This document shows, in pieces, positions 1 to 64,000 of a DNA stretch of 64,000 nucleotides. The first letter of the stretch is position 1, and every line of letters starts with the position of its first letter. The stretch comes from Lacibacter luteus (lineage in GTDB: Bacteria; Bacteroidota; Bacteroidia; Chitinophagales; Chitinophagaceae). Position numbers and translations under genes: made by a program. The stretch is taken from NCBI RefSeq assembly GCF_004118265.1, contig NZ_SDHW01000002.1, positions 712,245 to 776,244 on the forward strand. Direction: 5' to 3'. The notes under the pieces were generated by a model. The model was not told where the DNA came from and did no database searches. It saw only the letters and a program-made list of their open reading frames with translations.

Positions 1-348
1 AAACTTCGGACGTTTAAAAATATCTTCCCATGTATTGAAACGGTTCTCTTCTTTAATGTCGTGCTTCTTTGCATAACGTTCATTACGGATTGCAATTGGT
101 TCGGCCACACCCACAATATCCATTTGTGCCGGGTATTGCACCGCATAGTTACCATATACATTTCCTCTTGCGCCTGCACCACATGTAACAACAGTAATGG
201 GTTTATCGGGGCGGAAACTGTTTTCAAAATCGGGAAGAATAATTTTTTCTCCCTTATCGTTTGTTGCCCACGATGAAAGCGGCAGTACTGAACCGCCAAT
301 GGAAATACCTAATGCCTTTAACGCATCTCTGCGTGATAATGAACTCAT
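1..348 (-). CDS. Gfo/Idh/MocA-family oxidoreductase, N-terminal fragment
   Basis: The gene starts at 348 and runs off the left edge, so only about 116 residues are visible. They open with a twin-arginine-type leader (SRRDALKALG followed by a hydrophobic run), then a Rossmann nucleotide-binding stretch (ITVVTCGAGARGNVYG) and VGVAEP, which fits the NAD(P)-binding half of Gfo/Idh/MocA dehydrogenases. These secreted Bacteroidota versions usually act on sugars or sugar derivatives. The substrate cannot be inferred from the fragment. It lies 24 bases beyond the hydrolase start site region on the same strand and could belong to a separate unit. Confidence 0.75.
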   Translation of the reverse strand, partial: MSSLSRRDALKALGISIGGSVLPLSSWATNDKGEKIILPDFENSFRPDKPITVVTCGAGARGNVYGNYAVQYPAQMDIVGVAEPIAIRNERYAKKHDIKEENRFNTWEDIFKRPKF

Positions 349-372
349 GATGCTCTGTTTTACGATTGATAA

Positions 373-1386
373 TTATTTATTGCTTATCGGAAGTTTTAAT
401 ACTTCCATCATAAATTTTGTTACTTCTGTTTCAACCCCCTGGTAGTCGTTCGATTTAATGTAGCCACCTATTACATGATCGCCGGTGTTGGGCATAGCTA
501 CCTTTCGTTTCTGTTCAGCAACCGTGCCAAGCTTATCAAACATCTGCAGCATAGCACCCACTTTTACCACACTATCCTGGTGCACTTCATCTTTATAATA
601 ATACAGCAGTAGTGTCGGCTGCTTTACGTTACTGAAGGTTTCATCTGTCATAGCCGTTTCTAAATACTCCTGCAGATTCACAACAGCTTCCAAACGATAT
701 TTTGAATACCAGTATGCTTTGTAAATATCCCGTTGATCTTTTGTGATATGGTAATCAGATTTTTTTACAAGTCTGGCAATCTGCAAGCCCCATGGATTAT
801 TCGCCAGCCATGCATTCGGATCGTTGATGGCAATATTGGGCGATAACAATACAAGTGCATACACATCGGGAAAGCTTGCAGCCAGTTGCAATGCATTGCT
901 GCCTCCGGTTGATGTGCCCATTACAATTACTTTGTTGCCGAGCTGTTTGCCAATGGCATAAGCCTGCTTTACACTCTCCCAATAGTTTTCTGCTGTAAGA
1001 TTTTGCATGGCTTCTGTTGTATCAATACCATGTTCGGCAAGGCGGGCTAAATATAAATTGCAGCCGAATTTTTTAGCAATGGCTTTGTGTACAGGCGCAC
1101 CTTCTTCCTGCGAAGCAGAAAAACCATGCAGGTACACAATTGCATACGCTGTTTTTTGTTTGGTTGAATCGTTATGCCAAACAATGCGGGCTTCGTTCTG
1201 TGGTTTGATCTTGTGCTGAGCTTCGTTCGCTGCAATATAATTTTCCAAGGCTGTTGCTTGGGCAGGAACAACGGGCAACGTATTTGTGTAAACAGGTGTT
1301 GATGGGTTAGGTCCAAGAAAATAAATAACGGAAAGCACAAGCAAAAGAATGGCAAACCATTTCAACAATCGTTTTAAGAATTGCAT
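373..1386 (-). CDS. alpha/beta hydrolase, membrane-anchored or secreted
   Basis: A 337-residue protein with one N-terminal hydrophobic segment (about residues 8-25) acting as signal peptide or anchor. The alpha/beta-hydrolase signature is clear: an oxyanion-side HG motif (VYLHGFSAS, about residue 87), a nucleophile elbow GTSTGG with Ser near residue 159, a late Asp region (YYYKDEVHQD) and a C-terminal catalytic His in NTGDHVIGG. This is the serine aminopeptidase/monoacylglycerol lipase-like (S33) fold, so an esterase or lipase role in the periplasm is likely, but the substrate is unknown. Confidence 0.8.
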   Translation of the reverse strand: MQFLKRLLKWFAILLLVLSVIYFLGPNPSTPVYTNTLPVVPAQATALENYIAANEAQHKIKPQNEARIVWHNDSTKQKTAYAIVYLHGFSASQEEGAPVHKAIAKKFGCNLYLARLAEHGIDTTEAMQNLTAENYWESVKQAYAIGKQLGNKVIVMGTSTGGSNALQLAASFPDVYALVLLSPNIAINDPNAWLANNPWGLQIARLVKKSDYHITKDQRDIYKAYWYSKYRLEAVVNLQEYLETAMTDETFSNVKQPTLLLYYYKDEVHQDSVVKVGAMLQMFDKLGTVAEQKRKVAMPNTGDHVIGGYIKSNDYQGVETEVTKFMMEVLKLPISNK

Positions 1387-1468
1387 ACGTTTTGTTTGAG
1401 GTGACTCTTAAAATTAATGGTTTCCTGTTTACCAAACGTTAAGAAGACAAACGGTTGTGCAAATGTGT

Positions 1469-1798
1469 TTACCAGCGCTCTGCACTATCATCATCTGCAG
1501 TGTTTGATTTATGTTCGGCTCTTGATTTTATTTTTTGCAATTGCCTGTCGATGATGAGGCGGGCAAGAAGTTGTGCAGCGTTTTCGCCCTGTTGCTGTTG
1601 CAGCAACTGTTTCATTTTAGCTTCGTTTACATCAATACGGTAGAGGTAGTAAACAAGTTTTTCAAAATCGGTGTTGATGAGTTGATTGATGTGCTGGGTG
1701 AGTTGCTCTTCCAGTTCTGTCATTGATAACTTTTCCGGCAACTCCAGCGAAAGCTCAATGTTAAGTTGTGGAATAATATTGTTATCGTAATTACTCAC
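1469..1798 (-). CDS. conserved hypothetical protein, 109 aa
   Basis: No family recognised with certainty. The start is a GTG at 1798, chosen because it overlaps the preceding gene's stop by 8 bases, typical of translational coupling; the first in-frame ATG (1723) would remove 25 residues. The sequence is acidic and helical (TELEEQLTQHINQLI, then KMKQLLQQQQGE) with no signal peptide, so it is probably a small cytoplasmic protein. It is the last gene of the run beginning at 3907, and its constant partners are the membrane protein and TIGR02757. Confidence 0.65.
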   Translation of the reverse strand: MSNYDNNIIPQLNIELSLELPEKLSMTELEEQLTQHINQLINTDFEKLVYYLYRIDVNEAKMKQLLQQQQGENAAQLLARLIIDRQLQKIKSRAEHKSNTADDDSAERW

Positions 1799-1994
1799 CG
1801 TCTTTCTTTTTATTGAACAGCAGAAACAGAATGGTTAATACAAATGCAAGTATGGCACTTTTTGCAGTAACCGATGTAAACGTAGTTTCGGGTTTGTGTG
1901 CTATCCATTTAAGAAATGCGTAGTTAATGAGCAACACAATCAAAAAATTTACAACCAGCAGTATAAGAAAAGGAATGATTTTATCCGGCTTCAT
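1791..1994 (-). CDS. small two-helix inner-membrane protein, 67 aa
   Basis: The short protein contains two hydrophobic segments (about residues 6-28 and 45-60) ending in a charged tail (NKKKDGE), consistent with a helical hairpin in the inner membrane. It starts 9 bases after the TIGR02757 stop and overlaps the next gene by 8 bases, so it sits inside a tight operon. No function can be assigned from sequence. Confidence 0.7.
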   Translation of the reverse strand: MKPDKIIPFLILLVVNFLIVLLINYAFLKWIAHKPETTFTSVTAKSAILAFVLTILFLLFNKKKDGE

Positions 1995-2003
1995 ATGACA
2001 GAC

Positions 2004-2768
2004 CTAACGTTTTGTTTCCATAACACCGGTGCCGAACAATGCAAAGTCATACTTCACCGGATCTTGCTTATCTAAGATACGCAGATTAGCGGTTAGTTCA
2101 AGAGCAGCTTCCCAATCGTCCTGCTTTCGGTGAAGTAACCCGTACTGCCGGGCAATGCGGCTTACATGTACATCGAGCGGACAAATAAGTTCTGCTGCTG
2201 AAATGTTTTGCCAGATGCCGAAATCAACAGCTTTGTTATCGTTGCGTACCATCCAGCGCAAATACATATTCAACCGCTTGCAACTTGATTTCTGTTTGGG
2301 CGAAGAGATATGTTTCTCTGTTCGTTTTAAATGTTCGAACGAAAAGAAATAATTTTTGAAATGATTAAGGCCTTCTTCCACCGTCATTCCTTTGCGTGGA
2401 AAGAAAGCTGTTTCCAACGATTCATGTTTGCTGTAATGCTGATGAAAGAATTCAACGAAATAATAAAGATCATCGGCAGTAAAAGTTCTGTGCTTAAATC
2501 CTGCTAATCTTTTTAATCTATGAGAATTATGGTTCAGGCAGAATTGATGCGGCTGCATCTCCATCAGCAGCATCAACTCTTTGCTTTTGTTGATGATGGT
2601 GGTGCGGTTGCCCCATGCAAAAATGGCGGCAAAGAAACCGGCTATTTCAATATCCTGTTTTTGTGTAAACAGGTGAGGAATGCAAATGGGATCGTCTTTA
2701 ATGAACGAAGGTTGATTGTAGAAATCAACCTTCTGGTTCAAAAGCTTTTTTAATTCTTGTTTTTTCAT
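2004..2768 (-). CDS. TIGR02757 (DUF2400) family protein
   Basis: The 254-residue protein shows the hallmarks of the Bacteroidota TIGR02757/DUF2400 family: an early DPICIPH segment, IFAWGNRTTIINK and a conserved CPLDVHVSRIARQYGL block near the C-terminus. The fold is thought to be all-helical, and the LDVHVSRIA block resembles the metal/DNA-facing helices of HhH glycosylases, but the biochemical role is undescribed. Its ATG shares bases with the stop of the upstream cystathionine enzyme (TAATG), so the two are translationally coupled. Confidence 0.85.
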   Translation of the reverse strand: MKKQELKKLLNQKVDFYNQPSFIKDDPICIPHLFTQKQDIEIAGFFAAIFAWGNRTTIINKSKELMLLMEMQPHQFCLNHNSHRLKRLAGFKHRTFTADDLYYFVEFFHQHYSKHESLETAFFPRKGMTVEEGLNHFKNYFFSFEHLKRTEKHISSPKQKSSCKRLNMYLRWMVRNDNKAVDFGIWQNISAAELICPLDVHVSRIARQYGLLHRKQDDWEAALELTANLRILDKQDPVKYDFALFGTGVMETKR

Positions 2769-3907
2769 TACCCAATCGCTTTCGCCAAATCTTCAATCAA
2801 ATCATCTGCATCTTCAATGCCAACACTTAAGCGGATGAGCGAATCACTCAATCCATCTTTTAAACGTTTCTCTCTGGGAATACTTGCATGCGTCATGCTT
2901 GCCGGATGATTGATGAGGCTTTCTACCCCACCCAAACTTTCGGCTAATGAAAACAATTTGGTTGATGATAATACACGTTTTGCTTCATCAAGACTATCGT
3001 CTTTTAATTCAAAACTGATCATACCTCCAAACCCACGCATCTGTTCTTTTGCAACAGCATATCCCGGATGATCGGTAAAACCCGGCCAATACACTTTACC
3101 CACTTTCGGATTTGCTTTTAACCAGTATGCAATTTTTTCACCATTGGCACAATGCGCTTTCATACGCACTGCTAATGTTTTAATACCACGCAGCACAAGG
3201 AAACAATCCATTGGCCCGGGTACAGCACCACAGCTTTTCTGGATGAAGTATAATTTTTCACGCAGCTCGGCATCATTCATTACCAAACATCCCTGGATTA
3301 CATCGCTGTGTCCGCTTAGGTATTTTGTTGCTGAATGCATCACAATGTCAGCACCAAGATCCAACGGGTTTTGTAAGTATGGCGAAGCAAATGTGTTATC
3401 AACACACAACAAAGCACCTGCTTCTTTTGCAATAGCAGCAATAGCTTTGATGTCGGTAATGTTCATCAATGGGTTTGTTGGCGTTTCAAGCCAGATGAGT
3501 TTGGTTTTTGCGGTTACCGCTGCTTTTACATTTGCAGCATCTGTTGTATCAACATATATAAATTTGAAACCGAATTTTTCAAACACTTTCATAAACAAAC
3601 GATAGGTGCCGCCATACATATCACTTGCTGCAATTACTTCGTCGCCGGGGTTTAATAATTTAATCACGGCATCGGTTGCTGCCACACCACTGCCAAACAC
3701 TAAACCAAATTTTCCGTTTTCAATTACGGCAACAGCTTCTTCCAAAGCAAAGCGTGTTGGATTCTGACTTCTTGCATATTCATAACCTTTGTTTACGCCA
3801 GGTGCTTCCTGAACGTAAGTACTGGTTTGATAAATAGGTGTCATAATTGCACCTGTAGAAGGATCGGGATGTGCTCCCGCATGGATCATTTTTGTATCGA
3901 GTTTCAT
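2768..3907 (-). CDS. trans-sulfuration PLP enzyme (cystathionine gamma-synthase/gamma-lyase)
   Basis: A Cys/Met-metabolism PLP enzyme of the usual length (379 aa). Visible signatures are the N-terminal IHAGAHPDPSTGAI, YEYARSQNPTR, the substrate/PLP region VFGSGVAATDA, and the internal-aldimine lysine in SATKYLSGHSD. Several members of the family catalyse cystathionine synthesis, cystathionine cleavage or methionine gamma-lysis and cannot be told apart from motifs alone. It heads an operon with TIGR02757 and two small genes. A near-perfect inverted repeat lies immediately upstream (3950-3975). No SAM-riboswitch-like leader is apparent. Confidence 0.9.
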   Translation of the reverse strand: MKLDTKMIHAGAHPDPSTGAIMTPIYQTSTYVQEAPGVNKGYEYARSQNPTRFALEEAVAVIENGKFGLVFGSGVAATDAVIKLLNPGDEVIAASDMYGGTYRLFMKVFEKFGFKFIYVDTTDAANVKAAVTAKTKLIWLETPTNPLMNITDIKAIAAIAKEAGALLCVDNTFASPYLQNPLDLGADIVMHSATKYLSGHSDVIQGCLVMNDAELREKLYFIQKSCGAVPGPMDCFLVLRGIKTLAVRMKAHCANGEKIAYWLKANPKVGKVYWPGFTDHPGYAVAKEQMRGFGGMISFELKDDSLDEAKRVLSSTKLFSLAESLGGVESLINHPASMTHASIPREKRLKDGLSDSLIRLSVGIEDADDLIEDLAKAIG

Positions 3908-3949
3908 ATGTATCGTTTTTGATCGTCTGACGATTAGGTTTTTTGATCA

Positions 3950-3975
3950 TCCGTCAGACGCAGGCGTCGGACGGA
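3950..3975. repeat. near-perfect hairpin TCCGTCAGACGC / GCGTCGGACGGA
   Basis: A 12-bp stem with one mismatch and AG loop between asnB and the cystathionine enzyme gene. The word CGTCAGACG is repeated as CGTCTGACG at 3924 and at 5968 in front of the next gene. Confidence 0.8.
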
Positions 3976-3991
3976 TTGCAAAGATGGTAAA

Positions 3992-5833
3992 TTACAACAG
4001 ATGTGCCGCACAGAAATAACGCCAGTCGTCATTATTAACAGCATGTGCAGGTTGTGCATTCACCGGTTGCTGAAGGATGCTTTTCCGGAGGATATTTTCT
4101 TTCACCAGTTTTTGCCGGCTTTGGTTCAGCAACTCAGCAAAAGCCGGCGACTGCATCCATTGCTGTTGCGGTGGTTCGTAACCAACTTTATCGGTACGGT
4201 AAACAATAGCAGCAGGCAAATGTTCTTTTATACATTGCCGGAGGATGTTTTTTGTAAAACCGTTGTTGATCTTGTAATGCGAAGGCAACGAAAAAATAAA
4301 CTGCACCAATTCGTGTGATAAGAAAGGCAAACGAACTTCCACGCCATGTGCCATGCTGTTGCGATCGGCATAGCGAAGCAGCTCTTCGAGTCCAACCAGC
4401 ATTGTGTTATAATACAACAGATCGTTGAGCTTGCTTACAGCCGGTTTGTAAATACTTTTTTTATTAAAATGTTCTTTGCGGTAGTGATTGCTGATGAACT
4501 TGTGATTGAGTACAGCTTTGTTGGCTTTGTTTTCCAGTTGTACCGCTGTAAACTCAGGAAAGCGTGCAGCCAGTTTATTCTTCCAACTCCAGTCAACTGA
4601 AATATGATGATCAGTAAATGCCTTCAACTCACGATTCACGACTGACGACTCACGACTTTTCTCCTGCAAAAACCAATGAATGTATTTGTGATAACCTGCA
4701 AGCGTTTCATCAGCACCCTGCCCGTCGAGTATTACTTTAATATTGTTTTGCTTGGCCAGTTCGTACACTTTGTATTGGGCATAAATGCTGCTCGATTGAA
4801 ATGGTTCTTCCTGTTGAAAGATGAGGTTTTCAATATCGTTGGACAATGTGTCTGCAGTGGGGGTAACAAAATGCTGTTGCAGTTGAAATTTGTCTGCTAC
4901 CTGTTTGGCATAAGCTGTTTCATCTTTTTCAAAACCGGGGAAAGATGCGGTGAAAGTTTGTAGTTTATGGTTTCTGGTTTGAAGTTGGTTGATCATTGCA
5001 ACAATTGAAGAACTGTCTAATCCACCACTCAACGAAGTGCCCACCTCCACATCACTCCGTAATCTTCTTTTTACTGATGTGTTCAGCAAATGCAGCAATT
5101 GCTCTGCTGCATCTGCTTCGCTTATCGATAAAGTGGTTTCTTTATCAAGATCGAAATACTGCACAATTTCATTTGTACCGTTTTGTAAACTTAACTGCAG
5201 ATAATGAGCTTGCGGAAGATTGCTGATGTTTTGATAAAATGTTTGCGACAGATCGGCCGGATTTTTTACCCAGCCCAATGCAATATAATTCAGCAGCATA
5301 CTGTGATCAACCGAACGGGTAATACCTGCGGCCCACAATGCTTTCATTTCACTTGCAAAAACAAACTGCTCACCATCAAAGCTGTAATAAAAAGGTTTTT
5401 CGCCAAAACGGTCACGTGCTGCAAACAGGTTTTGTTCCTGTTCGTCCCATATTGCAAAAGCAAACATGCCATCAAACTGTTGCAGGCATTGCTCCTTCCA
5501 GCAATCGTAAGCAGCAAGCAGTACTTCGGTATCGGTTTGTGTACGAAAGCTGTAACCTTTTTGCTGCAATGTTTCTCTCAGCTCAATATAATTATACAGT
5601 TCGCCATTATAAGTAATGCTGTAGCGGTTAAGGTAGTGCATAGGTTGTTTGCCCGCATCGCTCAAATCAATAATAGCTAAACGCCTGTGACCGAAACCAA
5701 CATTGTTCGATGCATTGATCCAAAAGCCTTCACCATCAGGACCACGATGTGCAAGCGCATCGGTCATTTGTTGTAACCGTTGTGTTGAAATTTGATTCGG
5801 ATTTCTTGAAATGATGCCTGCTATACCACACAT
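3992..5833 (-). CDS. asnB: asparagine synthase (glutamine-hydrolysing)
   Basis: A 613-residue class-B asparagine synthetase. The nucleophile Cys2 of the glutaminase domain is present (MCGIAG), followed by HRGPDGEG, YNGELYNY and DRFGEKP; the synthetase domain carries the ATP PPi-loop SLSGGLDSSSI and GQGADETLAGY. It converts aspartate, glutamine and ATP to asparagine. Members of this family also serve in cell-surface polysaccharide clusters, but no such cluster adjoins it. Residues about 393-403 (SRESSVVNREL) are encoded by a four-unit array of the heptamer GTGAGTC also found outside genes in this window, so this stretch looks like an inserted repeat between helices of the synthetase domain. 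Confidence 0.93.
   Translation of the reverse strand: MCGIAGIISRNPNQISTQRLQQMTDALAHRGPDGEGFWINASNNVGFGHRRLAIIDLSDAGKQPMHYLNRYSITYNGELYNYIELRETLQQKGYSFRTQTDTEVLLAAYDCWKEQCLQQFDGMFAFAIWDEQEQNLFAARDRFGEKPFYYSFDGEQFVFASEMKALWAAGITRSVDHSMLLNYIALGWVKNPADLSQTFYQNISNLPQAHYLQLSLQNGTNEIVQYFDLDKETTLSISEADAAEQLLHLLNTSVKRRLRSDVEVGTSLSGGLDSSSIVAMINQLQTRNHKLQTFTASFPGFEKDETAYAKQVADKFQLQQHFVTPTADTLSNDIENLIFQQEEPFQSSSIYAQYKVYELAKQNNIKVILDGQGADETLAGYHKYIHWFLQEKSRESSVVNRELKAFTDHHISVDWSWKNKLAARFPEFTAVQLENKANKAVLNHKFISNHYRKEHFNKKSIYKPAVSKLNDLLYYNTMLVGLEELLRYADRNSMAHGVEVRLPFLSHELVQFIFSLPSHYKINNGFTKNILRQCIKEHLPAAIVYRTDKVGYEPPQQQWMQSPAFAELLNQSRQKLVKENILRKSILQQPVNAQPAHAVNNDDWRYFCAAHLL
4627..4657. repeat. four-unit heptamer array within asnB
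   Basis: On the plus strand the units are ACTCACG, ATTCACG, ACTGACG, ACTCACG plus ACT, i.e. GTGAGTC-type heptamers on the coding strand, encoding SRESSVVNREL in frame. Confidence 0.85.
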
Positions 5834-5958
5834 AACTGTAAAAGTCGAATATTCATGGCATACAAACCAAAAAGAAAACCGGTTGTCTGTTCACCCGAAG
5901 GGTGACTGTACAACGTTGTTGTTAGCGATTAAAAAAAATAGTTGATCAGTTGTTGATT

Positions 5959-6495
5959 TTATAATTCGTCAGACGAGGTCGTCAGATGAAACGCCCCTCT
6001 TTCAATAAAGCGGTTGATGGGTTTTAAGAAGAACAGCAGCAGGCCAAGTGTTAGTAGTAGTCCTCCATTTATTAAAAACTCAGTTATTGAGTTTGAAAAC
6101 AATCGGCCTGGATAATAAAACAGATGTTTCGTGTAACTCCAAACAGGAACTCTAAGTAAAAGAAGTAGTAAGAAAAGCGAGAAGATTACATTAAGCCAAA
6201 ACCAACGTTGCTTAACGGAAAGAATAATTGAAAGAAAAAGAGCAGTTAACCATCCAATTGCACCAGATAATGTCTGCCAAATTAAAAACAACGATAAGTC
6301 TTCAACCGTAACTTCCTGTTCTTCTAATAATTTTTTTGTGCTATTACCTGATGCTTTGAAAGTGCTGATTATTTCCAGGTTAAACAAATAATACAGCGTT
6401 TCAAACGCATGCATAAAAAACCAAAAAGCAAGCGCATGAATTACTACCTGTCTCCAATTAAGTCTTGCCAAAAAATCTTTTACAGAAAAAGCCAT
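5959..6495 (-). CDS. hypothetical multi-pass membrane protein, 178 aa
   Basis: The chosen ATG at 6495 gives MAFSVKDFLARLNW; an upstream ATG at 6525 would place the first ten residues inside the terminator hairpin of the preceding gene, which argues against it. Four hydrophobic segments are visible (VIHALAFWFFMHAF, GWLTALFLSIILSV, FWLNVIFSLFLLLLLL, LINGGLLLTLGLLLFFL), so it is an inner-membrane protein. The pattern of helices around a short soluble loop does not match a family I can name. Base composition is AT-rich but not exceptional for its surroundings. Confidence 0.65.
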   Translation of the reverse strand: MAFSVKDFLARLNWRQVVIHALAFWFFMHAFETLYYLFNLEIISTFKASGNSTKKLLEEQEVTVEDLSLFLIWQTLSGAIGWLTALFLSIILSVKQRWFWLNVIFSLFLLLLLLRVPVWSYTKHLFYYPGRLFSNSITEFLINGGLLLTLGLLLFFLKPINRFIERGAFHLTTSSDEL

Positions 6496-6507
6496 GCGCA
6501 AGAATAA

Positions 6508-6537
6508 CAAAAAAAAGCCCTGCATTTCTGCAGAGCT
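6508..6537 (-). terminator. intrinsic terminator after the DUF2911 gene
   Basis: On the minus strand AGCTCTGCA / TGCAGGGCT (9 bp, one G-T pair) surrounds a GAAA loop, followed by eight or more T residues. Confidence 0.85.
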
Positions 6538-6570
6538 TCCTTGCTATTACTTAGGTTGATTAAAATTTAG

Positions 6571-6619
6571 TACACTTCGTACTTCTAAATTCGTACCTCG
6601 TACTTTCTATATCGTACTT
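6571..6619. repeat. seven-unit heptamer array CGTACTT at the DUF2911 gene end
   Basis: Heptamers TACACTT, CGTACTT, CTAAATT, CGTACCT, CGTACTT, TCTATAT, CGTACTT follow with exact 7-base spacing and overlap the stop codon (6618-6620). Confidence 0.75.
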
Positions 6620-7190
6620 ACCAGCTAATCGGCATTTTCACCATCACATCATCCCAATCCATTACCAGGTTAATACTTTTATCGGTTACTTTTTCAAACA
6701 CCATTGTAAACGATTCGGTAATATCCGGGGTTTTAATAACCGGGCAATCAATACGCACTACATCTTTACTTGCATCATATTTAAAAGCGCCCCACACATC
6801 GGTATCCTTATTTATAATAACGGTCCATTTTGTTCCGCTTTCAAGTGCATACATTGTGTAGCGCCCTTTTTTTACAACCTTACCACCAATCTTTACATCA
6901 CGGTAAAATTCAATTTCGGTGGCTTCGTTGGCACCAAGCCTCCATACTTTTCCATCTTCCACCAACTCGCCAAATACTTTACGTCCGCTTTTCGAAGGGC
7001 GACTGTAAATAACCCTTGCAATTAACGGCTCGGCAGGTTTGTTGGGTTGTATACGGAGTACCGGGTAGTTTACCGGATAATACGACATATCCATAGGTGA
7101 TTTGTCTAACGGAGGAAGCTTTGATCCGTTTTGCGCACTTACTGCCATCGCCATGCATACAAAAGCCAGTAATAATAGTGTACTTCTCAT
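6618..7190 (-). CDS. DUF2911 domain-containing secreted protein
   Basis: A signal peptide (MRSTLLLLAFVCMAMAVSA) precedes a domain containing ARVIYSRPSKSGRKVFG, WRLGANEATEIEFYRD and GRYTMYAL, the DUF2911 signature of Bacteroidota secreted proteins. The ATG at 7190 is preferred over the in-frame TTG at 7217 because it begins exactly at the signal peptide. DUF2911 has no assigned activity. The coding end overlaps a 7-nt-period repeat array, and a terminator follows at 6508-6537. Confidence 0.85.
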   Translation of the reverse strand: MRSTLLLLAFVCMAMAVSAQNGSKLPPLDKSPMDMSYYPVNYPVLRIQPNKPAEPLIARVIYSRPSKSGRKVFGELVEDGKVWRLGANEATEIEFYRDVKIGGKVVKKGRYTMYALESGTKWTVIINKDTDVWGAFKYDASKDVVRIDCPVIKTPDITESFTMVFEKVTDKSINLVMDWDDVMVKMPISW

Positions 7191-7411
7191 TTTGTTATTC
7201 TCTTTTTTAATAAACAATGTAACAAGTTGGGTTTTGTAACCCCAAAAATCAACTGCTGCTGCAACCTTATGACTTAATTAAATACAGAAAAGTTGTTTTG
7301 CAGGTTGCAAATTTAAATAAACGAACCCTGTCTGTAATCACCATTTATCCTGTTTGTTGACAGTTTCGGCCGGACTGCCGTATTTTATTTTTACATCCTA
7401 ATACGTTTGTT

Positions 7412-8722
7412 ATGTACAGGCATATCCATTATCAGTCAATAGAACAGGCGCTTTCAGTAATAAAAAGCGGCCAGCGATTGTTTGTACAAGGTAGCGCTCA
7501 AACCCCGCTTTATTTGTTAAGGCAACTTGCAAAACAGTCGCACAGGTTGGAAAATGTTGAACTTGTTTTTATTACAGTTCACGGCGATATTACAGTTGAC
7601 CGTCCCGAGTACGAAGGTATTTTCAATATTAACTGCATGTTTGTAAGTAATAGTGTGCGCCAGGCTGTAAACGAGGGAAGGGCCGATTTTATTCCTGTGT
7701 TCCTCAGCGATATTCCCGATCTGTTCAAAAAAGGATATATACCCATTGATGTGGCATTGGTGCATGTATCGCCACCCGATAAACATGGTTATTGTTCAAT
7801 GGGTGTAAGTGTAGACATTGCGCATTGTGCTGTTAATACAGCCAAATATATTATTGCACAGGTAAACCCCAATGTGCCCCGTACACATGGCGACAGTTTG
7901 ATCCATACCGATCGGTTTACATCGATGGTTTATTGCGAAGAACCATTGCCCGAAGTGGATTATGGTTCGAAAGTAAAAGAAGATGAACTGAAAATTGGCC
8001 GGTATATAGCCGGTATGATCGATGATGGAAGTACCCTGCAAATGGGTATTGGTACCATTCCTGATGCAGTGCTGCGATCACTGCACGATCATAAAAACCT
8101 CGGTGTACATACTGAAATGCTGAGCGATGGTATTATTGATCTTGTAGAACGGGATGTGATCAACAACGTCAACAAAAAAATTCACCCGCATAAAACGGTA
8201 ACAGGTTTTGCAGTTGGTACCCGCAAGCTGTACGATTATGTAGATGATAATCCTGCGTTTGCTTTCCTTGATATTGACTATGTAAACAATCCGCATGTTA
8301 TTGGGCGTAACCCAAAAGTTGTTGCCATTAACAGTGCAATTGAAGTAGATATTACCGGACAGGTTTGTGCTGATAGTATTGGCACAACACAGTACAGCGG
8401 TATTGGCGGACAGATGGATTTTATGCGTGGCGCTGCATTAAGCGAAGGCGGTAAACCTGTTATAGCCTTAACATCCCGTACAGCCAAAGGCGTAAACCGT
8501 ATAGTACCTTTTTTAAAACAAGGAGCAGGTGTGGTTACAACACGTGGACATATTCATTATGTGGTTACTGAATTTGGCATTGCATCGTTGTATGGAAAAA
8601 ATTTACGGCAGCGTGCAAAAGCTTTAATTGATATTGCCCACCCCGACGACAGAGAAATGCTTGAGCGAGCTTGTGTGGAACGCTTTAAACAGTTCCTTGT
8701 GTACGATTCTTATATTCATTGA
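7412..8722 (+). CDS. acetyl-CoA hydrolase/transferase family protein
   Basis: A 436-residue family I CoA-transferase-like enzyme. The acetyl-CoA hydrolase/transferase family shows VSPPDKHGYCSMGVS in the N-terminal half, GGQMDFMRGA and the glutamate-bearing TEFGIASLYGKNLRQRA near the C-terminus; the Glu in VTEFG is the likely CoA-thioester nucleophile. Relatives are 4-hydroxybutyrate or acetate/succinate CoA-transferases, and the exact acyl donor cannot be decided. The last 38 bases overlap convergently with acpH. Confidence 0.85.
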   Translation: MYRHIHYQSIEQALSVIKSGQRLFVQGSAQTPLYLLRQLAKQSHRLENVELVFITVHGDITVDRPEYEGIFNINCMFVSNSVRQAVNEGRADFIPVFLSDIPDLFKKGYIPIDVALVHVSPPDKHGYCSMGVSVDIAHCAVNTAKYIIAQVNPNVPRTHGDSLIHTDRFTSMVYCEEPLPEVDYGSKVKEDELKIGRYIAGMIDDGSTLQMGIGTIPDAVLRSLHDHKNLGVHTEMLSDGIIDLVERDVINNVNKKIHPHKTVTGFAVGTRKLYDYVDDNPAFAFLDIDYVNNPHVIGRNPKVVAINSAIEVDITGQVCADSIGTTQYSGIGGQMDFMRGAALSEGGKPVIALTSRTAKGVNRIVPFLKQGAGVVTTRGHIHYVVTEFGIASLYGKNLRQRAKALIDIAHPDDREMLERACVERFKQFLVYDSYIH

Positions 8723-9293
8723 TCCAACCCTTAACGGCAGCCTGCAGCTCCGGGAAAAACCAATCATAGCAAATTTGCAAATCGTTGTAACGGTCTTCGA
8801 ACAAAGCGAAGGCCGTTGCACTTTCTGTAAGGTAGGCAGATCGTCGTACTACACCATGTAAACTGTTTTCTATTCCCCACCTGTCCTTATAATGGTAGAG
8901 CCAGTTCTGTGTTTTCATATAGGGAAACATCCGTGCAAAACGCTCAGGAAAAACAGCAGTATATGGTTCCAGCAGTTGATAGGTTGTTGCAGCAAAATCT
9001 TCCAACGAGTTGTTGCTGAAAATGGCAGGGTCTGTTGCAAGGAAATGATCGTAAACCACATCAACAAATGCTCCTGCATACAAGCGGTAATGTGGCCGGA
9101 AGATCTCTTTGGCCTGTTTGGTAGCCGGGTGCTCATCGGTGTAGCTATCGATAAACCGGTGCAGTGAAATTCCTTCCTGTATACCGGGAGCATATTCCAG
9201 CTTTTGCTTTCCTTTCACAAAATCGCTGATCATATTGCCTACCAGTAATTCCGGCTGCTGAAAAGAAAGATAGGCGTGGGCTAGATAGTTCAT
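8685..9293 (-). CDS. acpH: acyl carrier protein phosphodiesterase (DUF479)
   Basis: The ATG at 9293 opens the family-typical MNYLAHAYLSF; earlier in-frame starts give an unrelated N-terminus crossing the neighbouring intergenic region. HAYLSF, GNMISDFVKG, GISLHRFIDSYTDEHP and YDHFLA match AcpH/DUF479, an HD-like fold that hydrolyses the phosphopantetheine prosthetic group from holo-ACP. The protein is about 202 residues, the usual size. Its 3' end is antisense to the CoA-transferase end, giving overlapping coding sequence on both strands. Confidence 0.85.
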   Translation of the reverse strand: MNYLAHAYLSFQQPELLVGNMISDFVKGKQKLEYAPGIQEGISLHRFIDSYTDEHPATKQAKEIFRPHYRLYAGAFVDVVYDHFLATDPAIFSNNSLEDFAATTYQLLEPYTAVFPERFARMFPYMKTQNWLYHYKDRWGIENSLHGVVRRSAYLTESATAFALFEDRYNDLQICYDWFFPELQAAVKGWINEYKNRTQGTV

Positions 9294-9369
9294 TAAAAAA
9301 TTTTTATGACAGGCGTAAGCTTTTTTAAGATCTGCCGTCAAACTTATTTCACACAAAAAAAATTCAACA

Positions 9370-9753
9370 ATGAAAGTACTCCAATTTTTATTGCTTTTTA
9401 TGTTCGTAGGAGCAATTGCAAAAGCACAACCGCCGGCTGATTCTACAAGAGGCAGAGGACCACGTGTAGACATGTTTAAGGATCTGAACTTAAGCAAAGA
9501 TCAACAGGATAAAGTTAAAGCCATCCAGGACAAGCAACGTGAGGAAATGGAAACACTCCGTAACAGTTCGCTCAGTCGTGAAGAACAACGTACGAAGATG
9601 ATGGACATCCGTAAAAAATACAACGAACAGATCGAAGCAATACTTACTCCCGAACAAAAGGAAAAGTATAAAGCAAAACAAAAAGAAATGCAGGAACAAA
9701 TGCAGCGCCGGCAAGGTGGTGGAGGCCCCGGCGGGCAGGGAGGAAATAATTAA
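9370..9753 (+). CDS. Spy/CpxP-like periplasmic protein with Gly-rich tail
   Basis: A signal peptide (about residues 1-20, ending AKAQ) is followed by a highly charged helical domain with DLNLSKDQQDKVKAIQDKQ and ILTPEQKEKYKAKQKE, the LTxxQ pattern of Spy/CpxP-type periplasmic chaperones. The C-terminus is a low-complexity Gln/Arg/Gly stretch. It is divergently arranged from acpH with about 75 bases between starts, and an intrinsic terminator at 9763 closes the unit. Confidence 0.75.
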   Translation: MKVLQFLLLFMFVGAIAKAQPPADSTRGRGPRVDMFKDLNLSKDQQDKVKAIQDKQREEMETLRNSSLSREEQRTKMMDIRKKYNEQIEAILTPEQKEKYKAKQKEMQEQMQRRQGGGGPGGQGGNN

Positions 9754-9762
9754 ATAATACAG

Positions 9763-9786
9763 AACCGGCGAAAGCCGGTTTTTTTA
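9763..9786 (+). terminator. intrinsic terminator of the Spy-like gene
   Basis: A 7-bp stem (AACCGGC / GCCGGTT) with a GAAA tetraloop is followed directly by five T residues, 10 bases after the stop codon. Confidence 0.9.
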
Positions 9787-9959
9787 TTGCTGTATATAAA
9801 AGATCATTATTATGGTTGTGTAATCGAAAACATCAGTAATAACTATTTAAAACAACTTGTTTCTTTTTTGAATTTATATCGATAAACAAATTGTTTACAA
9901 CAGGGAATGCAACAGGAAATTTACTGTGAATAAAAAAATAATATGACATGGTTGCATAA

Positions 9960-10901
9960 ATGCTAAAAAAGTATAATCTTTCAAGTGCTAAAAACTTACC
10001 AATGAGAATTGCCTTAACTATTCTGCTAATCGCATTTCTGCAAAGCCCGTTGCTGGCACAAACAATTACCGTAGGAGGCCAATGTATGGCCAGTAATATT
10101 GTACTAAACAAAATAGCTGATGTAAATGGCCGGTCTGCTTACCAGGGAACCGGAACGGTTGATGGTATTGCCGGAGTAACTGTAAGCGTTTATTGGATGG
10201 GTGCACCCGACAATCTTTGGGTGTTGGATTTTGATGGCCAGCCGTTTTATTATGAAACCTGTAATACATCCGAACCTACAGGAACAGCTAATGGCTCTTG
10301 CCCTTGGAACGAAACATCGCCGGGAGCATGTATAGGAGCTGCTCCATTGTTTATTTCGGGTGTAGTTGCACTGCCTGTTGAGCTTGTTGGGTTCAGTGCT
10401 CAAAAAAATAATAGTAATGATGTTGATCTGAAATGGAAAACAGCAACTGAAAATAATAACAAAGGATTTGACGTGCAACACAGCACCGATGCTGTTAACT
10501 GGACCACCATTGCATTTGTAAATGGCAAAGGAAATGCCGCAACAGAAAGTAATTATTTGTTTACCGATAAAGAAGCTGTTGCCGGTAAAAATTATTACCG
10601 CTTGCTGCAGATCGATTTCGACGGCAATAAGAAATACTCTTCTATTGCTAATGTAGAGCTTCCATCGAAAGCATATTATGCAATTACCAATAATCCCGGC
10701 AAAGGCATTTATCAGGTAAGACTAACTTCTGCTGTAAAAGTTGAACTGTCTGTACTCGACCTGAGTGGCCGCAGACTTATCAATACAACAGTTGGTATGG
10801 GTGTGCAGGAAATCAACATCAGCAACTATCCTGCAGGAACCTATCTGCTTCAATTAAGAAGAGGTGATGAATTAATAACCGAAAAACTTGTTAAGCAATA
10901 A
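9960..10901 (+). CDS. secreted protein with type IX (T9SS) C-terminal sorting domain
   Basis: The 313-residue protein has a signal peptide (MRIALTILLIAFLQSPLLAQ; an internal ATG at 10002 would start exactly there). The middle contains LPVELVGFSAQKNNSNDVDL and WTTIAFVNGKGNA, the Bacteroidota fibronectin-like module that commonly precedes T9SS tails. The C-terminal 70 residues (LSVLDLSGRRL, then YPAGTYLLQL) fit the type A sorting domain that is cut off at the cell surface. The N-terminal 120 residues are not a family I recognise. One base separates its stop from the next gene's start. Confidence 0.75.
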   Translation: MLKKYNLSSAKNLPMRIALTILLIAFLQSPLLAQTITVGGQCMASNIVLNKIADVNGRSAYQGTGTVDGIAGVTVSVYWMGAPDNLWVLDFDGQPFYYETCNTSEPTGTANGSCPWNETSPGACIGAAPLFISGVVALPVELVGFSAQKNNSNDVDLKWKTATENNNKGFDVQHSTDAVNWTTIAFVNGKGNAATESNYLFTDKEAVAGKNYYRLLQIDFDGNKKYSSIANVELPSKAYYAITNNPGKGIYQVRLTSAVKVELSVLDLSGRRLINTTVGMGVQEINISNYPAGTYLLQLRRGDELITEKLVKQ

Positions 10902-10902
10902 T

Positions 10903-11460
10903 ATGAATGTAAGTAATAACAGCAGGAGAAGTTTCTTAACAAATGCAGCAATCCTTACAGCGGGGCTTGCAATTGCTTCGCCTGTACAACTTTTTGCAAA
11001 ACCTGTTTCATCCACAAACCTTAACGAAAGCTGGAAAACTTTCTGCAAAATGTATAATGCAGTGCGTTTACAGCAAACCGGAGATTTGAAAGACGAAGCT
11101 GTAAACCGCATTGCAAAAGGACATGTTGCTGTTGAGGGAGAGTATGTTCATTTTCAACAAGAACAATTAGTGGCCCGGCCTATATGGATCTATTGGGGCG
11201 AAAAGAAATCAACTCCCGATGATGTGATCGTAACTTTCTTTTCAACTAAATCAGCACCGGAAAAACTTTTCAGACTTAACCGTTACGAACTGGAAGGCCT
11301 GTTGCAGTTAGCTAAACAAAACAACCAGGTAAATCTTGTTTTGCTTTTGAAAGAAGACACAATAAACAGGCTGAAAAAAAACAATAAGCAATCGCAACTT
11401 ATTGTAAAAGCAAAAGTGAACAACAACAAACGTGTAACAGTTGAAAGTTCGTTTGCGTAA
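10903..11460 (+). CDS. hypothetical Tat-secreted protein, 185 aa
   Basis: The ATG at 10903 directly follows the previous gene's stop. The N-terminus SRRSFLTNAAILTAGLAIAS is a twin-arginine signal with an Ala-rich h-region, so the mature protein is probably folded or cofactor-bearing before export. The rest has ARPIWIYWGEKKSTPDD and FRLNRYELEGLLQLAKQNN with no catalytic motif. Product unknown. Position in a run with a T9SS cargo, tail-collar and LRR gene suggests a shared surface function. Confidence 0.65.
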   Translation: MNVSNNSRRSFLTNAAILTAGLAIASPVQLFAKPVSSTNLNESWKTFCKMYNAVRLQQTGDLKDEAVNRIAKGHVAVEGEYVHFQQEQLVARPIWIYWGEKKSTPDDVIVTFFSTKSAPEKLFRLNRYELEGLLQLAKQNNQVNLVLLLKEDTINRLKKNNKQSQLIVKAKVNNNKRVTVESSFA

Positions 11461-11511
11461 TTACAATCATTCAAAAAAAATAACAAACCATAACATCTAA
11501 ACTTTTCCATT

Positions 11512-12036
11512 ATGCCAGACATGCCTTTTCTTGCAGAAATATACATGGGCGGTATGAACTTTGCCCCACGTGGATATGCAACCTGTTCAGGTCAGATAGT
11601 TTCGATTGCTACAAATACAGCTTTGTTTTCATTATTAGGTACAACCTTTGGAGGTAACGGCACTACTACATTTGCCTTGCCCGATATGCGTGGAAGGGTG
11701 CCAATGGGTTGGGGCCAGGGGCCTGGTCTTACCAACAGAGACTTGGGAGAAGTGGGGGGCACTGAAACGGTAACGCTCATCTCTACACAAATTCCTGCAC
11801 ATACACATTCGCTTAATGCTGTTTCCGATGTGGGTGATGCTTCAACTCCTACAGGAAATTACCTTGCAAACAGCGGAGCATTAGATAAGGAATATAAAGC
11901 AACAGGTACAGTTGTTCAAATGAATACAGGTGCTGTTGGCTCTGCCGGAGGTAATCAGCCACACGAGAACATTCAGCCATACCTGGTATTAAATTTTTAC
12001 ATTGCAATGGAAGGTATCTTTCCAAGCCGTAACTAA
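11512..12036 (+). CDS. phage tail-collar domain protein (MdpB-like)
   Basis: A 174-residue protein dominated by the phage tail-collar fold: PFLAEIYMGGMNFAPRGYA, CSGQIVSI, LFSLLGTTFGGNG, FALPDMRGRVPMG and the C-terminal QPYLVLNFYIAMEG. Such proteins occur outside prophages as microcystin-dependent-protein (MdpB)-like surface proteins in Bacteroidota. No tail, capsid or lysis genes are nearby, so it is not a prophage remnant on present evidence. It is followed after 10 bases by the LRR gene. Confidence 0.85.
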   Translation: MPDMPFLAEIYMGGMNFAPRGYATCSGQIVSIATNTALFSLLGTTFGGNGTTTFALPDMRGRVPMGWGQGPGLTNRDLGEVGGTETVTLISTQIPAHTHSLNAVSDVGDASTPTGNYLANSGALDKEYKATGTVVQMNTGAVGSAGGNQPHENIQPYLVLNFYIAMEGIFPSRN

Positions 12037-12046
12037 TATTCTATTA

Positions 12047-12628
12047 ATGAGTAGTTCATTGCAGCATTGGTGGCGTCAGTTAGAACCTCAATGGCAACAA
12101 GCGTTTTCAATAACCGCATTTCAACATACAAACGAGCCAACTCCCGATGAGTTGGCTCAACTTTATGCAACTCCTGCATTACGTTTTGCCGGCCCATCGG
12201 CACCTTACCCGAATATGAATTTTGAGTTGACAAATCTTTCGGGTGTAGAAGCGTTGCAAAACCTGGAAACGCTGGTAGTAATATTTCAAAAGATTGAAAC
12301 TGTTAAAGAGGTAAGCCGGTTAAAATCGTTAAAACATCTTTTTCTGTATAGTAACCAGGTTAATTCGCTTAATGGAATTGAAGCGCTTACTGCATTGGAA
12401 ATGTTGTATGTGCAGGATAATCAAATCTCTTCCTTTCAACAGGTAGAGAAGCTGATCAATTTGAGAGAGCTTTACATAAATGGTAATAAAATTGAAAACC
12501 TGAATGGTTTAACTGAAGAGCATGCAGAGAAATTGCAGATGTTTTTTTGCAAGCCAAACGATCTGTTGAAACAAAAAGAAATGCTTCGGGTTGAAAGGGA
12601 GCTGGGTATCCGCTGCAGAAGTATATGA
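12047..12628 (+). CDS. leucine-rich-repeat protein, SDS22-like
   Basis: The ATG at 12047 gives 193 residues; an in-frame start at 12002 lies within the tail-collar gene and is not used. Four to five 22-residue repeats follow the pattern LxxLxxLxxLxNxI (LETLVVIFQKIETVKEV, LKHLFLYSNQVNSLNGI, LEMLYVQDNQISSFQQV, LRELYINGNKIENLNGL). No signal peptide is seen, so the product is probably cytoplasmic. Likely a protein-protein interaction module coupled to the tail-collar gene. Confidence 0.75.
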   Translation: MSSSLQHWWRQLEPQWQQAFSITAFQHTNEPTPDELAQLYATPALRFAGPSAPYPNMNFELTNLSGVEALQNLETLVVIFQKIETVKEVSRLKSLKHLFLYSNQVNSLNGIEALTALEMLYVQDNQISSFQQVEKLINLRELYINGNKIENLNGLTEEHAEKLQMFFCKPNDLLKQKEMLRVERELGIRCRSI

Positions 12629-12642
12629 ATTTACACAACGAA

Positions 12643-13137
12643 TCAATCTCTCAGCCATTTATGCATAGCAGGGTAATCTTCTGCAGTATTGCCCGATTTG
12701 GTAACCGTCATACCGAGCCATTGTAAAACAGGAACACCAAAATACCGGCCTGCATCAAAATCTTCAATAATATTTTTGCCGCCGCCTTTGTAACCTTCTT
12801 CATGAAATACAAATGCAGGATCAACAGCAAGATGTTTGCAGGCTGCATAACTCCATGCAATAGCCATCATTTCTTCCGAAGCAGCATCTTTACGTTTGGC
12901 AATATCAGGGCCGGAAGTATTCATTCGTTCTGCCGATGGAATAACTGCAAGATGCCCTGCTTCATGAATAATATCGCCGGGGTGTAACAGCTTCTCTTTA
13001 TCGATTAATATTTTTCCATTGCTGATGAAAATACCGGGAAGAAAGCAATCTTCTGAATTAAGCCGGCAAAACACAGTTTCTATGCCGATGCTGTTAATAA
13101 AATTGATGGATGTATGAAATAAATTGTCGTTGTTCAT
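12643..13137 (-). CDS. zincin-like hypothetical protein with HExxH-type motif
   Basis: The protein (164 aa) contains GDIIHEAGHLAV, a HEAGH zinc-binding-type motif, plus ERMNTSG and an EEMMAIAWSYAACKHL segment with a possible third ligand. It lacks a signal peptide and the family is not one I can name, so it may be a small intracellular metalloprotease or an inactive zincin. Its start overlaps the upstream hydroxylase stop by 4 bases (ATGA), indicating coupling. Confidence 0.65.
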   Translation of the reverse strand: MNNDNLFHTSINFINSIGIETVFCRLNSEDCFLPGIFISNGKILIDKEKLLHPGDIIHEAGHLAVIPSAERMNTSGPDIAKRKDAASEEMMAIAWSYAACKHLAVDPAFVFHEEGYKGGGKNIIEDFDAGRYFGVPVLQWLGMTVTKSGNTAEDYPAMHKWLRD

Positions 13138-13844
13138 TCGGTTTCTTTTTCCATTTTATCGGCCAGCTCGAGTGCAGTAGTTGTATTAAGTAAACGCAGC
13201 TGGGCAATAATTTTTAATTTCTCTTCTTTCGATTGCTTTGGCTTCTGCCCTTCTTCAAAATCTTTTTTTAATACAGTGTTTGTTGTAAACTGTTTTTTTA
13301 TCCAGTCGTTTACTTTGCAATCGAGCACAAGATGTATTCTGTCGCTGTTGCCAAAATTGTTGATGCGGTGTTTCAATGTAAGATTCAGGTACCAGCACTC
13401 ACCCTCCTGCATCGGCACACGTTCATCGGCAAGAAAAAATTCAACTGCAGCATTTGTAACTACGGGAATATGCAGCCGTACTTCACCATCTTCAAAACGC
13501 ATGTCATGATCGCTGTGTTCTTTAATAACAGCACCCGCATGCAGCTTCATTAAACGCACAGCCGTTTTTTCGCATTCAAAAAAAGCAAGAACAGAGCGGA
13601 TGTAGTTGCATTGTTGCAGCAAAACAGTGTCTTTATAAGCCGGAATAGTTTCTGCAGCTGCTGAATGGATAGAAATAATATTGTCAATACTTCCGTTAAT
13701 GGAGCGAAGCGGTAAAATGGTCCAGCTACCTTCGTAATGAGCCGTGTTGTAATGCGCTTTCCACAAACCACTTTCAAGCAATGCAACTTCTTGCTGCATT
13801 TTTTGCACATCGAACTGTTGGTTAAGCTGTAAATACTTTAGCAA
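13134..13844 (-). CDS. aspartyl/asparaginyl beta-hydroxylase-like dioxygenase
   Basis: A 236-residue Fe(II)/2-oxoglutarate dioxygenase-like protein. The HxD...H facial triad is visible: KEHSDHDMRFEDGEVRLHIP and a later HRINNFGNSDRIHLVLDC; the conserved PLRSING lies in the N-terminal third. The start is a TTG at 13844; an ATG at 13799 would trim 15 residues that resemble the N-terminus of homologs, so the TTG is preferred. Substrate unknown. It is coupled to the zincin-like gene. Confidence 0.75.
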   Translation of the reverse strand: MLKYLQLNQQFDVQKMQQEVALLESGLWKAHYNTAHYEGSWTILPLRSINGSIDNIISIHSAAAETIPAYKDTVLLQQCNYIRSVLAFFECEKTAVRLMKLHAGAVIKEHSDHDMRFEDGEVRLHIPVVTNAAVEFFLADERVPMQEGECWYLNLTLKHRINNFGNSDRIHLVLDCKVNDWIKKQFTTNTVLKKDFEEGQKPKQSKEEKLKIIAQLRLLNTTTALELADKMEKETE

Positions 13845-13902
13845 AAGATGTAGTATTGGTTAACGCTGTAAATTAATCGTTTTCATTCGTAATTTGCATG
13901 GT

Positions 13903-15939
13903 ATGCCTTTTCAGCTTCATTCACCATATACTCCCAGTGGCGATCAGCCACTCGCTATTCAGCAACTCACCGAAGGAATTTTAAACGGTGAAAAATACCA
14001 AACCTTATTGGGTGTAACAGGTAGTGGTAAAACATTTACCATGGCCAATGTTATACAGAATGTGCAGCGGCCAACGCTTGTGCTTACGCATAACAAAACA
14101 TTGGTGGCACAGTTGTATGGGGAGTTTAAACAGTTTTTTCCGGATAATGCGGTGGGTTATTTCGTAAGCTATTACGATTACTATCAGCCTGAGGCATACA
14201 TGCCGGTGAGCGGAACTTACATCGAAAAAGATCTGAGCATTAACGAAGAGCTTGACAAACTTCGTTTGCAGGCAACAAGTGAATTGTTGAGTGGGCGGAG
14301 AGATATTATTGTGGTGGCGAGTGTAAGTTGTATTTATGGTATGGGTAATCCTACCGATTTTGAAAATGGCATCATCCGTATTCAAAAGAACCAGGTGTTA
14401 TCAAGGCAGGGCTTTTTGCACTCGTTGGTCAACAGTTTATACACCCGTTCGCAAGGCGATTTTAACAGGGGCAGCTTTCGTGTAAAAGGCGATACGGTTG
14501 ATATTAATCTCCCGTACGTTGATTTTGGTTATCGCATTACGTTCTTCGGCGATGAGATCGAAGAAATTGAAACCATCGAGATTAAATCGGGCAAACGGAT
14601 TGGTAAAGTAGACAATGCTGCTATCTTTCCTGCCAACTTATACATTGCGCCGAAAGACATGATGCAGCAGATCATTTATGAAATACAGGACGAATCGGCT
14701 GCACAGGTTGAATACTTTAAGCGTGAAGGAAAATATATTGAAGCCCAGCGTTTGAAGGAACGCACAGAATACGATCTTGAAATGATACGTGAGCTGGGTT
14801 ACTGCAACGGTATTGAAAACTATTCCCGGTTTTTCGACAGGCGCACACCCGGTACAAGGCCATTCTGCTTGTTAGATTATTTTCCGAAAGATTATTTAAT
14901 GATCATTGATGAAAGCCATCAAACTATTCCGCAGGTGAGCGGTATGTATGGCGGCGACAGAAGCCGTAAAATGGTGTTGGTAGATTATGGTTTCCGTTTA
15001 CCGAGTGCATTAGATAACCGTCCGCTCAATTTTCATGAATTTGAAAGTTTATTGAACCAGGTGGTGTTTGTGAGTGCAACGCCAGATGACTACGAACTGG
15101 AAAAAACAGAAGGGATTGTGGCAGAACAAGTAGTTCGTCCAACAGGTTTGCTGGATCCGCCCATCGAAATTCGTCCGAGTGTAAACCAGATCGATGACTT
15201 GTTAGACGAAATTGATAAACGAGTTAAAAAAGGCGATCGTGTTTTGGTAACAACACTCACCAAGCGCATGGCCGAAGAAATGGATAAGTACCTGCACCGC
15301 ATCAACATCAAATCAAAATACATCCATAGCGAAGTGGATACACTCGAGCGTGTGGAAATTTTACGCCAGTTACGTTTAGGAGATATAGATGTGTTGGTGG
15401 GTGTAAATCTGTTGCGTGAAGGGTTGGATTTACCGGAGGTGTCGTTGGTAGCAATATTGGATGCAGATAAAGAAGGATTCCTGCGCAATGAAAAAAGTTT
15501 AACGCAAACTGCAGGTCGTGCTGCACGTAATGTAGATGGCTTGGTGATTTTTTATGCCGATAAAATGACCGAAAGCATGCGACGCACCATTGAAGAAACA
15601 AGCCGTCGCAGAGAAAAACAGGTTGCTTATAACATTGAGCATGGTATTACGCCAACAACCGTGAAGAAATCGATAGAGCAGGTAATGAAACAAACATCCG
15701 TGCTCGATATTAAAGGTTACGATCCTGCGAAAACCTATGCACTTGCACCCGATGGTGAATTGGTTGTTGCAGCAGAAGACCAGGAAGTATATCAAACCAT
15801 TCCACAAATGGAGAAAGCCATCGCCCGAACCAAAAAGCAGATGGAGAAAGCTGCCCGTGATCTCGATTTTATGGAAGCCGCAAGGCTGCGGGATGAAATG
15901 TTCCGTTTACAAAAGGAGTTGGATGAAATGAAGAAATAG
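13903..15939 (+). CDS. uvrB: excinuclease ABC subunit B
   Basis: A full-length UvrB of 678 residues. The ATG at 13903 is preferred over an in-frame TTG at 13894. Walker A GVTGSGKT lies at residues 37-44, the damage-probing beta-hairpin FVSYYDYYQPEAY near residue 90, the helicase motif ATPDDYE in the middle, QTAGRAARN in motif VI and a C-terminal UVR coiled-coil (DFMEAARLRDEM) that contacts UvrC. It verifies lesions after UvrA loading in nucleotide-excision repair. The gene stands alone; uvrA and uvrC are not in this window. Confidence 0.97.
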   Translation: MPFQLHSPYTPSGDQPLAIQQLTEGILNGEKYQTLLGVTGSGKTFTMANVIQNVQRPTLVLTHNKTLVAQLYGEFKQFFPDNAVGYFVSYYDYYQPEAYMPVSGTYIEKDLSINEELDKLRLQATSELLSGRRDIIVVASVSCIYGMGNPTDFENGIIRIQKNQVLSRQGFLHSLVNSLYTRSQGDFNRGSFRVKGDTVDINLPYVDFGYRITFFGDEIEEIETIEIKSGKRIGKVDNAAIFPANLYIAPKDMMQQIIYEIQDESAAQVEYFKREGKYIEAQRLKERTEYDLEMIRELGYCNGIENYSRFFDRRTPGTRPFCLLDYFPKDYLMIIDESHQTIPQVSGMYGGDRSRKMVLVDYGFRLPSALDNRPLNFHEFESLLNQVVFVSATPDDYELEKTEGIVAEQVVRPTGLLDPPIEIRPSVNQIDDLLDEIDKRVKKGDRVLVTTLTKRMAEEMDKYLHRINIKSKYIHSEVDTLERVEILRQLRLGDIDVLVGVNLLREGLDLPEVSLVAILDADKEGFLRNEKSLTQTAGRAARNVDGLVIFYADKMTESMRRTIEETSRRREKQVAYNIEHGITPTTVKKSIEQVMKQTSVLDIKGYDPAKTYALAPDGELVVAAEDQEVYQTIPQMEKAIARTKKQMEKAARDLDFMEAARLRDEMFRLQKELDEMKK

Positions 15940-15953
15940 TGAACGCTTAACTC

Positions 15954-15980
15954 CCGTCAGGCAGTTGCGAACTCTGACGG
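15954..15980. repeat. CCGTCAG...CTGACGG hairpin after uvrB
   Basis: Arms CCGTCAG (15954-15960) and CTGACGG (15974-15980) enclose GC then AGTT-GCG-AACT, a second inner hairpin. The word matches the element near asnB. Confidence 0.75.
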
Positions 15981-16005
15981 CTGTTGAACTGTATTTTCCG
16001 TTTCG

Positions 16006-16022
16006 CTCATATCTCGACTTCG
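16006..16022 (+). repeat. 17-bp repeat CTCATATCTCGACTTCG, first copy
   Basis: Identical to 39695-39711, in the 211-base gap between uvrB and the ParA gene. It is followed by TTCGATATGG, so the local context is a partial palindrome. Confidence 0.75.
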
Positions 16023-16150
16023 TTCGATATGGCTGATCCGTCCTTTTTCCTTGAGCAAAGTCGAAGGGCGGTGCGCAGGAGTCTATTCCGCTGTTTGTGT
16101 ATTTTCCACATCTTTTCTTAACTTGATAGCTGTTCATCAAAAGATCAGCC

Positions 16151-16891
16151 ATGTTCACATTTGCTTTATTTAATCTCAAGGGTGGAGTTGGTAAAACAGC
16201 CAGTTGTGTAAATTTTGCGTACCTCGCAGCAAAAGACGGTTACAAAACATTGTTATGGGATATTGATCCGCAGGGAGCAACATCGTTCTATTACAAAGTT
16301 AAGCCCAAGCAAAAAGTGGCAATGAAAGATCTGGTAGGCAAAGATGCAGAATTGGCCGACAGCATCATGGCTACAGAATATGAAAACCTCGATATTATTC
16401 CTGCCGATATTACTGCAAAAGCGCACGATGTAATGATCGATGAAATGCAGGCATCAAAAAAGCGCCTGGCAACTGTGTTGAAGCAATTGAAAAACGATTA
16501 TGATTTTGTGTTCATTGATTGCCCTCCCGGTTTAAGTTCGTTGGCAGAAAATATTTTTAATGCAGCAGATGTTGTGTTGATGCCGATTATTCCAACAACA
16601 CTTTCTGTTCGCACCTATAACATGGTAAAAGATTTTTTTAAAGAGAAGAACATCGATAATAAAAAGATGACTTGCTTTTTTACAATGACCGATCTGCGCC
16701 GTACCATGCACAACGAAGTGATGGAAGAATTATATAAAGACAAACGCTTCTTTGAAAACTATATTCCTTATTTAAGTGATGTAGAAAAAATGGGTGTGCA
16801 CAAAGCTCCGCTTGAAGAATTTGCACGCAGCAGTTATGCAGCACAATGCTATCGTGACTTGTGGGAAGAGATTAAAGAAGGCGTGCTGTAA
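16151..16891 (+). CDS. ParA-family ATPase (orphan)
   Basis: A 246-residue protein with the deviant Walker A FNLKGGVGKTASCVNFAY, DIDPQGATS and IDCPPG, placing it in the ParA/Soj/MinD superfamily. The signature Lys of KGGVGKT and the following DIDPQ are intact, so it should bind ATP as a sandwich dimer. No ParB, parS-like site or partition operon adjoins it, and the neighbours are uvrB and polA, so it is likely a chromosomal orphan ParA that positions cargo rather than a plasmid partition protein. Confidence 0.85.
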   Translation: MFTFALFNLKGGVGKTASCVNFAYLAAKDGYKTLLWDIDPQGATSFYYKVKPKQKVAMKDLVGKDAELADSIMATEYENLDIIPADITAKAHDVMIDEMQASKKRLATVLKQLKNDYDFVFIDCPPGLSSLAENIFNAADVVLMPIIPTTLSVRTYNMVKDFFKEKNIDNKKMTCFFTMTDLRRTMHNEVMEELYKDKRFFENYIPYLSDVEKMGVHKAPLEEFARSSYAAQCYRDLWEEIKEGVL

Positions 16892-17052
16892 CCCTTTGTA
16901 GTACTGCATTTGAGCCAACCGTAAATTTACCGCTTACGGGGTAAGTACTAACCCTGAATTTTTGAAAAACAACTTGTAACAGTTGCATATTAGCGAAACT
17001 GTTTCTACATTTGAACTGTCCAATATTTTTGAAAAAACTAAATCCAAATGTC

Positions 17053-17250
17053 ATGAAAAAACCATTGCGTTTCTTCTCATTCGTATTTTTCCTCTTTGCA
17101 ATTTATTTAAACGTGTTCTATAAGGAAGATTCTTTCTTAGCACGTGTTGTTGCAGGTAAAGCAGAAGTTTCAAAACAACAAACAGCTCAACAGCAAACAA
17201 AGGAAGCGAAGCCTTTGGAAAATGAACTTGCTGAAAACTCAGCTAAGTAA
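17053..17250 (+). CDS. short single-helix membrane or secreted protein, 65 aa
   Basis: The ATG at 17053 (an upstream TTG at 17011 is less plausible) gives a basic N-terminus and one hydrophobic segment (FFSFVFFLFAIYLNVFY), followed by a Gln/Lys/Glu-rich tail (KQQTAQQQTKEAKPLENE). It could be a signal-anchored peptide exposed to the periplasm. No homolog recognised. It precedes polA with a terminator between. Confidence 0.55.
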   Translation: MKKPLRFFSFVFFLFAIYLNVFYKEDSFLARVVAGKAEVSKQQTAQQQTKEAKPLENELAENSAK

Positions 17251-17367
17251 TTCCGTCGTACATATCGTACAACAAGTTTCAATTCGTTAAGCACGTCAAC
17301 GAACCGGCGATCCGTACCCTATATTTTTTGCTGCCGGTGTTGAATTTTCTCATAATGTAAGTTTTGC

Positions 17368-17400
17368 GGAGGTGGTTTCCACCACCTCCTGTATTTTTTT
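17368..17400 (+). terminator. strong hairpin with T-rich tail between the 65-aa gene and polA
   Basis: GGAGGTGGT / ACCACCTCC form a 9-bp perfect stem around TTCC, followed by a T-rich run at 17390-17400. It would isolate polA from the upstream small gene. Confidence 0.8.
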
Positions 17401-17491
17401 GCTTACATGAAAACCACGTTGAAAAAACGGGGCTTTTGTCGTTTATAAAAATTTCTCTTTCTCTCTTTGGCAAGGGTGTTAACTTAGCGGC

Positions 17492-20392
17492 ATGGCCAAT
17501 GATAAAAAAGTTTTTTTGCTCGATGCGTTTGCACTCATCTTTCGTGCATATTATGCACTCATTCGTAATCCACGTAATACATCTAAAGGAAAAAACACCA
17601 ACGCACAGTTTGGTTTTACCAATGCATTGATTGAACTCATCACCAAACAAAAGCCATCACACATGGCTGTTTGTTTTGATACAGCAGCCCCAACAGAACG
17701 TCATACCGATTTTGCAGAATACAAAGCCAACAGGCAAGATGCGCCGGAAGACCTTCTCCTGGCTATTCCTGATATTAAGCGAATCATCAAAGGCTTCAAC
17801 ATTCCGGTTATTGAAAAAGATGGATATGAAGCAGATGATGTAATTGGTACATTGAGTAAACAAGGTGAAGCGGCGGGTTACGAAGTGTATATGGTAACAC
17901 CTGATAAAGATTATGGTCAGCTTGTAACAGAGAAAGTAAAAATTTATAAACCTGCTTACCAGGGTGGCGATGTGGAGATCATGGGCCCTGAAGAGGTGTG
18001 TGCCAAATGGAATATTAAAGAAGTAAGCCAGGTAATTGATATACTGGGTATGATGGGTGATGCAGTAGATAATATTCCCGGCATACCAGGTGTAGGCGAA
18101 AAAACAGCAGCCAAACTTTTAGCTGAATATGGTACATTGGAAAATGTATTAGCCAACGCAGCTAATGTAAAAGGTAAGATGGGCGAAAAAATTGCTGCAG
18201 GAAAAGATCTTGCCATTATGAGTAAGAAACTCGCCACCATTATTACCGATGCACCTGTTGAATTTCATGAAGAAGATTTTCGTTTAAAAGAGTGGAATAA
18301 AGAAGAGTTGAAAGAAGTGTTTGCTGAACTGGAATTTAAAACCATCGGCAAACGTATCCTGGGCGATGACTTTAACGTGTTTTCAACTGCTCCCGTTGCT
18401 GTACAGCGTGATTTGTTTGGAAATATAGTAGACACAACAATGGGCGAAGTAAGAAAGGAATCCAAACCGGCAGCAAAAGCAAATCAACCTGATACAAAAA
18501 CTTCAGTTGAAGAAAAAGAAACAGAAGATGCGGCAGCAGAAGAAGAAGGTTCTTCTGAATTTACCATTGCTTCCAACAACATTCATAATACCGCACACGA
18601 ATACATTGCTGTAACTTCAAAGGATGAATTAAAAAAACTTGTTGAAGAGCTGCTGCAGCAAAAAGAAATTTGTTTTGATACTGAAACAACCGGTATTGAT
18701 GCCAATGATTGTGAATTGGTGGGTATGAGTTTTTCTTATGAGCCACACAAAGCATGGTACATTCCCTGTTCAGCCAACCAGGATGAAACAAAAGCAACAC
18801 TGAAAATTTTTCAACCATTGTTTGCAGATGAAAGTAAAACATGGATCGGGCAGAATATTAAATACGATCTGTTGGTACTGAAATGGTATGAAGTTGAATT
18901 GAAAGGACAACTGTTTGACACCATGCTGGCGCATTATGTAATTGAACCGGATGGCAAACGCAGCATGGATATTCTTAGTGCACAACTGCTCGGTTACGAA
19001 CCTGTGCATATTGAAGAATTAATTGGTAAGAAAGGAAAAACGCAAGGTACCATGCGTGATGTGGAGTTGGAAAAGATAACCGATTACGCAGCGGAAGATG
19101 CAGACATTACCTTGCAAATAAAACATGCGTTGTTTCCCGGCTTGAAAGAGAAAGAAGTAGAGAAAGTTTTTTACGAAGTGGAAAACCCATTGGTAAAAGT
19201 GCTGACCGATATGGAGTTTGAAGGTGTAAAAGTGGATGTGGACTTCTTAAATGATTATTCAAAACAGCTGGAGAAAGATGCGAAGGAAGCTGAGGAAAGA
19301 GTGTACAGTTCATCCGGTTTAAAATTCAATCTTGCTTCGCCAAAACAATTAGGTGAAGTGTTGTTCGATCATTTAAAGCTTGATCCCAAAGCGAAGAAAA
19401 CAAAAACAGGTCAGTACGCAACCGGCGAAGATGTGTTGTTAAAACTTGCACATACAAGTCCGATTGTAGAAGATATTCTTGCTTTCCGTGAGTTGACAAA
19501 ACTGAAATCAACGTATGTTGATGCATTGCCGCAACTGATCAACCGCAAAACAGGTCGTGTGCATACAACATACGGACAAGCTGTTGCAGTTACCGGTCGT
19601 TTGGCAAGTAACAATCCCAACCTGCAAAATATTCCGGTGCGTACAGAACGTGGACGGGAAATACGCAAAGCATTTGTACCACGGGATGAAAATCATTTAC
19701 TGGTGAGCGCCGATTATTCGCAAATTGAATTGCGTATTGTAGCTGCCATCAGTGGCGATCCTGCCATGTGCGATGCATTTATTCAAGGCAAGGATATTCA
19801 TACAGCTACTGCTGCCAAAGTGTATAAGGTTGAAGAGAAAGACGTAACCAAAGAAATGCGTTACAAAGCAAAGAGTGTAAACTTTGGTATCATTTACGGG
19901 CAAGGTGCATTTGGTTTGGCCGATAATTTAGGCATCAGCCGCACCGAAGCAAAGGAGATCATTGATAATTATAAGCGTGAGTTTGCAGGCATTCAAAAGT
20001 ATATGGATGACACGGTGAATTTTGCACGTGAAAATGGTTATGTGGAAACACTCATGGGCCGCAAGCGTTGGTTGCGTGATATTAACTCCAGCAACTTTAC
20101 GGTACGTGGTTATGCGGAACGAAATGCTATCAATTCACCTATCCAGGGAACAGCGGCGGATATGATCAAACTGGCCATGATCAAAACACATGCGGCATTA
20201 AAAAACAGCAAGCTGAAAAGTAAAATGATTTTGCAGGTGCATGATGAATTGATCTTTGATGTAGTAAAAGAAGAAGCAGATGAAATAAAAGCATTGATCA
20301 TTGATTGTATGCAGACCGCTATGCCGCTTACACACGGCGTACCGGTAATTGCAGAAGCCGGTACAGGCGTTAACTGGTTAGAGGCGCATTAA
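17492..20392 (+). CDS. polA: DNA polymerase I
   Basis: A 966-residue polymerase I with all three domains. The N-terminal 5'-nuclease region shows LLDAFALIFRAYYAL, EADDVIGTLS and TPDKDYGQL. After an acidic linker (about residues 320-365) comes the 3'-5' proofreading exonuclease with intact FDTETTGID and DAEDADITLQ (Asp/Glu metal ligands retained). The polymerase shows SADYSQIELRIVAAISG (motif A), VNFGIIYGQGAFGL (motif B) and LQVHDELIFD (motif C). It fills repair gaps and removes RNA primers. The haemoglobin gene starts 1 base after its stop. Confidence 0.97.
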   Translation: MANDKKVFLLDAFALIFRAYYALIRNPRNTSKGKNTNAQFGFTNALIELITKQKPSHMAVCFDTAAPTERHTDFAEYKANRQDAPEDLLLAIPDIKRIIKGFNIPVIEKDGYEADDVIGTLSKQGEAAGYEVYMVTPDKDYGQLVTEKVKIYKPAYQGGDVEIMGPEEVCAKWNIKEVSQVIDILGMMGDAVDNIPGIPGVGEKTAAKLLAEYGTLENVLANAANVKGKMGEKIAAGKDLAIMSKKLATIITDAPVEFHEEDFRLKEWNKEELKEVFAELEFKTIGKRILGDDFNVFSTAPVAVQRDLFGNIVDTTMGEVRKESKPAAKANQPDTKTSVEEKETEDAAAEEEGSSEFTIASNNIHNTAHEYIAVTSKDELKKLVEELLQQKEICFDTETTGIDANDCELVGMSFSYEPHKAWYIPCSANQDETKATLKIFQPLFADESKTWIGQNIKYDLLVLKWYEVELKGQLFDTMLAHYVIEPDGKRSMDILSAQLLGYEPVHIEELIGKKGKTQGTMRDVELEKITDYAAEDADITLQIKHALFPGLKEKEVEKVFYEVENPLVKVLTDMEFEGVKVDVDFLNDYSKQLEKDAKEAEERVYSSSGLKFNLASPKQLGEVLFDHLKLDPKAKKTKTGQYATGEDVLLKLAHTSPIVEDILAFRELTKLKSTYVDALPQLINRKTGRVHTTYGQAVAVTGRLASNNPNLQNIPVRTERGREIRKAFVPRDENHLLVSADYSQIELRIVAAISGDPAMCDAFIQGKDIHTATAAKVYKVEEKDVTKEMRYKAKSVNFGIIYGQGAFGLADNLGISRTEAKEIIDNYKREFAGIQKYMDDTVNFARENGYVETLMGRKRWLRDINSSNFTVRGYAERNAINSPIQGTAADMIKLAMIKTHAALKNSKLKSKMILQVHDELIFDVVKEEADEIKALIIDCMQTAMPLTHGVPVIAEAGTGVNWLEAH

Positions 20393-20393
20393 T

Positions 20394-20780
20394 ATGAAAA
20401 CAGATATTCGCAACAGGGAAGATATCCGTTTGTTAATGGAACGGTTTTACGATAAACTGCTGACCGATAAAAGCATCAGTTATTTGTTTACTGATGTGGC
20501 GAAGATCAATTTAGAGGAGCATTTTCCTGTGCTGGTTGATTTTTGGGATTCGATTTTATTCCAGTCGGACACGTATCAAAAAAATGCTATGAAGCCACAT
20601 CTGGATCTGCATCAGCAATCGCCGTTGGAAGCCCGTCATTTTAAAACATGGCTGGGGTATTTTACAGCAACAGTTGATGAATTGTTTGAAGGCGACAAAG
20701 CAGAGCTGGCAAGGCAACGGGCAACCAGCATTGCTACAATCATGCAGATAAAAATGATTGAAATAAAAAACAAAATTTAA
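20394..20780 (+). CDS. group III truncated haemoglobin
   Basis: A 128-residue 2/2 globin-like protein beginning one base after the polA stop. The pattern DIRLLMERFYDKLLTDK, YLFTDVAKINLEEHFPVL and the heme-proximal His in EARHFKTWLGYF match the group III family of small haem proteins, with the usual long helix G after TVDELFEG. These bind O2, NO or peroxide, and the physiological role is unknown. It is probably co-transcribed with polA by read-through. Confidence 0.85.
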   Translation: MKTDIRNREDIRLLMERFYDKLLTDKSISYLFTDVAKINLEEHFPVLVDFWDSILFQSDTYQKNAMKPHLDLHQQSPLEARHFKTWLGYFTATVDELFEGDKAELARQRATSIATIMQIKMIEIKNKI

Positions 20781-20818
20781 ATTGCTGTATCTCCTGTTAA
20801 CCCGTTGAATAGCTTGTT

Positions 20819-22078
20819 ATGCGTTTGCTTTCGTTATTGTTTTTGATGTTTGTAACAGCTGCGTTATCGGCGCAACAGAAAACCATTCGCTTTATTAACG
20901 GGCAATGGTTTAATGGTATAGGGTTTACTGCTGCAGAATTTTACAGTGTAAATGGCTATCTCACTAAAAATAAACCGGCAGCTGTTGATACGGTTGTTGA
21001 TCTCAAAAATCAGTTTGTAATTCCACCTTTTGGTGAAGCACATAATCATTCTCCTGAAACCGATCAGGATCTGGATGTATACATCGAACGTTATTTGTCT
21101 GATGGTATCTTCTACATTAAAAATCCCAACAGTATTCCCTTTGCAACAAATAAAATTTTAAATCGGTTAAACAAACCAAACAGTGTAGATGTTTTATTTG
21201 CAAATGGTGGTATTACAGCCAATGGTGGGCACCCCTCAACATTATATCCCTACCTGCTCACCACAACCTATAAAAAAGCATTACCCGGCTGGACAGCTAA
21301 AAGCTTTGAAGGAGAAGCCTATTACCTGGTAAATTCAAAAGAAGAGTTAGAAAAGAAATGGCCTTATATACTTGCACAAAAGCCCGGCTTTATTAAGTTC
21401 TATTTAATCTTCTCAGAAGAATATAAGGAGAGAAAAGATGATACAGCATTTAATGGCAAGAAGGGAATTGATCCGGAGCTTGCAAAGATCATTGTAAAAA
21501 AAGCACACGCTGCAGGATTAAAAGTTAGTGCGCATGCAGAAACACCAAACGATTTGAAAGTTGCTTTGCGTGCAGGTGTGGATGAGATCAATCATTTGCC
21601 GGGGTACCAGGTACGTTGGCGTGGAGGTTACACTGCAGAATACTATAAACTTGACAAAAGTACTGTGCGTTTGTTTAAGAAAAAGCGTGTACATGCCGAC
21701 GCAACTTACTCATTATTGAAAACAGAACTGAAACCGATAACTAATGAGCAATACAAGGCACAGGTAAACGTTCAAACCTATAACTTGCAATTATTGAAGA
21801 AATATAAAGTGCCTGTTACAATTGGTTGCGATAGTTATAATCTTACAGCCAAAACAGAAATAGAATATTTGCAATTACTGAATGTTTATAATAATCTGGA
21901 GTTGTTGAAGATGTGGTGCGAAATAACTCCACAAAATATTTTTCCGAAACGCAAAATAGCAGCATTGAGAGAAGGATATGAAGCCAGCTTTCTTGTACTG
22001 AAACAAAATCCTGTTGAATCATTTGATGCATTGTATCATATTGAATTGCGGGTAAAACAAGGTGTAATACTTTGGTAA
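20819..22078 (+). CDS. secreted amidohydrolase-family protein
   Basis: A 419-residue protein with a signal peptide (LLFLMFVTAALSAQQ). The amidohydrolase metal centre is visible: HNHSPETD as HxH-type ligands, SAHAETPND, INHLPGYQ and a late GCDSYN acid. The C-terminus (ALREGYEASFLVLKQNP) is the amidohydrolase strand that returns to the small beta domain. Substrate unknown, and a metal-dependent hydrolase of cyclic amides or esters is likely. It stands alone. Confidence 0.75.
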   Translation: MRLLSLLFLMFVTAALSAQQKTIRFINGQWFNGIGFTAAEFYSVNGYLTKNKPAAVDTVVDLKNQFVIPPFGEAHNHSPETDQDLDVYIERYLSDGIFYIKNPNSIPFATNKILNRLNKPNSVDVLFANGGITANGGHPSTLYPYLLTTTYKKALPGWTAKSFEGEAYYLVNSKEELEKKWPYILAQKPGFIKFYLIFSEEYKERKDDTAFNGKKGIDPELAKIIVKKAHAAGLKVSAHAETPNDLKVALRAGVDEINHLPGYQVRWRGGYTAEYYKLDKSTVRLFKKKRVHADATYSLLKTELKPITNEQYKAQVNVQTYNLQLLKKYKVPVTIGCDSYNLTAKTEIEYLQLLNVYNNLELLKMWCEITPQNIFPKRKIAALREGYEASFLVLKQNPVESFDALYHIELRVKQGVILW

Positions 22079-22278
22079 GCTTGATGTATGTAGTAATAAA
22101 TACCATGAGGCTGTCATTGATTGGTTTAAATTCATCTGAATTGTGCATTTACAAACGTTAGCAAAAAAAGGTTCAGTATTTTTATGTTGCATAAAGTCCA
22201 ATAACTGAACCTGACAATTTTTCCTTGTGCTCTTTAGTTTTAATGGATCGCTTCTTGTTAAGTTCAGTGTAAATTAGT

Positions 22279-24387
22279 ATGAGTACATTAGTTAAATTTT
22301 TAAGCAAGCGGTTGTTCATTTATATGCTGTTTATTCTTATGGGGCTATGCACCATAAGTGTATTGCTGTATAAGATGAACGAAGTGGGAAGAGAAACACT
22401 CAACTCCATTCAGAGGGAACGTACCATTATCAATAATGCAACCAACTTATTATCTGCAGCAGATGAAATGGCTATGGCGGGCCGTGGTTATTACATAACA
22501 GGAGAACAGGATTTTTTTGAAATATATCAACGTACACAGGCAGCTCTGATAGCTGAAACAGACCAATTAACCCGGTATACAACGCAGGCCATTATTTCTA
22601 CAGCAGTAATTAACCATATCAGCATCTTAGTGCATAAACGGATTGCTATCTCAGATAGTGTTGTTGCTTTAACTGCAATAAAAAGCCGACCATCTCCTGA
22701 AAAAATCAAACAATTTATTAAAGAAGGAACTGCGTTTTCAAATCAGTTGCGTAGAAACATTCAGAAGTTTACTGATGAACGGTTACAATTGGTAAAAACA
22801 ATGGAGGAAGAAAACAGAAGTACTGCAGGAAAATTGCAGTTGCTGTTTGCTGCTAATATTATTTCGCTTATACTGGTTGTTGTTATTGGGTATAACTTTT
22901 TATACAAAAGTTTCAGAGCCAGAGCAAAAGCTGAAAAGATAATACAGAGTTACAGGCAAAGCAATCATTTCCTAAACTCACTTGCCGAAGGTGTGGTTGT
23001 ACAAAATAAAAAAGGATATATTCTTGAAGCAAATACTGCTGCAGAACAGATTCTCGGTTTCACAGCAGGGCAAATGCAGGGTAAATCATCATTTGATCAG
23101 TTATGGCGAACAATTAAAGAAGATGGAACAGATTTTCCTGTTGAACAACGGCCTTCGATGCAGGTGCTTACTACCGGCAAACCCCAGGAAAATATAATCA
23201 TGGGAGTGTACAAACCATCGGGTGAATTAAAATGGATAAAAATCAATTCACACCCTGTGTTTTCGGAAAGTGATGGAACGCTGACATCAGTTGTTACAAG
23301 TTTTACAGATATTACTGAAAGCAGAACAGCAAACGAAAAGCTGAAACAAAATGAAACACGCATGCGGCTGGCGCTTGATAAAACGGGCGATAATGCATGG
23401 GAGCATAATTATGAAACAGGCGTTACTTGGTTCTCGGCAGCCAACAATCATTTTCTCGGCTATACTGCAGAAGAATTAAACGAAACAGAGAATGAAGATA
23501 AGTGGTGGAATAATACGCATCGGGATGATAAACATCTCTTGATTAAAAATGATGAAGAATATCGGCAAGGCATTCGAGACAGTCATTCGATTGAATACCG
23601 CATTTATCATAAAGACGGTTCAATGAAGTGGGTACTCGACAGAGGTATTGTTATTGAACGATCTGCAGAGGGAAGACCTTTGCTGATAGTAGGAACACAT
23701 ACCGACATTAGTAAAGAAAAACTGCTGCAGCAAAAACTGGTGCTGCAAGAACAGCAAAAGAAAACAGAGATTATTGAAGCAGTTATACAGGCGCAGGAAC
23801 GTGAACGTTCTGAAATTGCATACGAATTGCACGAAAATATCAACCAGGTTTTATCGTCGGGAAAAATGATGCTCGACTTTGTTGCAACAGCAGATGAAAG
23901 CACTAACAACTACATTACACAGATCAAAAAAAATATTGGCGAAGCAGTTAATGAAATAAGGAGGATCAGTCAGTCAATTAACCCAAAATCGTTAGAGCTT
24001 GTGGGCTTAAGTGGAGCTATTGATGATTTACTGGGCAGGATCAACAGCGATCAAAAACTATCTATTTCTTATTATACAGAAGCATTTGATGAAACAAAGA
24101 AATACAATGCAGATGCTGAGCTAACTGTTTTCCGGATAGTACAGGAACAGATGATTAATATTATCCGCCATTCAAATGCAACTGATGTAACCATCGATCT
24201 CTCTTCAGATGATCATGAACTTTCGCTTTCGATTATTGATAATGGCATAGGAACCGATCTTTCATCAATACAAAAAGGACTTGGTTTCAGAAATATTGTT
24301 AACCGTGCAGAGCATTACAACGGTCATGTAACCATTGATTCTGCGCCCGGCAAAGGATGCAGGCTCGAACTTCATATTCCCGCCTGA
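22279..24387 (+). CDS. sensor histidine kinase with CHASE3-like and two PAS domains
   Basis: A 702-residue membrane kinase. TM1 is near residues 12-32, followed by a helical periplasmic CHASE3-like domain, then TM2 (LLFAANIISLILVVVIGYNF, about 190-210). Two PAS domains follow (VQNKKGYILEANTAAE; then a PAS_3-type with a YRIYHKDGSMKWVLDRG PAC). The kinase core is of the NarX/DesK (HisKA_3-like) class: ERERSEIAYELHENINQ carries the phospho-accepting His, VQEQMINIIRHSNA is the N-box, and DNGIGTD plus GLGFRNIV the G1/G2 boxes. No response regulator gene is nearby, so its partner is elsewhere. Confidence 0.88.
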   Translation: MSTLVKFLSKRLFIYMLFILMGLCTISVLLYKMNEVGRETLNSIQRERTIINNATNLLSAADEMAMAGRGYYITGEQDFFEIYQRTQAALIAETDQLTRYTTQAIISTAVINHISILVHKRIAISDSVVALTAIKSRPSPEKIKQFIKEGTAFSNQLRRNIQKFTDERLQLVKTMEEENRSTAGKLQLLFAANIISLILVVVIGYNFLYKSFRARAKAEKIIQSYRQSNHFLNSLAEGVVVQNKKGYILEANTAAEQILGFTAGQMQGKSSFDQLWRTIKEDGTDFPVEQRPSMQVLTTGKPQENIIMGVYKPSGELKWIKINSHPVFSESDGTLTSVVTSFTDITESRTANEKLKQNETRMRLALDKTGDNAWEHNYETGVTWFSAANNHFLGYTAEELNETENEDKWWNNTHRDDKHLLIKNDEEYRQGIRDSHSIEYRIYHKDGSMKWVLDRGIVIERSAEGRPLLIVGTHTDISKEKLLQQKLVLQEQQKKTEIIEAVIQAQERERSEIAYELHENINQVLSSGKMMLDFVATADESTNNYITQIKKNIGEAVNEIRRISQSINPKSLELVGLSGAIDDLLGRINSDQKLSISYYTEAFDETKKYNADAELTVFRIVQEQMINIIRHSNATDVTIDLSSDDHELSLSIIDNGIGTDLSSIQKGLGFRNIVNRAEHYNGHVTIDSAPGKGCRLELHIPA

Positions 24388-24431
24388 TAGCTGTCAGTTA
24401 ATTCTGCAGGTCATCATTATTCAGATGGCTT

Positions 24432-24439
24432 TAACTTTG
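24432..24439 (+). promoter_or_regulatory. TAACTTTG box upstream of the DsbA-like gene
   Basis: An exact match to the TAnnTTTG -7 consensus, 17 bases before the start codon. No convincing -33 element is seen at the usual distance. Confidence 0.35.
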
Positions 24440-24456
24440 CTGCTTACATTTATACA

Positions 24457-25119
24457 ATGCAACCTTTACTTATTTATTGTTACGATGCTTATTGCGGATG
24501 GTGCTATGGTTTCAGTTCCGTAATGAAAAAAATTGATGCGGCATACGGAGACCGTTTGCAGATAGAAGTGTTAAGCGGCGGAATGATCTTGCCCGAACAG
24601 CCTGTACACATAAGTGCAACAGCAGAATATATAAAAGGCGCTTACAAAACAGTGGAAGAGTACACGGGAATAAAGTTTGGTGAAGATTATCTCTGGCACA
24701 TCAACAATCCCGATCAAAGCGATTGGTTTCCTTCATCAGAAAAGCCGGCGATTGCACTTTGTATTTTTAAGGAACTGTTTCCCGATCAACAGGTAAGCTT
24801 TGCCTCCGATCTGCAATACAGTCTGCATTACGAAGGAAGAGATTTGACCGATAATGAAGCATACCGTCATTTGCTGGAGAAATACAATATACCTGTTGAT
24901 GATTTTTACAGCAAGCTTGCGTCGGAAGAATATCGAGAGAAAGCATATTACGAATTTCAGCTCTGCAAACAATTACAGGTATCCGGTTTTCCACAGGTAT
25001 TAATGCAGTTGACCGAATCGAAATTTCATTTGCTTGCAAAAGGTTATACCGATTACGATACACTTGCAAAGCGCATTCATCTTGTTTTAACCGAAGTGGA
25101 AAACAATTCTTACAACTAA
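24457..25119 (+). CDS. DsbA-family protein (FrnE-like thioredoxin fold)
   Basis: A 220-residue DsbA-fold protein lacking an obvious signal peptide. CYDAYCGWCYGF carries the CxxC (CGWC) pair next to the catalytic helix, and GFPQVLMQ supplies the cis-Pro loop. Such cytoplasmic FrnE-type relatives are disulfide isomerases or 2-hydroxychromene-like isomerases. A TAnnTTTG-type box lies just upstream at 24432. The PfkB gene follows after 13 bases. Confidence 0.8.
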   Translation: MQPLLIYCYDAYCGWCYGFSSVMKKIDAAYGDRLQIEVLSGGMILPEQPVHISATAEYIKGAYKTVEEYTGIKFGEDYLWHINNPDQSDWFPSSEKPAIALCIFKELFPDQQVSFASDLQYSLHYEGRDLTDNEAYRHLLEKYNIPVDDFYSKLASEEYREKAYYEFQLCKQLQVSGFPQVLMQLTESKFHLLAKGYTDYDTLAKRIHLVLTEVENNSYN

Positions 25120-25132
25120 CACAACGCATTAC

Positions 25133-26047
25133 ATGATACTTACAGTAACCCTTAATCCCTGCATTGATAAAAGTTCGCAGGCTGAACAATTGAAACCTGA
25201 AAGCAAACTCCGTTGCACCGAAGTGGTGAATGAGCCCGGTGGTGGTGGCATTAATGTAAGTAAAGCATTGAAGCGATTGGAAACATCTTCAGTGGCATTG
25301 TTTCCTGCAGGCGGACATAATGGTGATATGTTATGTTCCTTGTTGCGTGAAGAAGAATTGGAGTTTCATGCTGTAGATACAAAAGTAGAAACAAGAGAGA
25401 ATTGGATCATTCTTGAAACATCAACCGTTAATCAATACCGTTTTACATTTCCCGGCAGAGAAGTGCAGGAAGAAACAATTAAAACATTGATTGATCAGAT
25501 ACGCAACTTCACACCCGAGTATGTGATTGCAAGCGGAAGTTTACCTCCCGGCTTGCCCGATCATTTTTATGGATTGATCGTAAAAAATGCAAAAGCTGTT
25601 GGTGCAAAATGTATTGTTGATACAAGTGGTCCAGCATTACAGGCATTACAAGGCAAAGGCGCTTACCTCATTAAACCAAATATTGGCGAGCTGTGTAAAA
25701 TGCTGAATGTAGAGTGGCTTGATAAGAATGAAGTGCCTGATGCAGCTCAACAAGCAATACGTGATGGTTTTGCAGAATTGATTGCCGTAAGTATGGGTCC
25801 TGATGGTGCATGGTTGGTAAGTCAAGAGGAACGTTATTTTGCAGCTGCACCAAAGGTTGAGAAGCGAAGCACTGTTGGTGCAGGCGATAGTATGGTGGCG
25901 GGCATGACGTATATGTTACAACAGCAACGTTCATTAAAAGAAGTCATCAGTTTTGGTGTGTCCTGTGGCAGCGCTGCCACTATGAACGAAGGCACACAGT
26001 TGTTTAAAAAAGCAGATGCGGAACGCCTGTTTGCAGGCATGGACTGA
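25133..26047 (+). CDS. PfkB-family sugar kinase (phosphofructokinase 2 type)
   Basis: A 304-residue ribokinase-superfamily enzyme closest by pattern to 6-phosphofructokinase II/1-phosphofructokinase: LTVTLNPCIDK at the start, PGGGGINVSKALKRL, ASGSLPPGLP, and the catalytic VGAGDSMVAGM with Asp as base. It phosphorylates a hexose phosphate (fructose-6-P or tagatose-6-P). The two options cannot be told apart by motif. It is spaced 13 bases from the DsbA-like gene. Confidence 0.85.
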   Translation: MILTVTLNPCIDKSSQAEQLKPESKLRCTEVVNEPGGGGINVSKALKRLETSSVALFPAGGHNGDMLCSLLREEELEFHAVDTKVETRENWIILETSTVNQYRFTFPGREVQEETIKTLIDQIRNFTPEYVIASGSLPPGLPDHFYGLIVKNAKAVGAKCIVDTSGPALQALQGKGAYLIKPNIGELCKMLNVEWLDKNEVPDAAQQAIRDGFAELIAVSMGPDGAWLVSQEERYFAAAPKVEKRSTVGAGDSMVAGMTYMLQQQRSLKEVISFGVSCGSAATMNEGTQLFKKADAERLFAGMD

Positions 26048-26134
26048 TTTCCATAGAAACAACTCCACCTGAAGTAGTACACAAACGAATTCTTCTACCG
26101 TTAAAGATTCCAAAGTTCGATAAGAAAAAAAGTT

Positions 26135-26167
26135 ATGAAAGGAACACTCAAACGTGTAAAAAAATAA
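26135..26167 (+). other. possible 10-codon ORF (MKGTLKRVKK) with downstream terminator
   Basis: An ATG preceded by an A-rich leader opens ten codons ending TAA, only 19 bases before a strong terminator hairpin at 26187. A Lys/Arg-rich peptide or leader is conceivable, or the locus may be a small RNA whose 3' end is the terminator. Nothing here proves translation. Confidence 0.25.
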
Positions 26168-26186
26168 TCGGCCATTAGCCTTTTAC

Positions 26187-26217
26187 AGCCCCTTGTTTTG
26201 CAAGGGGCTTTTTTTAT
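26187..26217 (+). terminator. strong intrinsic terminator between PfkB and bestrophin genes
   Basis: AGCCCCTTG / CAAGGGGCT form a 9-bp stem around TTTTG, followed by eight T residues. It ends either the PfkB mRNA or a small transcript starting after 26048. Confidence 0.9.
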
Positions 26218-26238
26218 ATTTTTAGAAAAATAATCAGC

Positions 26239-27255
26239 ATGCTCACCACCCGCATCATCAATCCGAAAATGATCATTCAGTTTGCCTGGCGTTTGCAGGC
26301 TGTTTGTATTGCTATCAGCGGACTTGTATTTTTTCTTCATGATATTTTAGACATCAAATCAATCGCTATTCCTTTTTTGCCGGTGGCAACCATTGGTACG
26401 GCCGTTGCTTTTTATGTGGGCTTTAAAAACAACTCGGCGTATGATCGTTTATGGGAGGCAAGAAGAGTATGGGGCAGTATTACCAATGCAACACGCATGT
26501 GGGGTGCAATGGTGATGGATGTGGTTGCATCAAGAGACAAAGGATCGGCTGAAGCATATGCTGCAAAAAAAGAATTGCTGTACCGCCATCTTGCATGGCT
26601 CAACATGCTGCGTTTGCAATTGCGCCGCAATCCAGTGTTTAAAGAATCGTGGTATGTACGTTCACCAAAGCTGCAGGTGGTGAAAGATATCTTTGGTGAA
26701 AATAAGTTTGAACCACAGGCGGAAGAAGTGATGCATAAATTTTTAAGTGAGGAAGACAGAAAATTGTTTGAAGGAAAAGCAAACATCGCATCGGCTATTA
26801 TGAAGCGGCAGAATGAAGAACTGATAGAAATCAAAAATAAAGGATGGCTTGATGAACTTGAGCACAGTGATATGGGCAAGCTGGTGCTTGAGTTTTATAA
26901 TCAGCAAGGTGCATCGGAACGCATCAAGAGTTTTCCATTTCCACGGCAGTATGCAAGTTTCAGTACAGCGTTTGTATTCATTTTTATTTTCCTGCTTCCG
27001 TTTTCAATTATTGGTGAGCTGGCAAAACTCAATTCCAACATTAACTGGCTGGTGATCCCGTTTACCATGCTCATTGCATGGGTGTTTGCAGTAATGGAAC
27101 AGATCGGTGATGCAAGTGAAAACCCATTTGATAATGGCGTGAATGATATACCGATGACGGCCATCTGCCGCAATCTTGAAATTGAACTACGTGAAATGCT
27201 GGGCGAAAAAGAATTACCGCCACGTATTGAACCTGTGCAGGGGATATTGATGTGA
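26239..27255 (+). CDS. bestrophin-like chloride channel family protein
   Basis: A 338-residue membrane protein of the bestrophin/UPF0187 family. VGFKNNSAYDRLWEARRVWG carries the conserved motif of the family, and ICRNLEIELREMLGE the C-terminal cytosolic helix; the membrane segments lie at FVFIFIFLLPFSIIGEL and VIPFTMLIAWVFAVMEQIG. Bacterial bestrophins form pentameric ion channels. The family's physiology in bacteria is unclear. It is preceded by a terminator and stands alone. Confidence 0.85.
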   Translation: MLTTRIINPKMIIQFAWRLQAVCIAISGLVFFLHDILDIKSIAIPFLPVATIGTAVAFYVGFKNNSAYDRLWEARRVWGSITNATRMWGAMVMDVVASRDKGSAEAYAAKKELLYRHLAWLNMLRLQLRRNPVFKESWYVRSPKLQVVKDIFGENKFEPQAEEVMHKFLSEEDRKLFEGKANIASAIMKRQNEELIEIKNKGWLDELEHSDMGKLVLEFYNQQGASERIKSFPFPRQYASFSTAFVFIFIFLLPFSIIGELAKLNSNINWLVIPFTMLIAWVFAVMEQIGDASENPFDNGVNDIPMTAICRNLEIELREMLGEKELPPRIEPVQGILM

Positions 27256-27268
27256 AGAAGATAGAGGG

Positions 27269-27291
27269 ATAGAGTCACTGATGACACGGAT
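27269..27291 (+). repeat. left arm of inverted repeat around the lipoprotein gene
   Basis: ATAGAGTCACTGATGACACG and the next three bases match, inverted, the block at 28084-28106 with 22 of 23 bases. It lies within a larger degenerate phrase that repeats GAT about every 9-10 bases and that also occurs near 63670. Confidence 0.8.
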
Positions 27292-27332
27292 TGGAAGGAT
27301 TTGTACTGATTTAACTATTACAAAGAAACGAT

Positions 27333-28013
27333 ATGAAGCAACGTAAGATTGGATATTTGTTATTTTTCATCATCTCTGTTCAATCTTGTTTTATTATGCA
27401 GAGAAACAAAATAAACAGCTCGGACATTATTGAATCGAATTACATTAATTATGTTGACTCAAACGGCTATGTAAATACTGGCATCTATAATAAAGACAAA
27501 ATATGGGGCTTTAACACAGCTGAAGCAGCTAAGTACAAAATGAATAAGAAAGGCGACAACTTTTTTTATTATGAGCTATTAAAATTTGAATCTATAACAT
27601 TAAGTATCTACGACACTATTTCGTTTAGATTAAACTTCAATCATTCAGATAGCTCTTATTATATTATTTACGACAACACTTATAACCAATATTTGAAGAA
27701 ATTTGAAATTGAAATATCCGTTGTTCCTCTACTTTATAAAGGCAAGGTTACAAATAGTATAGACTGTGATTCGTGTTTGATTTATAAGTATGAATCAGAA
27801 TACAAAGGTGGGTGCTATGACTGGTTCTTTAATGATTCGATAGGATTTTTAAAAACATACGGACCATATGATCATTTAAAAACAAACATTAATGATTGGG
27901 AAATTGATTGTATACGCCGTGAGCCTAATTATAATTATTCAATAAAATTATTAACTGCTATTAAAGCAAATAAAAATTTCCATACCCGCTGCTCTGTTGG
28001 GGAGCTTTGGTGA
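27333..28013 (+). CDS. hypothetical lipoprotein, 226 aa
   Basis: A lipobox (FIISVQSC, Cys near residue 19) indicates a lipid-anchored protein. The body is rich in Tyr, Asn, Asp and Lys (YYELLKFESITLSIYDTI, DSCLIYKYESEYKGGCYDW), with no recognised domain. Codon use is AT-rich compared with its neighbours (many AAA, AAT, TAT codons), and the gene sits alone between a 23-bp inverted repeat (27269-27291 and 28084-28106), a possible signature of acquired DNA. Confidence 0.65.
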   Translation: MKQRKIGYLLFFIISVQSCFIMQRNKINSSDIIESNYINYVDSNGYVNTGIYNKDKIWGFNTAEAAKYKMNKKGDNFFYYELLKFESITLSIYDTISFRLNFNHSDSSYYIIYDNTYNQYLKKFEIEISVVPLLYKGKVTNSIDCDSCLIYKYESEYKGGCYDWFFNDSIGFLKTYGPYDHLKTNINDWEIDCIRREPNYNYSIKLLTAIKANKNFHTRCSVGELW

Positions 28014-28040
28014 ATCATTCTTGCAGATTCTCTAAATATT

Positions 28041-28068
28041 AAGAGCCGCTTTCAATGCGGCTCTTTTG
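28041..28068 (+). terminator. intrinsic terminator downstream of the lipoprotein gene
   Basis: AAGAGCCGC / GCGGCTCTT form a 9-bp stem with a TTTCAAT loop, followed by TTG. It is located between the gene end and the right repeat arm. Confidence 0.8.
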
Positions 28069-28083
28069 TATTCTATCAGTAGT

Positions 28084-28106
28084 ATCCGTGTCATCTGTGA
28101 CTCTAT
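28084..28106 (-). repeat. right arm of inverted repeat around the lipoprotein gene
   Basis: Reverse complement of this 23-base block matches 27269-27291 in 22 of 23 positions. It ends 7 bases before the 3' end of the BNR-protein gene. Confidence 0.8.
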
Positions 28107-28112
28107 TTTTTA

Positions 28113-31100
28113 TCACAAACCTCTCCACTCAGGCAAACGTCCCGGTGTATAAGGCGCACCATTCTTTTCCAGAATATTTTCAATACGTTTTACTTCTTCA
28201 GCAATTGCTTTCAGTTCGTTGTAAACAGGAGTGAATTGTTTAGCAGCGATCTGGTAATTGTTGAGTTGTGTTTGTGTAGGTGCAGCAGTGGTATTCCACA
28301 ATGCACCTGTGATGTAACCGATACGTCCGTTTACAGATGGTGATGTTTCAAACTCTCTTCTTGCCATCGATGCATCTCCATTTAATATACGATTTACTGC
28401 ATTCAAGCGTTTTTCAATACTCTGCAATGCTGTGGAAAGATCAAGTGTTTGCTTAGGCGTTTCAATAACAGCCTGTTTCATGTAACGTACTTTGTTTACC
28501 AACTCGCCACGGTATTGATCGGTTGCAGCCACTACTCGACTTAACTCTGCAATCTTTTTACAGAAATCATCTAATGCTTTTTTATCAGTTGCTGGAAGTG
28601 TTGCTGCATTCAACGCCATTGCTTTGAATGTTTGCACAGGCGATAAGTCGGTGTACACACCATCTTCAAACTTACTCAACGACACTTTGTACGTGCCGGG
28701 TAAGGCGAAGTAACCCTGATCAGGTGAACTGAAGGCAAACGATTCATCGAACGGTGTAAAATCAATCGGGCCAAATGGTGAAGTGCGGAAATCCCATACA
28801 ATACGTTTCAAACCCTTCTTCGCCGGTACTTTTATGCGACGAACAATATTGCCGCCTTCATCTGTTACAGTAAACAACAAATGCGGTGCAGGTTGTTCAT
28901 CTTCCAATCGCAATGAATCAGGTGATGGATAAACCGGCGCTTCGCCTTTCTTTATTTTTTCTGCTTCTGCAGCTCTGCGTTTTTCTTTAATGGTCTTAAT
29001 GTCTTCTTTCAGATAATATGTAAACACTGCACCTACTTTCGGATTTGGTGTGGTAAAGAAACTTTCGCCCTGGAAACCTTTGCCTCTTACACCCAATGGT
29101 TGCGATTCAATAAACATCCATGCATCTTTCACCGGGAAGATCACTGCTTCTTTTTCGAGGTCTGCACGTTTTAAATGACGCAATGGAGTATAATCATCCA
29201 GCACATAAAAACCACGACCGAATGTTGCAAGGATCAAATCGTTTTCTCTCTTCTGTATCTCCAGATCTTTTACAGCAATCGTTGGCAGGTTGCCTTTCAT
29301 CTGTATCCATTTGTTACCGCCATCAATACTTACAAACAAACCAAACTCGGTGCCAACAAATAATAAATCTTTGTTTACATGATCTTCTGCAATGGTATAA
29401 GATGTACCACGCTCAGGTAAATTATTCGTGATGGCTTTCCATGTTTTACCGCCATCACTTGTTTTATACACATACGGATGAAAATCGCCGTAGCGATGAT
29501 GATTGAATGTTACATACGCTATATTCTTATCGTGCTGCGAAGTGATGATGTGATTCACATAAGTACGTTCAGGCACTCCGGCAATATTATCAATCTTCAT
29601 CCAGTTAGCACCGCCATCAGTTGTTATCTGTATCAATCCATCATCCGTACCAACATAAATGGTATTCTCATCGAATTTCGATTCAGCAATCGTCGTGATG
29701 TTACCATAAATATCTGTTGAACCATTCTTCGCCACCGCATCCATACTCCACACTTTACCCATCACCGGTAATTTGTTGCGATCAATCTGTCTTGTTAAAT
29801 CAGGACTGATCACTTTCCATGTATTACCTCGATCATCAGTACGAAATAATTTATTAGCACCATGATAAAGTCGTTTGTTATCATACTTCGAGATCACCAA
29901 TGGCGCATCCCAATTCCAACGATATGCTTCACCTTCTGGTTCCTGTGCCTGGATAAATAAAAACTCACCACTCTTTCTGTCGTAACGTGTAACTGCACCA
30001 TACTGCGCCTGCGAAAAAACAATATCAGGATTTGTTTGATCGATCTGCGATTCATACCCATCACCCAAACTGGTGAAATACCAATCGGAATTCATAATAC
30101 CATTTGCACTCAACGTACGTGATGGTCCGCCCAAGCTGAAGTTATCCTGCGTACCACCATGAATATGATAGAATGGAAACGCATTATCTGTTGCTGCTTT
30201 GTAAAACTGTGTAACAGGAAGATTGGCTTTAAAATCCCAGTTGCTGCCTGCATCATAACTTTCGTACACACCACCATCGCAACCAACTAAATAATGATCG
30301 GTATTGTTTGGATTGATCCAGATCACATGGTTATCGATATGCTTACTCTTTTCACCAAGAATAGAAAAATTCTTACCGCCATCGTTACTTACACCGAGAT
30401 AAACATTGATGACAAAAATTTTGTTGACATCTTTCGGATCGCAAAAAAGTTTCTGATAGTAATTGCCTGAAGTAGCATAACCACTTTGCTTTTCCCAGCT
30501 TGCCCCACGATCGGTACTTTTAAACACGCCACCTTTTCCTTCTGGTGCTTCCACCACGCAATACAACACATCAGGATTTACTGGTGAATAATTCAAACCA
30601 ATACGACCAATATCGCCGCCGGGTAATCCACTCATCATCTTATTCCATGTAGCCCCGCCATCTGTACTTTTATACAATGCAGATTCGGGCCCGCCACCAA
30701 TATAAGTAAACACTTTCCGCTGACGTTGATGCGCCGCTGCATATACAATGTTTGGATGCCGTGGATCAACCATCACTTCATTAAAGCCTGTGTGCTCACT
30801 TACATTCAACACCTGCTTCCATGTTTTACCACCATCGGTTGTTTTATAAATACCACGTTCACCACCGCTGTTCCAAACAGGACCGTATGCAGCAACGTAA
30901 ACTACATCACTGTTCTTCGGATCAATGGCAATACGACCGATATGTTCTGAATTTTTTAACCCAGCATTCTTCCAGCTCTTGCCACCATCTTCACTTTTAT
31001 ATACTCCATCGCCATAACCAACCACACGCTGATTATTATTTTCACCACTACCCACCCATACAACATTCGTGTTGGTTGGATCGATAGCAACACAACCAAT

Positions 31101-31406
31101 GGAGAATGCACCTTCTCCATCAAAAATGGGAGTGTAGGTAATGCCAGCGTTGTTTGTTTTCCAAACACCACCTGCAGCTGATGCTACATAATATTCACTG
31201 GTATTGTTGGGATTCACAGCAATATCTGCAATACGTCCCGACGTAATGGCCGGACCAACACTGCGGAACTGAAGTCCGATCAATAAGCCTGTGTTGAGAA
31301 TATCTTTCGGTTCTTCTTTTGCAGGAGCTGTTGTTTTCTTTTGTGCATGCAATGCAAATACTGAAACGATCAGCAAGCCGGTGCTGAAGAGTTTGGAAAC
31401 GTTCAT
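28113..31406 (-). CDS. secreted BNR/sortilin-like beta-propeller protein
   Basis: The ATG at 31406 starts at a signal peptide (MNVSKLFSTGLLIVSVFALHAQ), giving 1097 residues; an upstream start adds unlikely residues. Repeats of the BNR/Asp-box form SxDGGxxW recur (YKSEDGGKSWKN, YKTTDGGKTWKQ, YKSTDGGATWNK, RTDDRGNTWK, YKTSDGGKTWKA), building two beta-propellers of the WD40/YVTN/BNR and VPS10-like type. The C-terminal third (APHLLFTVTDEGGNIVRRIK) is a beta domain of unknown role. Likely a surface-exposed protein of unknown substrate, with sialidase activity neither shown nor excluded. Confidence 0.85.
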   Translation of the reverse strand: MNVSKLFSTGLLIVSVFALHAQKKTTAPAKEEPKDILNTGLLIGLQFRSVGPAITSGRIADIAVNPNNTSEYYVASAAGGVWKTNNAGITYTPIFDGEGAFSIGCVAIDPTNTNVVWVGSGENNNQRVVGYGDGVYKSEDGGKSWKNAGLKNSEHIGRIAIDPKNSDVVYVAAYGPVWNSGGERGIYKTTDGGKTWKQVLNVSEHTGFNEVMVDPRHPNIVYAAAHQRQRKVFTYIGGGPESALYKSTDGGATWNKMMSGLPGGDIGRIGLNYSPVNPDVLYCVVEAPEGKGGVFKSTDRGASWEKQSGYATSGNYYQKLFCDPKDVNKIFVINVYLGVSNDGGKNFSILGEKSKHIDNHVIWINPNNTDHYLVGCDGGVYESYDAGSNWDFKANLPVTQFYKAATDNAFPFYHIHGGTQDNFSLGGPSRTLSANGIMNSDWYFTSLGDGYESQIDQTNPDIVFSQAQYGAVTRYDRKSGEFLFIQAQEPEGEAYRWNWDAPLVISKYDNKRLYHGANKLFRTDDRGNTWKVISPDLTRQIDRNKLPVMGKVWSMDAVAKNGSTDIYGNITTIAESKFDENTIYVGTDDGLIQITTDGGANWMKIDNIAGVPERTYVNHIITSQHDKNIAYVTFNHHRYGDFHPYVYKTSDGGKTWKAITNNLPERGTSYTIAEDHVNKDLLFVGTEFGLFVSIDGGNKWIQMKGNLPTIAVKDLEIQKRENDLILATFGRGFYVLDDYTPLRHLKRADLEKEAVIFPVKDAWMFIESQPLGVRGKGFQGESFFTTPNPKVGAVFTYYLKEDIKTIKEKRRAAEAEKIKKGEAPVYPSPDSLRLEDEQPAPHLLFTVTDEGGNIVRRIKVPAKKGLKRIVWDFRTSPFGPIDFTPFDESFAFSSPDQGYFALPGTYKVSLSKFEDGVYTDLSPVQTFKAMALNAATLPATDKKALDDFCKKIAELSRVVAATDQYRGELVNKVRYMKQAVIETPKQTLDLSTALQSIEKRLNAVNRILNGDASMARREFETSPSVNGRIGYITGALWNTTAAPTQTQLNNYQIAAKQFTPVYNELKAIAEEVKRIENILEKNGAPYTPGRLPEWRGL

Positions 31407-31497
31407 AACAGTTGGTTTTGAAAATGGATAAGGAAGGTAAATAAAAAAGTTGACCATGTGTACGATCAACTTTTCCATTTATAAAATCAGAAATCCG

Positions 31498-32031
31498 TTA
31501 GAATAATCTTTCGTTCGGCGGTTTTATACCAACCAAACGAATATAGATCGTTGTTTGTCCACGATGATGCGCCTGGTGTTCCAGTGCTTTGTTGAGCCAC
31601 ACCAAACGAGAGAACATAAAGTTGCCACGACCGGCAGGTTCCAGCAGTTTAGTTACATCCATATTCTTGATGTTTTCAATAGCGTAATCATAACTCGCCA
31701 TTACATAATACATTACTGAGTCGGCTGACTGTGCGCCTTTCCGTTGTTCAATATTCTGACCAAATGAAATGCGTTGTGCGCCTGTACCGTTTGCAATAAA
31801 ACCAATGATGCCCTGCGAAAGATGCAGCATCTGTTGTGCAAAGGTTCTGATGCTGTCCTGTGCTCTGAAATCGTATTTATCTTTTGGCATTGCATCAAGA
31901 TATTCTTTGGTATAGGCTTTTGACCGTTCCCAGTCTTTGATGTAGCTGGCTTTAATGGAATCGGCGAGTTGTGCGTTTGCGTTTGTAAGAACAAAGAGTA
32001 TTGTCAGCAGTGTAATTAATTGCTTTTTCAT
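31498..32031 (-). CDS. DinB-family protein with signal peptide
   Basis: The signal peptide (LITLLTILFVLTNANAQ) precedes a four-helix DinB-like domain: FAQQMLHLSQGIIGFIANG and LEHQAHHRGQTTIYIRL place the three metal-ligand histidines (HLSQ and HQAHH). DinB proteins are metal-dependent transferase-like proteins, often acting in thiol metabolism. Secretion is unusual for the fold. It is followed by, and oriented with, the YCII protein. Confidence 0.8.
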   Translation of the reverse strand: MKKQLITLLTILFVLTNANAQLADSIKASYIKDWERSKAYTKEYLDAMPKDKYDFRAQDSIRTFAQQMLHLSQGIIGFIANGTGAQRISFGQNIEQRKGAQSADSVMYYVMASYDYAIENIKNMDVTKLLEPAGRGNFMFSRLVWLNKALEHQAHHRGQTTIYIRLVGIKPPNERLF

Positions 32032-32161
32032 TTCTGTTTGTTTATGTTGATGAATGTGATTCTTAAAAAATGATCATGTGTGTCTTTGATCTGTTACAGG
32101 CAACTTAAACTGTTGTGTGCGATATTCAAACTTTTAAAGGCCGTAAGACTGTTCAAGTTCG

Positions 32162-32545
32162 CTAATCGCATTTATTTACCGCTACTCCATAAGGCACTAC
32201 TTTTACCAGCATGATCTTATTTTTCACTGCCGGATCATCCTGCATCAGCTGCTGTGCTTCTTTTTCATCTTTGGCATAAAAGATCACCAAACCCATCATA
32301 CCGGGATCGTTTAAATCCAGTTGTGTGCGACCGGCCAGAATAACAACTCCTTCATTTTTTAATTTAATGAGTCGTTGAAAATGGTCACCCGTAATGGCTT
32401 CATCTTCCTTAGTCCAGTTTTTTGCATCCTTGTATTTTTCGTTGAGTGTAAGAATACCCAGCCATTGCTTTGGTTTTGCAGCGTTGTTTTGTGCAAAGGC
32501 CTGTAAGGAAAATATACAGGCGAGTAAAATCAATACTTGTTTCAT
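32162..32545 (-). CDS. YCII-related domain protein with signal peptide
   Basis: A 127-residue protein with a signal peptide (MKQVLILLACIFSLQAFAQ) and a ferredoxin-like YCII fold: DHFQRLIKLKNEGVVILAGR and YAKDEKEAQQLMQDDPAV. No catalytic residues are decided from sequence. It is separated from DUF1801 by 11 bases on the same strand, in probable co-transcription. Confidence 0.75.
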   Translation of the reverse strand: MKQVLILLACIFSLQAFAQNNAAKPKQWLGILTLNEKYKDAKNWTKEDEAITGDHFQRLIKLKNEGVVILAGRTQLDLNDPGMMGLVIFYAKDEKEAQQLMQDDPAVKNKIMLVKVVPYGVAVNKCD

Positions 32546-32556
32546 ACGAGGTTTTT

Positions 32557-33015
32557 TTATTTGCGTACAAATTTCTTTTCATAAGTAGCGATCCATTCGG
32601 CGGGAGTAATTTTCGAAACCAGCTCACCAATTAGTTCGTAAGGTATGTCCTCCGGCTTTTTGTAGCGTATACAGCTCTTACCCATATCTAATTTTTTAGA
32701 CGAAGCTTTCGCATGTGCATCCTGGAACCATTTTAATAATTGAGGGTCGGCATAGATGCCCATATGATAAAGGTTGATCGAGTTTTTTTGCGAAGCAAGG
32801 CCCAAAAAGGGTAAAGGGTCTTCAGGCTTGCAATGATAACCTGCCGGGTACATAGAATGTGGAACGCAATAACCCATCATTCCATAGTTCATGGTTTCTT
32901 TAAACCCTTTTGGCAGATTTTTCTTAATAATTTTTCTTAATTGACTTACAGTTTTGCGCCTGTCTTCGGGTAATTCTGCTATGTATTCGTCTACTGTTGT
33001 TGCCTTAGATTGCAT
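32557..33015 (-). CDS. DUF1801 (YdhG-like) protein
   Basis: A 152-residue protein: VDEYIAELPEDRRKTVSQLR, ETMNYGMMGYCVPH, and the C-terminal CIRYKKPEDIPYELIGELV are the hallmarks of DUF1801, an iron-chaperone-like fold. Role unknown. It is the first gene of the run with YCII, whose start lies 11 bases downstream. Confidence 0.85.
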   Translation of the reverse strand: MQSKATTVDEYIAELPEDRRKTVSQLRKIIKKNLPKGFKETMNYGMMGYCVPHSMYPAGYHCKPEDPLPFLGLASQKNSINLYHMGIYADPQLLKWFQDAHAKASSKKLDMGKSCIRYKKPEDIPYELIGELVSKITPAEWIATYEKKFVRK

Positions 33016-33497
33016 ATTATAAGGGTTTTACTTTACTGCTGTTAACGGTAACAAGTTAAACTAAATGTTTTTGCGTTGGCTATCGAATTTCAACTACAAA
33101 ATCAAATTAGAATAATGTACAATCTAATGTCAATGTCTTCTATTTTTTTCGGCTCTTTACGGTTGTTACTTTGTCCTGTCATTGATGATGAAGCAACGAA
33201 AACTGAAATCTAATTCTATTTAAAAACCAAACGACCCAAAAGCCATTCAAGCAAATGTTTTGTACTCTCTGAAACCGATACCAATGAAAACCAATTTTAA
33301 TCTGTACCCACTGGAACTTTAATAATCCGATTTCCTGTTAAAAAGGCCCGTTTTTGATCCGAACCCAATGAAAAATCAGCTGACTTTAAACTTAGTAAAC
33401 CAAAATCCACATTTAACCAAAAGAGCCGGTTGAGTTTTAATTGAACCACGAAAACATACCCAGAAAACTCAACGGTAAATTTTTAAAACACTGTAGT
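33016..33497. other. 482-base intergenic stretch with no supported gene
   Basis: Between divergent genes. AT-rich and without a supported ORF. It contains several AAACCAA/ACCAATGA words (33220-33330), a hairpin-free T-rich stretch near 33140 and a TTACTTTGT box near 33168 that partly resembles a -7 element. I see no RNA structure or repeat family here that matches the others. Confidence 0.5.
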
Positions 33498-33776
33498 ATG
33501 AAAACCCAGATTTATCTGAAGCCCGTTATTGGTCATGTTGCAGCATCGTTATTACCTGTAGCTGTTTTAAGGCATAGTTTTTTTATTAATGATGTTTCGC
33601 CCGATTTGCAGCTGTTAACCGACGAAAAGAAAGTTGCTGCTGCCGTAAAAAAACTGTTGCTGGAAGAGCTTTTGCAAACCGATTATGCATGTATCCGCAT
33701 TTCGGCATTGCTTGAAAAAGATCTTTTACAATTAACGGTTCATAAAAAAGGCCCTTTTGCTTTATCCCTGTCATAA
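33498..33776 (+). CDS. hypothetical protein, 92 aa
   Basis: The ATG at 33498 (an in-frame start at 33441 is weaker) opens a compact soluble protein with helix TDEKKVAAAVKKLLLEELLQ and a strand pair (YACIRISALLEKD, LQLTVHKKGPF). No known family recognised. A + strand terminator at 33876 supports a transcript in this direction. Confidence 0.45.
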   Translation: MKTQIYLKPVIGHVAASLLPVAVLRHSFFINDVSPDLQLLTDEKKVAAAVKKLLLEELLQTDYACIRISALLEKDLLQLTVHKKGPFALSLS

Positions 33777-33875
33777 AACACAAAAAAATTTCTGATCGTT
33801 CATACAAGTTGTGTTGTTCGATTTTTGATGATGATTATCTAACCTTATTGCACCAAGTTACTTATGGTTAATTAC

Positions 33876-33907
33876 GGCAGATCGTTTCTACGATCTGCCT
33901 TTCTTTT
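33876..33907 (+). terminator. hairpin at the tail of the 92-aa gene, overlapping the TfoX stop
   Basis: GGCAGATCG / CGATCTGCC (9 bp) around TTTCTA, followed by TTTCTTTTTG on the plus strand. Its arm includes the convergent TfoX-N gene's stop codon. Confidence 0.75.
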
Positions 33908-34244
33908 TGCTTGCTTTCGCAATTTTATTAAAAGCCAATGCAAGATCTATCCAGTAACTGAGTTTCTTTTTGGTAGTAACTGCATCTGCATCAACAAATA
34001 CATAGCCTTTCATTACTCTGCCTGTAAAATCCATTGGTCTGCAGCCTTCTTTTTCCATTGCTTCATCGTAAACAGCGGGGTCGAGTCGTACCATTAAACG
34101 TTCTTTCTCCACACCAACGCACATTTTATCATTCACCATAAAACAGAGCCCGCCAAACATCGCTTTCTCTTCCACATTTTTTTGTGAAGCTGAAATAAGT
34201 TCACGCACCTGCGCTGCCAGTTTTTCGTTGTAAGCCATGTGCAT
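33888..34244 (-). CDS. TfoX/Sxy N-terminal-like protein
   Basis: A 118-residue protein with the TfoX-N core: KAMFGGLCFMVNDKMCVGVE, LMVRLDP and FVDADAVTTKKKLSYWIDLAL with a Lys-rich tail. The ATG at 34244 directly abuts the stop of the SRPBCC gene. Standalone TfoX-N proteins in Bacteroidota have no assigned function; competence is not implied. Confidence 0.8.
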   Translation of the reverse strand: MHMAYNEKLAAQVRELISASQKNVEEKAMFGGLCFMVNDKMCVGVEKERLMVRLDPAVYDEAMEKEGCRPMDFTGRVMKGYVFVDADAVTTKKKLSYWIDLALAFNKIAKASKKKGRS

Positions 34245-34754
34245 TTAAGAATTGATGACGTTTTGAATTTGTTCGTTGCGGTTACGCAAATCAATGCCGC
34301 CTTCAAATAGCGATTTCATATTGGCGAAATAGAAAGTCCATCCGGTTTTGCATCCGATATGCCACATCTCTTTCGCTTTTTCATTGGTTGGAATTTCGTC
34401 TTGCAGTAACTCGACCATCAATTCATCCTGTTCGGGATAAATGCGTACGCTGCAATTACCTGCATCGCCAAATTTGAACTTAAAAAAATCCTTTCCGTTA
34501 CAATCAAGTATTTCGCCTGTTTCAGTTACTTCATCGCTGTAGCCATGCCAACGCCAGCGGTAAACATCACCTTTTTGTACAGGTTCATCGCTGCCTCTTA
34601 ATTCGCCACCAACAGTTTTGTATTCGCTCATACGTAAAAACCAAAACTCAATGCCGCCTCTTGTTGCCCATGCACGGTAAAGCTGCTCAACAGATGAACC
34701 TTGTATGTTTATACGTACGGTAAACCAACTCCAATCGAAAGCAGACATGATCAA
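34245..34754 (-). CDS. SRPBCC/AHSA1-like domain protein
   Basis: A 169-residue protein with IQGSSVEQLYRAWATRGGIE and RWHGYSDEVTETGEI, the START-like AHSA1 pocket fold that binds hydrophobic ligands. The start at 34754 overlaps the upstream gene's stop by 4 bases (ATGA); a second Met lies two codons downstream. The following TfoX gene starts immediately after its stop. Confidence 0.8.
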   Translation of the reverse strand: MIMSAFDWSWFTVRINIQGSSVEQLYRAWATRGGIEFWFLRMSEYKTVGGELRGSDEPVQKGDVYRWRWHGYSDEVTETGEILDCNGKDFFKFKFGDAGNCSVRIYPEQDELMVELLQDEIPTNEKAKEMWHIGCKTGWTFYFANMKSLFEGGIDLRNRNEQIQNVINS

Positions 34755-35233
34755 TCTTTTTTTCGTGAATAATAAAAGTTTGATTTTTTAACCGGCGTTT
34801 CCAATCCATCATCAATTACTGCATGAATTGAATCTGCATTCACCAATGTATAACTGATGCGTTTTGGAAAATCGTGTTGTGGATTTTCAGCAACAAACCC
34901 CTTTTCGCTGTGTGTTGTTATTTTAAACTCAACAGGCTGCTCTCCATTCTGATTTTTTACAGTAGGAATATAATAGTAATGCCCCTTACGGAAAGCCAGT
35001 TCAATTTTTTCTAACGGAATAATTGTACCATCGGCACGTGTAATGCTGCTTTCGCCTGAAAGTGTACTGTCGTTTGCAACAGCCCATTTTTCGGTTATAA
35101 CACCACGCCTTGTTTGCATTTGCCAGGAACCCTTCAACCAGTGAAACGATTTTACAGAAGTATGCCAACCTGTTTCATTACTGAAACTGCTGACTGCAAC
35201 AAACAAAAGCAATAGAATACTTATCTTCTTCAT
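34751..35233 (-). CDS. hypothetical secreted protein (DUF6265-like), 160 aa
   Basis: The ATG at 35233 opens a signal peptide (KKISILLLLFVAVSSFS); an upstream TTG lies within the VOC gene. HWLKGSWQMQTRRGVITEKW and YYYIPTVKNQNGEQPVEF suggest a lipocalin/calycin-like beta-barrel resembling DUF6265. Function unknown. It begins 4 bases after the VOC gene end and overlaps the SRPBCC gene. Confidence 0.65.
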   Translation of the reverse strand: MKKISILLLLFVAVSSFSNETGWHTSVKSFHWLKGSWQMQTRRGVITEKWAVANDSTLSGESSITRADGTIIPLEKIELAFRKGHYYYIPTVKNQNGEQPVEFKITTHSEKGFVAENPQHDFPKRISYTLVNADSIHAVIDDGLETPVKKSNFYYSRKKD

Positions 35234-35237
35234 ACTG

Positions 35238-35636
35238 TTATTGTCTGTATTTTTCGGGAATGTTGTGGAGTGCAATACGGTTACCTTCCGTATCGGCAAT
35301 TACAGCCATATCGCCATACTCATCAGATATAACTGTTTTTGGAACAAGTATTTTACCGCCGGCTGCTTCTACACGATCGAGAAAGATCTGCACATCAGGA
35401 TTGCCATTAAGATAGATCATTGGTCCATCGGTTAACGACGGCTTGTAAAAACCGGAGCTTTCCTGCACCAGAGTTCCGCCAATACCCTTCATTGGATCAT
35501 CAATAGGAAACATGCGCATTTTAAACCCTTGGAATTCTAAAGCCTGCATTTGAATTTGAAAAACAGCTTCATAAAATTTCTGTGCTCTGTCGATATCGGT
35601 TGTTGGTATTTCAAACCAACTGATAGCATTATCCAT
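35238..35636 (-). CDS. VOC-family protein (glyoxalase/bleomycin-resistance fold)
   Basis: A 132-residue protein: ISWFEIPTTDIDRAQKFYEA, GGTLVQESSGFYKPS and MAVIADTEGNRIALH match the paired beta-alpha-beta VOC fold that usually forms a metal site. Without further evidence the substrate is unknown. It is part of the five-gene operon downstream of the ankyrin gene. Confidence 0.85.
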   Translation of the reverse strand: MDNAISWFEIPTTDIDRAQKFYEAVFQIQMQALEFQGFKMRMFPIDDPMKGIGGTLVQESSGFYKPSLTDGPMIYLNGNPDVQIFLDRVEAAGGKILVPKTVISDEYGDMAVIADTEGNRIALHNIPEKYRQ

Positions 35637-35653
35637 TTTGTAAGTTTTAAAAT

Positions 35654-36163
35654 TTATAATGTGGTTCTTGTTTCTTTTAGTCCTTTATGCTGTAAATAAT
35701 CAACAAGTTCTTTTGCCTGCTCACCGCCACGGTTGGCATGGTGCAGAAGTGTATAACCATGCGGTCCTCTTGCAAACAGGTATTGCGGATAGGCATCGAG
35801 CCAGGCTTTCACCAATTGTGTTTTGCCCAACATTGTTAATACAAACAAATTGGTACGTGCACCTTTTTCAATTAAATAATTGGCAATTTCTTTATTGCCT
35901 ACGTGCCCTGCCCCTTCTAAGCCTGTTTCAAAATCGCCACCGCCCCAATCCCAGGTGCAGTAAACCAGTGTAGGAAATTCGGCCAGCAATGTTTTTACTT
36001 TATCGAGATTGTTATGCCCTGCTCCAACAAACTCTTTTACTTTTTCGGCAGGTAAAGGATCGGGTTTTTGATTGGGAGTTGTTTGTGCTTGTACCAATAG
36101 TGGAACAGAAAGTAAACTGCCTGTACCAATTGCGATGTATTGCAAAAAGTTCTTGCGTTGCAT
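35654..36163 (-). CDS. secreted ankyrin-repeat protein
   Basis: A 169-residue protein with a signal peptide (QRKNFLQYIAIGTGSLLSV...AQ) and ankyrin repeats: AGHNNLDKVKTLLAEFPTL, GHVGNKEIANYLIEKGA, LGKTQLVKAWLDAYPQYL and GYTLLHHANRGGEQAKELV. Such proteins mediate protein-protein binding. It is the first gene of a tight five-gene run down to 33888. Confidence 0.75.
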   Translation of the reverse strand: MQRKNFLQYIAIGTGSLLSVPLLVQAQTTPNQKPDPLPAEKVKEFVGAGHNNLDKVKTLLAEFPTLVYCTWDWGGGDFETGLEGAGHVGNKEIANYLIEKGARTNLFVLTMLGKTQLVKAWLDAYPQYLFARGPHGYTLLHHANRGGEQAKELVDYLQHKGLKETRTTL

Positions 36164-36323
36164 GACAGAGGGTTTTCTTAAAGTTCCGAAATAGATCAGA
36201 TGAATTTATTCCTTTCATCATTTCTTTTTAGAAATCTATGTAATAATATCCGGGTTCTGTTGTGTCGTTCATCTTCTTTACATTCGTTTTTTTAACGATT
36301 GCTTGCTATTAAAGTTTTTACAC

Positions 36324-37535
36324 ATGAAACAATGTTTTATCGTAGATGGGGTGCGAACGCCGATTGGTAGTTTTAAAGGAATGTTCTCGGGCTTACGTGC
36401 CGATGATCTGGCGGCTGTACCATTAGCTGCTTTAACAGAAAAATATAAAGCATTGCTTCCTGCATCGCTTGTTGAAGATGTATTGCTTGGTTGTGTAAAC
36501 CAGGCGGGAGAAGATAACCGTAATGTTGCCAGGATGGCTTTGCTGCTGGCAGGTTTGCCCGTTACTGTACCCGGCGAAACGGTTAACCGTTTATGTGCAT
36601 CGGGTATGAGTGCGGTTGTGCAGGCGAAACGTGCAATACAGGTTGGCGATGCGGATGTGTTGATTGCAGGTGGTGTTGAACACATGACCCGCAGCCCATT
36701 AGTAATGAGCAAGGCATCGGCTGCATTTGATGGCGCACAGGAAATGTTCGACAGTAGTTTTGGCTGGCGCTTCGTTAATCCGAAAATGAAGGCCATGTAC
36801 GGAACTGATGCAATGGGCGAAACAGCAGAAAACCTGGTTGATCTTTACAATATTTCACGGAACGATCAGGATCGCTTTGCCTGCAACAGTCAAATGAAAG
36901 CTGCCGCAGCAACTGCAAACGGAAATCTGGCAAAAGAAATTTGCAGTGTAACTATTCCGCAGAAAAAAGGCGAAGCAGTTGTTGTAACAAAAGATGAATT
37001 TATTAAATCATCTACAACACTTGAAGTATTGGCTAAACTGAAACCTGCTTTTCGTACAAACGGAACCGTTACTGCAGGCAATGCATCGGGATTGAACGAT
37101 GGTGCAGCAGCATTGTTGCTTGCAAGTGATACTGCAGTTGAACAATATGGATTAAAGCCATTGGCGAAGATCATCAGTTCGCATGTTACAGGTGTTGAAC
37201 CAAGGATCATGGGTATTGGTCCGGTTGAAGCAGCCAACAAAGCCTTGCAGAAAGCCGGACTTTCCTGGAATGATCTTTCTATTATTGAATTGAACGAAGC
37301 ATTTGCTGCACAATCGCTGGCTTGTATTCGCCAATGGGGCATAGCAGATGATGATGCACGTCTTAACCGTTACGGTGGTGCTATTGCGTTGGGCCATCCC
37401 TTGGGTATGAGTGGTGCACGGCTTATTCTTACAGCTGCCAAACAGTTGCAGGAGGTAAACGGAAAGTATGCTTTGTGTACAATGTGTATTGGTGTAGGAC
37501 AGGGCTATGCTGTGGTGTTGGAAAATGCAGGATAA
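36324..37535 (+). CDS. acetyl-CoA C-acyltransferase (thiolase)
   Basis: The ATG at 36324 gives 403 residues; an upstream in-frame start is not conserved in the family. The thiolase hallmarks are all present: catalytic Cys in VNRLCASGMSA, GGVEHMTRSP, NEAFAAQSLA, the His motif GGAIALGHPLGMSGARL and the second Cys in CTMCIGVGQG. It condenses or cleaves acyl-CoAs in beta-oxidation or related pathways; a PaaJ-type role cannot be excluded. No other beta-oxidation genes are adjacent. Confidence 0.93.
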   Translation: MKQCFIVDGVRTPIGSFKGMFSGLRADDLAAVPLAALTEKYKALLPASLVEDVLLGCVNQAGEDNRNVARMALLLAGLPVTVPGETVNRLCASGMSAVVQAKRAIQVGDADVLIAGGVEHMTRSPLVMSKASAAFDGAQEMFDSSFGWRFVNPKMKAMYGTDAMGETAENLVDLYNISRNDQDRFACNSQMKAAAATANGNLAKEICSVTIPQKKGEAVVVTKDEFIKSSTTLEVLAKLKPAFRTNGTVTAGNASGLNDGAAALLLASDTAVEQYGLKPLAKIISSHVTGVEPRIMGIGPVEAANKALQKAGLSWNDLSIIELNEAFAAQSLACIRQWGIADDDARLNRYGGAIALGHPLGMSGARLILTAAKQLQEVNGKYALCTMCIGVGQGYAVVLENAG

Positions 37536-37555
37536 AAAAAAATTGTTTAGCTGGT

Positions 37556-37582
37556 TGTCCGGATTGGTTGCAGCCATTCGTC
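37556..37582 (+). promoter_or_regulatory. candidate ECF-sigma promoter upstream of the DGPF gene
   Basis: TGTCCG (37556-37561) and CGTC (37579-37582) are separated by 17 bases, 35 bases before the DGPF start codon. This resembles the TGTCGA/CGA-type pattern reported for ECF42 targets. It is a single-copy match, so only a suggestion. Confidence 0.35.
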
Positions 37583-37616
37583 TATCAATAAATTATTCAC
37601 TTTTAAAACAGATTTT

Positions 37617-37964
37617 ATGGAACAATTCATGTTGATCTTTCATGGCGGAATGGCAAATAATTCATCGCCCGACGAAATGCAGGAAAATATGGGCAAATGG
37701 CTTGCCTGGATAAATAAACTTGCAGCAGCAGATAAATATGTAAGTGGTGAGCCATTATTACCGGGTGGTAAACTCATTAAGGGTAACAGCAAAAATGTGG
37801 TAGATGGTCCGTACACCGAAGGGAAAGAAATTGTTGGCGGCTACTTTGTGATTAAAGCTGAGAACTATGATGAAGCCGTAGCGCTTTGCGAAGATTATCC
37901 CGATTATGAAATTGGTGGTAGCATTCAATTGCGCCAGGTATTGAAAATGGATATGCCTTCATAA
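37617..37964 (+). CDS. DGPF (YCII-related) domain protein
   Basis: A 115-residue protein with the name-giving motif VVDGPYTEGKEIVGGYFVI (DGPY) and MLIFHGG, LPGGKLIKG. DGPF/YCII proteins are small dimeric ferredoxin-like folds of unknown activity that are often encoded next to ECF42 sigma factors. Here the sigma gene follows after a terminator, so it is a plausible target of that sigma. Confidence 0.9.
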   Translation: MEQFMLIFHGGMANNSSPDEMQENMGKWLAWINKLAAADKYVSGEPLLPGGKLIKGNSKNVVDGPYTEGKEIVGGYFVIKAENYDEAVALCEDYPDYEIGGSIQLRQVLKMDMPS

Positions 37965-37970
37965 TATGTA

Positions 37971-38004
37971 AAAAAGCTCCGTTAAAACTGGCGGAGCTTT
38001 TTTT
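37971..38004 (+). terminator. terminator between DGPF and sigma-factor genes
   Basis: AAAGCTCCG / CGGAGCTTT (9 bp) with a 10-base loop and a seven-T tail. It ends just where the open frame of the sigma factor begins, so the sigma gene needs its own or read-through transcription. Confidence 0.85.
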
Positions 38005-38024
38005 AACTTGCAGAAAAGAATCTT

Positions 38025-39299
38025 CTGCAACAAACATCTCCCATAGAACAAACAGTTGAACATCTCTTTCGCCATGAATGGGGAAAGCTGGTTGCTGCGT
38101 TAACCAAACTTTTTGGTGTACATAACCTGGAGCTTGCCGAAGATGTTGTGCAGGATACATTGGTGAAAGCATTTGAACATTGGAAGATCAATGGTGTTCC
38201 TTCCAATCCATCAGGTTGGTTATACACTGTTGCACGTAACAAAGCAGTGGATGTAATTCGTCAACAGAAACGGGGCGAAGAATTTGCAAGATCGTTTACG
38301 CATTTATTACAGTCGGAATATTCGCTGGTACCAACTATTCACGAACAGTTAAATGAAAAATTTGTAGACGATGATCGTTTGCGGATGATGTTTGTTTGTT
38401 GTCATCCATCACTCTCACCTGAATCGCAGGTTGCACTTGTGCTTAAAACGTTGTGTGGCTTTAGTGTCACCGAAATTGCCAAAGCATTTGTATGCAGTTA
38501 CGATACGATTGAAAAAAGATTATACCGGGCACGACAAACATTTCGTGAACAACAGGTCGATTTTGAATTGCCTGCTGCCGATGTGCTGGATAGTCGGTTG
38601 AACAATGTATTGATGGCTGTTTATCTTTTATTCAACGAAGGATATAATTCAACCCATCATGAAAACCTGATACGAAACGATCTCATGCGTGAAGCGATGC
38701 GTCTTTGCGAATTGATCTGCAGAACAAAAACGGTTGAGCATGCAAACAGTCATGCATTAATGGCGCTCATGTGTTTTAATGCATCAAGAAACAATGCACG
38801 GATGGACGATGATGGAAATATATTATTGATGAAACAACAGGACCGCAGCAAATGGAACAGGGCATTGATCGAAACGGGTGTTTTTCACCTCGAAGAATCT
38901 GCCGCTGGCGAAACCATCAGTAAATATCATCTTGAAGCCGGCATTGCGTATGAACACGCACGTGCAAGAGACTATGCACATACCAACTGGCACAATATCC
39001 TCAGCTGTTATAATTTATTGCAGCAACTCTATCCTTCACCCATCATTGCATTGAACAGAGCAATAGTGATTGCTGAATTACATGGGCCGAAAGAAGCGAT
39101 TGTTGCTATTGAACTGATCGAAGGAAAAGAAACATTGAAAAATTATTATCTCCTGCCGGCAGTTTTGGGCGAGTATCATGCTCAAATCGGCGATCATACA
39201 AAAGCCAAAGCCTATTTTAAAGAAGCGGAAGGCTTAACACACTCCTCAGCCGAAAAGAAATTACTGAAGCAGAAAGAACAAAGTCTGCATCGCCGGTAA
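38025..39299 (+). CDS. ECF42-type RNA polymerase sigma factor with C-terminal TPR-like extension
   Basis: The open frame continues upstream to a TAA at 38004, but contains no ATG, TTG or GTG before the GTG at 38148. Homology-type residues (PIEQTVEHLFRHEWGKLVAA) precede that GTG, so the natural N-terminus is near 38025-38045, possibly with a non-canonical start (CTG at 38025, ATA at 38043) or a local sequence change. Sigma region 2 (LAEDVVQDTLVKAF), region 4 (GFSVTEIAKAFVCSYDTIEKRLYRARQ) and a 200-residue C-terminal helical domain typical of DUF6596/ECF42 are clear. No anti-sigma gene is visible. Confidence 0.8.
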   Translation: MQQTSPIEQTVEHLFRHEWGKLVAALTKLFGVHNLELAEDVVQDTLVKAFEHWKINGVPSNPSGWLYTVARNKAVDVIRQQKRGEEFARSFTHLLQSEYSLVPTIHEQLNEKFVDDDRLRMMFVCCHPSLSPESQVALVLKTLCGFSVTEIAKAFVCSYDTIEKRLYRARQTFREQQVDFELPAADVLDSRLNNVLMAVYLLFNEGYNSTHHENLIRNDLMREAMRLCELICRTKTVEHANSHALMALMCFNASRNNARMDDDGNILLMKQQDRSKWNRALIETGVFHLEESAAGETISKYHLEAGIAYEHARARDYAHTNWHNILSCYNLLQQLYPSPIIALNRAIVIAELHGPKEAIVAIELIEGKETLKNYYLLPAVLGEYHAQIGDHTKAKAYFKEAEGLTHSSAEKKLLKQKEQSLHRR

Positions 39300-39308
39300 C
39301 GGTATTCC

Positions 39309-39341
39309 TTGCAACTTCTTTCTTTTCCTCCCTTACCTTTG
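39309..39341 (+). promoter_or_regulatory. Bacteroidota-type promoter for the 76-aa gene
   Basis: TTG (39309-39311) and TACCTTTG (39334-39341) are separated by 22 bases, matching the TTTG/TAnnTTTG -33/-7 architecture, 18 bases before the start codon. Confidence 0.55.
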
Positions 39342-39358
39342 CAATTCAAATTCAGTGT

Positions 39359-39589
39359 ATGAAAAAGTGGGCCGGACTGGTTACTTTATTATTGATCTTA
39401 TTTTTGTTTACAGGCGTTGATGCAGAAGCACAATGTGCTATTTGTACAAAAACAGCATCACAGCTGGGTGAAAAACCTGCAAAGGCATTGAATGGCGCAA
39501 TTATTTATTTAATGAGTGCTCCCTTACTCATTATTGCATTTGTTGGCTGGCGTTGGTGGAAAAATCAGCCGAAGGAAGAACAGCAGTAG
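39359..39589 (+). CDS. small secreted or membrane protein, 76 aa
   Basis: The N-terminus is a signal peptide or anchor (WAGLVTLLLILFLFTGVDA), followed by a short Cys pair (CAICTKTA) and a second hydrophobic helix (AIIYLMSAPLLIIAFVGWRW). Two Cys in CxxC spacing may bind a metal or form a disulfide. No family assignment. A promoter match lies directly upstream. Confidence 0.7.
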   Translation: MKKWAGLVTLLLILFLFTGVDAEAQCAICTKTASQLGEKPAKALNGAIIYLMSAPLLIIAFVGWRWWKNQPKEEQQ

Positions 39590-39602
39590 TCTTTTAGCGA
39601 AG

Positions 39603-39674
39603 CCTGACAGGTTAAGCTTATCGGGTTGATTACAGAAGTAAGCGCAATTATTATAAGTACACAAACCTGTCAGG
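39603..39674. repeat. 11-bp inverted repeat CCTGACAGGTT / AACCTGTCAGG
   Basis: Perfect arms at 39603-39613 and 39664-39674, with a 50-base loop. The word ACCTGTCAGG is a recurrent intergenic motif in Bacteroidota; here it lies in the 205-base gap between two plus-strand genes. Confidence 0.8.
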
Positions 39675-39694
39675 TCAGGTACACTTCAATTCCC

Positions 39695-39711
39695 CTCATA
39701 TCTCGACTTCG
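39695..39711 (+). repeat. 17-bp repeat CTCATATCTCGACTTCG, second copy
   Basis: Identical to 16006-16022. Both copies lie in intergenic DNA, next to other imperfect repeats. The following bases differ, so only the core is conserved. Confidence 0.75.
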
Positions 39712-39794
39712 CTCAGGGTTTTCAGCGCCACTAATCACATTCTCTTTTCTCAATCAAATGCAGGGCTTAACTTGTATGCATCAAACCAACGCAT

Positions 39795-42203
39795 ATGAGA
39801 AAGTCAATTTTATTGCTGTTGCTGTTACCTTTTTTTGCAGCAGCACAGAAACTCCCAACCATTGAAGACAAGACAAACGGTTTAAAAAAGTACGAAGGTT
39901 ATTTCCCTTTTTATTGGGATGAGAACAGTAATAAACTCTGGCTGGAAATAGACAAGTTCGATACGGAGTTTCTTTATGTGGTATCGTTACCCGGTGGATT
40001 AGGTTCGAATGATATTGGTCTCGATCGTGGTTTGCTGGGCGAGGATCGTGTAGTGAAGTTTTCGAAAACCGGTCGCAAAGTGTTGCTTATTCAACCCAAC
40101 TACAGTTACCGTGCATTATCAAACAGTGCAGCCGAACGCAGGGCCGTTGAACAGGCATTTGCACAAACAACAGTTTGGGGTTTTACTGTTGAAGCAGAAA
40201 GCAACGGCAAGGTATTGGTTGATGCAACCGACTTTTTGTTGCGTGATGCCATGAAGGTGAGCAATACCATCCGCCGGATGCGGCAGGGAAATTATGTGCT
40301 GGATAAAACACGCAGCGCCATGTATCTGCCACGCACAAAAAATTTTCCGCTTAACTCCGAACTGGAAGTAACCGTTACTTATGCAAACAGCGATGGTGAA
40401 GTGGGCAACTATGTACAGGCGGTTACACCTTCAACCGAAGCAATTACGTTGCGTATTCATCATTCGTTGGTGCAACTGCCGGATAATAATTACAAACCAA
40501 GAGTGTTTGATCCACGCAGCAGTTACATTCCCATTTCGTTTTACGACTATGCATCACCTGTTAGTGACCCCATCGAAAAATATTATATCATCCGTCATCG
40601 CTTAAATAAAAAAGATCCATCTGCTGCAAAAAGCGAAGCTGTAAAACCCATCATTTATTATTTAGATAATGGAACACCGGAACCAATTCGCTCTGCATTG
40701 TTAGAAGGTGGCAAATGGTGGAACCAGGCTTTTGAAGCAGCTGGTTATACCAATGCATTTGATGTGCGCATCTTACCTGATAGTGCCGACCCGATGGATA
40801 TCCGTTACAACATGATCAATTGGGTGCATCGTTCTACACGTGGCTGGAGTTATGGTGCATCGGTTGTTGATCCACGTACAGGTGAAATTATTAAAGGACA
40901 GGTGTCACTTGGTTCGTTGCGTGTACGACAGGATTATCTCATCTTCTCCGGTTTATTATCGCCTTATGAAACAGGCATTCCTGCAAATGATCAAATGTTG
41001 AAAGCAGCATTGGCAAGATTGCGCCAGCTATCGGCACATGAAATTGGTCATACAATTGGATTGATGCACAACTATGCAGCCAGTGTAAGCAACCGTGCAA
41101 GTGTAATGGATTATCCGCATCCCACCATTCATTTAAATGCACAAGGTGAGATGGATTTTTCGAATGTGTATGATGATAAGATCGGTGACTGGGATAAAGT
41201 AGCAGTTACATGGGGGTACCAGGATTTTCCAGCAGGAACAAATGAAGCAACTGCATTGAATACAATTTTAGTTGATGCGAATAAACGTGGATTGCAATTC
41301 ATCGCCGATCGGGATGCACGTGCACCGGGTGGTTTGCATCCGCAGGCACATTTGTGGGATAATGGTGTAAGTGCAACCGAGGAGTTGAAAGAAGTAATGA
41401 AAGTAAGGGCAAAGGCATTAAATGAATTTGGCGAGAAAAATATTCGTCCGGGTATGCCGATGGCTATGCTGGAAGATGCGTTGGTGCCGGTGTACTTCTA
41501 TCATCGTTATCAGATTGAAGCAGCTGTTAAGTTGGTAGGTGGTATGTATTATTCTTATGCATTGCGTGGCGATGGACAGATCATTACCAAACAGATGAGC
41601 AAAGCAGAACAGCTTGCTGCATTGGTTGCAATTGTTGATTGTATTGATCCGAAAGTATTGCAGATACCCGATCGCATTGCTGCGTTGATTCCACCACGAC
41701 CATCGGGTTACAACAGCTCAAGAGAATTGTTCCGTAAACGTACAGGTTTATCATTCGATCAGTTGTCGCCTGCGGAAACAGCAGCCGATCTTCCTTTTTC
41801 ATTTTTATTCAACAGCGAACGGTTGAGTCGTATGGTGCAGTTAGAATTGAAAGGCGGTTTGGGATTAGAAGAAATGCTTCGTGTACTGATCGATAAAACA
41901 TTTAAAGCTCCACGTCGTAATGGTATTGAAGCGTTGATACAACAACAAACAGAACAGGTGTTGTTGACGTATTTGTTGGCATCGTCTGTTGATGAAAACA
42001 ATTCGTATGCAGTTCGTGGTATACTTACAAAGGCAATGAACGATTTGAAAAAGTATATCGAACTGCAAAGCAAAACAGCAACGGGAACTTATGCCGGTCA
42101 TTTGCAACTGGTAGTTGAGCGCATGAAAAATCCTTCTGCTGCCAAGCCAACCATTCATAAAGAAATACCACCGGGTGCGCCGATTGGTTGTGAAGAAGAT
42201 TGA
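39795..42203 (+). CDS. secreted zinc metalloprotease (DUF5117/DUF5118-like)
   Basis: An 802-residue protein with signal peptide (SILLLLLLPFFAAAQ). The zincin motif is HEIGHTIGLMHNY (HExxHxxGxxH) near residue 415, with the Met-turn candidate SVMDYPHP shortly after. N-terminal EDKTNGLKKYEGYFPFYWDE and DRDARAPGGLHPQAHLWDNG match the DUF5117/DUF5118 architecture of Bacteroidota surface proteases. The stop codon is the first TGA of a hairpin repeat element, see 42202-42312. Confidence 0.85.
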   Translation: MRKSILLLLLLPFFAAAQKLPTIEDKTNGLKKYEGYFPFYWDENSNKLWLEIDKFDTEFLYVVSLPGGLGSNDIGLDRGLLGEDRVVKFSKTGRKVLLIQPNYSYRALSNSAAERRAVEQAFAQTTVWGFTVEAESNGKVLVDATDFLLRDAMKVSNTIRRMRQGNYVLDKTRSAMYLPRTKNFPLNSELEVTVTYANSDGEVGNYVQAVTPSTEAITLRIHHSLVQLPDNNYKPRVFDPRSSYIPISFYDYASPVSDPIEKYYIIRHRLNKKDPSAAKSEAVKPIIYYLDNGTPEPIRSALLEGGKWWNQAFEAAGYTNAFDVRILPDSADPMDIRYNMINWVHRSTRGWSYGASVVDPRTGEIIKGQVSLGSLRVRQDYLIFSGLLSPYETGIPANDQMLKAALARLRQLSAHEIGHTIGLMHNYAASVSNRASVMDYPHPTIHLNAQGEMDFSNVYDDKIGDWDKVAVTWGYQDFPAGTNEATALNTILVDANKRGLQFIADRDARAPGGLHPQAHLWDNGVSATEELKEVMKVRAKALNEFGEKNIRPGMPMAMLEDALVPVYFYHRYQIEAAVKLVGGMYYSYALRGDGQIITKQMSKAEQLAALVAIVDCIDPKVLQIPDRIAALIPPRPSGYNSSRELFRKRTGLSFDQLSPAETAADLPFSFLFNSERLSRMVQLELKGGLGLEEMLRVLIDKTFKAPRRNGIEALIQQQTEQVLLTYLLASSVDENNSYAVRGILTKAMNDLKKYIELQSKTATGTYAGHLQLVVERMKNPSAAKPTIHKEIPPGAPIGCEED

Positions 42204-42312
42204 ACCACAAAGACACAAAGAGTCACGAAGTAGTACAAAGAAAAACAGAAACGGAGAGCATTGCTCTCCGTTTTACTTCGTGAATCTTTCTGTCTTAGTG
42301 CCTTTGTGGTTC
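42202..42312. repeat. palindromic repeat element with embedded terminator between convergent genes
   Basis: GAACCACAAAGACACAAAG at the left and CTTTGTGGTTC at the right form the outer arms; the centre (AAACGGAGAGC / GCTCTCCGTTT, 42249-42273) is a perfect 11-bp stem with a T-run on both strands, a bidirectional terminator. The stop codons (TGA) of both flanking genes lie at the element's outer ends. Confidence 0.85.
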
Positions 42313-43216
42313 ACAACAAAAGATAGTTATGTATGAACTTATACAAATTAAAATCGCTTTTCTTCATTTCTTCTTCAATCTGCAGTTTCATTGCTTTCTT
42401 CTGCACATCTTTCATACGTTGCTGTTGAATTAAATAATACGCTTTCTCGGCAAGTAACCAGCTTCTGCGTTCGTTGGAATGCTGATGCTGTAACAACAGT
42501 TCAATTTTTTCGAGTAATTCGGCTGCACCGTTTTGTTCGGTCGCAATGGTTTTCACCACATGTATTTCCTGTTCGTGTGTAGTAAAAGCAGGAGCTAACA
42601 TCAGGCGAAGATTGCGTACAAACAGATCAGCTTCGGGCCGGTCGGCTTTGTTCACTGCAAAAATATCAGCGATCTCCATTAAGCCTGCTTTCATTGTTTG
42701 TACTTCATCACCAGCTTCGGGTACTAATACAACAGTTGTAACATCCGCCAAACCTGCAATTTCGATTTCACTTTGTCCAACACCAACCGTTTCTACAATT
42801 ACATAATCAAAACCTGCTGCTTTGCAGGTATCAGTGATCTCTAAAATTTTCGGATGCAGCCCACCAAGCGATCCACGTGTTGCCAATGAACGGATGAACA
42901 CATTCGGATGATTGTACCAATTGCTCATGCGGATACGATCGCCGAGCAATGCGCCTAAGTTGAAAGGTGAAGAAGGATCAACACAAAGCACTGCCACTTT
43001 TTTTCCTTTATTCACTAATAAACCAATAAGGCTATCGGTCAGTGTGCTTTTACCGGCGCCGGGCGGTCCGGTTATACCAATAACAGGCGTATGTGTAACA
43101 GGCAGACTTTGCAAAAAAACTTCATAACCCGGCACTTCATTTTCAATTAATGAAATACTACGGGCAAGACTTTTCATGTTTCCCTGCTGTAATTCGTTTA
43201 ATAAAGCCGTCCACAT
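42311..43216 (-). CDS. meaB: methylmalonyl-CoA mutase-associated GTPase
   Basis: A 301-residue G3E GTPase: Walker A GITGPPGAGKSTLTDSLIG, CVDPSSPFNLGALLGDRIRM, the switch VGVGQSEIEIAGLAD and the base-recognition NKADRPEAD. MeaB protects and loads adenosylcobalamin on methylmalonyl-CoA mutase. The mutase genes are not in this window, and no cobalamin riboswitch is visible upstream. Its 3' end shares the palindromic element with the protease gene. Confidence 0.92.
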   Translation of the reverse strand: MWTALLNELQQGNMKSLARSISLIENEVPGYEVFLQSLPVTHTPVIGITGPPGAGKSTLTDSLIGLLVNKGKKVAVLCVDPSSPFNLGALLGDRIRMSNWYNHPNVFIRSLATRGSLGGLHPKILEITDTCKAAGFDYVIVETVGVGQSEIEIAGLADVTTVVLVPEAGDEVQTMKAGLMEIADIFAVNKADRPEADLFVRNLRLMLAPAFTTHEQEIHVVKTIATEQNGAAELLEKIELLLQHQHSNERRSWLLAEKAYYLIQQQRMKDVQKKAMKLQIEEEMKKSDFNLYKFIHNYLLL

Positions 43217-43366
43217 GCTACAAACCTAATTGAAATAATGCTTGCATTCAAACTAAGTAGAATACTATAGATGTTTGGCAAGCAGCTGCACGCTTATGGG
43301 TAGCAATAACACAGTTAGAAAGATCAGGAGTTAAACCATGTAAAGTTTGTTTATTTGCAAACAAGC

Positions 43367-44632
43367 ATGCTGTTTAGCCGAACCAACATATATCTGTTTC
43401 TTTTTTGTAGTGCCATAGTAACAATGGCCGTTGGTTTTTTATGCAGCCGTTTATTACTCAGCATCGGCACCATTTCACTTATTACAAATGCGTTTATACA
43501 AGGCAACCTGAAAGAGCGCTTTCAACAATTCATTTCCGACAAACTGTCAATTGGCATCAGCTGTTTGTTTCTGCTGCCCTTTATTTCGGGTTTATGGAGT
43601 AGTGATAAACAGGAATGGGTAAGCATTATGCAGGATAAGCTTCCGTTGTTGTTGCTTCCGTTTGCATTGATCAGTCAAAAAGGAATTGAACGGAAACAAT
43701 TGCTTTGGTTTAAACTGTTTTGGATAGGGTTGATGTTTGGAGGCTCGGTTTGGAGTGCGGTACAATATGCAGCGGAGCTGCAGTATTTCAACAACGCTTA
43801 TCAGTTTTCACAAACCATTCCAACACCTGCTGCAAACGATCATATCCGCTTCAGCATGGGAATTGTTATTGCTTTATTGTTTTGGCTGAAGATTGAAGAA
43901 TGGAAAGCAATAGCATCTAAGCTGTTCATTACAACAATAAGAGTTGCTGTACTTTGGTTAACGATTTACCTGCATATACTTGGAGCAAAAACAGGTTTGT
44001 TGGGTTTATATGTTGTGGTGCTTCCATTGCTCATTCTTCAATTATACAAAAGCGGTAAACAAAAAGCAGCAGCAGTTGCATTGGCTGCGGTACTGTTTCT
44101 GCCATTGCTGTCGTATGCACTGCTTCCAACATTTCGTGTGCGGGTACATTATGTTTTGTTCGAACAGGTGAACTGGAATGCACAGGAGTTTGCAGGCCGC
44201 TTCAGCGATGCAAACAGGTGGACAAGTATACAAAGTGGCTGGTATTTGTTTAAACAAAACTGGCTTGGCGGTGTTGGTTATGGGGATATAAAAACACAGG
44301 CAGGCGTATGGTATGCATCACACGCATCCGAAGTTGCCATAACCGAACAGTTTTTGCCCTTAAACCAATGGATGATGAGTGGAAGCGGTGCAGGTATACT
44401 TGCTGTACTGTTGTTTACTGCTGTGGCGTTTATGCCCTTATTCTTAGAAAAATGGAAACATCATAAACAGGCTCTTGCCTTTGTATTGTTCATGAATCTT
44501 GTTTTTTTATACGAAAGCACAATTGATGACCAGTTTGGTGTATTTCTATATTGTTTTTTTATCCTATATTGGAATTGTACGATCAACCTTGAGAAAAACG
44601 AACTTCTGAAATGCAACCCATCTCCGTTGTAA
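43367..44632 (+). CDS. O-antigen ligase/polymerase-like membrane protein
   Basis: Starts at ATG 43367 (an upstream in-frame TTG is weaker). The protein has about ten predicted hydrophobic segments and the late loop typical of Wzy/WaaL proteins (GGVGYGDIKTQAGVWYASH) in place of the periplasmic one. By its neighbour (GT2) an envelope polysaccharide function is likely. It overlaps the GT2 gene by 22 bases. Whether it polymerises or ligates is undecided. Confidence 0.7.
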   Translation: MLFSRTNIYLFLFCSAIVTMAVGFLCSRLLLSIGTISLITNAFIQGNLKERFQQFISDKLSIGISCLFLLPFISGLWSSDKQEWVSIMQDKLPLLLLPFALISQKGIERKQLLWFKLFWIGLMFGGSVWSAVQYAAELQYFNNAYQFSQTIPTPAANDHIRFSMGIVIALLFWLKIEEWKAIASKLFITTIRVAVLWLTIYLHILGAKTGLLGLYVVVLPLLILQLYKSGKQKAAAVALAAVLFLPLLSYALLPTFRVRVHYVLFEQVNWNAQEFAGRFSDANRWTSIQSGWYLFKQNWLGGVGYGDIKTQAGVWYASHASEVAITEQFLPLNQWMMSGSGAGILAVLLFTAVAFMPLFLEKWKHHKQALAFVLFMNLVFLYESTIDDQFGVFLYCFFILYWNCTINLEKNELLKCNPSPL

Positions 44633-45372
44633 TAATAACCAAAAATGCAGCGCACCTGTTAGCAGCAACACTCCAAAGTGTAAAGCTGTTAACAGACAGT
44701 ATTATTGTGTGCGATACAGGCAGCAACGATGCCACCATACCCATTGCTAAAAAGAACGGTGCCAAAGTAATTGAAGAAAAATGGCGTGGGCACGGACTTA
44801 CCAAAAACATAGCGAACGAACAGGCCGACTACGACTGGATATTACAAATTGATGCAGATGAGATTGTAGATAAACAGTTGCTCGATACTTTACTGCAACT
44901 CGATCTGTCGAACGAAAAGCAGGTGTTCACCATTCGCCGTAAGAATTATTTTGTAGAAAAGCTTATTCGTTTTGGCCAATGGCGGCACGATGATCCAACC
45001 CGGCTGTTTAACCGTAACCAGGCAATCTGGAACGAAGATGCAGTGCACGAAAAACTGATTTGTGAAGATGATTGCGAAGTAAAAAAGTTAAAAGGAGCAT
45101 TGCTGCATAAAACCGTACAAAGCACAGAGCAGTACACAGAAAAAATGAACAGTTACGCTGTAAAAAGCGGCGAGCAATATTTTAAAAACGGCGTAAAAGG
45201 CGTTTCGTATAAAGTGTTGTTTTCGCCCATCTTTAATTTTTTCCATAATTATATACTAAGACTGGGCATGCTCGATGGCAGAGAAGGGTTTATTATAGCC
45301 CTTACTAATTCAAGGTATACGAAAACAAAGTACAAAACACTGCAACGTTTACTGCGGCAGCAGAAACAATAA
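44611..45372 (+). CDS. family 2 glycosyltransferase (LPS-core type)
   Basis: A 253-residue GT2 enzyme: SVVIITKNAAHLLAATLQSV, the DTGSNDAT and metal-site DADEIVD patterns, and RLFNRNQAIWNEDAVHEKL as in the WaaE/KdtX-like beta-glucosyltransferase family. It probably adds a hexose to LPS inner core. It starts inside the 3' end of the ligase-like gene, so the two are co-translated. Confidence 0.85.
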   Translation: MQPISVVIITKNAAHLLAATLQSVKLLTDSIIVCDTGSNDATIPIAKKNGAKVIEEKWRGHGLTKNIANEQADYDWILQIDADEIVDKQLLDTLLQLDLSNEKQVFTIRRKNYFVEKLIRFGQWRHDDPTRLFNRNQAIWNEDAVHEKLICEDDCEVKKLKGALLHKTVQSTEQYTEKMNSYAVKSGEQYFKNGVKGVSYKVLFSPIFNFFHNYILRLGMLDGREGFIIALTNSRYTKTKYKTLQRLLRQQKQ

Positions 45373-45409
45373 TCGCTTTCTTTGTTATTTTGCAGCGAGA
45401 ACCTTTGGT

Positions 45410-46051
45410 ATGACCAACTTTATTCCCATTTTCCCTCTTAGTGTAATTGTTTTTCCCGGCGAAAACCTGAACCTGCACATTTTTGAACCCCGTTACAAAC
45501 AACTTATTACAGAATGCTACGAACAAAAAAAGCCGTTTGGTATTCCTGCTGTAGTAAATAAAGAATTAAAGGAGCTGGGTACATTGGTGGAGGTAAAGGA
45601 AATAAAAAAAGTATATGATGACGGGAAGATGGATATTTCTACAAAGGGAATAAAAGTGTTCCGCATGCTGGAAATGGTTCGCAGCATTCCCGATAAACTG
45701 TACAGCGGAGCCATTGTAACTTATCCCGACGACTTGGACGATGGTAACCGTCTTCAAATGCAAAAAGTTGTGCAGGGCATTAAGGATCTGCATAAATTAC
45801 TCCAGGTAAGTAAAGATTTTAAAAAACCGGAAGAAGAATTAAAGTCGTTTGATGTAGCCCATCACATCGGGTTAAATGTAGATGAAGAATACGAACTGTT
45901 AAGCCTGTTTAGAGAAGCACAAAGACAGGAGTATTTAAAACGCCACCTTAATAAAGTAATTCCACTGCTTTCAGAAATGGAAGGCCTGAAGGAAAAAGTA
46001 AAACTCAATGGCCATTTCAGGAATTTGCAGTCGTTCGATTTTGACCTGTAA
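45410..46051 (+). CDS. LON-substrate-binding-domain protein
   Basis: A 213-residue protein consisting of the LON N-domain only: IPIFPLSVIVFPGENLNLHI, FEPRYKQLITECYEQKKPFG, and a C-terminal helix bundle. It has no AAA or protease domain, so it is not a Lon protease; a role in substrate recognition is inferred. It ends 9 bases before coaX. Confidence 0.85.
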   Translation: MTNFIPIFPLSVIVFPGENLNLHIFEPRYKQLITECYEQKKPFGIPAVVNKELKELGTLVEVKEIKKVYDDGKMDISTKGIKVFRMLEMVRSIPDKLYSGAIVTYPDDLDDGNRLQMQKVVQGIKDLHKLLQVSKDFKKPEEELKSFDVAHHIGLNVDEEYELLSLFREAQRQEYLKRHLNKVIPLLSEMEGLKEKVKLNGHFRNLQSFDFDL

Positions 46052-46060
46052 CTTCGCTGC

Positions 46061-46786
46061 ATGTCCACCACCATTTGTTTCGATTTCGGCAATACACGTT
46101 TAAAAGCGGCTGTGTTCGACGAAAGTCATCTCAAAGAAATAATTATACTTCCTAACGATGACCGTTCAACTATTGAAGAGCTGTTGCAGAAATTCCAACC
46201 GCAGTACAGCATTTTATCATCTGTTATCAATCACCAGGAAACAGTGGAGCATGTGCTGGCCCATCACAGCAATTTTCATAAACTGTCGCATGCAACAAAA
46301 TTGCCTTTTACAACGCCGGTTGGTAAACCCGAAACTATCGGAGCAGATCGCCTGGCACTTTGTGCGGCTGCGGTTCATCTTTTCCCCAACAGCAATAATT
46401 TAGCCATCGGGCTGGGCACTTGTATTACTTACAACTTCATCAATAACCAAAACCAGTTTTTGGGCGGCAGTATATCGCCGGGGCTCGAAATGCGGTTTAA
46501 AGCCATGCACGGCCTCACAGCCAAGCTGCCTTTGGTAAATATGGAGTGGAATTTTCCGTTGATTGGGTACGATACCAAAACCAATCTCCTTAGCGGTGTA
46601 GCCTGGGGTATGGCCAAGGAAATCGACGGTATTATTGACGCTTATGCCGAAAAGTACGGGAACTTTAACGTGCAATTAACCGGGGGCGATACGCTGCATT
46701 TTGCTCCTCTGCTCAAAAACCAGATATTTGCAGACCCTCAACTAATCTTTAAAGGACTGTATGCAATCAGTGAGTTTAATCGGTAA
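46061..46786 (+). CDS. coaX: type III pantothenate kinase
   Basis: A 241-residue type III PanK: CFDFGNTRLKAAVFD (phosphate-binding), the GADRLALCA motif, GLGTCITYNF, and GGSISPGLEMRFKAMHGLTA. It catalyses the first step of CoA biosynthesis without the feedback control of type I enzymes. It overlaps the next gene, an outer-membrane protein, by 26 bases, as is common in this phylum. Confidence 0.93.
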   Translation: MSTTICFDFGNTRLKAAVFDESHLKEIIILPNDDRSTIEELLQKFQPQYSILSSVINHQETVEHVLAHHSNFHKLSHATKLPFTTPVGKPETIGADRLALCAAAVHLFPNSNNLAIGLGTCITYNFINNQNQFLGGSISPGLEMRFKAMHGLTAKLPLVNMEWNFPLIGYDTKTNLLSGVAWGMAKEIDGIIDAYAEKYGNFNVQLTGGDTLHFAPLLKNQIFADPQLIFKGLYAISEFNR

Positions 46787-48119
46787 GCGTGTTTCGTTTC
46801 TGTTCGTGCTATCGTTATCAATCGTTTCTCAGTTAAAATCGCAGGATAATTCGCCCTGGAGCCGGTATGGCTTAGGCGATATTGTGCCTTCCGGTAACAT
46901 CGTAAACAGAGGTATGGGCCATGTTGGTGCAGCTTACAGCGACTATCAAACCATCAACTTTGTAAACCCGGCATCGTACAGTCGTTTTGGCTTACAGCGT
47001 TCGATCCTCGATATTGGTATCGATATTAACAGCCGTAAACTCAGCGATAACAGGGGTAGTTCTTATACTTCTAATAATGCGGTAGTTCCTTACCTCGCTG
47101 CCGGTTTTCAAATAAAACCGCCAAAAGCAAAATACGATTGGGGTTTGGCATTTGGTCTGCGTCCTTTAACCAAAGTGAGTTACAACATTATTTCGGGCAG
47201 CCGTTTAGATGCAGGCGATAGCGTTGTTTCAATTTATGAAGGAAGCGGTGGTAGTTACCAGGCATTTGTAGGGTCTGCTATCGGTATTAAGAATTTAAGT
47301 ATTGGATTTAATACAGGTTACCGTTTTGGTACGGCCGATTATATTACACGTGTTAATATTTTGAACGATACTGTTCCTGAGCGTTACCGCAGCGGGCAAA
47401 AGAAAATCGGTAACAAGTTTGGTGCAGCATTCTTAGAACTTGGTTTGCAATACCGCATTAAACTGGGATTGGATACTGCAAAAAAACGTGCAAGCTTTTT
47501 ACAACTGGGTGCTTATACCAGCCTGCAAGGGAAATTAAAAGGCACTCGTGATGAATTGTACGAAACGTTCTTTATCACCGGCCAGTCTGGTACCGATCAG
47601 CAGATTGATTCTGTTTCAGAAAAAACAGATATTCCAATGAGTCTGCTTTATCCTTCAACTTATGGCTTTGGTGCCATGTACGAGTTTGAAGGCAAAACAA
47701 GTTTGCGCATTGGTGCCGATGTGGTGTTGAGTAACTGGGGCAATTATGAATATGATGGCGCAAAAGACAGCAAGCTGCAAAACGGATGGCAGGTAAAAAC
47801 AGGAGCGCAATTTATTCCTGATATTACAGGCCGTGCAAAATCGTACTGGAACCAGGTAATGTACCGCACCGGATTTACTTACGGTTTAGAACCTTATAAG
47901 GTTGATGGCGATATGAAAAGCTATGGTATTACACTGGGCTTAGGTTTACCCATCCGCCGCTATTCGTATGCAGAGTTTAACCGGAACAACATCATCAATA
48001 CATCGCTTGAGTTTGGCCAGCGTGGTAATCGCACCATGTTGTTGCGTGAAAACTATTTCCGTTTTTCAGTTAGTTTCTCACTCAGCGATATCTGGTTCAT
48101 CAAACGCAAATATGAGTAA
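46761..48119 (+). CDS. outer-membrane beta-barrel protein
   Basis: A 452-residue protein with a signal peptide (FLFVLSLSIVSQLKSQ) and alternating beta-strand sequence ending NYFRFSVSFSLSDIWFIKRKYE. SPWSRYGLGDIVPSGNIVNRGMGHVGAAYSDY is the typical start of a family common in Bacteroidota between coaX and lptC. Probably part of outer-membrane assembly or export; function unproven. It starts inside coaX and ends 8 bases into lptC. Confidence 0.75.
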   Translation: MQSVSLIGKRVSFLFVLSLSIVSQLKSQDNSPWSRYGLGDIVPSGNIVNRGMGHVGAAYSDYQTINFVNPASYSRFGLQRSILDIGIDINSRKLSDNRGSSYTSNNAVVPYLAAGFQIKPPKAKYDWGLAFGLRPLTKVSYNIISGSRLDAGDSVVSIYEGSGGSYQAFVGSAIGIKNLSIGFNTGYRFGTADYITRVNILNDTVPERYRSGQKKIGNKFGAAFLELGLQYRIKLGLDTAKKRASFLQLGAYTSLQGKLKGTRDELYETFFITGQSGTDQQIDSVSEKTDIPMSLLYPSTYGFGAMYEFEGKTSLRIGADVVLSNWGNYEYDGAKDSKLQNGWQVKTGAQFIPDITGRAKSYWNQVMYRTGFTYGLEPYKVDGDMKSYGITLGLGLPIRRYSYAEFNRNNIINTSLEFGQRGNRTMLLRENYFRFSVSFSLSDIWFIKRKYE

Positions 48120-48690
48120 TCGCTTTTATCATATTAACCTAATAAAGAAAGCAGCAGCACTAATCATGGGCTGCTTTTTTTTCATAGCCTGCGAAAACGA
48201 CCTCGACCAGATTCGTAAAATGCAGCAACAAAAACTATCGGTTGATGAAGTAAAGGGTGTAACCAGTTACTTAAGTCAATCGGGAGTAGTAAAGGCAAAG
48301 CTAACGGCGCCTTATATGCTCCGTTATTTCGATAGTGTGCCAAGGGTAGAATTTCCCCGTTCGCTGCACGTAGATTTTTATGATGACAGCACCCGTATTA
48401 AAAGCTACCTCAATGCAAAAAGAGCCGATTATTACGAACAGCAAGGCCGGGTTATTTTGCGTGATAGTGTAGTTGTGATTAGTGTTGATGGCGATACCTT
48501 AAAAACCGATGAGCTTTTTTGGGAACAGAATTTGCATAAACTCTATACCACCAAAGATGTGGAGATAAGACAGCGCACCAAAACCATTTTCGGAAAAGGG
48601 TTTGAAAGCGATGAACAATTGAAAAACTTTAAGCTCGATTCCATAACAGGAATTTTATTGGTGGGAGCTTCTAAATTTGCAGGGAATTAA
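48112..48690 (+). CDS. lptC: LPS export protein, LptC-type lipoprotein
   Basis: The ATG at 48112 overlaps the previous stop by 8 bases. The lipobox FFFIACEND shows lipid anchoring. The protein is about 192 residues; YLNAKRADYYEQQGRVILRDSVVV, KTDELFWEQNLHKLYTTKDVEI and FGKGFESDEQLKNFKLDSITG are the LptC/OstA-like beta-jellyroll signature that passes LPS from LptBFG to LptA. A weak hairpin (TGCAGG / CCTGCA) follows the stop. Confidence 0.85.
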   Translation: MSNRFYHINLIKKAAALIMGCFFFIACENDLDQIRKMQQQKLSVDEVKGVTSYLSQSGVVKAKLTAPYMLRYFDSVPRVEFPRSLHVDFYDDSTRIKSYLNAKRADYYEQQGRVILRDSVVVISVDGDTLKTDELFWEQNLHKLYTTKDVEIRQRTKTIFGKGFESDEQLKNFKLDSITGILLVGASKFAGN

Positions 48691-48889
48691 AAACCCGTCC
48701 TGCATTTTTCGTACCTGTTGAAACATCATCAATCCGCCCGGTATTGCACACAACGCATGCTGCCGAAAACGTAAATGTGTTGCCTTTGTTAAATGAAGAA
48801 GCTGCAAGCAATTAAAACAATCTTTAAAACAAAGCCACGTTTTACCCGGGTATTAAACCAATCATCTCGTATCTAACCAATACTTGCGT

Positions 48890-49345
48890 ATGAGCATTGA
48901 AAAAGACATCCTCCAGATCCGGAAGTTCCGGAATGAACATCATAAATGTGTGGTGAATCTCATTTTTACACACAACTGGGTAACCGAACAGTTAAAGCTT
49001 GTGCTGGAAGAAGAAGATCTTACATTACAACAGTACAATATCCTGCGCATTTTGCGTGGCAGCGATTCGCCTCTTTCAACTTTACAGATTCGTGAACGTA
49101 TGCTTGATAAGATGAGCGATACCAGCCGCATTGTTGATCGCCTCCTTTTAAAAAAACTCGCATTAAAAAGTATCAATAAAAAAGATAAACGATTGGTAGA
49201 TGTAAAAATTTCTGCAAAAGGAATACGGCTTTTACAAAAGCTCGATCAATCGGCCTATACAATTGATAACGTATTGCAGAATGTTTCTGAAACAGATGCA
49301 AGAGAATTAAACCGCCTGCTCGATAAAGTGCGGGGTTCTGCCTAA
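48890..49345 (+). CDS. MarR-family transcriptional regulator
   Basis: The ATG at 48890 is preferred over an in-frame TTG at 48884. A winged-helix MarR fold: LTLQQYNILRILRGSD, TLQIRERMLDKMSDTSRIVD, RLLLKKLALKSINKKDKRLVDV. Ligand and targets unknown. It is followed after 8 bases by the GHL10 gene. Confidence 0.85.
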   Translation: MSIEKDILQIRKFRNEHHKCVVNLIFTHNWVTEQLKLVLEEEDLTLQQYNILRILRGSDSPLSTLQIRERMLDKMSDTSRIVDRLLLKKLALKSINKKDKRLVDVKISAKGIRLLQKLDQSAYTIDNVLQNVSETDARELNRLLDKVRGSA

Positions 49346-49353
49346 ATTTAAGT

Positions 49354-50556
49354 ATGGTAAGATGCCTTTTATTCTTCACTATCCTTTGCTTTTCCTTTCA
49401 TCTTTCCGCACAATCCAAACAGGAGTTTCGTGCAGTATGGATTGCTACTGTTGATAACATCGATTGGCCTTCAAAAAAAGGATTACCTGTCGATTCGCAA
49501 AAGGCAGAGTTCATCCGCATACTCGATCTGCACAAAAGCAATGGCATGAATGCTGTTGTTATGCAGGTACGCCCGGCAACAGATGCATTTTATCCATCGC
49601 CATACGAACCATGGAGCGAATGGCTGAGTGGTGTGCAGGGGAAACCTCCATCTCCTTATTACGATCCTCTGGCGTTTATGATAACGGAAACGCATAAACG
49701 TGGAATGGAATTTCATGCATGGTGTAATCCTTATCGTGCCGATTTCAGTATTGGAAAAGCCTCCATTGCTCCATCACATGTTACACGTATACATCCCGAT
49801 TGGTTTTTGGATTATGGAGGTAAAAAGTATTTCGACCCCGGTAATAAAGCTGCACAGGCTTTTGTGGTGGAAGTGATAAGAGATATAACTCAACGATACG
49901 ATGTAGATGCTGTACACTTCGATGATTATTTTTATCCTTACCGGATTGCCAATGTTGAGTTTCCCGATTCAGCTACATATAAACAATACAGCAATGGGTT
50001 AGTGAAAGATGACTGGAGACGAAGCAATGTAGATTCGATTATTGTTGCATTGAGCCGAATGATCAAGCAAACCAAACCCTGGGTAAAGTTTGGTATCAGT
50101 CCGTTCGGTGTTTGGCGCAACAGCGATAAAGATCCATTGGGCAGCAATACAAAAGCAGGACAAACAAACTACGATGATCTGTATGCCGATATTTTATTAT
50201 GGCTGCGTAAAAACTGGATCGATTATGTTGCACCGCAACTCTATTGGGAGTTTGGTCATAAAGCTGCACCTTATGAAGTGTTAATTGATTGGTGGAGTAA
50301 ACATACTTATGGCAAACATTGTTACATTGGCCTGGGTATTTACCGTGCAGGCAGCAGCGATGTGTGGAAAGACAGTACACTTATTCCCCGCCAGATAGAA
50401 CTGTTGCGCAACACACCCAATATGCAGGGCATGATTTTTTTCAGCAGTAAAACATTCAACAAAAATCCAAATGGATGGAACGATAGTTTACGCTCAAACT
50501 ATTTTAAAGAACCGGCACTGATACCGGAGATGAATTGGTTACCTAAAAAACAATAA
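49354..50556 (+). CDS. glycosyl-hydrolase-like family 10 (DUF187) secreted protein
   Basis: A 400-residue secreted TIM-barrel with signal peptide (LLFFTILCFSFHLSAQ). EFRAVWIATVDNIDWPSKKG, MNAVVMQVRPATDAFYPSP, and YDVDAVHFDDYFYPY match GHL10, with Asp/Glu acid pairs. Substrate unknown, likely a polysaccharide. It overlaps no neighbour, and the LOG gene begins 4 bases after its stop. Confidence 0.85.
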   Translation: MVRCLLFFTILCFSFHLSAQSKQEFRAVWIATVDNIDWPSKKGLPVDSQKAEFIRILDLHKSNGMNAVVMQVRPATDAFYPSPYEPWSEWLSGVQGKPPSPYYDPLAFMITETHKRGMEFHAWCNPYRADFSIGKASIAPSHVTRIHPDWFLDYGGKKYFDPGNKAAQAFVVEVIRDITQRYDVDAVHFDDYFYPYRIANVEFPDSATYKQYSNGLVKDDWRRSNVDSIIVALSRMIKQTKPWVKFGISPFGVWRNSDKDPLGSNTKAGQTNYDDLYADILLWLRKNWIDYVAPQLYWEFGHKAAPYEVLIDWWSKHTYGKHCYIGLGIYRAGSSDVWKDSTLIPRQIELLRNTPNMQGMIFFSSKTFNKNPNGWNDSLRSNYFKEPALIPEMNWLPKKQ

Positions 50557-50560
50557 ACGA

Positions 50561-51325
50561 ATGACGACAAAAGATAAACCCGCCGTACAACAATCGCAAA
50601 GTGAGATAAAATTTTTAGAAGGTCCGCAAAGCCGTTTTCGTGAATTCCGTTTTGCATGGAAAGTAATGATGGAGTTTGTGAAAGGATACCGTAGCCTTGC
50701 ATTTGTAGGGCCTTGTGTGACCATTTTTGGTTCGGCACGCTATAATGAGGGACATGAATATTACGATCTTACCCGTAAGGTTGGGGCTGAAGTAGCAAAG
50801 ATGGGTTTTACAGTAATGACAGGTGGCGGCCCCGGCTTAATGGAAGCGGCAAACCGTGGGGCAAAAGATGTAGGTGGCCGAAGTGTTGGTTGTAACATTG
50901 TGTTGCCGTTCGAACAGGATCCGAATCCTTATCTCGATCGTTGGGTAAACATCCGTTACTTCTTTGTACGCAAAACATTATTGATAAAATATTCCTACGC
51001 TTTTATTTGTATGCCCGGTGGTTTTGGTACACTCGATGAGTTGTTTGAATCGATCACATTAATTCAAACAAAAAAGATCAAAGACTTTCCGGTAATTGTA
51101 ATGGGTAAAGAGTTTCATAAAGAAATGGTAGAGCATGTACAGTTAATGAAACAACGGGGAACCATTTCTCCCGATGATGATCAGCTTTTTGTTGTTACCG
51201 ATTCCGTAGAAGAAGCTATCCAGGTACTCAAAGAAAAAAGTATTAAACGTTTCGATCTTCGTCCCGAAAAACAAAAACCATTTAGTTGGTTGTTCGAACG
51301 CAGGCACAAGTTAGGCAGACAGTAA
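50561..51325 (+). CDS. LOG-family (TIGR00730) nucleotide-binding protein
   Basis: A 254-residue Rossmann protein: FGSARYNEGHEYYDLTRKV, TGGGPGLMEAANRGAKD and MPGGFGTLDELFE are the LOG/lysine-decarboxylase-like motifs. Members hydrolyse nucleoside monophosphate glycosidic bonds or bind nucleotides. The activity here is not decided. It is 4 bases from the GHL10 gene. Confidence 0.9.
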   Translation: MTTKDKPAVQQSQSEIKFLEGPQSRFREFRFAWKVMMEFVKGYRSLAFVGPCVTIFGSARYNEGHEYYDLTRKVGAEVAKMGFTVMTGGGPGLMEAANRGAKDVGGRSVGCNIVLPFEQDPNPYLDRWVNIRYFFVRKTLLIKYSYAFICMPGGFGTLDELFESITLIQTKKIKDFPVIVMGKEFHKEMVEHVQLMKQRGTISPDDDQLFVVTDSVEEAIQVLKEKSIKRFDLRPEKQKPFSWLFERRHKLGRQ

Positions 51326-51358
51326 CACGGGATTTTTTTCGATATCCCTTGCATTGTT

Positions 51359-52456
51359 TTACCTTTTTGCAACCAGCAATTCGAGTTGTTTAGCAATAAC
51401 AGGTTTGTATTGTTCAAAACTGTTTGCATGAAACGGATATTGATAGTTAAATGTTTCAGCAATGTTTAGTGCAAGTTCTATGCTTGCTTCTTTTTGTTTT
51501 AATAAAGGGAAGAGTTGAAGAGTTTGCATCTGTTGTGCAAGATATTCCTGTTCCGGCTGACCGATAGTTGGAATAAGCACCGCCTTTTTTTGCAAATACA
51601 CAAGATCCATTAAGCTGGTATAGCCACTGCGGCAAATAACAAGTTTTGATGCACAAATAATTTCCTGCAACTCTTGTGCAGGCAAATGTGTGTGTACAGT
51701 TACAGAAGCAGGAACTTTTAACAGCGCTGCTTCGTTTGGTAATCCACGAACAAGCACTGCTTTGCCATGAAAGTTTTTGAGCGATTGTACCAATTGCGTT
51801 TCTAAAATACTTCGTTGCGGTTCCGGTCCGGAAAGCAGAATCAACAGATCGTTGTGCATTGCAACAGCAACAGGCTGCATACGGCTGAGCAAACCCAGGT
51901 AAACAGGTTGAACCAATTGTTTGGCAGGGTGCGAAAGTTCGCCTGCAAGATGAGGATGACCAGCAGTATCGGGCACCCAAACAGCGTTGAATTTTTTGAT
52001 ATAACCTGTATGCAGTTGTTGCAGCATGCGGTTCAGCCATTTTCCTTTGCCCGAATGAATGAGCAGCTGATGCGTAATATAAACAGAAGGCACAGCGCTG
52101 CTGTAAAAGCCGGGTCGGTTGTCGCTGATGATGAAATCGAACGGCTCTGTTTGTAACAATGTTTGCAGCCATTGCTGTTCGTATCGGATACTCCTGAAAA
52201 TTGAGGGTAATTGTTGCAGCATGTTCAGGAACAGCGACGAGCCTTTGCCATATTGTATGTTATAACCCCTTAGTTGTTTTACCTCTATGCCGGGAAATTC
52301 CTGCTGCAAAAGTTTTGCGGCAGCGCCGTCGGTTGCAAGTACAACTTCGCAGCCAAGTTCCTGTAAATAACGGATGATGGGAATACAACGGGTTGCATGG
52401 CCCAGCCCCCAATCGAGAGGAGCCAATAAAATCCGTGTATTTTTTAAACCGTTCAT
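51359..52456 (-). CDS. GT28/MurG-like glycosyltransferase
   Basis: A 365-residue GT-B enzyme: LLAPLDWGLGHATRCIPII (glycine-rich N-domain loop), then CRSGYTSLMDLVYLQKKAVLIPT with PEQEYLAQQM as the nucleotide-sugar pocket. It resembles UDP-GlcNAc-type transferases of envelope synthesis. A long reverse-frame reading opposite to part of it (51456-52172) is not a gene. Confidence 0.8.
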   Translation of the reverse strand: MNGLKNTRILLAPLDWGLGHATRCIPIIRYLQELGCEVVLATDGAAAKLLQQEFPGIEVKQLRGYNIQYGKGSSLFLNMLQQLPSIFRSIRYEQQWLQTLLQTEPFDFIISDNRPGFYSSAVPSVYITHQLLIHSGKGKWLNRMLQQLHTGYIKKFNAVWVPDTAGHPHLAGELSHPAKQLVQPVYLGLLSRMQPVAVAMHNDLLILLSGPEPQRSILETQLVQSLKNFHGKAVLVRGLPNEAALLKVPASVTVHTHLPAQELQEIICASKLVICRSGYTSLMDLVYLQKKAVLIPTIGQPEQEYLAQQMQTLQLFPLLKQKEASIELALNIAETFNYQYPFHANSFEQYKPVIAKQLELLVAKR

Positions 52457-52523
52457 CGGGTGTACTACAATATTTCGGCGGGAAAGTAGTTATTTTACAA
52501 GTCACCGATTAAACAAATATCCA

Positions 52524-52682
52524 ATGATCCGTAAAAATTTTGTGAGTATGCAGATGCAGCGTTCAACAAAGATTGTTTTTCTATTGTTAGTTACTGTAGC
52601 ACTGTTTTTGGGAACAGGATGTAGTGCCTCGAGGAAAAACAGCTGCGGCTGTCCCAACAAAAAAGGGATGGTGGGTTATTAA
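52524..52682 (+). CDS. small lipoprotein, 52 aa
   Basis: The ATG at 52524 gives a 52-residue protein with a lipobox (LFLGTGCSAS). Mature part: SRKNSCGCPNKKGMVGY with a Cys pair and a CPxxxG-like tail. It starts divergently from the glycosyltransferase with only 67 bases between, and its product is probably a tiny anchored lipoprotein. Confidence 0.6.
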   Translation: MIRKNFVSMQMQRSTKIVFLLLVTVALFLGTGCSASRKNSCGCPNKKGMVGY

Positions 52683-52704
52683 ATAAATTGTTATCTGTTA
52701 AGTT

Positions 52705-52956
52705 ATGAAGAGGAATCAGCGGAGAGATCTTCTGGTGCTGCTCAACAATCACCACCGCAGCCAGGAAGCCATCGATCACGAAGTGGAGTGGCTGCATGAA
52801 TTATTATATCATGTAGAAGAGCTGGAAAATTTCTGCAAAGCGCATGAAGTGATTGATCTTAACAGGTATAAAGTACACACAAAAACAGGTAAAGTAAAAT
52901 TGGCCGTATTACGGAAAGATTTTAAAGCGTTCGAATTCATCAACAACAAGAACTAG
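52705..52956 (+). CDS. hypothetical protein, 83 aa
   Basis: A basic helical protein (RRDLLVLLNNHHRSQEAIDH, EWLHELLYHVEELENFCK) without signal or known domain. It starts 22 bases after the small lipoprotein stop, so they may be co-transcribed, and ends before a bidirectional terminator at 52991. Confidence 0.6.
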   Translation: MKRNQRRDLLVLLNNHHRSQEAIDHEVEWLHELLYHVEELENFCKAHEVIDLNRYKVHTKTGKVKLAVLRKDFKAFEFINNKN

Positions 52957-52990
52957 TGCTAAGAGTTTGTAAAGAGTAGAAAGAGATAAA

Positions 52991-53028
52991 AAGGGAGAGG
53001 CGACAATATTGTCGCCTCTCCCTTTTTA
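52991..53028. terminator. bidirectional terminator between convergent genes
   Basis: AAGGGAGAGGCGAC / GTCGCCTCTCCCTT form a perfect 14-bp palindromic stem with an AATATT loop and a T-run on the plus strand plus A-run upstream. Confidence 0.92.
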
Positions 53029-53149
53029 TTAAACACTTTTTGTTTTCCTTAATGAATAAAACGAAATGGAGGCACCAACATGAAACGATAAACTAAAAAA
53101 CCAGAAACCAGAAACTCTCAACCCTCCTTTCCTATTTCAAACTCTTAGC

Positions 53150-54232
53150 CTACAAAAATTTATCGCCTTTATTCCGTTTCACTTCTGCAACATATTCTTT
53201 GATTTCCTGTTCTTTTTCCTTTTTGCAGATGAGTAACACATCGTGTGTGTCTACAATAATAAAATCATCAAGCCCTTGCAGCAGCACTAACTTTTTATCG
53301 TTGGCATGTACTACGTTTTTGGTAGCATCAATGATCATTACATTTTTGCCGGCCACTGCATTGCCAAAATAATCTTTCTCCATGTTTTCGTAAGCACTGT
53401 TCCATGTACCAAGGTCGCTCCAGCCGAAAGAAGAAGGCATTACATACACATTGTCGGCCTTTTCCATAATACCATAGTCGATGGAAATATTGGTACACTG
53501 CGGATAAATGCGTTCAATTGCTTCCTGTTCGGTAGCTGTATTGAAATGCTCTTTCTCAGCAACAAACACTTCGTTCATCTCCGGTAAAAACTTTTCAAAT
53601 GCTTTGATGATGTTCTTCACCTTCCAAACAAAAATGCCGGCATTCCAGAGAAAATCGCCACTGGCTAAGAATGTTTTCGCCAGTTCAAGATTCGGTTTTT
53701 CGGTAAAGGTTTTCACCTTATACACACTGTCGGCAACAGGCATTGCTTCGTGTTGAATATAACCGTAACCGGTGTTGGCGTAATGCGGTTTAATACCCAG
53801 TGTTACCAGCGCATTGATGTTGTTTACAAAATCAAACGCATCGGTACACACTTTCGTAAATGCAGGTGCATCGAGAATGAGGTGATCGGCCGGTGCACAA
53901 ATCAGTAATCCTTCGTTATTGATCTGTTGCAGCTTGTGTGCAATGTAAGCCACACAAGGCGCTGTGTTTTTTCTGCTTGGTTCGCACAAAATATTTTCAG
54001 CAGGCAAATCGGGCAACTGCTGTTTTACAATAGCAGCATATTCGGCCGACGTAACAACATAAATATTTTCATTTGGTATAAACTGCAGGTAACGATCGTA
54101 GGTAGATTGAATGAGCGTACGACCTGTATGTAAAATATCCAGAAACTGTTTGGGAAAAGCTGTACGGCTCATAGGCCAGAAACGACTGCCGATACCGCCC
54201 GCCATAATGGCTACATAATGATTTTTGTTCAT
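53150..54232 (-). CDS. manC: mannose-1-phosphate guanylyltransferase
   Basis: The ATG at 54232 gives 360 residues; an upstream in-frame start runs into a repeat array. The nucleotidyltransferase core shows VAIMAGGIGSRFWPMSRTAF, the GMP-mannose pocket FTEKPNLELAK and the mannose-1-P motif SDLGTWNS. It makes GDP-mannose for envelope glycans. It has no C-terminal isomerase domain. kdsD follows upstream on the same strand with a heptamer array between them. Confidence 0.92.
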   Translation of the reverse strand: MNKNHYVAIMAGGIGSRFWPMSRTAFPKQFLDILHTGRTLIQSTYDRYLQFIPNENIYVVTSAEYAAIVKQQLPDLPAENILCEPSRKNTAPCVAYIAHKLQQINNEGLLICAPADHLILDAPAFTKVCTDAFDFVNNINALVTLGIKPHYANTGYGYIQHEAMPVADSVYKVKTFTEKPNLELAKTFLASGDFLWNAGIFVWKVKNIIKAFEKFLPEMNEVFVAEKEHFNTATEQEAIERIYPQCTNISIDYGIMEKADNVYVMPSSFGWSDLGTWNSAYENMEKDYFGNAVAGKNVMIIDATKNVVHANDKKLVLLQGLDDFIIVDTHDVLLICKKEKEQEIKEYVAEVKRNKGDKFL

Positions 54233-54233
54233 G

Positions 54234-54304
54234 GTGAGTAGTGAGTGGCGAGTAGTGCGTGGCGAGTGGTGAGTTTCATTCACCATTCACCATTGACCAT
54301 TCAC
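54234..54304. repeat. inverted pair of heptamer arrays upstream of manC
   Basis: Six tandem 7-nt units of the form GTGAGTR (54234-54275) are followed by four CATTCAC units (54277-54304), the inverted relative GTGAATG. The array would fold into a long imperfect hairpin in the manC leader. Confidence 0.85.
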
Positions 54305-54307
54305 CTT

Positions 54308-55282
54308 TTAGATCAATCCTTCTTTAATTAAATCGTGCAAATGTATGATGCCAAGGTATTGTTTGTGCTGCACAACCAATAACTGACTGATATTATTTTT
54401 CCGCATCAGCTCCATGGCATCAATGGCTAAAGCATCTGCTTCAATCGTTTTGGGGTTGAGGGTCATAATCTGTTGGGCCTTTGCTTCGTTGAGCGAAATG
54501 TTTTTCTCCAGCATACGGCGCAAATCACCATCGGTAATTACACCCAGCAGCTCACCTGTTTCATTAACCACAGCTGTTGCGCCCAATCGCTTTTTTGATA
54601 TTTCAACAATCACTTCTTTTAACGAAGTGTCTGCCGTTACTTTCGGCTGTTCGTTGTGGATGTACAGATCGGCAACCCGCAGGTAAAGTTTTTTGCCCAA
54701 GGCACCACCAGGGTGGAACTTGGCAAAATCTTCACTCTTAAATCCACGCAATTCCATCAGGGCTACCGCCAAGGCATCGCCCATCACCATTTGCGCAGTC
54801 GTACTGCTGGTAGGCGCAAGGTTATTGGGGCAGGCCTCCTGGCTTACAGTAGTGTTGAGTACAAAATCGCTTTGTTTGGCCAGGTACGAATCCGTATTGC
54901 CAACCATACCAATAACAGGGTTGCCAAAGTTTTTTACCAGTTGGGCTAATACTTTAATCTCCGGGCTTTCACCACTTTTGCTGATGATCATCACTACATC
55001 GTGTTGCAGAATCATACCCAGATCGCCGTGAATAGCTTCGGCTGCATGCAGGTACACGGCAGGTGTGCCCGTGGAGTTGAGGGTAGCTACAATTTTTTGT
55101 GCAATCACCGCACTTTTGCCAATACCGCTAACAATAAGCCTGCCCTTGGCAGCCAGAATACTGTCGCAAATACGGGTAAAATCATCGGTAAGTAATGCCA
55201 CAAGTCCTTCAATAGCACCGGCTTCCAGTGCAATGGTTCGGCGGGCAACGTTCAGGGGGTCAATATGCTTTCTGTCTTCCAT
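54308..55282 (-). CDS. kdsD: arabinose-5-phosphate isomerase (KpsF/GutQ type)
   Basis: The ATG at 55282 gives 324 residues. The SIS domain has RLIVSGIGKSAVIAQKIVATL and ISKSGESPEIK, and a CBS pair follows (VVNETGELLGVITDGDLRRM). It isomerises ribulose-5-P to arabinose-5-P, the entry step to KDO and LPS. An upstream TTG gives extra residues not typical for the family. Confidence 0.92.
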   Translation of the reverse strand: MEDRKHIDPLNVARRTIALEAGAIEGLVALLTDDFTRICDSILAAKGRLIVSGIGKSAVIAQKIVATLNSTGTPAVYLHAAEAIHGDLGMILQHDVVMIISKSGESPEIKVLAQLVKNFGNPVIGMVGNTDSYLAKQSDFVLNTTVSQEACPNNLAPTSSTTAQMVMGDALAVALMELRGFKSEDFAKFHPGGALGKKLYLRVADLYIHNEQPKVTADTSLKEVIVEISKKRLGATAVVNETGELLGVITDGDLRRMLEKNISLNEAKAQQIMTLNPKTIEADALAIDAMELMRKNNISQLLVVQHKQYLGIIHLHDLIKEGLI

Positions 55283-55559
55283 TAGCGGGGCAAACCTACT
55301 GTAATTCAACAGAACAGAAAAGCTAAACCTGAAAAACGCCTGCGAAGAAGTTTGTGCATATTTCAGAATTACAAATCCGTTAAAATGAATTATCTTATCA
55401 AATAGACTTTTTTAGCAGGTTTTTGACGAATTGCCGGGCCGAAACCCCATTCATTTCAGTAACTTCGTGCCCCTTTAAGAAAAGTACATTCGGTACTTTT
55501 TATCAACTACTTGCTTGAAAAATCCAGTTAGTTAAACCAAGCGTGAAGGAAATTAAGTG

Positions 55560-57890
55560 ATGGCAACAGCAAAGAAAAAAGCCCCTGTTAAGGAGGCAAC
55601 CGCAACAAAGAAAAAAGAAACTGTAAAGAAAGCTGCCCGTTCAACAGACGGAACTTCCGTTAAAGCAACCGGCAAAAAAAAGGCAGATATAGCTGCAGGC
55701 ATCGACCTCTATGCTGCCGTAAACGAGCATTTCGGTTTCGATGGGTTTAAAGGCACACAGGAGCAGGTAATTACCAACCTGCTTGCCGGCAGAGACACAT
55801 TTGTAATTATGCCAACAGGTGGCGGTAAAAGTTTGTGTTACCAGTTGCCGGCTTTGGTAAGCGAAGGGGTGGCTATTATTGTTAGTCCGCTGATTGCCCT
55901 AATGAAAAACCAGGTAGACCTGGTACGCAGCTACAGCAGTAAGGATGATGTGGCGCATTTCCTCAACTCAACATTAACCAAGAAAGAAATAAAAGAAGTG
56001 CATGATGATTTGCTTACCGGCAAAACCAAAATGCTCTACGTTGCACCCGAAACACTCACCAAACAGGAGAACCTCGAATTCTTCAGCGATCTGCAGATTT
56101 CGTTTTTTGCTGTGGATGAAGCGCATTGTATCAGTGAGTGGGGCCACGATTTCCGCCCCGAATATCGCCGCTTAAAAGAAATGATGGATCAGATCAACCC
56201 CGATATTCCCATCATTGCATTAACCGCTACCGCAACACCCAAAGTACAAAGTGATATCGTAAAGAACCTTGGCTTACGCAATCCCGATATTTTTATTTCC
56301 TCGTTCAACCGTGGAAACCTCTATTATGAAATTCAACCTAAGATCAAAAAAGATCAAACGGTTAAAAATATTGTGAAGTTCATTTCACAAAACAAGGGCA
56401 AGAGTGGCATCATCTATACACTCAACCGTAAAACAACAGAAGAGTTGGCCGATATGCTGATGGCAAATGGTATTAAAGCCGTTGCTTATCATGCAGGGTT
56501 CGATGGTAAAGTGAGAGCCGACAGGCAGGATCAATTCCTCAACGAAGATGTACAGGTAATTGTAGCAACGATTGCCTTTGGTATGGGGATCGATAAACCC
56601 GATATCCGTTTTGTAATTCATTACAATATTCCAAAGAGTATTGAAAACTATTACCAGGAAACAGGCCGTGCAGGGCGTGATGGTATGGAAGGAAAATGTA
56701 TCCTTTACTATTCGCATAAAGATGTAAGCAAGCTCGAACATCTGATGCGTGATAAACCGTTAAGTGAGCGTGAAGTAACCGGGCAAATGATCCAGGAAAC
56801 GGTTGCCTTTGCAGAAAGCTCTGTTTGCCGCCGTAAAATATTGCTGCATTATTTTGGAGAGGAGTACAAAGAAGAGAAATGCGGTAACTGTGATAACTGT
56901 CTGCATCCGAAAGAACAGATCGAAGCGAAAGATGAAACAGTTGTTGCGTTGAAAGCGATCAAAGCACTCGACGAACGTTTTGCTACAGAGTATGTAATTC
57001 CTGTTATTATGGGTAAGCTTACTCCGCAGATTCAAATGTACCGTCACGATCAGATAGCTGAATATGGTAGTGGTAAAGAAAAAGATCAGCATTACTGGAA
57101 CTCGCTCATCCGCCAGATGTTGCTGCATGGCTTAATTCAGAAAGATATTGAAGAGTACGGTTTGCTGAAGTTTACCAAAGCCGGCGAAGCGTTCCTGAAA
57201 AAACCAAAGAGCTTTAAAATTGTACTCAACAATTTATACGAAGAAGCAAATGCCGATGATGATGAAGGTGCAGATGCAGGTGGCGGTGGTTTGGCATCGG
57301 ACGAGAAATTGTTTGAAATGCTGAAAGAACTTCGTCAGAAAGAAGCAAAGAAAAAAGGGTTACCTCCGTTTGTGATCTTCCTCGAAAACTCGCTGCTGGA
57401 TATGGCAACGCTTTATCCCACAACATTGGAAGAGCTGGAAAAATGCCAGGGTGTTAGTAAGGGCAAAGCCATTCGTTACGGTAAACCATTTGTTGAAATG
57501 GTGGCGAAGTATGTTGAAGAGAACGAAGTGGAAAAGCCCGATGAGTTTGTAATGAAGAGTGTGGTAAACAAGAGCGGTAACAAAGTATTCCTTATTCAGA
57601 ATATTGATAAACGTATTCCGCTTGAAACCATTGCCAAAAACAAAGGCTGGCGTATGGATGAAATGCTGGAAGAAATGGAAACCATTGCAGCCAGCGGCAC
57701 CAAGCTCCGTCTTGACTATGCTATTGATGAATGGCTGGATGAATACGAACAGGAAGAGATCATGGATTACTTCAAAACCTGCAGCACCAGCGATTTAAAA
57801 GTAGCACAGCAGGAACTGGAAGATGGTGCTTATAACTGGGAGCAATTAAAGATTATGCGGATTAAGTTTTTGAGCGAATACGGAATGTAG
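55560..57890 (+). CDS. recQ: ATP-dependent DNA helicase RecQ
   Basis: The ATG at 55560 (a GTG precedes it) gives about 776 residues, with a Lys/Ala-rich N-terminal extension of about 50. Helicase motifs: TGGGKSLCYQLP (Walker A), DEAHCISEWGHDFRPEYRRL (II), ALTATATPK (III), and GRAGRDG (VI). The RQC zinc site follows (CRRKILLHYFGEEYKEEKCG), and an HRDC-type C-terminus, which binds DNA. Functions in recombinational repair. It is closed by a terminator at 58033. Confidence 0.95.
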   Translation: MATAKKKAPVKEATATKKKETVKKAARSTDGTSVKATGKKKADIAAGIDLYAAVNEHFGFDGFKGTQEQVITNLLAGRDTFVIMPTGGGKSLCYQLPALVSEGVAIIVSPLIALMKNQVDLVRSYSSKDDVAHFLNSTLTKKEIKEVHDDLLTGKTKMLYVAPETLTKQENLEFFSDLQISFFAVDEAHCISEWGHDFRPEYRRLKEMMDQINPDIPIIALTATATPKVQSDIVKNLGLRNPDIFISSFNRGNLYYEIQPKIKKDQTVKNIVKFISQNKGKSGIIYTLNRKTTEELADMLMANGIKAVAYHAGFDGKVRADRQDQFLNEDVQVIVATIAFGMGIDKPDIRFVIHYNIPKSIENYYQETGRAGRDGMEGKCILYYSHKDVSKLEHLMRDKPLSEREVTGQMIQETVAFAESSVCRRKILLHYFGEEYKEEKCGNCDNCLHPKEQIEAKDETVVALKAIKALDERFATEYVIPVIMGKLTPQIQMYRHDQIAEYGSGKEKDQHYWNSLIRQMLLHGLIQKDIEEYGLLKFTKAGEAFLKKPKSFKIVLNNLYEEANADDDEGADAGGGGLASDEKLFEMLKELRQKEAKKKGLPPFVIFLENSLLDMATLYPTTLEELEKCQGVSKGKAIRYGKPFVEMVAKYVEENEVEKPDEFVMKSVVNKSGNKVFLIQNIDKRIPLETIAKNKGWRMDEMLEEMETIAASGTKLRLDYAIDEWLDEYEQEEIMDYFKTCSTSDLKVAQQELEDGAYNWEQLKIMRIKFLSEYGM

Positions 57891-57896
57891 GATATA

Positions 57897-57990
57897 GGCA
57901 AGGAACCAAGGTTTAAGGTACAAGAAAGAAAATCCAAGGGAAAAGCACAGGGTTCAAGAACCGTTACTGCGAGGAACGAAGCAGTCTCCT
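57897..57990. repeat. degenerate AAGG heptamer run plus GCGAGGAACGAAGC element
   Basis: Between recQ and its terminator, AAGG-type words recur at intervals of 7-8 bases (57900-57960), followed by GCGAGGAACGAAGCAGTCTC, a phrase reported as a dispersed element in Bacteroidota. Confidence 0.6.
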
Positions 57991-58032
57991 TTCATGAAGG
58001 GCAAAACAGATATAAACTAATTCAACACAGAT

Positions 58033-58063
58033 AAGCAGAAGGGGCATCCTTTCTGCTTTTTTT
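58033..58063 (+). terminator. intrinsic terminator after recQ
   Basis: AAGCAGAAGG / CCTTTCTGCTT form a stem with one bulge around GGCAT, followed by T residues. Confidence 0.75.
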
Positions 58064-58109
58064 ACGTGCAGGAGTTTTATATTTAGTTACGAAACCAAAC
58101 CCTTTTTCT

Positions 58110-58400
58110 ATGCTTGAAATCCTCGGACTTATTTATTTTATTCGAAAGATCGGTCCTATTGCCGATCGCAAAGGCGTAAATGCAACGGCCTGGAAAGTAA
58201 TGGCTGCACTAGCCTGGCTTATTACAGAAATTACTGTTGCGGTAATACTCACATTAAACGGTGTTGAACAAATGGCCTTGTTCTTCCTCGGACCTCTGTC
58301 GGGCTTACTGGGTTATTTTATTGTACGGCAGATATTAAGCAGCAAACCCGATAAAGACGATGAGTTGCTGGCTGAGTTTGGCAAAGATGTTCAACCTTAA
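58110..58400 (+). CDS. small membrane protein, 96 aa
   Basis: Three hydrophobic segments are visible (LEILGLIYFIRKIG, AALAWLITEITVAVILTL, ALFFLGPLSGLLGYFIVRQI), suggesting a multi-pass inner-membrane protein with a hydrophilic C-terminus. No family named. A bidirectional terminator separates it from the convergent receptor gene. Confidence 0.65.
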   Translation: MLEILGLIYFIRKIGPIADRKGVNATAWKVMAALAWLITEITVAVILTLNGVEQMALFFLGPLSGLLGYFIVRQILSSKPDKDDELLAEFGKDVQP

Positions 58401-58423
58401 TTTGCAAACGGGTTGAAAATAAA

Positions 58424-58456
58424 AAACCGATCGTATTAATTACGATCGGTTTTTTT
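58424..58456. terminator. bidirectional terminator between convergent genes
   Basis: AAACCGATCGTA / TACGATCGGTTT (12-bp stem) with TTAAT loop and T-runs on both strands. Confidence 0.9.
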
Positions 58457-58486
58457 ATGCGTTGCCTTACAGCAACAAACGATTGC

Positions 58487-61400
58487 TTAATTGTTAAAGA
58501 TGTAACGGATACCGATCTGTACCTGGTACACATCATCAATTGTTAATGAATTGATGAATGCATCACGCAACAATACAGTTTGTCCGCCAACTACCTGTGT
58601 AGCCAAACGATAGATGGGTTCGCCACCTGCAGTTCTTCCACGATAGTTCAATGGTTGTGTTGTTGTTGTTGCATTACCTACACCCCATTTGCTGTTGATG
58701 AGATTACCGAAGTTTAAGATATCGGCACGTACACGAATGATGTTGGTCTTTTTCGACTTACCTACTTTCACAAAGAAATCCTGTTCTGCACTGAAATCGA
58801 AACGGGTTAACCAGGGCAGTTGTGCACCATTACGTTCTGCATATGTACCTCTGCGTGTTTTGAGGTAAGGATGATTGTTAATGTATGCATCGTAAGCAGC
58901 CTGTTGTTGTGCTGCAGTAAATGTTACACCACTTGTTGTATAATCCTGGAAGGTAAGATTGCTTCCTTTTGCAGGTACATAAATGAGATCGTTGATCTGT
59001 CCATCACCATTCATATCGTTACTTGCAACATACGATAATTTACTGCCGCTGGCAGAAACCATACCTAATGTAACAGTAGTACCACCGCCGTATGTTTTAC
59101 CATACATGATACGGTAGCTTACACTTCCGATAAAACGATGACGGAGATCGTTATCGCTGAAACTGTTGCGTACATAGTTTAAACCATAAACAGAAGGAAC
59201 GTTGGCATTAACAGTACTTGCAACAAATGCTACATCCGTTGCTTTTGCATAGGTATAACCTAACAAACCACCCCAGTTTTTTGTAATTGGTTTTTCCAGC
59301 TTCGTGGTTAATGAGTAAGAATAACCTTCGTTGTTATTGGTTAATACAAACACGTTACCAATACCACTGTTAAAGAAACGTGCATTGGTAGCAGCACTTC
59401 CGCTTAAATCCAGTGCCGGATAAATATCACGGGTGTCAGCACCTGTTAATTTACCCGAAGGAAGTTTCATGTTTACATCTACATAATTAAGCGCATTAAT
59501 GTTTTGGTTGTAGATGTATTCAACTGTTGCAACAACACCCCATGGCAGTTTATAGTCAACAGCAATATTGCTTTTCCAGGTTTGCGGGAATTTAAGATTC
59601 GGATCGCCATAGTTTACGTTGTAACCACGCAACAGTGTAACATCGGTAGATGTTGGTGTATAACGTGAAGGATCGAGTGTAAACGGATACGCATTGGCAG
59701 CAGTACCTGTTACATTCACCAAACCAATATTTACACCGTTATTACCCAGCTGGTTGCTGATGAGTACGTAAGGCATACGTGAAAGGAACAAACCTGTACC
59801 ACCACGCACCTGCAGCTGACGGTTGCCATACGCATCCCAGTTAAAACCTAAACGGGGCGACATGTACAAACGAGATTTCGGCATCTGATCGGTATATACT
59901 TTATACTCTCTGTATTCGGGTGTACGGAAACTTAAACCTGCAACATAGCTGTTGGCATAATCGGTTGCAGTGTTAGGTATATTGATATAATCGAAACGGA
60001 AACCGGCAGTAATACGTAAACGGTTGGTCATCTTATACTCATCCTGCACATACGCACTCCATGTTTGTGTTTTAAACACCTGCCATGGCAATTTACCATC
60101 GGGCAATAAGGTATAACGATAGTTGAAACGGTTCAACGTTACAGGCGATGTAGTTAAGTTGGGGTTTGCTTTGTACGCTAACGCCGCTGTTTTAAAATCG
60201 TCGATGCTGTTAAAGGTCCACACACCATTTGATGCATAGAAGAACAGGTTGTTCGATTTAAATGCTTCGAATGCAGCACCTGCTGTAAACGTATGCTGAT
60301 TTTTTACAAAGGTGAGGTTGTTGGTAATGTTAAACGTATAATAGTCTAACCGGTTGTTGGGTGTAAACGGATCAAAACCTAATGAGGTATACGTACTTCC
60401 ATCTTTTAAGATATCAATAGTGGGGAACATACCGGTGCGGTATGCACGGTCTTCGATCTGTTTGTTATAGGTAATTAAAAACTGGTTTGATACACGACGT
60501 TTAAAGCTCGAGTTTAACTCTGCTACAATTGAACGTGTATTATCCTGGATCTTGTAACCCGTATTCTGGCCGGAAATAGCTAATGCTAAGTTCTGACGGT
60601 TACCGTTACCTGCGGTATTACCTGAGCTGCTGTTACTGATGATGACATCACTTTCTGAGTTGTGATGTGAGTAACGCACTGTGAGTTTATGTTTATCGTT
60701 GATGTTGTAATCGATACGGGCAAGGAACTTACGGCTGAATGCTTCGTTGTTGAAGTTATCGGTAGCACCCATATCCCAGTTGAAGTTGGTCTTCATAAAA
60801 TTCTTCAGATCATCGAGGTCGGCTGCTGTTGTACGGCTTACGTTACCTGCAGCACCTGTGCGATTGGCAACCCAATCAAGTGCGGGACGGTTACTGGTTG
60901 TAAACTCACCATTTAAAAAGAAGAACAATTTGTTTTTAATGATAGGGCCACCTACACGGAAACCCGTTGTATTTACCTGGAAAGGAGTTGGAGGTACTTT
61001 ACCGCCTTTGGCTTCTTTACCTGCCAGGTTGCGGTTGTTGAAGAAATGAAAAACAGAACCTGCGTAATCGTTGGTACCGCTGCGTGTTACAGCGTTGATG
61101 GCAGCACCAACAAAACCCGATTGACGGATATCGTAAGGGGCGATATTGATCTGCAGTTCTTCAATGGCATCGAGCGAAATAGCACCGGAACTTGTACGGC
61201 CACCAGCTTGTGCCTGGCTACCCAAACCAAAGCCGTTGTTAAATACCGAACCATCGATGGTGAAGTTGTTAAGTCGACTGTCCTGTCCTGCAAAAGAGCG
61301 ACCGTTGCCATACGCATTAAACTTAGTGATGTCGTTAACAGTACGGCCAATAGTAGGTGTACGGTTTAACGCTTCTTTGTTAATAGTTGCCGATGCACCT

Positions 61401-61798
61401 GTGTTTTTTGTGTTTAATACCGGGTTGCGGTTGGCCGTAACAACAATTGCACTCAGCTCCTTCGCTGTTGCACTTAAGGCCACATCTACATTGGCTGTGT
61501 TACCTAACGAAGCATATACATCGTTTTGTACCTGCTCGCTGTAGCCGGTGTATGAAACTGTAATGCGGTAAGGACCACCTACCCGTACACTGGGTAAAAT
61601 AAACAAACCGTTTTTGGTTGTGGTGGTAACATAACGTGTACCTGAAGGAACGTGCAGTGCGGTAACGGTAGCACCTTCGAGGGGAGTTTTGCTGTCGCCG
61701 ATTACGGTTCCGGTAATACTACTTGTAGTTACCTGTGCGTTGGCAATCAGCATAAAAAAACTGAAAGCAAGTGTGAGTAGAACACTCAATTTTCTCAT
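58487..61798 (-). CDS. Oar-like TonB-dependent receptor
   Basis: A 1103-residue outer-membrane receptor. The signal peptide (SVLLTLAFSFFMLIANAQ) is followed by a CarboxypepD_reg-like domain (SSITGTVIGDSKTPLEGATV), a plug (LNNFTIDGSVFNNGFGLG, FVGAAINAVTRSGTND) and a long beta-barrel ending in a terminal aromatic residue motif (YQVQIGIRYIFNN). No SusD or FecR/anti-sigma partner lies beside it. Substrate is unknown, possibly peptides or proteins as in Oar family. Confidence 0.9.
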   Translation of the reverse strand: MRKLSVLLTLAFSFFMLIANAQVTTSSITGTVIGDSKTPLEGATVTALHVPSGTRYVTTTTKNGLFILPSVRVGGPYRITVSYTGYSEQVQNDVYASLGNTANVDVALSATAKELSAIVVTANRNPVLNTKNTGASATINKEALNRTPTIGRTVNDITKFNAYGNGRSFAGQDSRLNNFTIDGSVFNNGFGLGSQAQAGGRTSSGAISLDAIEELQINIAPYDIRQSGFVGAAINAVTRSGTNDYAGSVFHFFNNRNLAGKEAKGGKVPPTPFQVNTTGFRVGGPIIKNKLFFFLNGEFTTSNRPALDWVANRTGAAGNVSRTTAADLDDLKNFMKTNFNWDMGATDNFNNEAFSRKFLARIDYNINDKHKLTVRYSHHNSESDVIISNSSSGNTAGNGNRQNLALAISGQNTGYKIQDNTRSIVAELNSSFKRRVSNQFLITYNKQIEDRAYRTGMFPTIDILKDGSTYTSLGFDPFTPNNRLDYYTFNITNNLTFVKNQHTFTAGAAFEAFKSNNLFFYASNGVWTFNSIDDFKTAALAYKANPNLTTSPVTLNRFNYRYTLLPDGKLPWQVFKTQTWSAYVQDEYKMTNRLRITAGFRFDYINIPNTATDYANSYVAGLSFRTPEYREYKVYTDQMPKSRLYMSPRLGFNWDAYGNRQLQVRGGTGLFLSRMPYVLISNQLGNNGVNIGLVNVTGTAANAYPFTLDPSRYTPTSTDVTLLRGYNVNYGDPNLKFPQTWKSNIAVDYKLPWGVVATVEYIYNQNINALNYVDVNMKLPSGKLTGADTRDIYPALDLSGSAATNARFFNSGIGNVFVLTNNNEGYSYSLTTKLEKPITKNWGGLLGYTYAKATDVAFVASTVNANVPSVYGLNYVRNSFSDNDLRHRFIGSVSYRIMYGKTYGGGTTVTLGMVSASGSKLSYVASNDMNGDGQINDLIYVPAKGSNLTFQDYTTSGVTFTAAQQQAAYDAYINNHPYLKTRRGTYAERNGAQLPWLTRFDFSAEQDFFVKVGKSKKTNIIRVRADILNFGNLINSKWGVGNATTTTQPLNYRGRTAGGEPIYRLATQVVGGQTVLLRDAFINSLTIDDVYQVQIGIRYIFNN

Positions 61799-62123
61799 TT
61801 TGAAGCTTTTTTGGTTTAAAAAATTACCGGGGTATAGGTTGCTTTATTGTACTGAAGAGAACAACTATTTCCGGCAGGGTTTCCGTGGTTACGGTTTTTT
61901 AATTATAAAGCAGCAAAGTTATTAAGTGAACAGGCGTAAGGTTGAATCCTTACTTTAAATTAAGGTTAGCAAATCAAATTTAGGCTTTTTTGATTTTGAT
62001 TTCAATAATTGCACAGATACCTCTATATTTGCAACCCCGAAGCACAAAAGGCGGATAGGCTTCCACTTACCAAATAGCGTGTTTCAGGATTCCCTCCTTC
62101 GCTGAAAAGCTACGGAGGATGAA
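61799..62123. other. 325-base intergenic stretch between the receptor and tRNA-Phe
   Basis: No gene seen. A TATATTTG box (62024-62031) with a TTTTG (61994-61998) upstream is a candidate promoter for the tRNA or for a leader. A CCTCCTTCG/CGGAGG imperfect inverted repeat lies at 62092-62120. Confidence 0.55.
61994..62031 (+). promoter_or_regulatory. candidate tRNA promoter (TTTTG / TATATTTG)
   Basis: The -7-type TATATTTG matches the Bacteroidota consensus TAnnTTTG and lies about 93 bases upstream of the tRNA; the -33 match is spaced 25 bases, somewhat long, so the assignment is tentative. Confidence 0.45.
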
Positions 62124-62196
62124 GGTGCGGTAGCTCAGTCGGTAGAGCAAAGGACTGAAAATCCTTGTGTCGCCGGTTCGATCCCGGCCCACACCA
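62124..62196 (+). tRNA. tRNA-Phe (GAA)
   Basis: A complete 73-nt cloverleaf: D-stem GCTC/GAGC, anticodon stem AAGGA/TCCTT with anticodon GAA at 62157-62159, T-arm GCCGG/CCGGC. The acceptor stem GGTGCGG / CCACACC has a C-A mismatch at pair 5-68. CCA is not encoded: A73 is followed by CGA. A terminator follows after three bases. Confidence 0.93.
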
Positions 62197-62198
62197 CG

Positions 62199-62231
62199 AA
62201 AGCCCAGACATTAATCGTCTGGGCTTTTTAT
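62199..62231 (+). terminator. intrinsic terminator after tRNA-Phe
   Basis: AAAGCCCAGAC / GTCTGGGCTTT (11-bp perfect stem) with ATTAATC loop and a T-tail. Confidence 0.9.
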
Positions 62232-62328
62232 ATTTAGCCACAGATGCACACAAATGAACGCAGATAATTAGCCATAGACCTGCGTGGTAACTAAATCAGT
62301 AAACAATTACACAAATAAAAGCGCATTG

Positions 62329-62348
62329 TTATACCCGAACGGGTATAA
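62329..62348. promoter_or_regulatory. 9-bp palindrome TTATACCCG / CGGGTATAA, possible operator
   Basis: Perfect arms with AA between them, about 300 bases upstream of the DUF6266-like gene. It could bind a dimeric regulator or be a transcribed hairpin. Confidence 0.4.
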
Positions 62349-62644
62349 ATTTAATTGCAACGATTTCCAAGTACTTTACAACTGTATGTTGGTCTATTTG
62401 AATAGCGCCAGTATATACGCTTAACATACGCTCTATATACGTAGTATGCAGTTTCTGCTATAAATGTGCAAATACGCTACTGTTTGCTATAACTGCTTTA
62501 ATTGCCGAAAATCGGTAAAAGCGCCCGGTTGATTTTCATTTACTTTTTTGCGTTTGTACTCTTGTTGTGTCGTTGCAACTGACGGGTTTTATGAAATGTA
62601 CCTATTGAAACATTTTGCATTTTTTGATTTTAAACAATAAACCG

Positions 62645-63400
62645 ATGGCACAACAAAAAGGTATCCTTCCACTGAAGGGAACGATCGGTAACATTACATT
62701 TTACAAAAGCAAAGACGGTTACCTGGCAAGGGAAAAAACGAGTGTGAATGCTGAGCGTATTGCAAACGACCCTGCATTTGCCCGTACCCGTGAGAACGGT
62801 GCAGAGTTTGGCAGAGCCGGGGCAGCAGGGAAAGTATTGCGTACTGCTCTCCGTTCCTTATTACTTCACACAGCAGACAGTCGCATGTTAAGCAGGCTTA
62901 CACGTGAGATGATGAAAGTGATACAGGCTGATGCGACCAACGAGCGTGGATTGCGTAATGTGATTGACGGTGAGGCTGAATTGCTGGAAGGGTTTGAGTT
63001 TAATGCCAGCAGCAAACTTGGTACATCATTGTTTGCACCGTATAGCGCAAGTATTGACCGTGTGAGTGGTGCGCTGGCAATTGCTATTCCTCCGTTTGTT
63101 CCGATGAATATGGTGGCTGCACCAAGTGGTGCAACGCATTTCAAACTGGTATCGGCCGGTGTGGAAGTTGATTTTGAAAACAAAACCTACGTGGTGGATT
63201 TTGGTGACAGTAATTCATTGCCGATTAATTCAACTGCTACGGCGGCTTTGAATCTGAATCACCAGGTTACTGCCAACAGCACTAAGCCTTTGTTTCTTGT
63301 ATTGGGTATTGAGTTTTACCAGGAGGTGAATGGTAATCAGTATTCATTGAAGAATGGTGCGTTTAATGCGCTGGCGCTTGTTAAGGTGAGTGGGGCTTAA
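62645..63400 (+). CDS. DUF6266-like hypothetical protein
   Basis: The ATG at 62645 starts MAQQKGILPLKGTIGNITFY; residues KSKDGYLAREKTSVNAERI and DPAFARTRENGAEFGRAGAA match a widespread Bacteroidota family (DUF6266-like), 251 residues. The second half is beta-rich (HFKLVSAGVEVDFENKTYVV). No function is known. It stands between a tRNA and repeats, with no phage or secretion genes beside it. Confidence 0.7.
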   Translation: MAQQKGILPLKGTIGNITFYKSKDGYLAREKTSVNAERIANDPAFARTRENGAEFGRAGAAGKVLRTALRSLLLHTADSRMLSRLTREMMKVIQADATNERGLRNVIDGEAELLEGFEFNASSKLGTSLFAPYSASIDRVSGALAIAIPPFVPMNMVAAPSGATHFKLVSAGVEVDFENKTYVVDFGDSNSLPINSTATAALNLNHQVTANSTKPLFLVLGIEFYQEVNGNQYSLKNGAFNALALVKVSGA

Positions 63401-63570
63401 TTTTTAACCCCTCCCTAAAGGAAGGGGCAAGTCAAAAGGCAATTCATTCTTTCTTCGACGGAGTCCTTTTTCTAAACAGAAATACAGCAATCATTTATTG
63501 CTTCAACTATTCACTCCTGAGCGGATGGGGAATTGTATTGTCTTTTGTTTTGTTGAGGGTGACCACGAAT

Positions 63571-63840
63571 GATTGCGGTTCTGCACTTACAATGGTTGCC
63601 ACGAAGACGCAAAGATTGTAAGAAACACAAAGTGGAAAGACTGCGGCGCTGCGCTTGCAATAAAGAAATAGAATCACGGATGACGCAGATTGGAGGGATG
63701 ATCACAGATTGGATTGCGGCGCTACGCTTGTAATGTGGTTGGCCACGAATAGCACGAATTAACACGAATGGATTGTGCGCTGCGCTTACAATTTGTTGGC
63801 CGCTGATAGACGCAGATGAACACAGATGTGTTGCGGTGAG
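63571..63840. repeat. alternating array of palindromic units and phrase repeats
   Basis: Four copies of a roughly 23-base unit GATTGCGGCGCTGCGCTTGC... start at 63571, 63639, 63712 and 63771. Between them lie different repeat phrases (CACGAAGACGCAAAG; CACGGATGACGCAGATTGG; CACGAATAGCACGAATTA; GACGCAGATGAACACAGATG). Confidence 0.8.
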
Positions 63841-63887
63841 GTAGACCCTTCAACTCTTCTACTTTGTTCTGAGTGTAAATACCACCC

Positions 63888-63924
63888 AAACTAACCCCCT
63901 TCCGCCATTTTAAATTGACCCCCT
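63888..63924. mobile_element. possible end of an insertion sequence (IS21-like pattern)
   Basis: Two imperfect direct repeats, AAACTAACCCCCT and AAATTGACCCCCT (11 of 13 alike), 24 bases apart. Repeated TTGACCCCCT-type words are seen at IS21-family ends in this phylum. The transposase would lie beyond the window, so this is tentative. Confidence 0.25.
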
Positions 63925-64000
63925 AAAAAAATCATCCAAAAACTGGTGGAGAGATGTTCTGAAGCTGTTAAAGAACTGGCTGTTTTTTGTTTATCAAACG

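Follow-up and report, generated by a model that had tools for sequence, protein, structure and literature searches.

To our knowledge, in-frame palindromes in bacterial genes are known chiefly from Rickettsia; Lacibacter (Bacteroidota) is free-living.

Rickettsia palindromic elements (RPEs) are described, in the portions of PMC10969869 and PMC3733652 available, as short palindromes that occur between genes and also in frame within conserved genes unrelated to one another. REP elements with GTAG or CGTC tags are small dispersed palindromes, folding as compact tagged hairpins of 20-40 bp (PMC3733652, in part). Four tandem heptamers of Geobacter metallireducens (GGGACCG / GGACCGG) are dispersed inside and between genes and are predicted regulatory RNA elements; the portion of PMC2700814 available holds no description of in-frame inserts made by them. 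TAACTGA direct repeats are abundant in Beggiatoaceae, Cyanobacteria and five Bacteroidetes, and in a Beggiatoaceae genome lie mostly just upstream of start codons, with coding copies unmentioned in the available part of PMC4679880. Mitochondria of an animal group, the Nematomorpha, carry perfect inverted repeats of up to 284 bp in protein-coding genes, and the available part of PMC6649704 does not mention heptamer units.

The repeats analyzed here have the unit GT[GC]A[AG]TN (GTSARTN), which differs from the Geobacter heptamers and places them outside the TAACTGA repeats. Judged from the partial descriptions above, the family is like RPEs in forming palindromes in frame in unrelated genes and between genes. 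Unlike RPEs, its arms are runs of 7-nt units, variable in number and spelling, and no constant ends were seen; unlike REP elements, its arrays are heptamer runs, none adjoining the one Y1 transposase gene found. The text of 5.39 million PMC papers gave no match to the repeat-unit and peptide strings of the family, and no description of it was present among the matches listed (title and abstract opening). The bulk of subscription papers lies outside this coverage, so the novelty of the family is not proven. By analogy, the family may be regarded as RPE-like palindromes, but of 7-nt units, with no prior description among the matches listed.

The window (the whole stretch of DNA analyzed, 64,000 nt) carries one array of this kind in asnB:

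3992..5833, minus strand: asnB, an ORF for a glutamine-hydrolysing asparagine synthetase of 613 aa; homologs are named asparagine synthase, Lacibacter sp.

4627..4657, minus strand: heptamer array GTGAGTC GTCAGTC GTGAATC GTGAGTT, period 7, 4.4 copies; all 24 specified positions agree with GT[GC]A[AG]T.

4625..4657, minus strand: SRESSVVNREL, residues 393-403; in the model, a turn and the first half of helix 396-408, block pLDDT >90.

4640..4646, minus strand: unit 2 of the array, GTCAGTC, its only stop-phase unit, with TCA where a GTGA unit would place a TGA in frame.

The sequence-only reading had proposed four GTGAGTC-type 7-mers in frame inside asnB, and the repeat finder, the ORF and a pattern search against shuffles all bear this out. 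Tandem Repeats Finder reported period 7, 4.4 copies and 83% match at 4627-4657; the codons AGT CGT GAG TCG TCA GTC GTG AAT CGT GAG TTG encode SRESSVVNREL; and a two-unit pattern at ≤2 mismatches was matched four times in the window (three in the asnB array, one at 54234) against 0.22 expected from shuffles. The array had no partner arm within 150 nt and no predicted hairpin (RNA fold z +0.46), and so lacks the two complementary arms of an RPE.

The same reading took the segment for an in-frame insert. Fourteen Lacibacter genomes, including the study genome, were compared, and the nine closest asnB orthologs were labelled L044-L052 (L044, L. cauensis; L045, G013; L046, G002; L049, G001). The L. 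cauensis protein is 88% identical to that of the study genome. A peptide of the same type and equal length was found in five of the nine (L044, L045, L046, L051, L052), the ortholog peptides at the site being IRESSVVSREL, SRDSSTVSREL, MRESSVVSHEL, ARDSSTVSHEL and SREPLVVDREL. L049 has SRQSAIVSREL preceded by two additional residues, L050 has seven residues fewer than L049, and L047 and L048 carry an unrelated LKGGG segment. The more distant L054, L056, L058 and L066 of the same genus have unrelated residues at the site and are slightly longer.

Measured from DETLAGY, the stretch spans 52-59 residues in 120 rows, the study genome (57) included, with outgroups at 58-59; only P0060 (52 residues) falls below 56. 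Rows P0072-P0120 have 58-59 residues, except P0075, a Lacibacter-type fragment of 57. The proposed alignment of residues 390-405 thus found no insertion absent from relatives, as an RPE in frame would be. Since the corresponding segment in relatives is of almost equal length, the array is not an added insert, and insertion into asnB in the lineage of the study genome was rejected. The accompanying argument that only multiples of 21 nt keep frame does not apply, since the array is 31 nt; preservation of frame by such a multiple was likewise rejected, no change of length being required. Modelling of the supposed loop (mean pLDDT 86) gave two helices, 382-391 and 396-408, joined by a short turn, the block pLDDT being 92-96 in this part, so residues 393-403 are predicted to form an ordered turn and helix, unlike a loose insert. 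Five solved AsnB-type structures were matched (best chain 7ylz_A), two of the alignments ending before residue 397.

Outside the SRESSVV group, homologs P0065 and P0070 have SRKLQ.L(S/N).E.KxF and so retain the spacing of S-R, S/N, E and K-x-F. The seven-residue spacing may therefore, in part, be ancestral protein sequence. Lacibacter-like homologs pass gradually into SRKLQTLSFEQKAF and TSRKLQLMNHELKMF.

Codon choice was assessed by synonymous draws at the long-ORF codon frequencies of contig C21, with the peptide fixed. The heptamer fit of the study gene was equalled in 58 of 200,000 draws (P 0.0003), a value that is post hoc since it was the repeats that drew attention to the site; the array uses GTC, which makes up 2% of Val codons in C21 long ORFs. 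With 20,000 draws for each ortholog, P was 0.002 for L. cauensis, 0.0019 for L045, 0.016 for L046 and 0.005 for L049, values that are not independent of that of the study gene, by descent. No significant signal was obtained for L051 (P 0.058), L052 (0.73), L050 (0.36) or L047 (0.71), and L048 gave P 0.031 at a score of only 14/24. Between the study gene and L049, nucleotide identity is 79% over the array segment, 72% over the gene and 50% at fourfold sites; between the study gene and each of the nine closest orthologs fourfold sites are 40-54% identical. On the codon test the DNA array exceeds what the peptide requires, and the heptamer-fitting codons in L. cauensis, G013, G002 and G001 indicate that it is partly shared and likely old. 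Shared peptide with unrelated codons had been named as the outcome that would contradict an insertion: the segment type is indeed shared, but the codons are not all unrelated. L047 and L048, where the segment is unrelated, branch between the clade of the study gene and L049, so the array needs one loss or two gains.

The study genome (5.07 Mb) holds 31+38 exact three-unit GTSARTN matches (overlaps counted), compared with 1+2 for the reversed pattern. At 3 mismatches the two gave 127+120 and 72+104, respectively, a weaker control than the exact pattern because reversing the unit gives a sequence similar to the original. An exact three-unit match was present in 53 of 117 family genomes, with a maximum of 1351 in G016. 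Contig C21 (776 kb) was taken whole and hence without selection for arrays. It contained nine arrays at ≤1 mismatch, compared with none in each of five order-1 Markov simulations, and six in-gene arrays at ≤2 mismatches (asnB included), compared with 0-2 in ten codon shuffles. Sixty arrays at ≤1 mismatch were counted in C21, L189-L228 and L042, all except C21 having been picked for arrays; 17 of them were flanked on each side by ≥60 open residues. Among the 17, the L227 array was judged to precede the true start codon and its ORF was removed from the gene set, and ORFs at C21:143523, 462639 and 766471 were omitted for a similar reason.

For the 59 arrays that remain when L042 is excluded, a partner arm was sought within 150 nt, two units sufficing. 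It was found in plus-then-minus order for 19 of the 59, at ten places, and in the reverse order for none, so that outside asnB the family includes palindromes, as RPEs do. An intergenic inverted repeat of the family lies in the window:

54232..54274, plus strand: left arm of the inverted repeat, with units of the GTGAGTA / GTGAGTG / GCGAGTG kind, directly next to a minus-strand start codon.

54277..54305, minus strand: right arm, of GTGAATG type, with a predicted fold with the left arm.

The sequence-only reading had reported the asnB heptamer as a tandem array outside any gene at 54234. The family and the intergenic position are as described, but position 7 is A or G, not C; and the tandem array is real but constitutes the left arm of an inverted repeat reaching 54305. 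RNA fold z for 54228-54310 was -4.0 on one strand and -5.3 on the other. In genes it was -3.0 for the fmt insert, -1.0 for the rsmF-like and -0.4 for the copA insert, the latter two folding not clearly better than shuffles. The 54232 element was matched more than once in each of the seven Lacibacter relatives searched. By eye on an alignment, same-place counterparts were present in G009, G006, G013 and G012. Also by eye, the site is degenerate in G010, and in G002 a GTGAATG-type arm lies on the left and a GAGT-type arm on the right, so that the arms look swapped. At the equivalent position in G011 (L339), a different palindrome, of CCCCTAAAGGGG type, replaces the heptamer inverted repeat.

In-frame arrays were counted in 15 genes, asnB included; the heptamer family, with its predicted hairpins, lies in frame in at least 14 other genes of the study genome. 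An NCBIfam scan of ten array-carrying proteins assigned a heavy-metal P-type ATPase (called copA), hemC, lipB, fmt, ispE, tilS, argH and a ubiD-family decarboxylase. A Mur ligase (called mpl) scored below the murC and mpl cut-offs, and an rsmF/NOL1-type methylase was also below cut-offs. Putative names given on our own reading are a branched-chain dehydrogenase fusion, icmF, an rsmB-like methylase and the large L226 gene.

Twelve of the genes, chosen for carrying arrays, were aligned with Lacibacter relatives, and all but the ubiD-family gene also with family outgroups, the outgroup rows being few (2-4 each). In nine of these eleven the study protein was longer than every outgroup row in the stretch compared: fmt (75 residues vs 52-55), copA (72 vs 36-39), rsmF-like (54 vs 40-41), tilS (73 vs 49-51), ispE (54 vs 32-37), mpl (54 vs 47), hemC (57 vs 44-54), lipB (55 vs 39-50) and the dehydrogenase (57 vs 47-52). 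It was not longer in argH (54 vs 54-57) or the rsmB-like gene (55 vs 55), and asnB belongs with these same-length cases. Outside asnB the family thus brings in-frame extra sequence to unrelated genes, as RPEs do. The resemblance to Rickettsia palindromes drawn by the sequence-only reading therefore holds for the family elsewhere, with its inverted pairs and extra in-frame sequence, but not for asnB, where a single arm adds no length.

The extra length is not general in Lacibacter. In copA, G010 matches the outgroups with 39 residues, in tilS it is shorter than they are (46) and in ispE it comes close to them (38); in mpl, G013 equals the outgroups at 47. For argH, seven Lacibacter relatives were compared: IELGSFIIE occurs in four, IDHSQFTID, the form like that of the study genome, in two and IDNSEFTID in one; IELGSFIIE and IDHSQFTID are of equal length. 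The variable stretch of lipB in G002 and G006 (L245, L246) resembles a second heptamer type, ATTCCAA / ATTCCCA, where the study genome has the GTSARTN type.

The fmt linker is G-type in the study genome and C-type in G010 (from DNA) and G001 (from the peptide). Among 120 rows, the study genome included, SMVN..WSM ... HSPLTTHHSP is a frequent form of this linker, and some rows have other repeat-like types. A regular expression detected this pattern in 50 of the 120, an undercount because 29 rows failed its anchors. Linker lengths, measurable in 102 of the 120 rows and not in the other 18, formed no clean seven-residue ladder and had modes of 48 and 49. The insert was modelled at mean pLDDT 55, with residues 187-226 below 50. 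In homologs P0134-P0239 the linker also carries SEIESGKWKVESGN, TVNSPQLSA..SSVDSGPST and other repeat-like peptides, which suggests that several repeat families may use this one site.

A sense run of perfect GTGA units gives TGA every third unit in any frame. Antisense GTGA units are stop-free in every frame, and GTCA units can give stops there. The peptides were IHHSPFT and THHSPLT for antisense GTGA runs and VNGEWSM and SSVVSRE for sense runs. As 7 and 3 are coprime, TGA falls once per three GTGA units and the stop filter is directly visible in the sequence. In the nine genes with sense arrays all 13 stop-phase units, asnB unit 2 among them, had C at position 3 (TCA in 12, GCA in one, in copA). 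In other phases of the same arrays it was C in 5 of 25 units, and in arrays with <60 open residues on one side in 32 of 165, one in-gene arm of the rsmF-like gene being counted among the latter arrays. Open reading frames by themselves account for the lack of in-phase TGA; what is informative is that the C variant, already common elsewhere, is the replacement every time.

On balance, the asnB array is probably an old, single-armed, length-neutral member of the GTSARTN family with its predicted hairpins, arm copying being the mechanism we infer. A hairpin would stall replication or repair, and template switching or short-tract conversion would then copy arms onto one another and among dispersed copies. 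Such copying would either rewrite a tolerant loop, linker or helix at unchanged length (asnB, argH, rsmB-like) or add sequence to surface linkers, as in fmt, copA, tilS and ispE. Only stop-free in-frame versions would survive purifying selection, a sense array staying open only if every third unit avoids TGA, nearly always via GTCA. The variants of the 54232 site and the fmt linker across relatives form a pattern that suggests copying from arm to arm and from copy to copy, and the equal-length argH peptides count for rewriting. Points against the reading are the missing partner arm and hairpin in asnB, the possibly ancestral spacing, the unrelated segment in L047 and L048, the orthologs that lack a codon signal, the uneven extra length within the genus, the small number of outgroup rows for genes picked because of their arrays, the fmt lengths that form no ladder and the weak folds of the copA and rsmF-like inserts.

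Ranked second is chance: the AsnB helix, ancestral and with two S-R/S-x positions at a seven-residue spacing, would have codons that happen to resemble the heptamer with no link to the family. We consider this doubtful. It accords with the spacing shared by homologs outside the SRESSVV group, with an array that forms no hairpin at a site picked for looking repetitive, and with the codon signal being absent in four of the nine closest orthologs and present in a fifth (L048) at a low score only. The peptide-conditioned fit reached in 58 of 200,000 draws, with its rare GTC, the four orthologs that fit too, and the excess of in-gene arrays in C21 over codon shuffles (6 vs 0-2) argue against it. 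The array could instead be the one-arm remnant of a mobile palindromic element in the RPE sense, inserted by a transposase and balanced in length by a deletion in the genus ancestor. The length-adding inverted arms in frame in fmt, copA, the rsmF-like gene and tilS, the length-adding arrays in ispE and others, and the multiple matches of the 54232 element in all seven relatives would be expected of such an element. We nevertheless hold it unlikely: asnB, argH and the rsmB-like gene show no added length, the elements vary in unit type and length with no constant ends seen, and no transposase gene flanked by the repeat was found, the single PF01797 match (C21:35283; nearest arrays 2066 and 49937) having no adjacent array.

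Least probable, and quite improbable, is that the repeats are selected signals (terminators, mRNA-stabilising hairpins or regulator sites) and that the gene copies are kept for that role. In-gene copies in unrelated genes, differing between species, and an asnB copy with no hairpin speak against this, while the same-place counterparts of 54232-54305 in four relatives, seen by eye, with another palindrome in G011, are in its favour, as are proposals elsewhere of heptamer repeats as regulator sites (PMC4679880 and PMC2700814, in part).

A more specific form of the family-member reading, itself improbable in our estimate, is that a self-templating Chitinophagaceae heptamer hairpin overwrites tolerant stretches of genes with length kept, the copying itself preserving the frame and GTCA at every third unit avoiding stops. 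If such overwriting occurs, asnB would be its final stage, here within a housekeeping enzyme's ordered helix. The in-frame copies in fmt, hemC, tilS, ispE, lipB, argH and other conserved genes, in a genus for which a named strain is on record (L. cauensis CGMCC 1.7271), would open to study the spread of such DNA and the range of enzymes that tolerate it. The sequence-only reading, wrong about an insert in asnB, was right as a pointer to in-gene heptamer palindromes, which specialists would not expect.

Other repeats and a length difference were also noted. At 3924-3976, beside the 3' end of asnB, lie CGTCTGACG / CGTCAGACG inverted repeats that resemble CGTC-type REP elements, with a related CGTCAGACG copy near 5968 (by eye). 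In G013 (L045) and G002 (L046) asnB is 17 residues longer than in the study genome, outside the array segment. The top-scoring tandem array in the window is a 58-bp repeat at 63697-63826 (2.2 copies, score 139).
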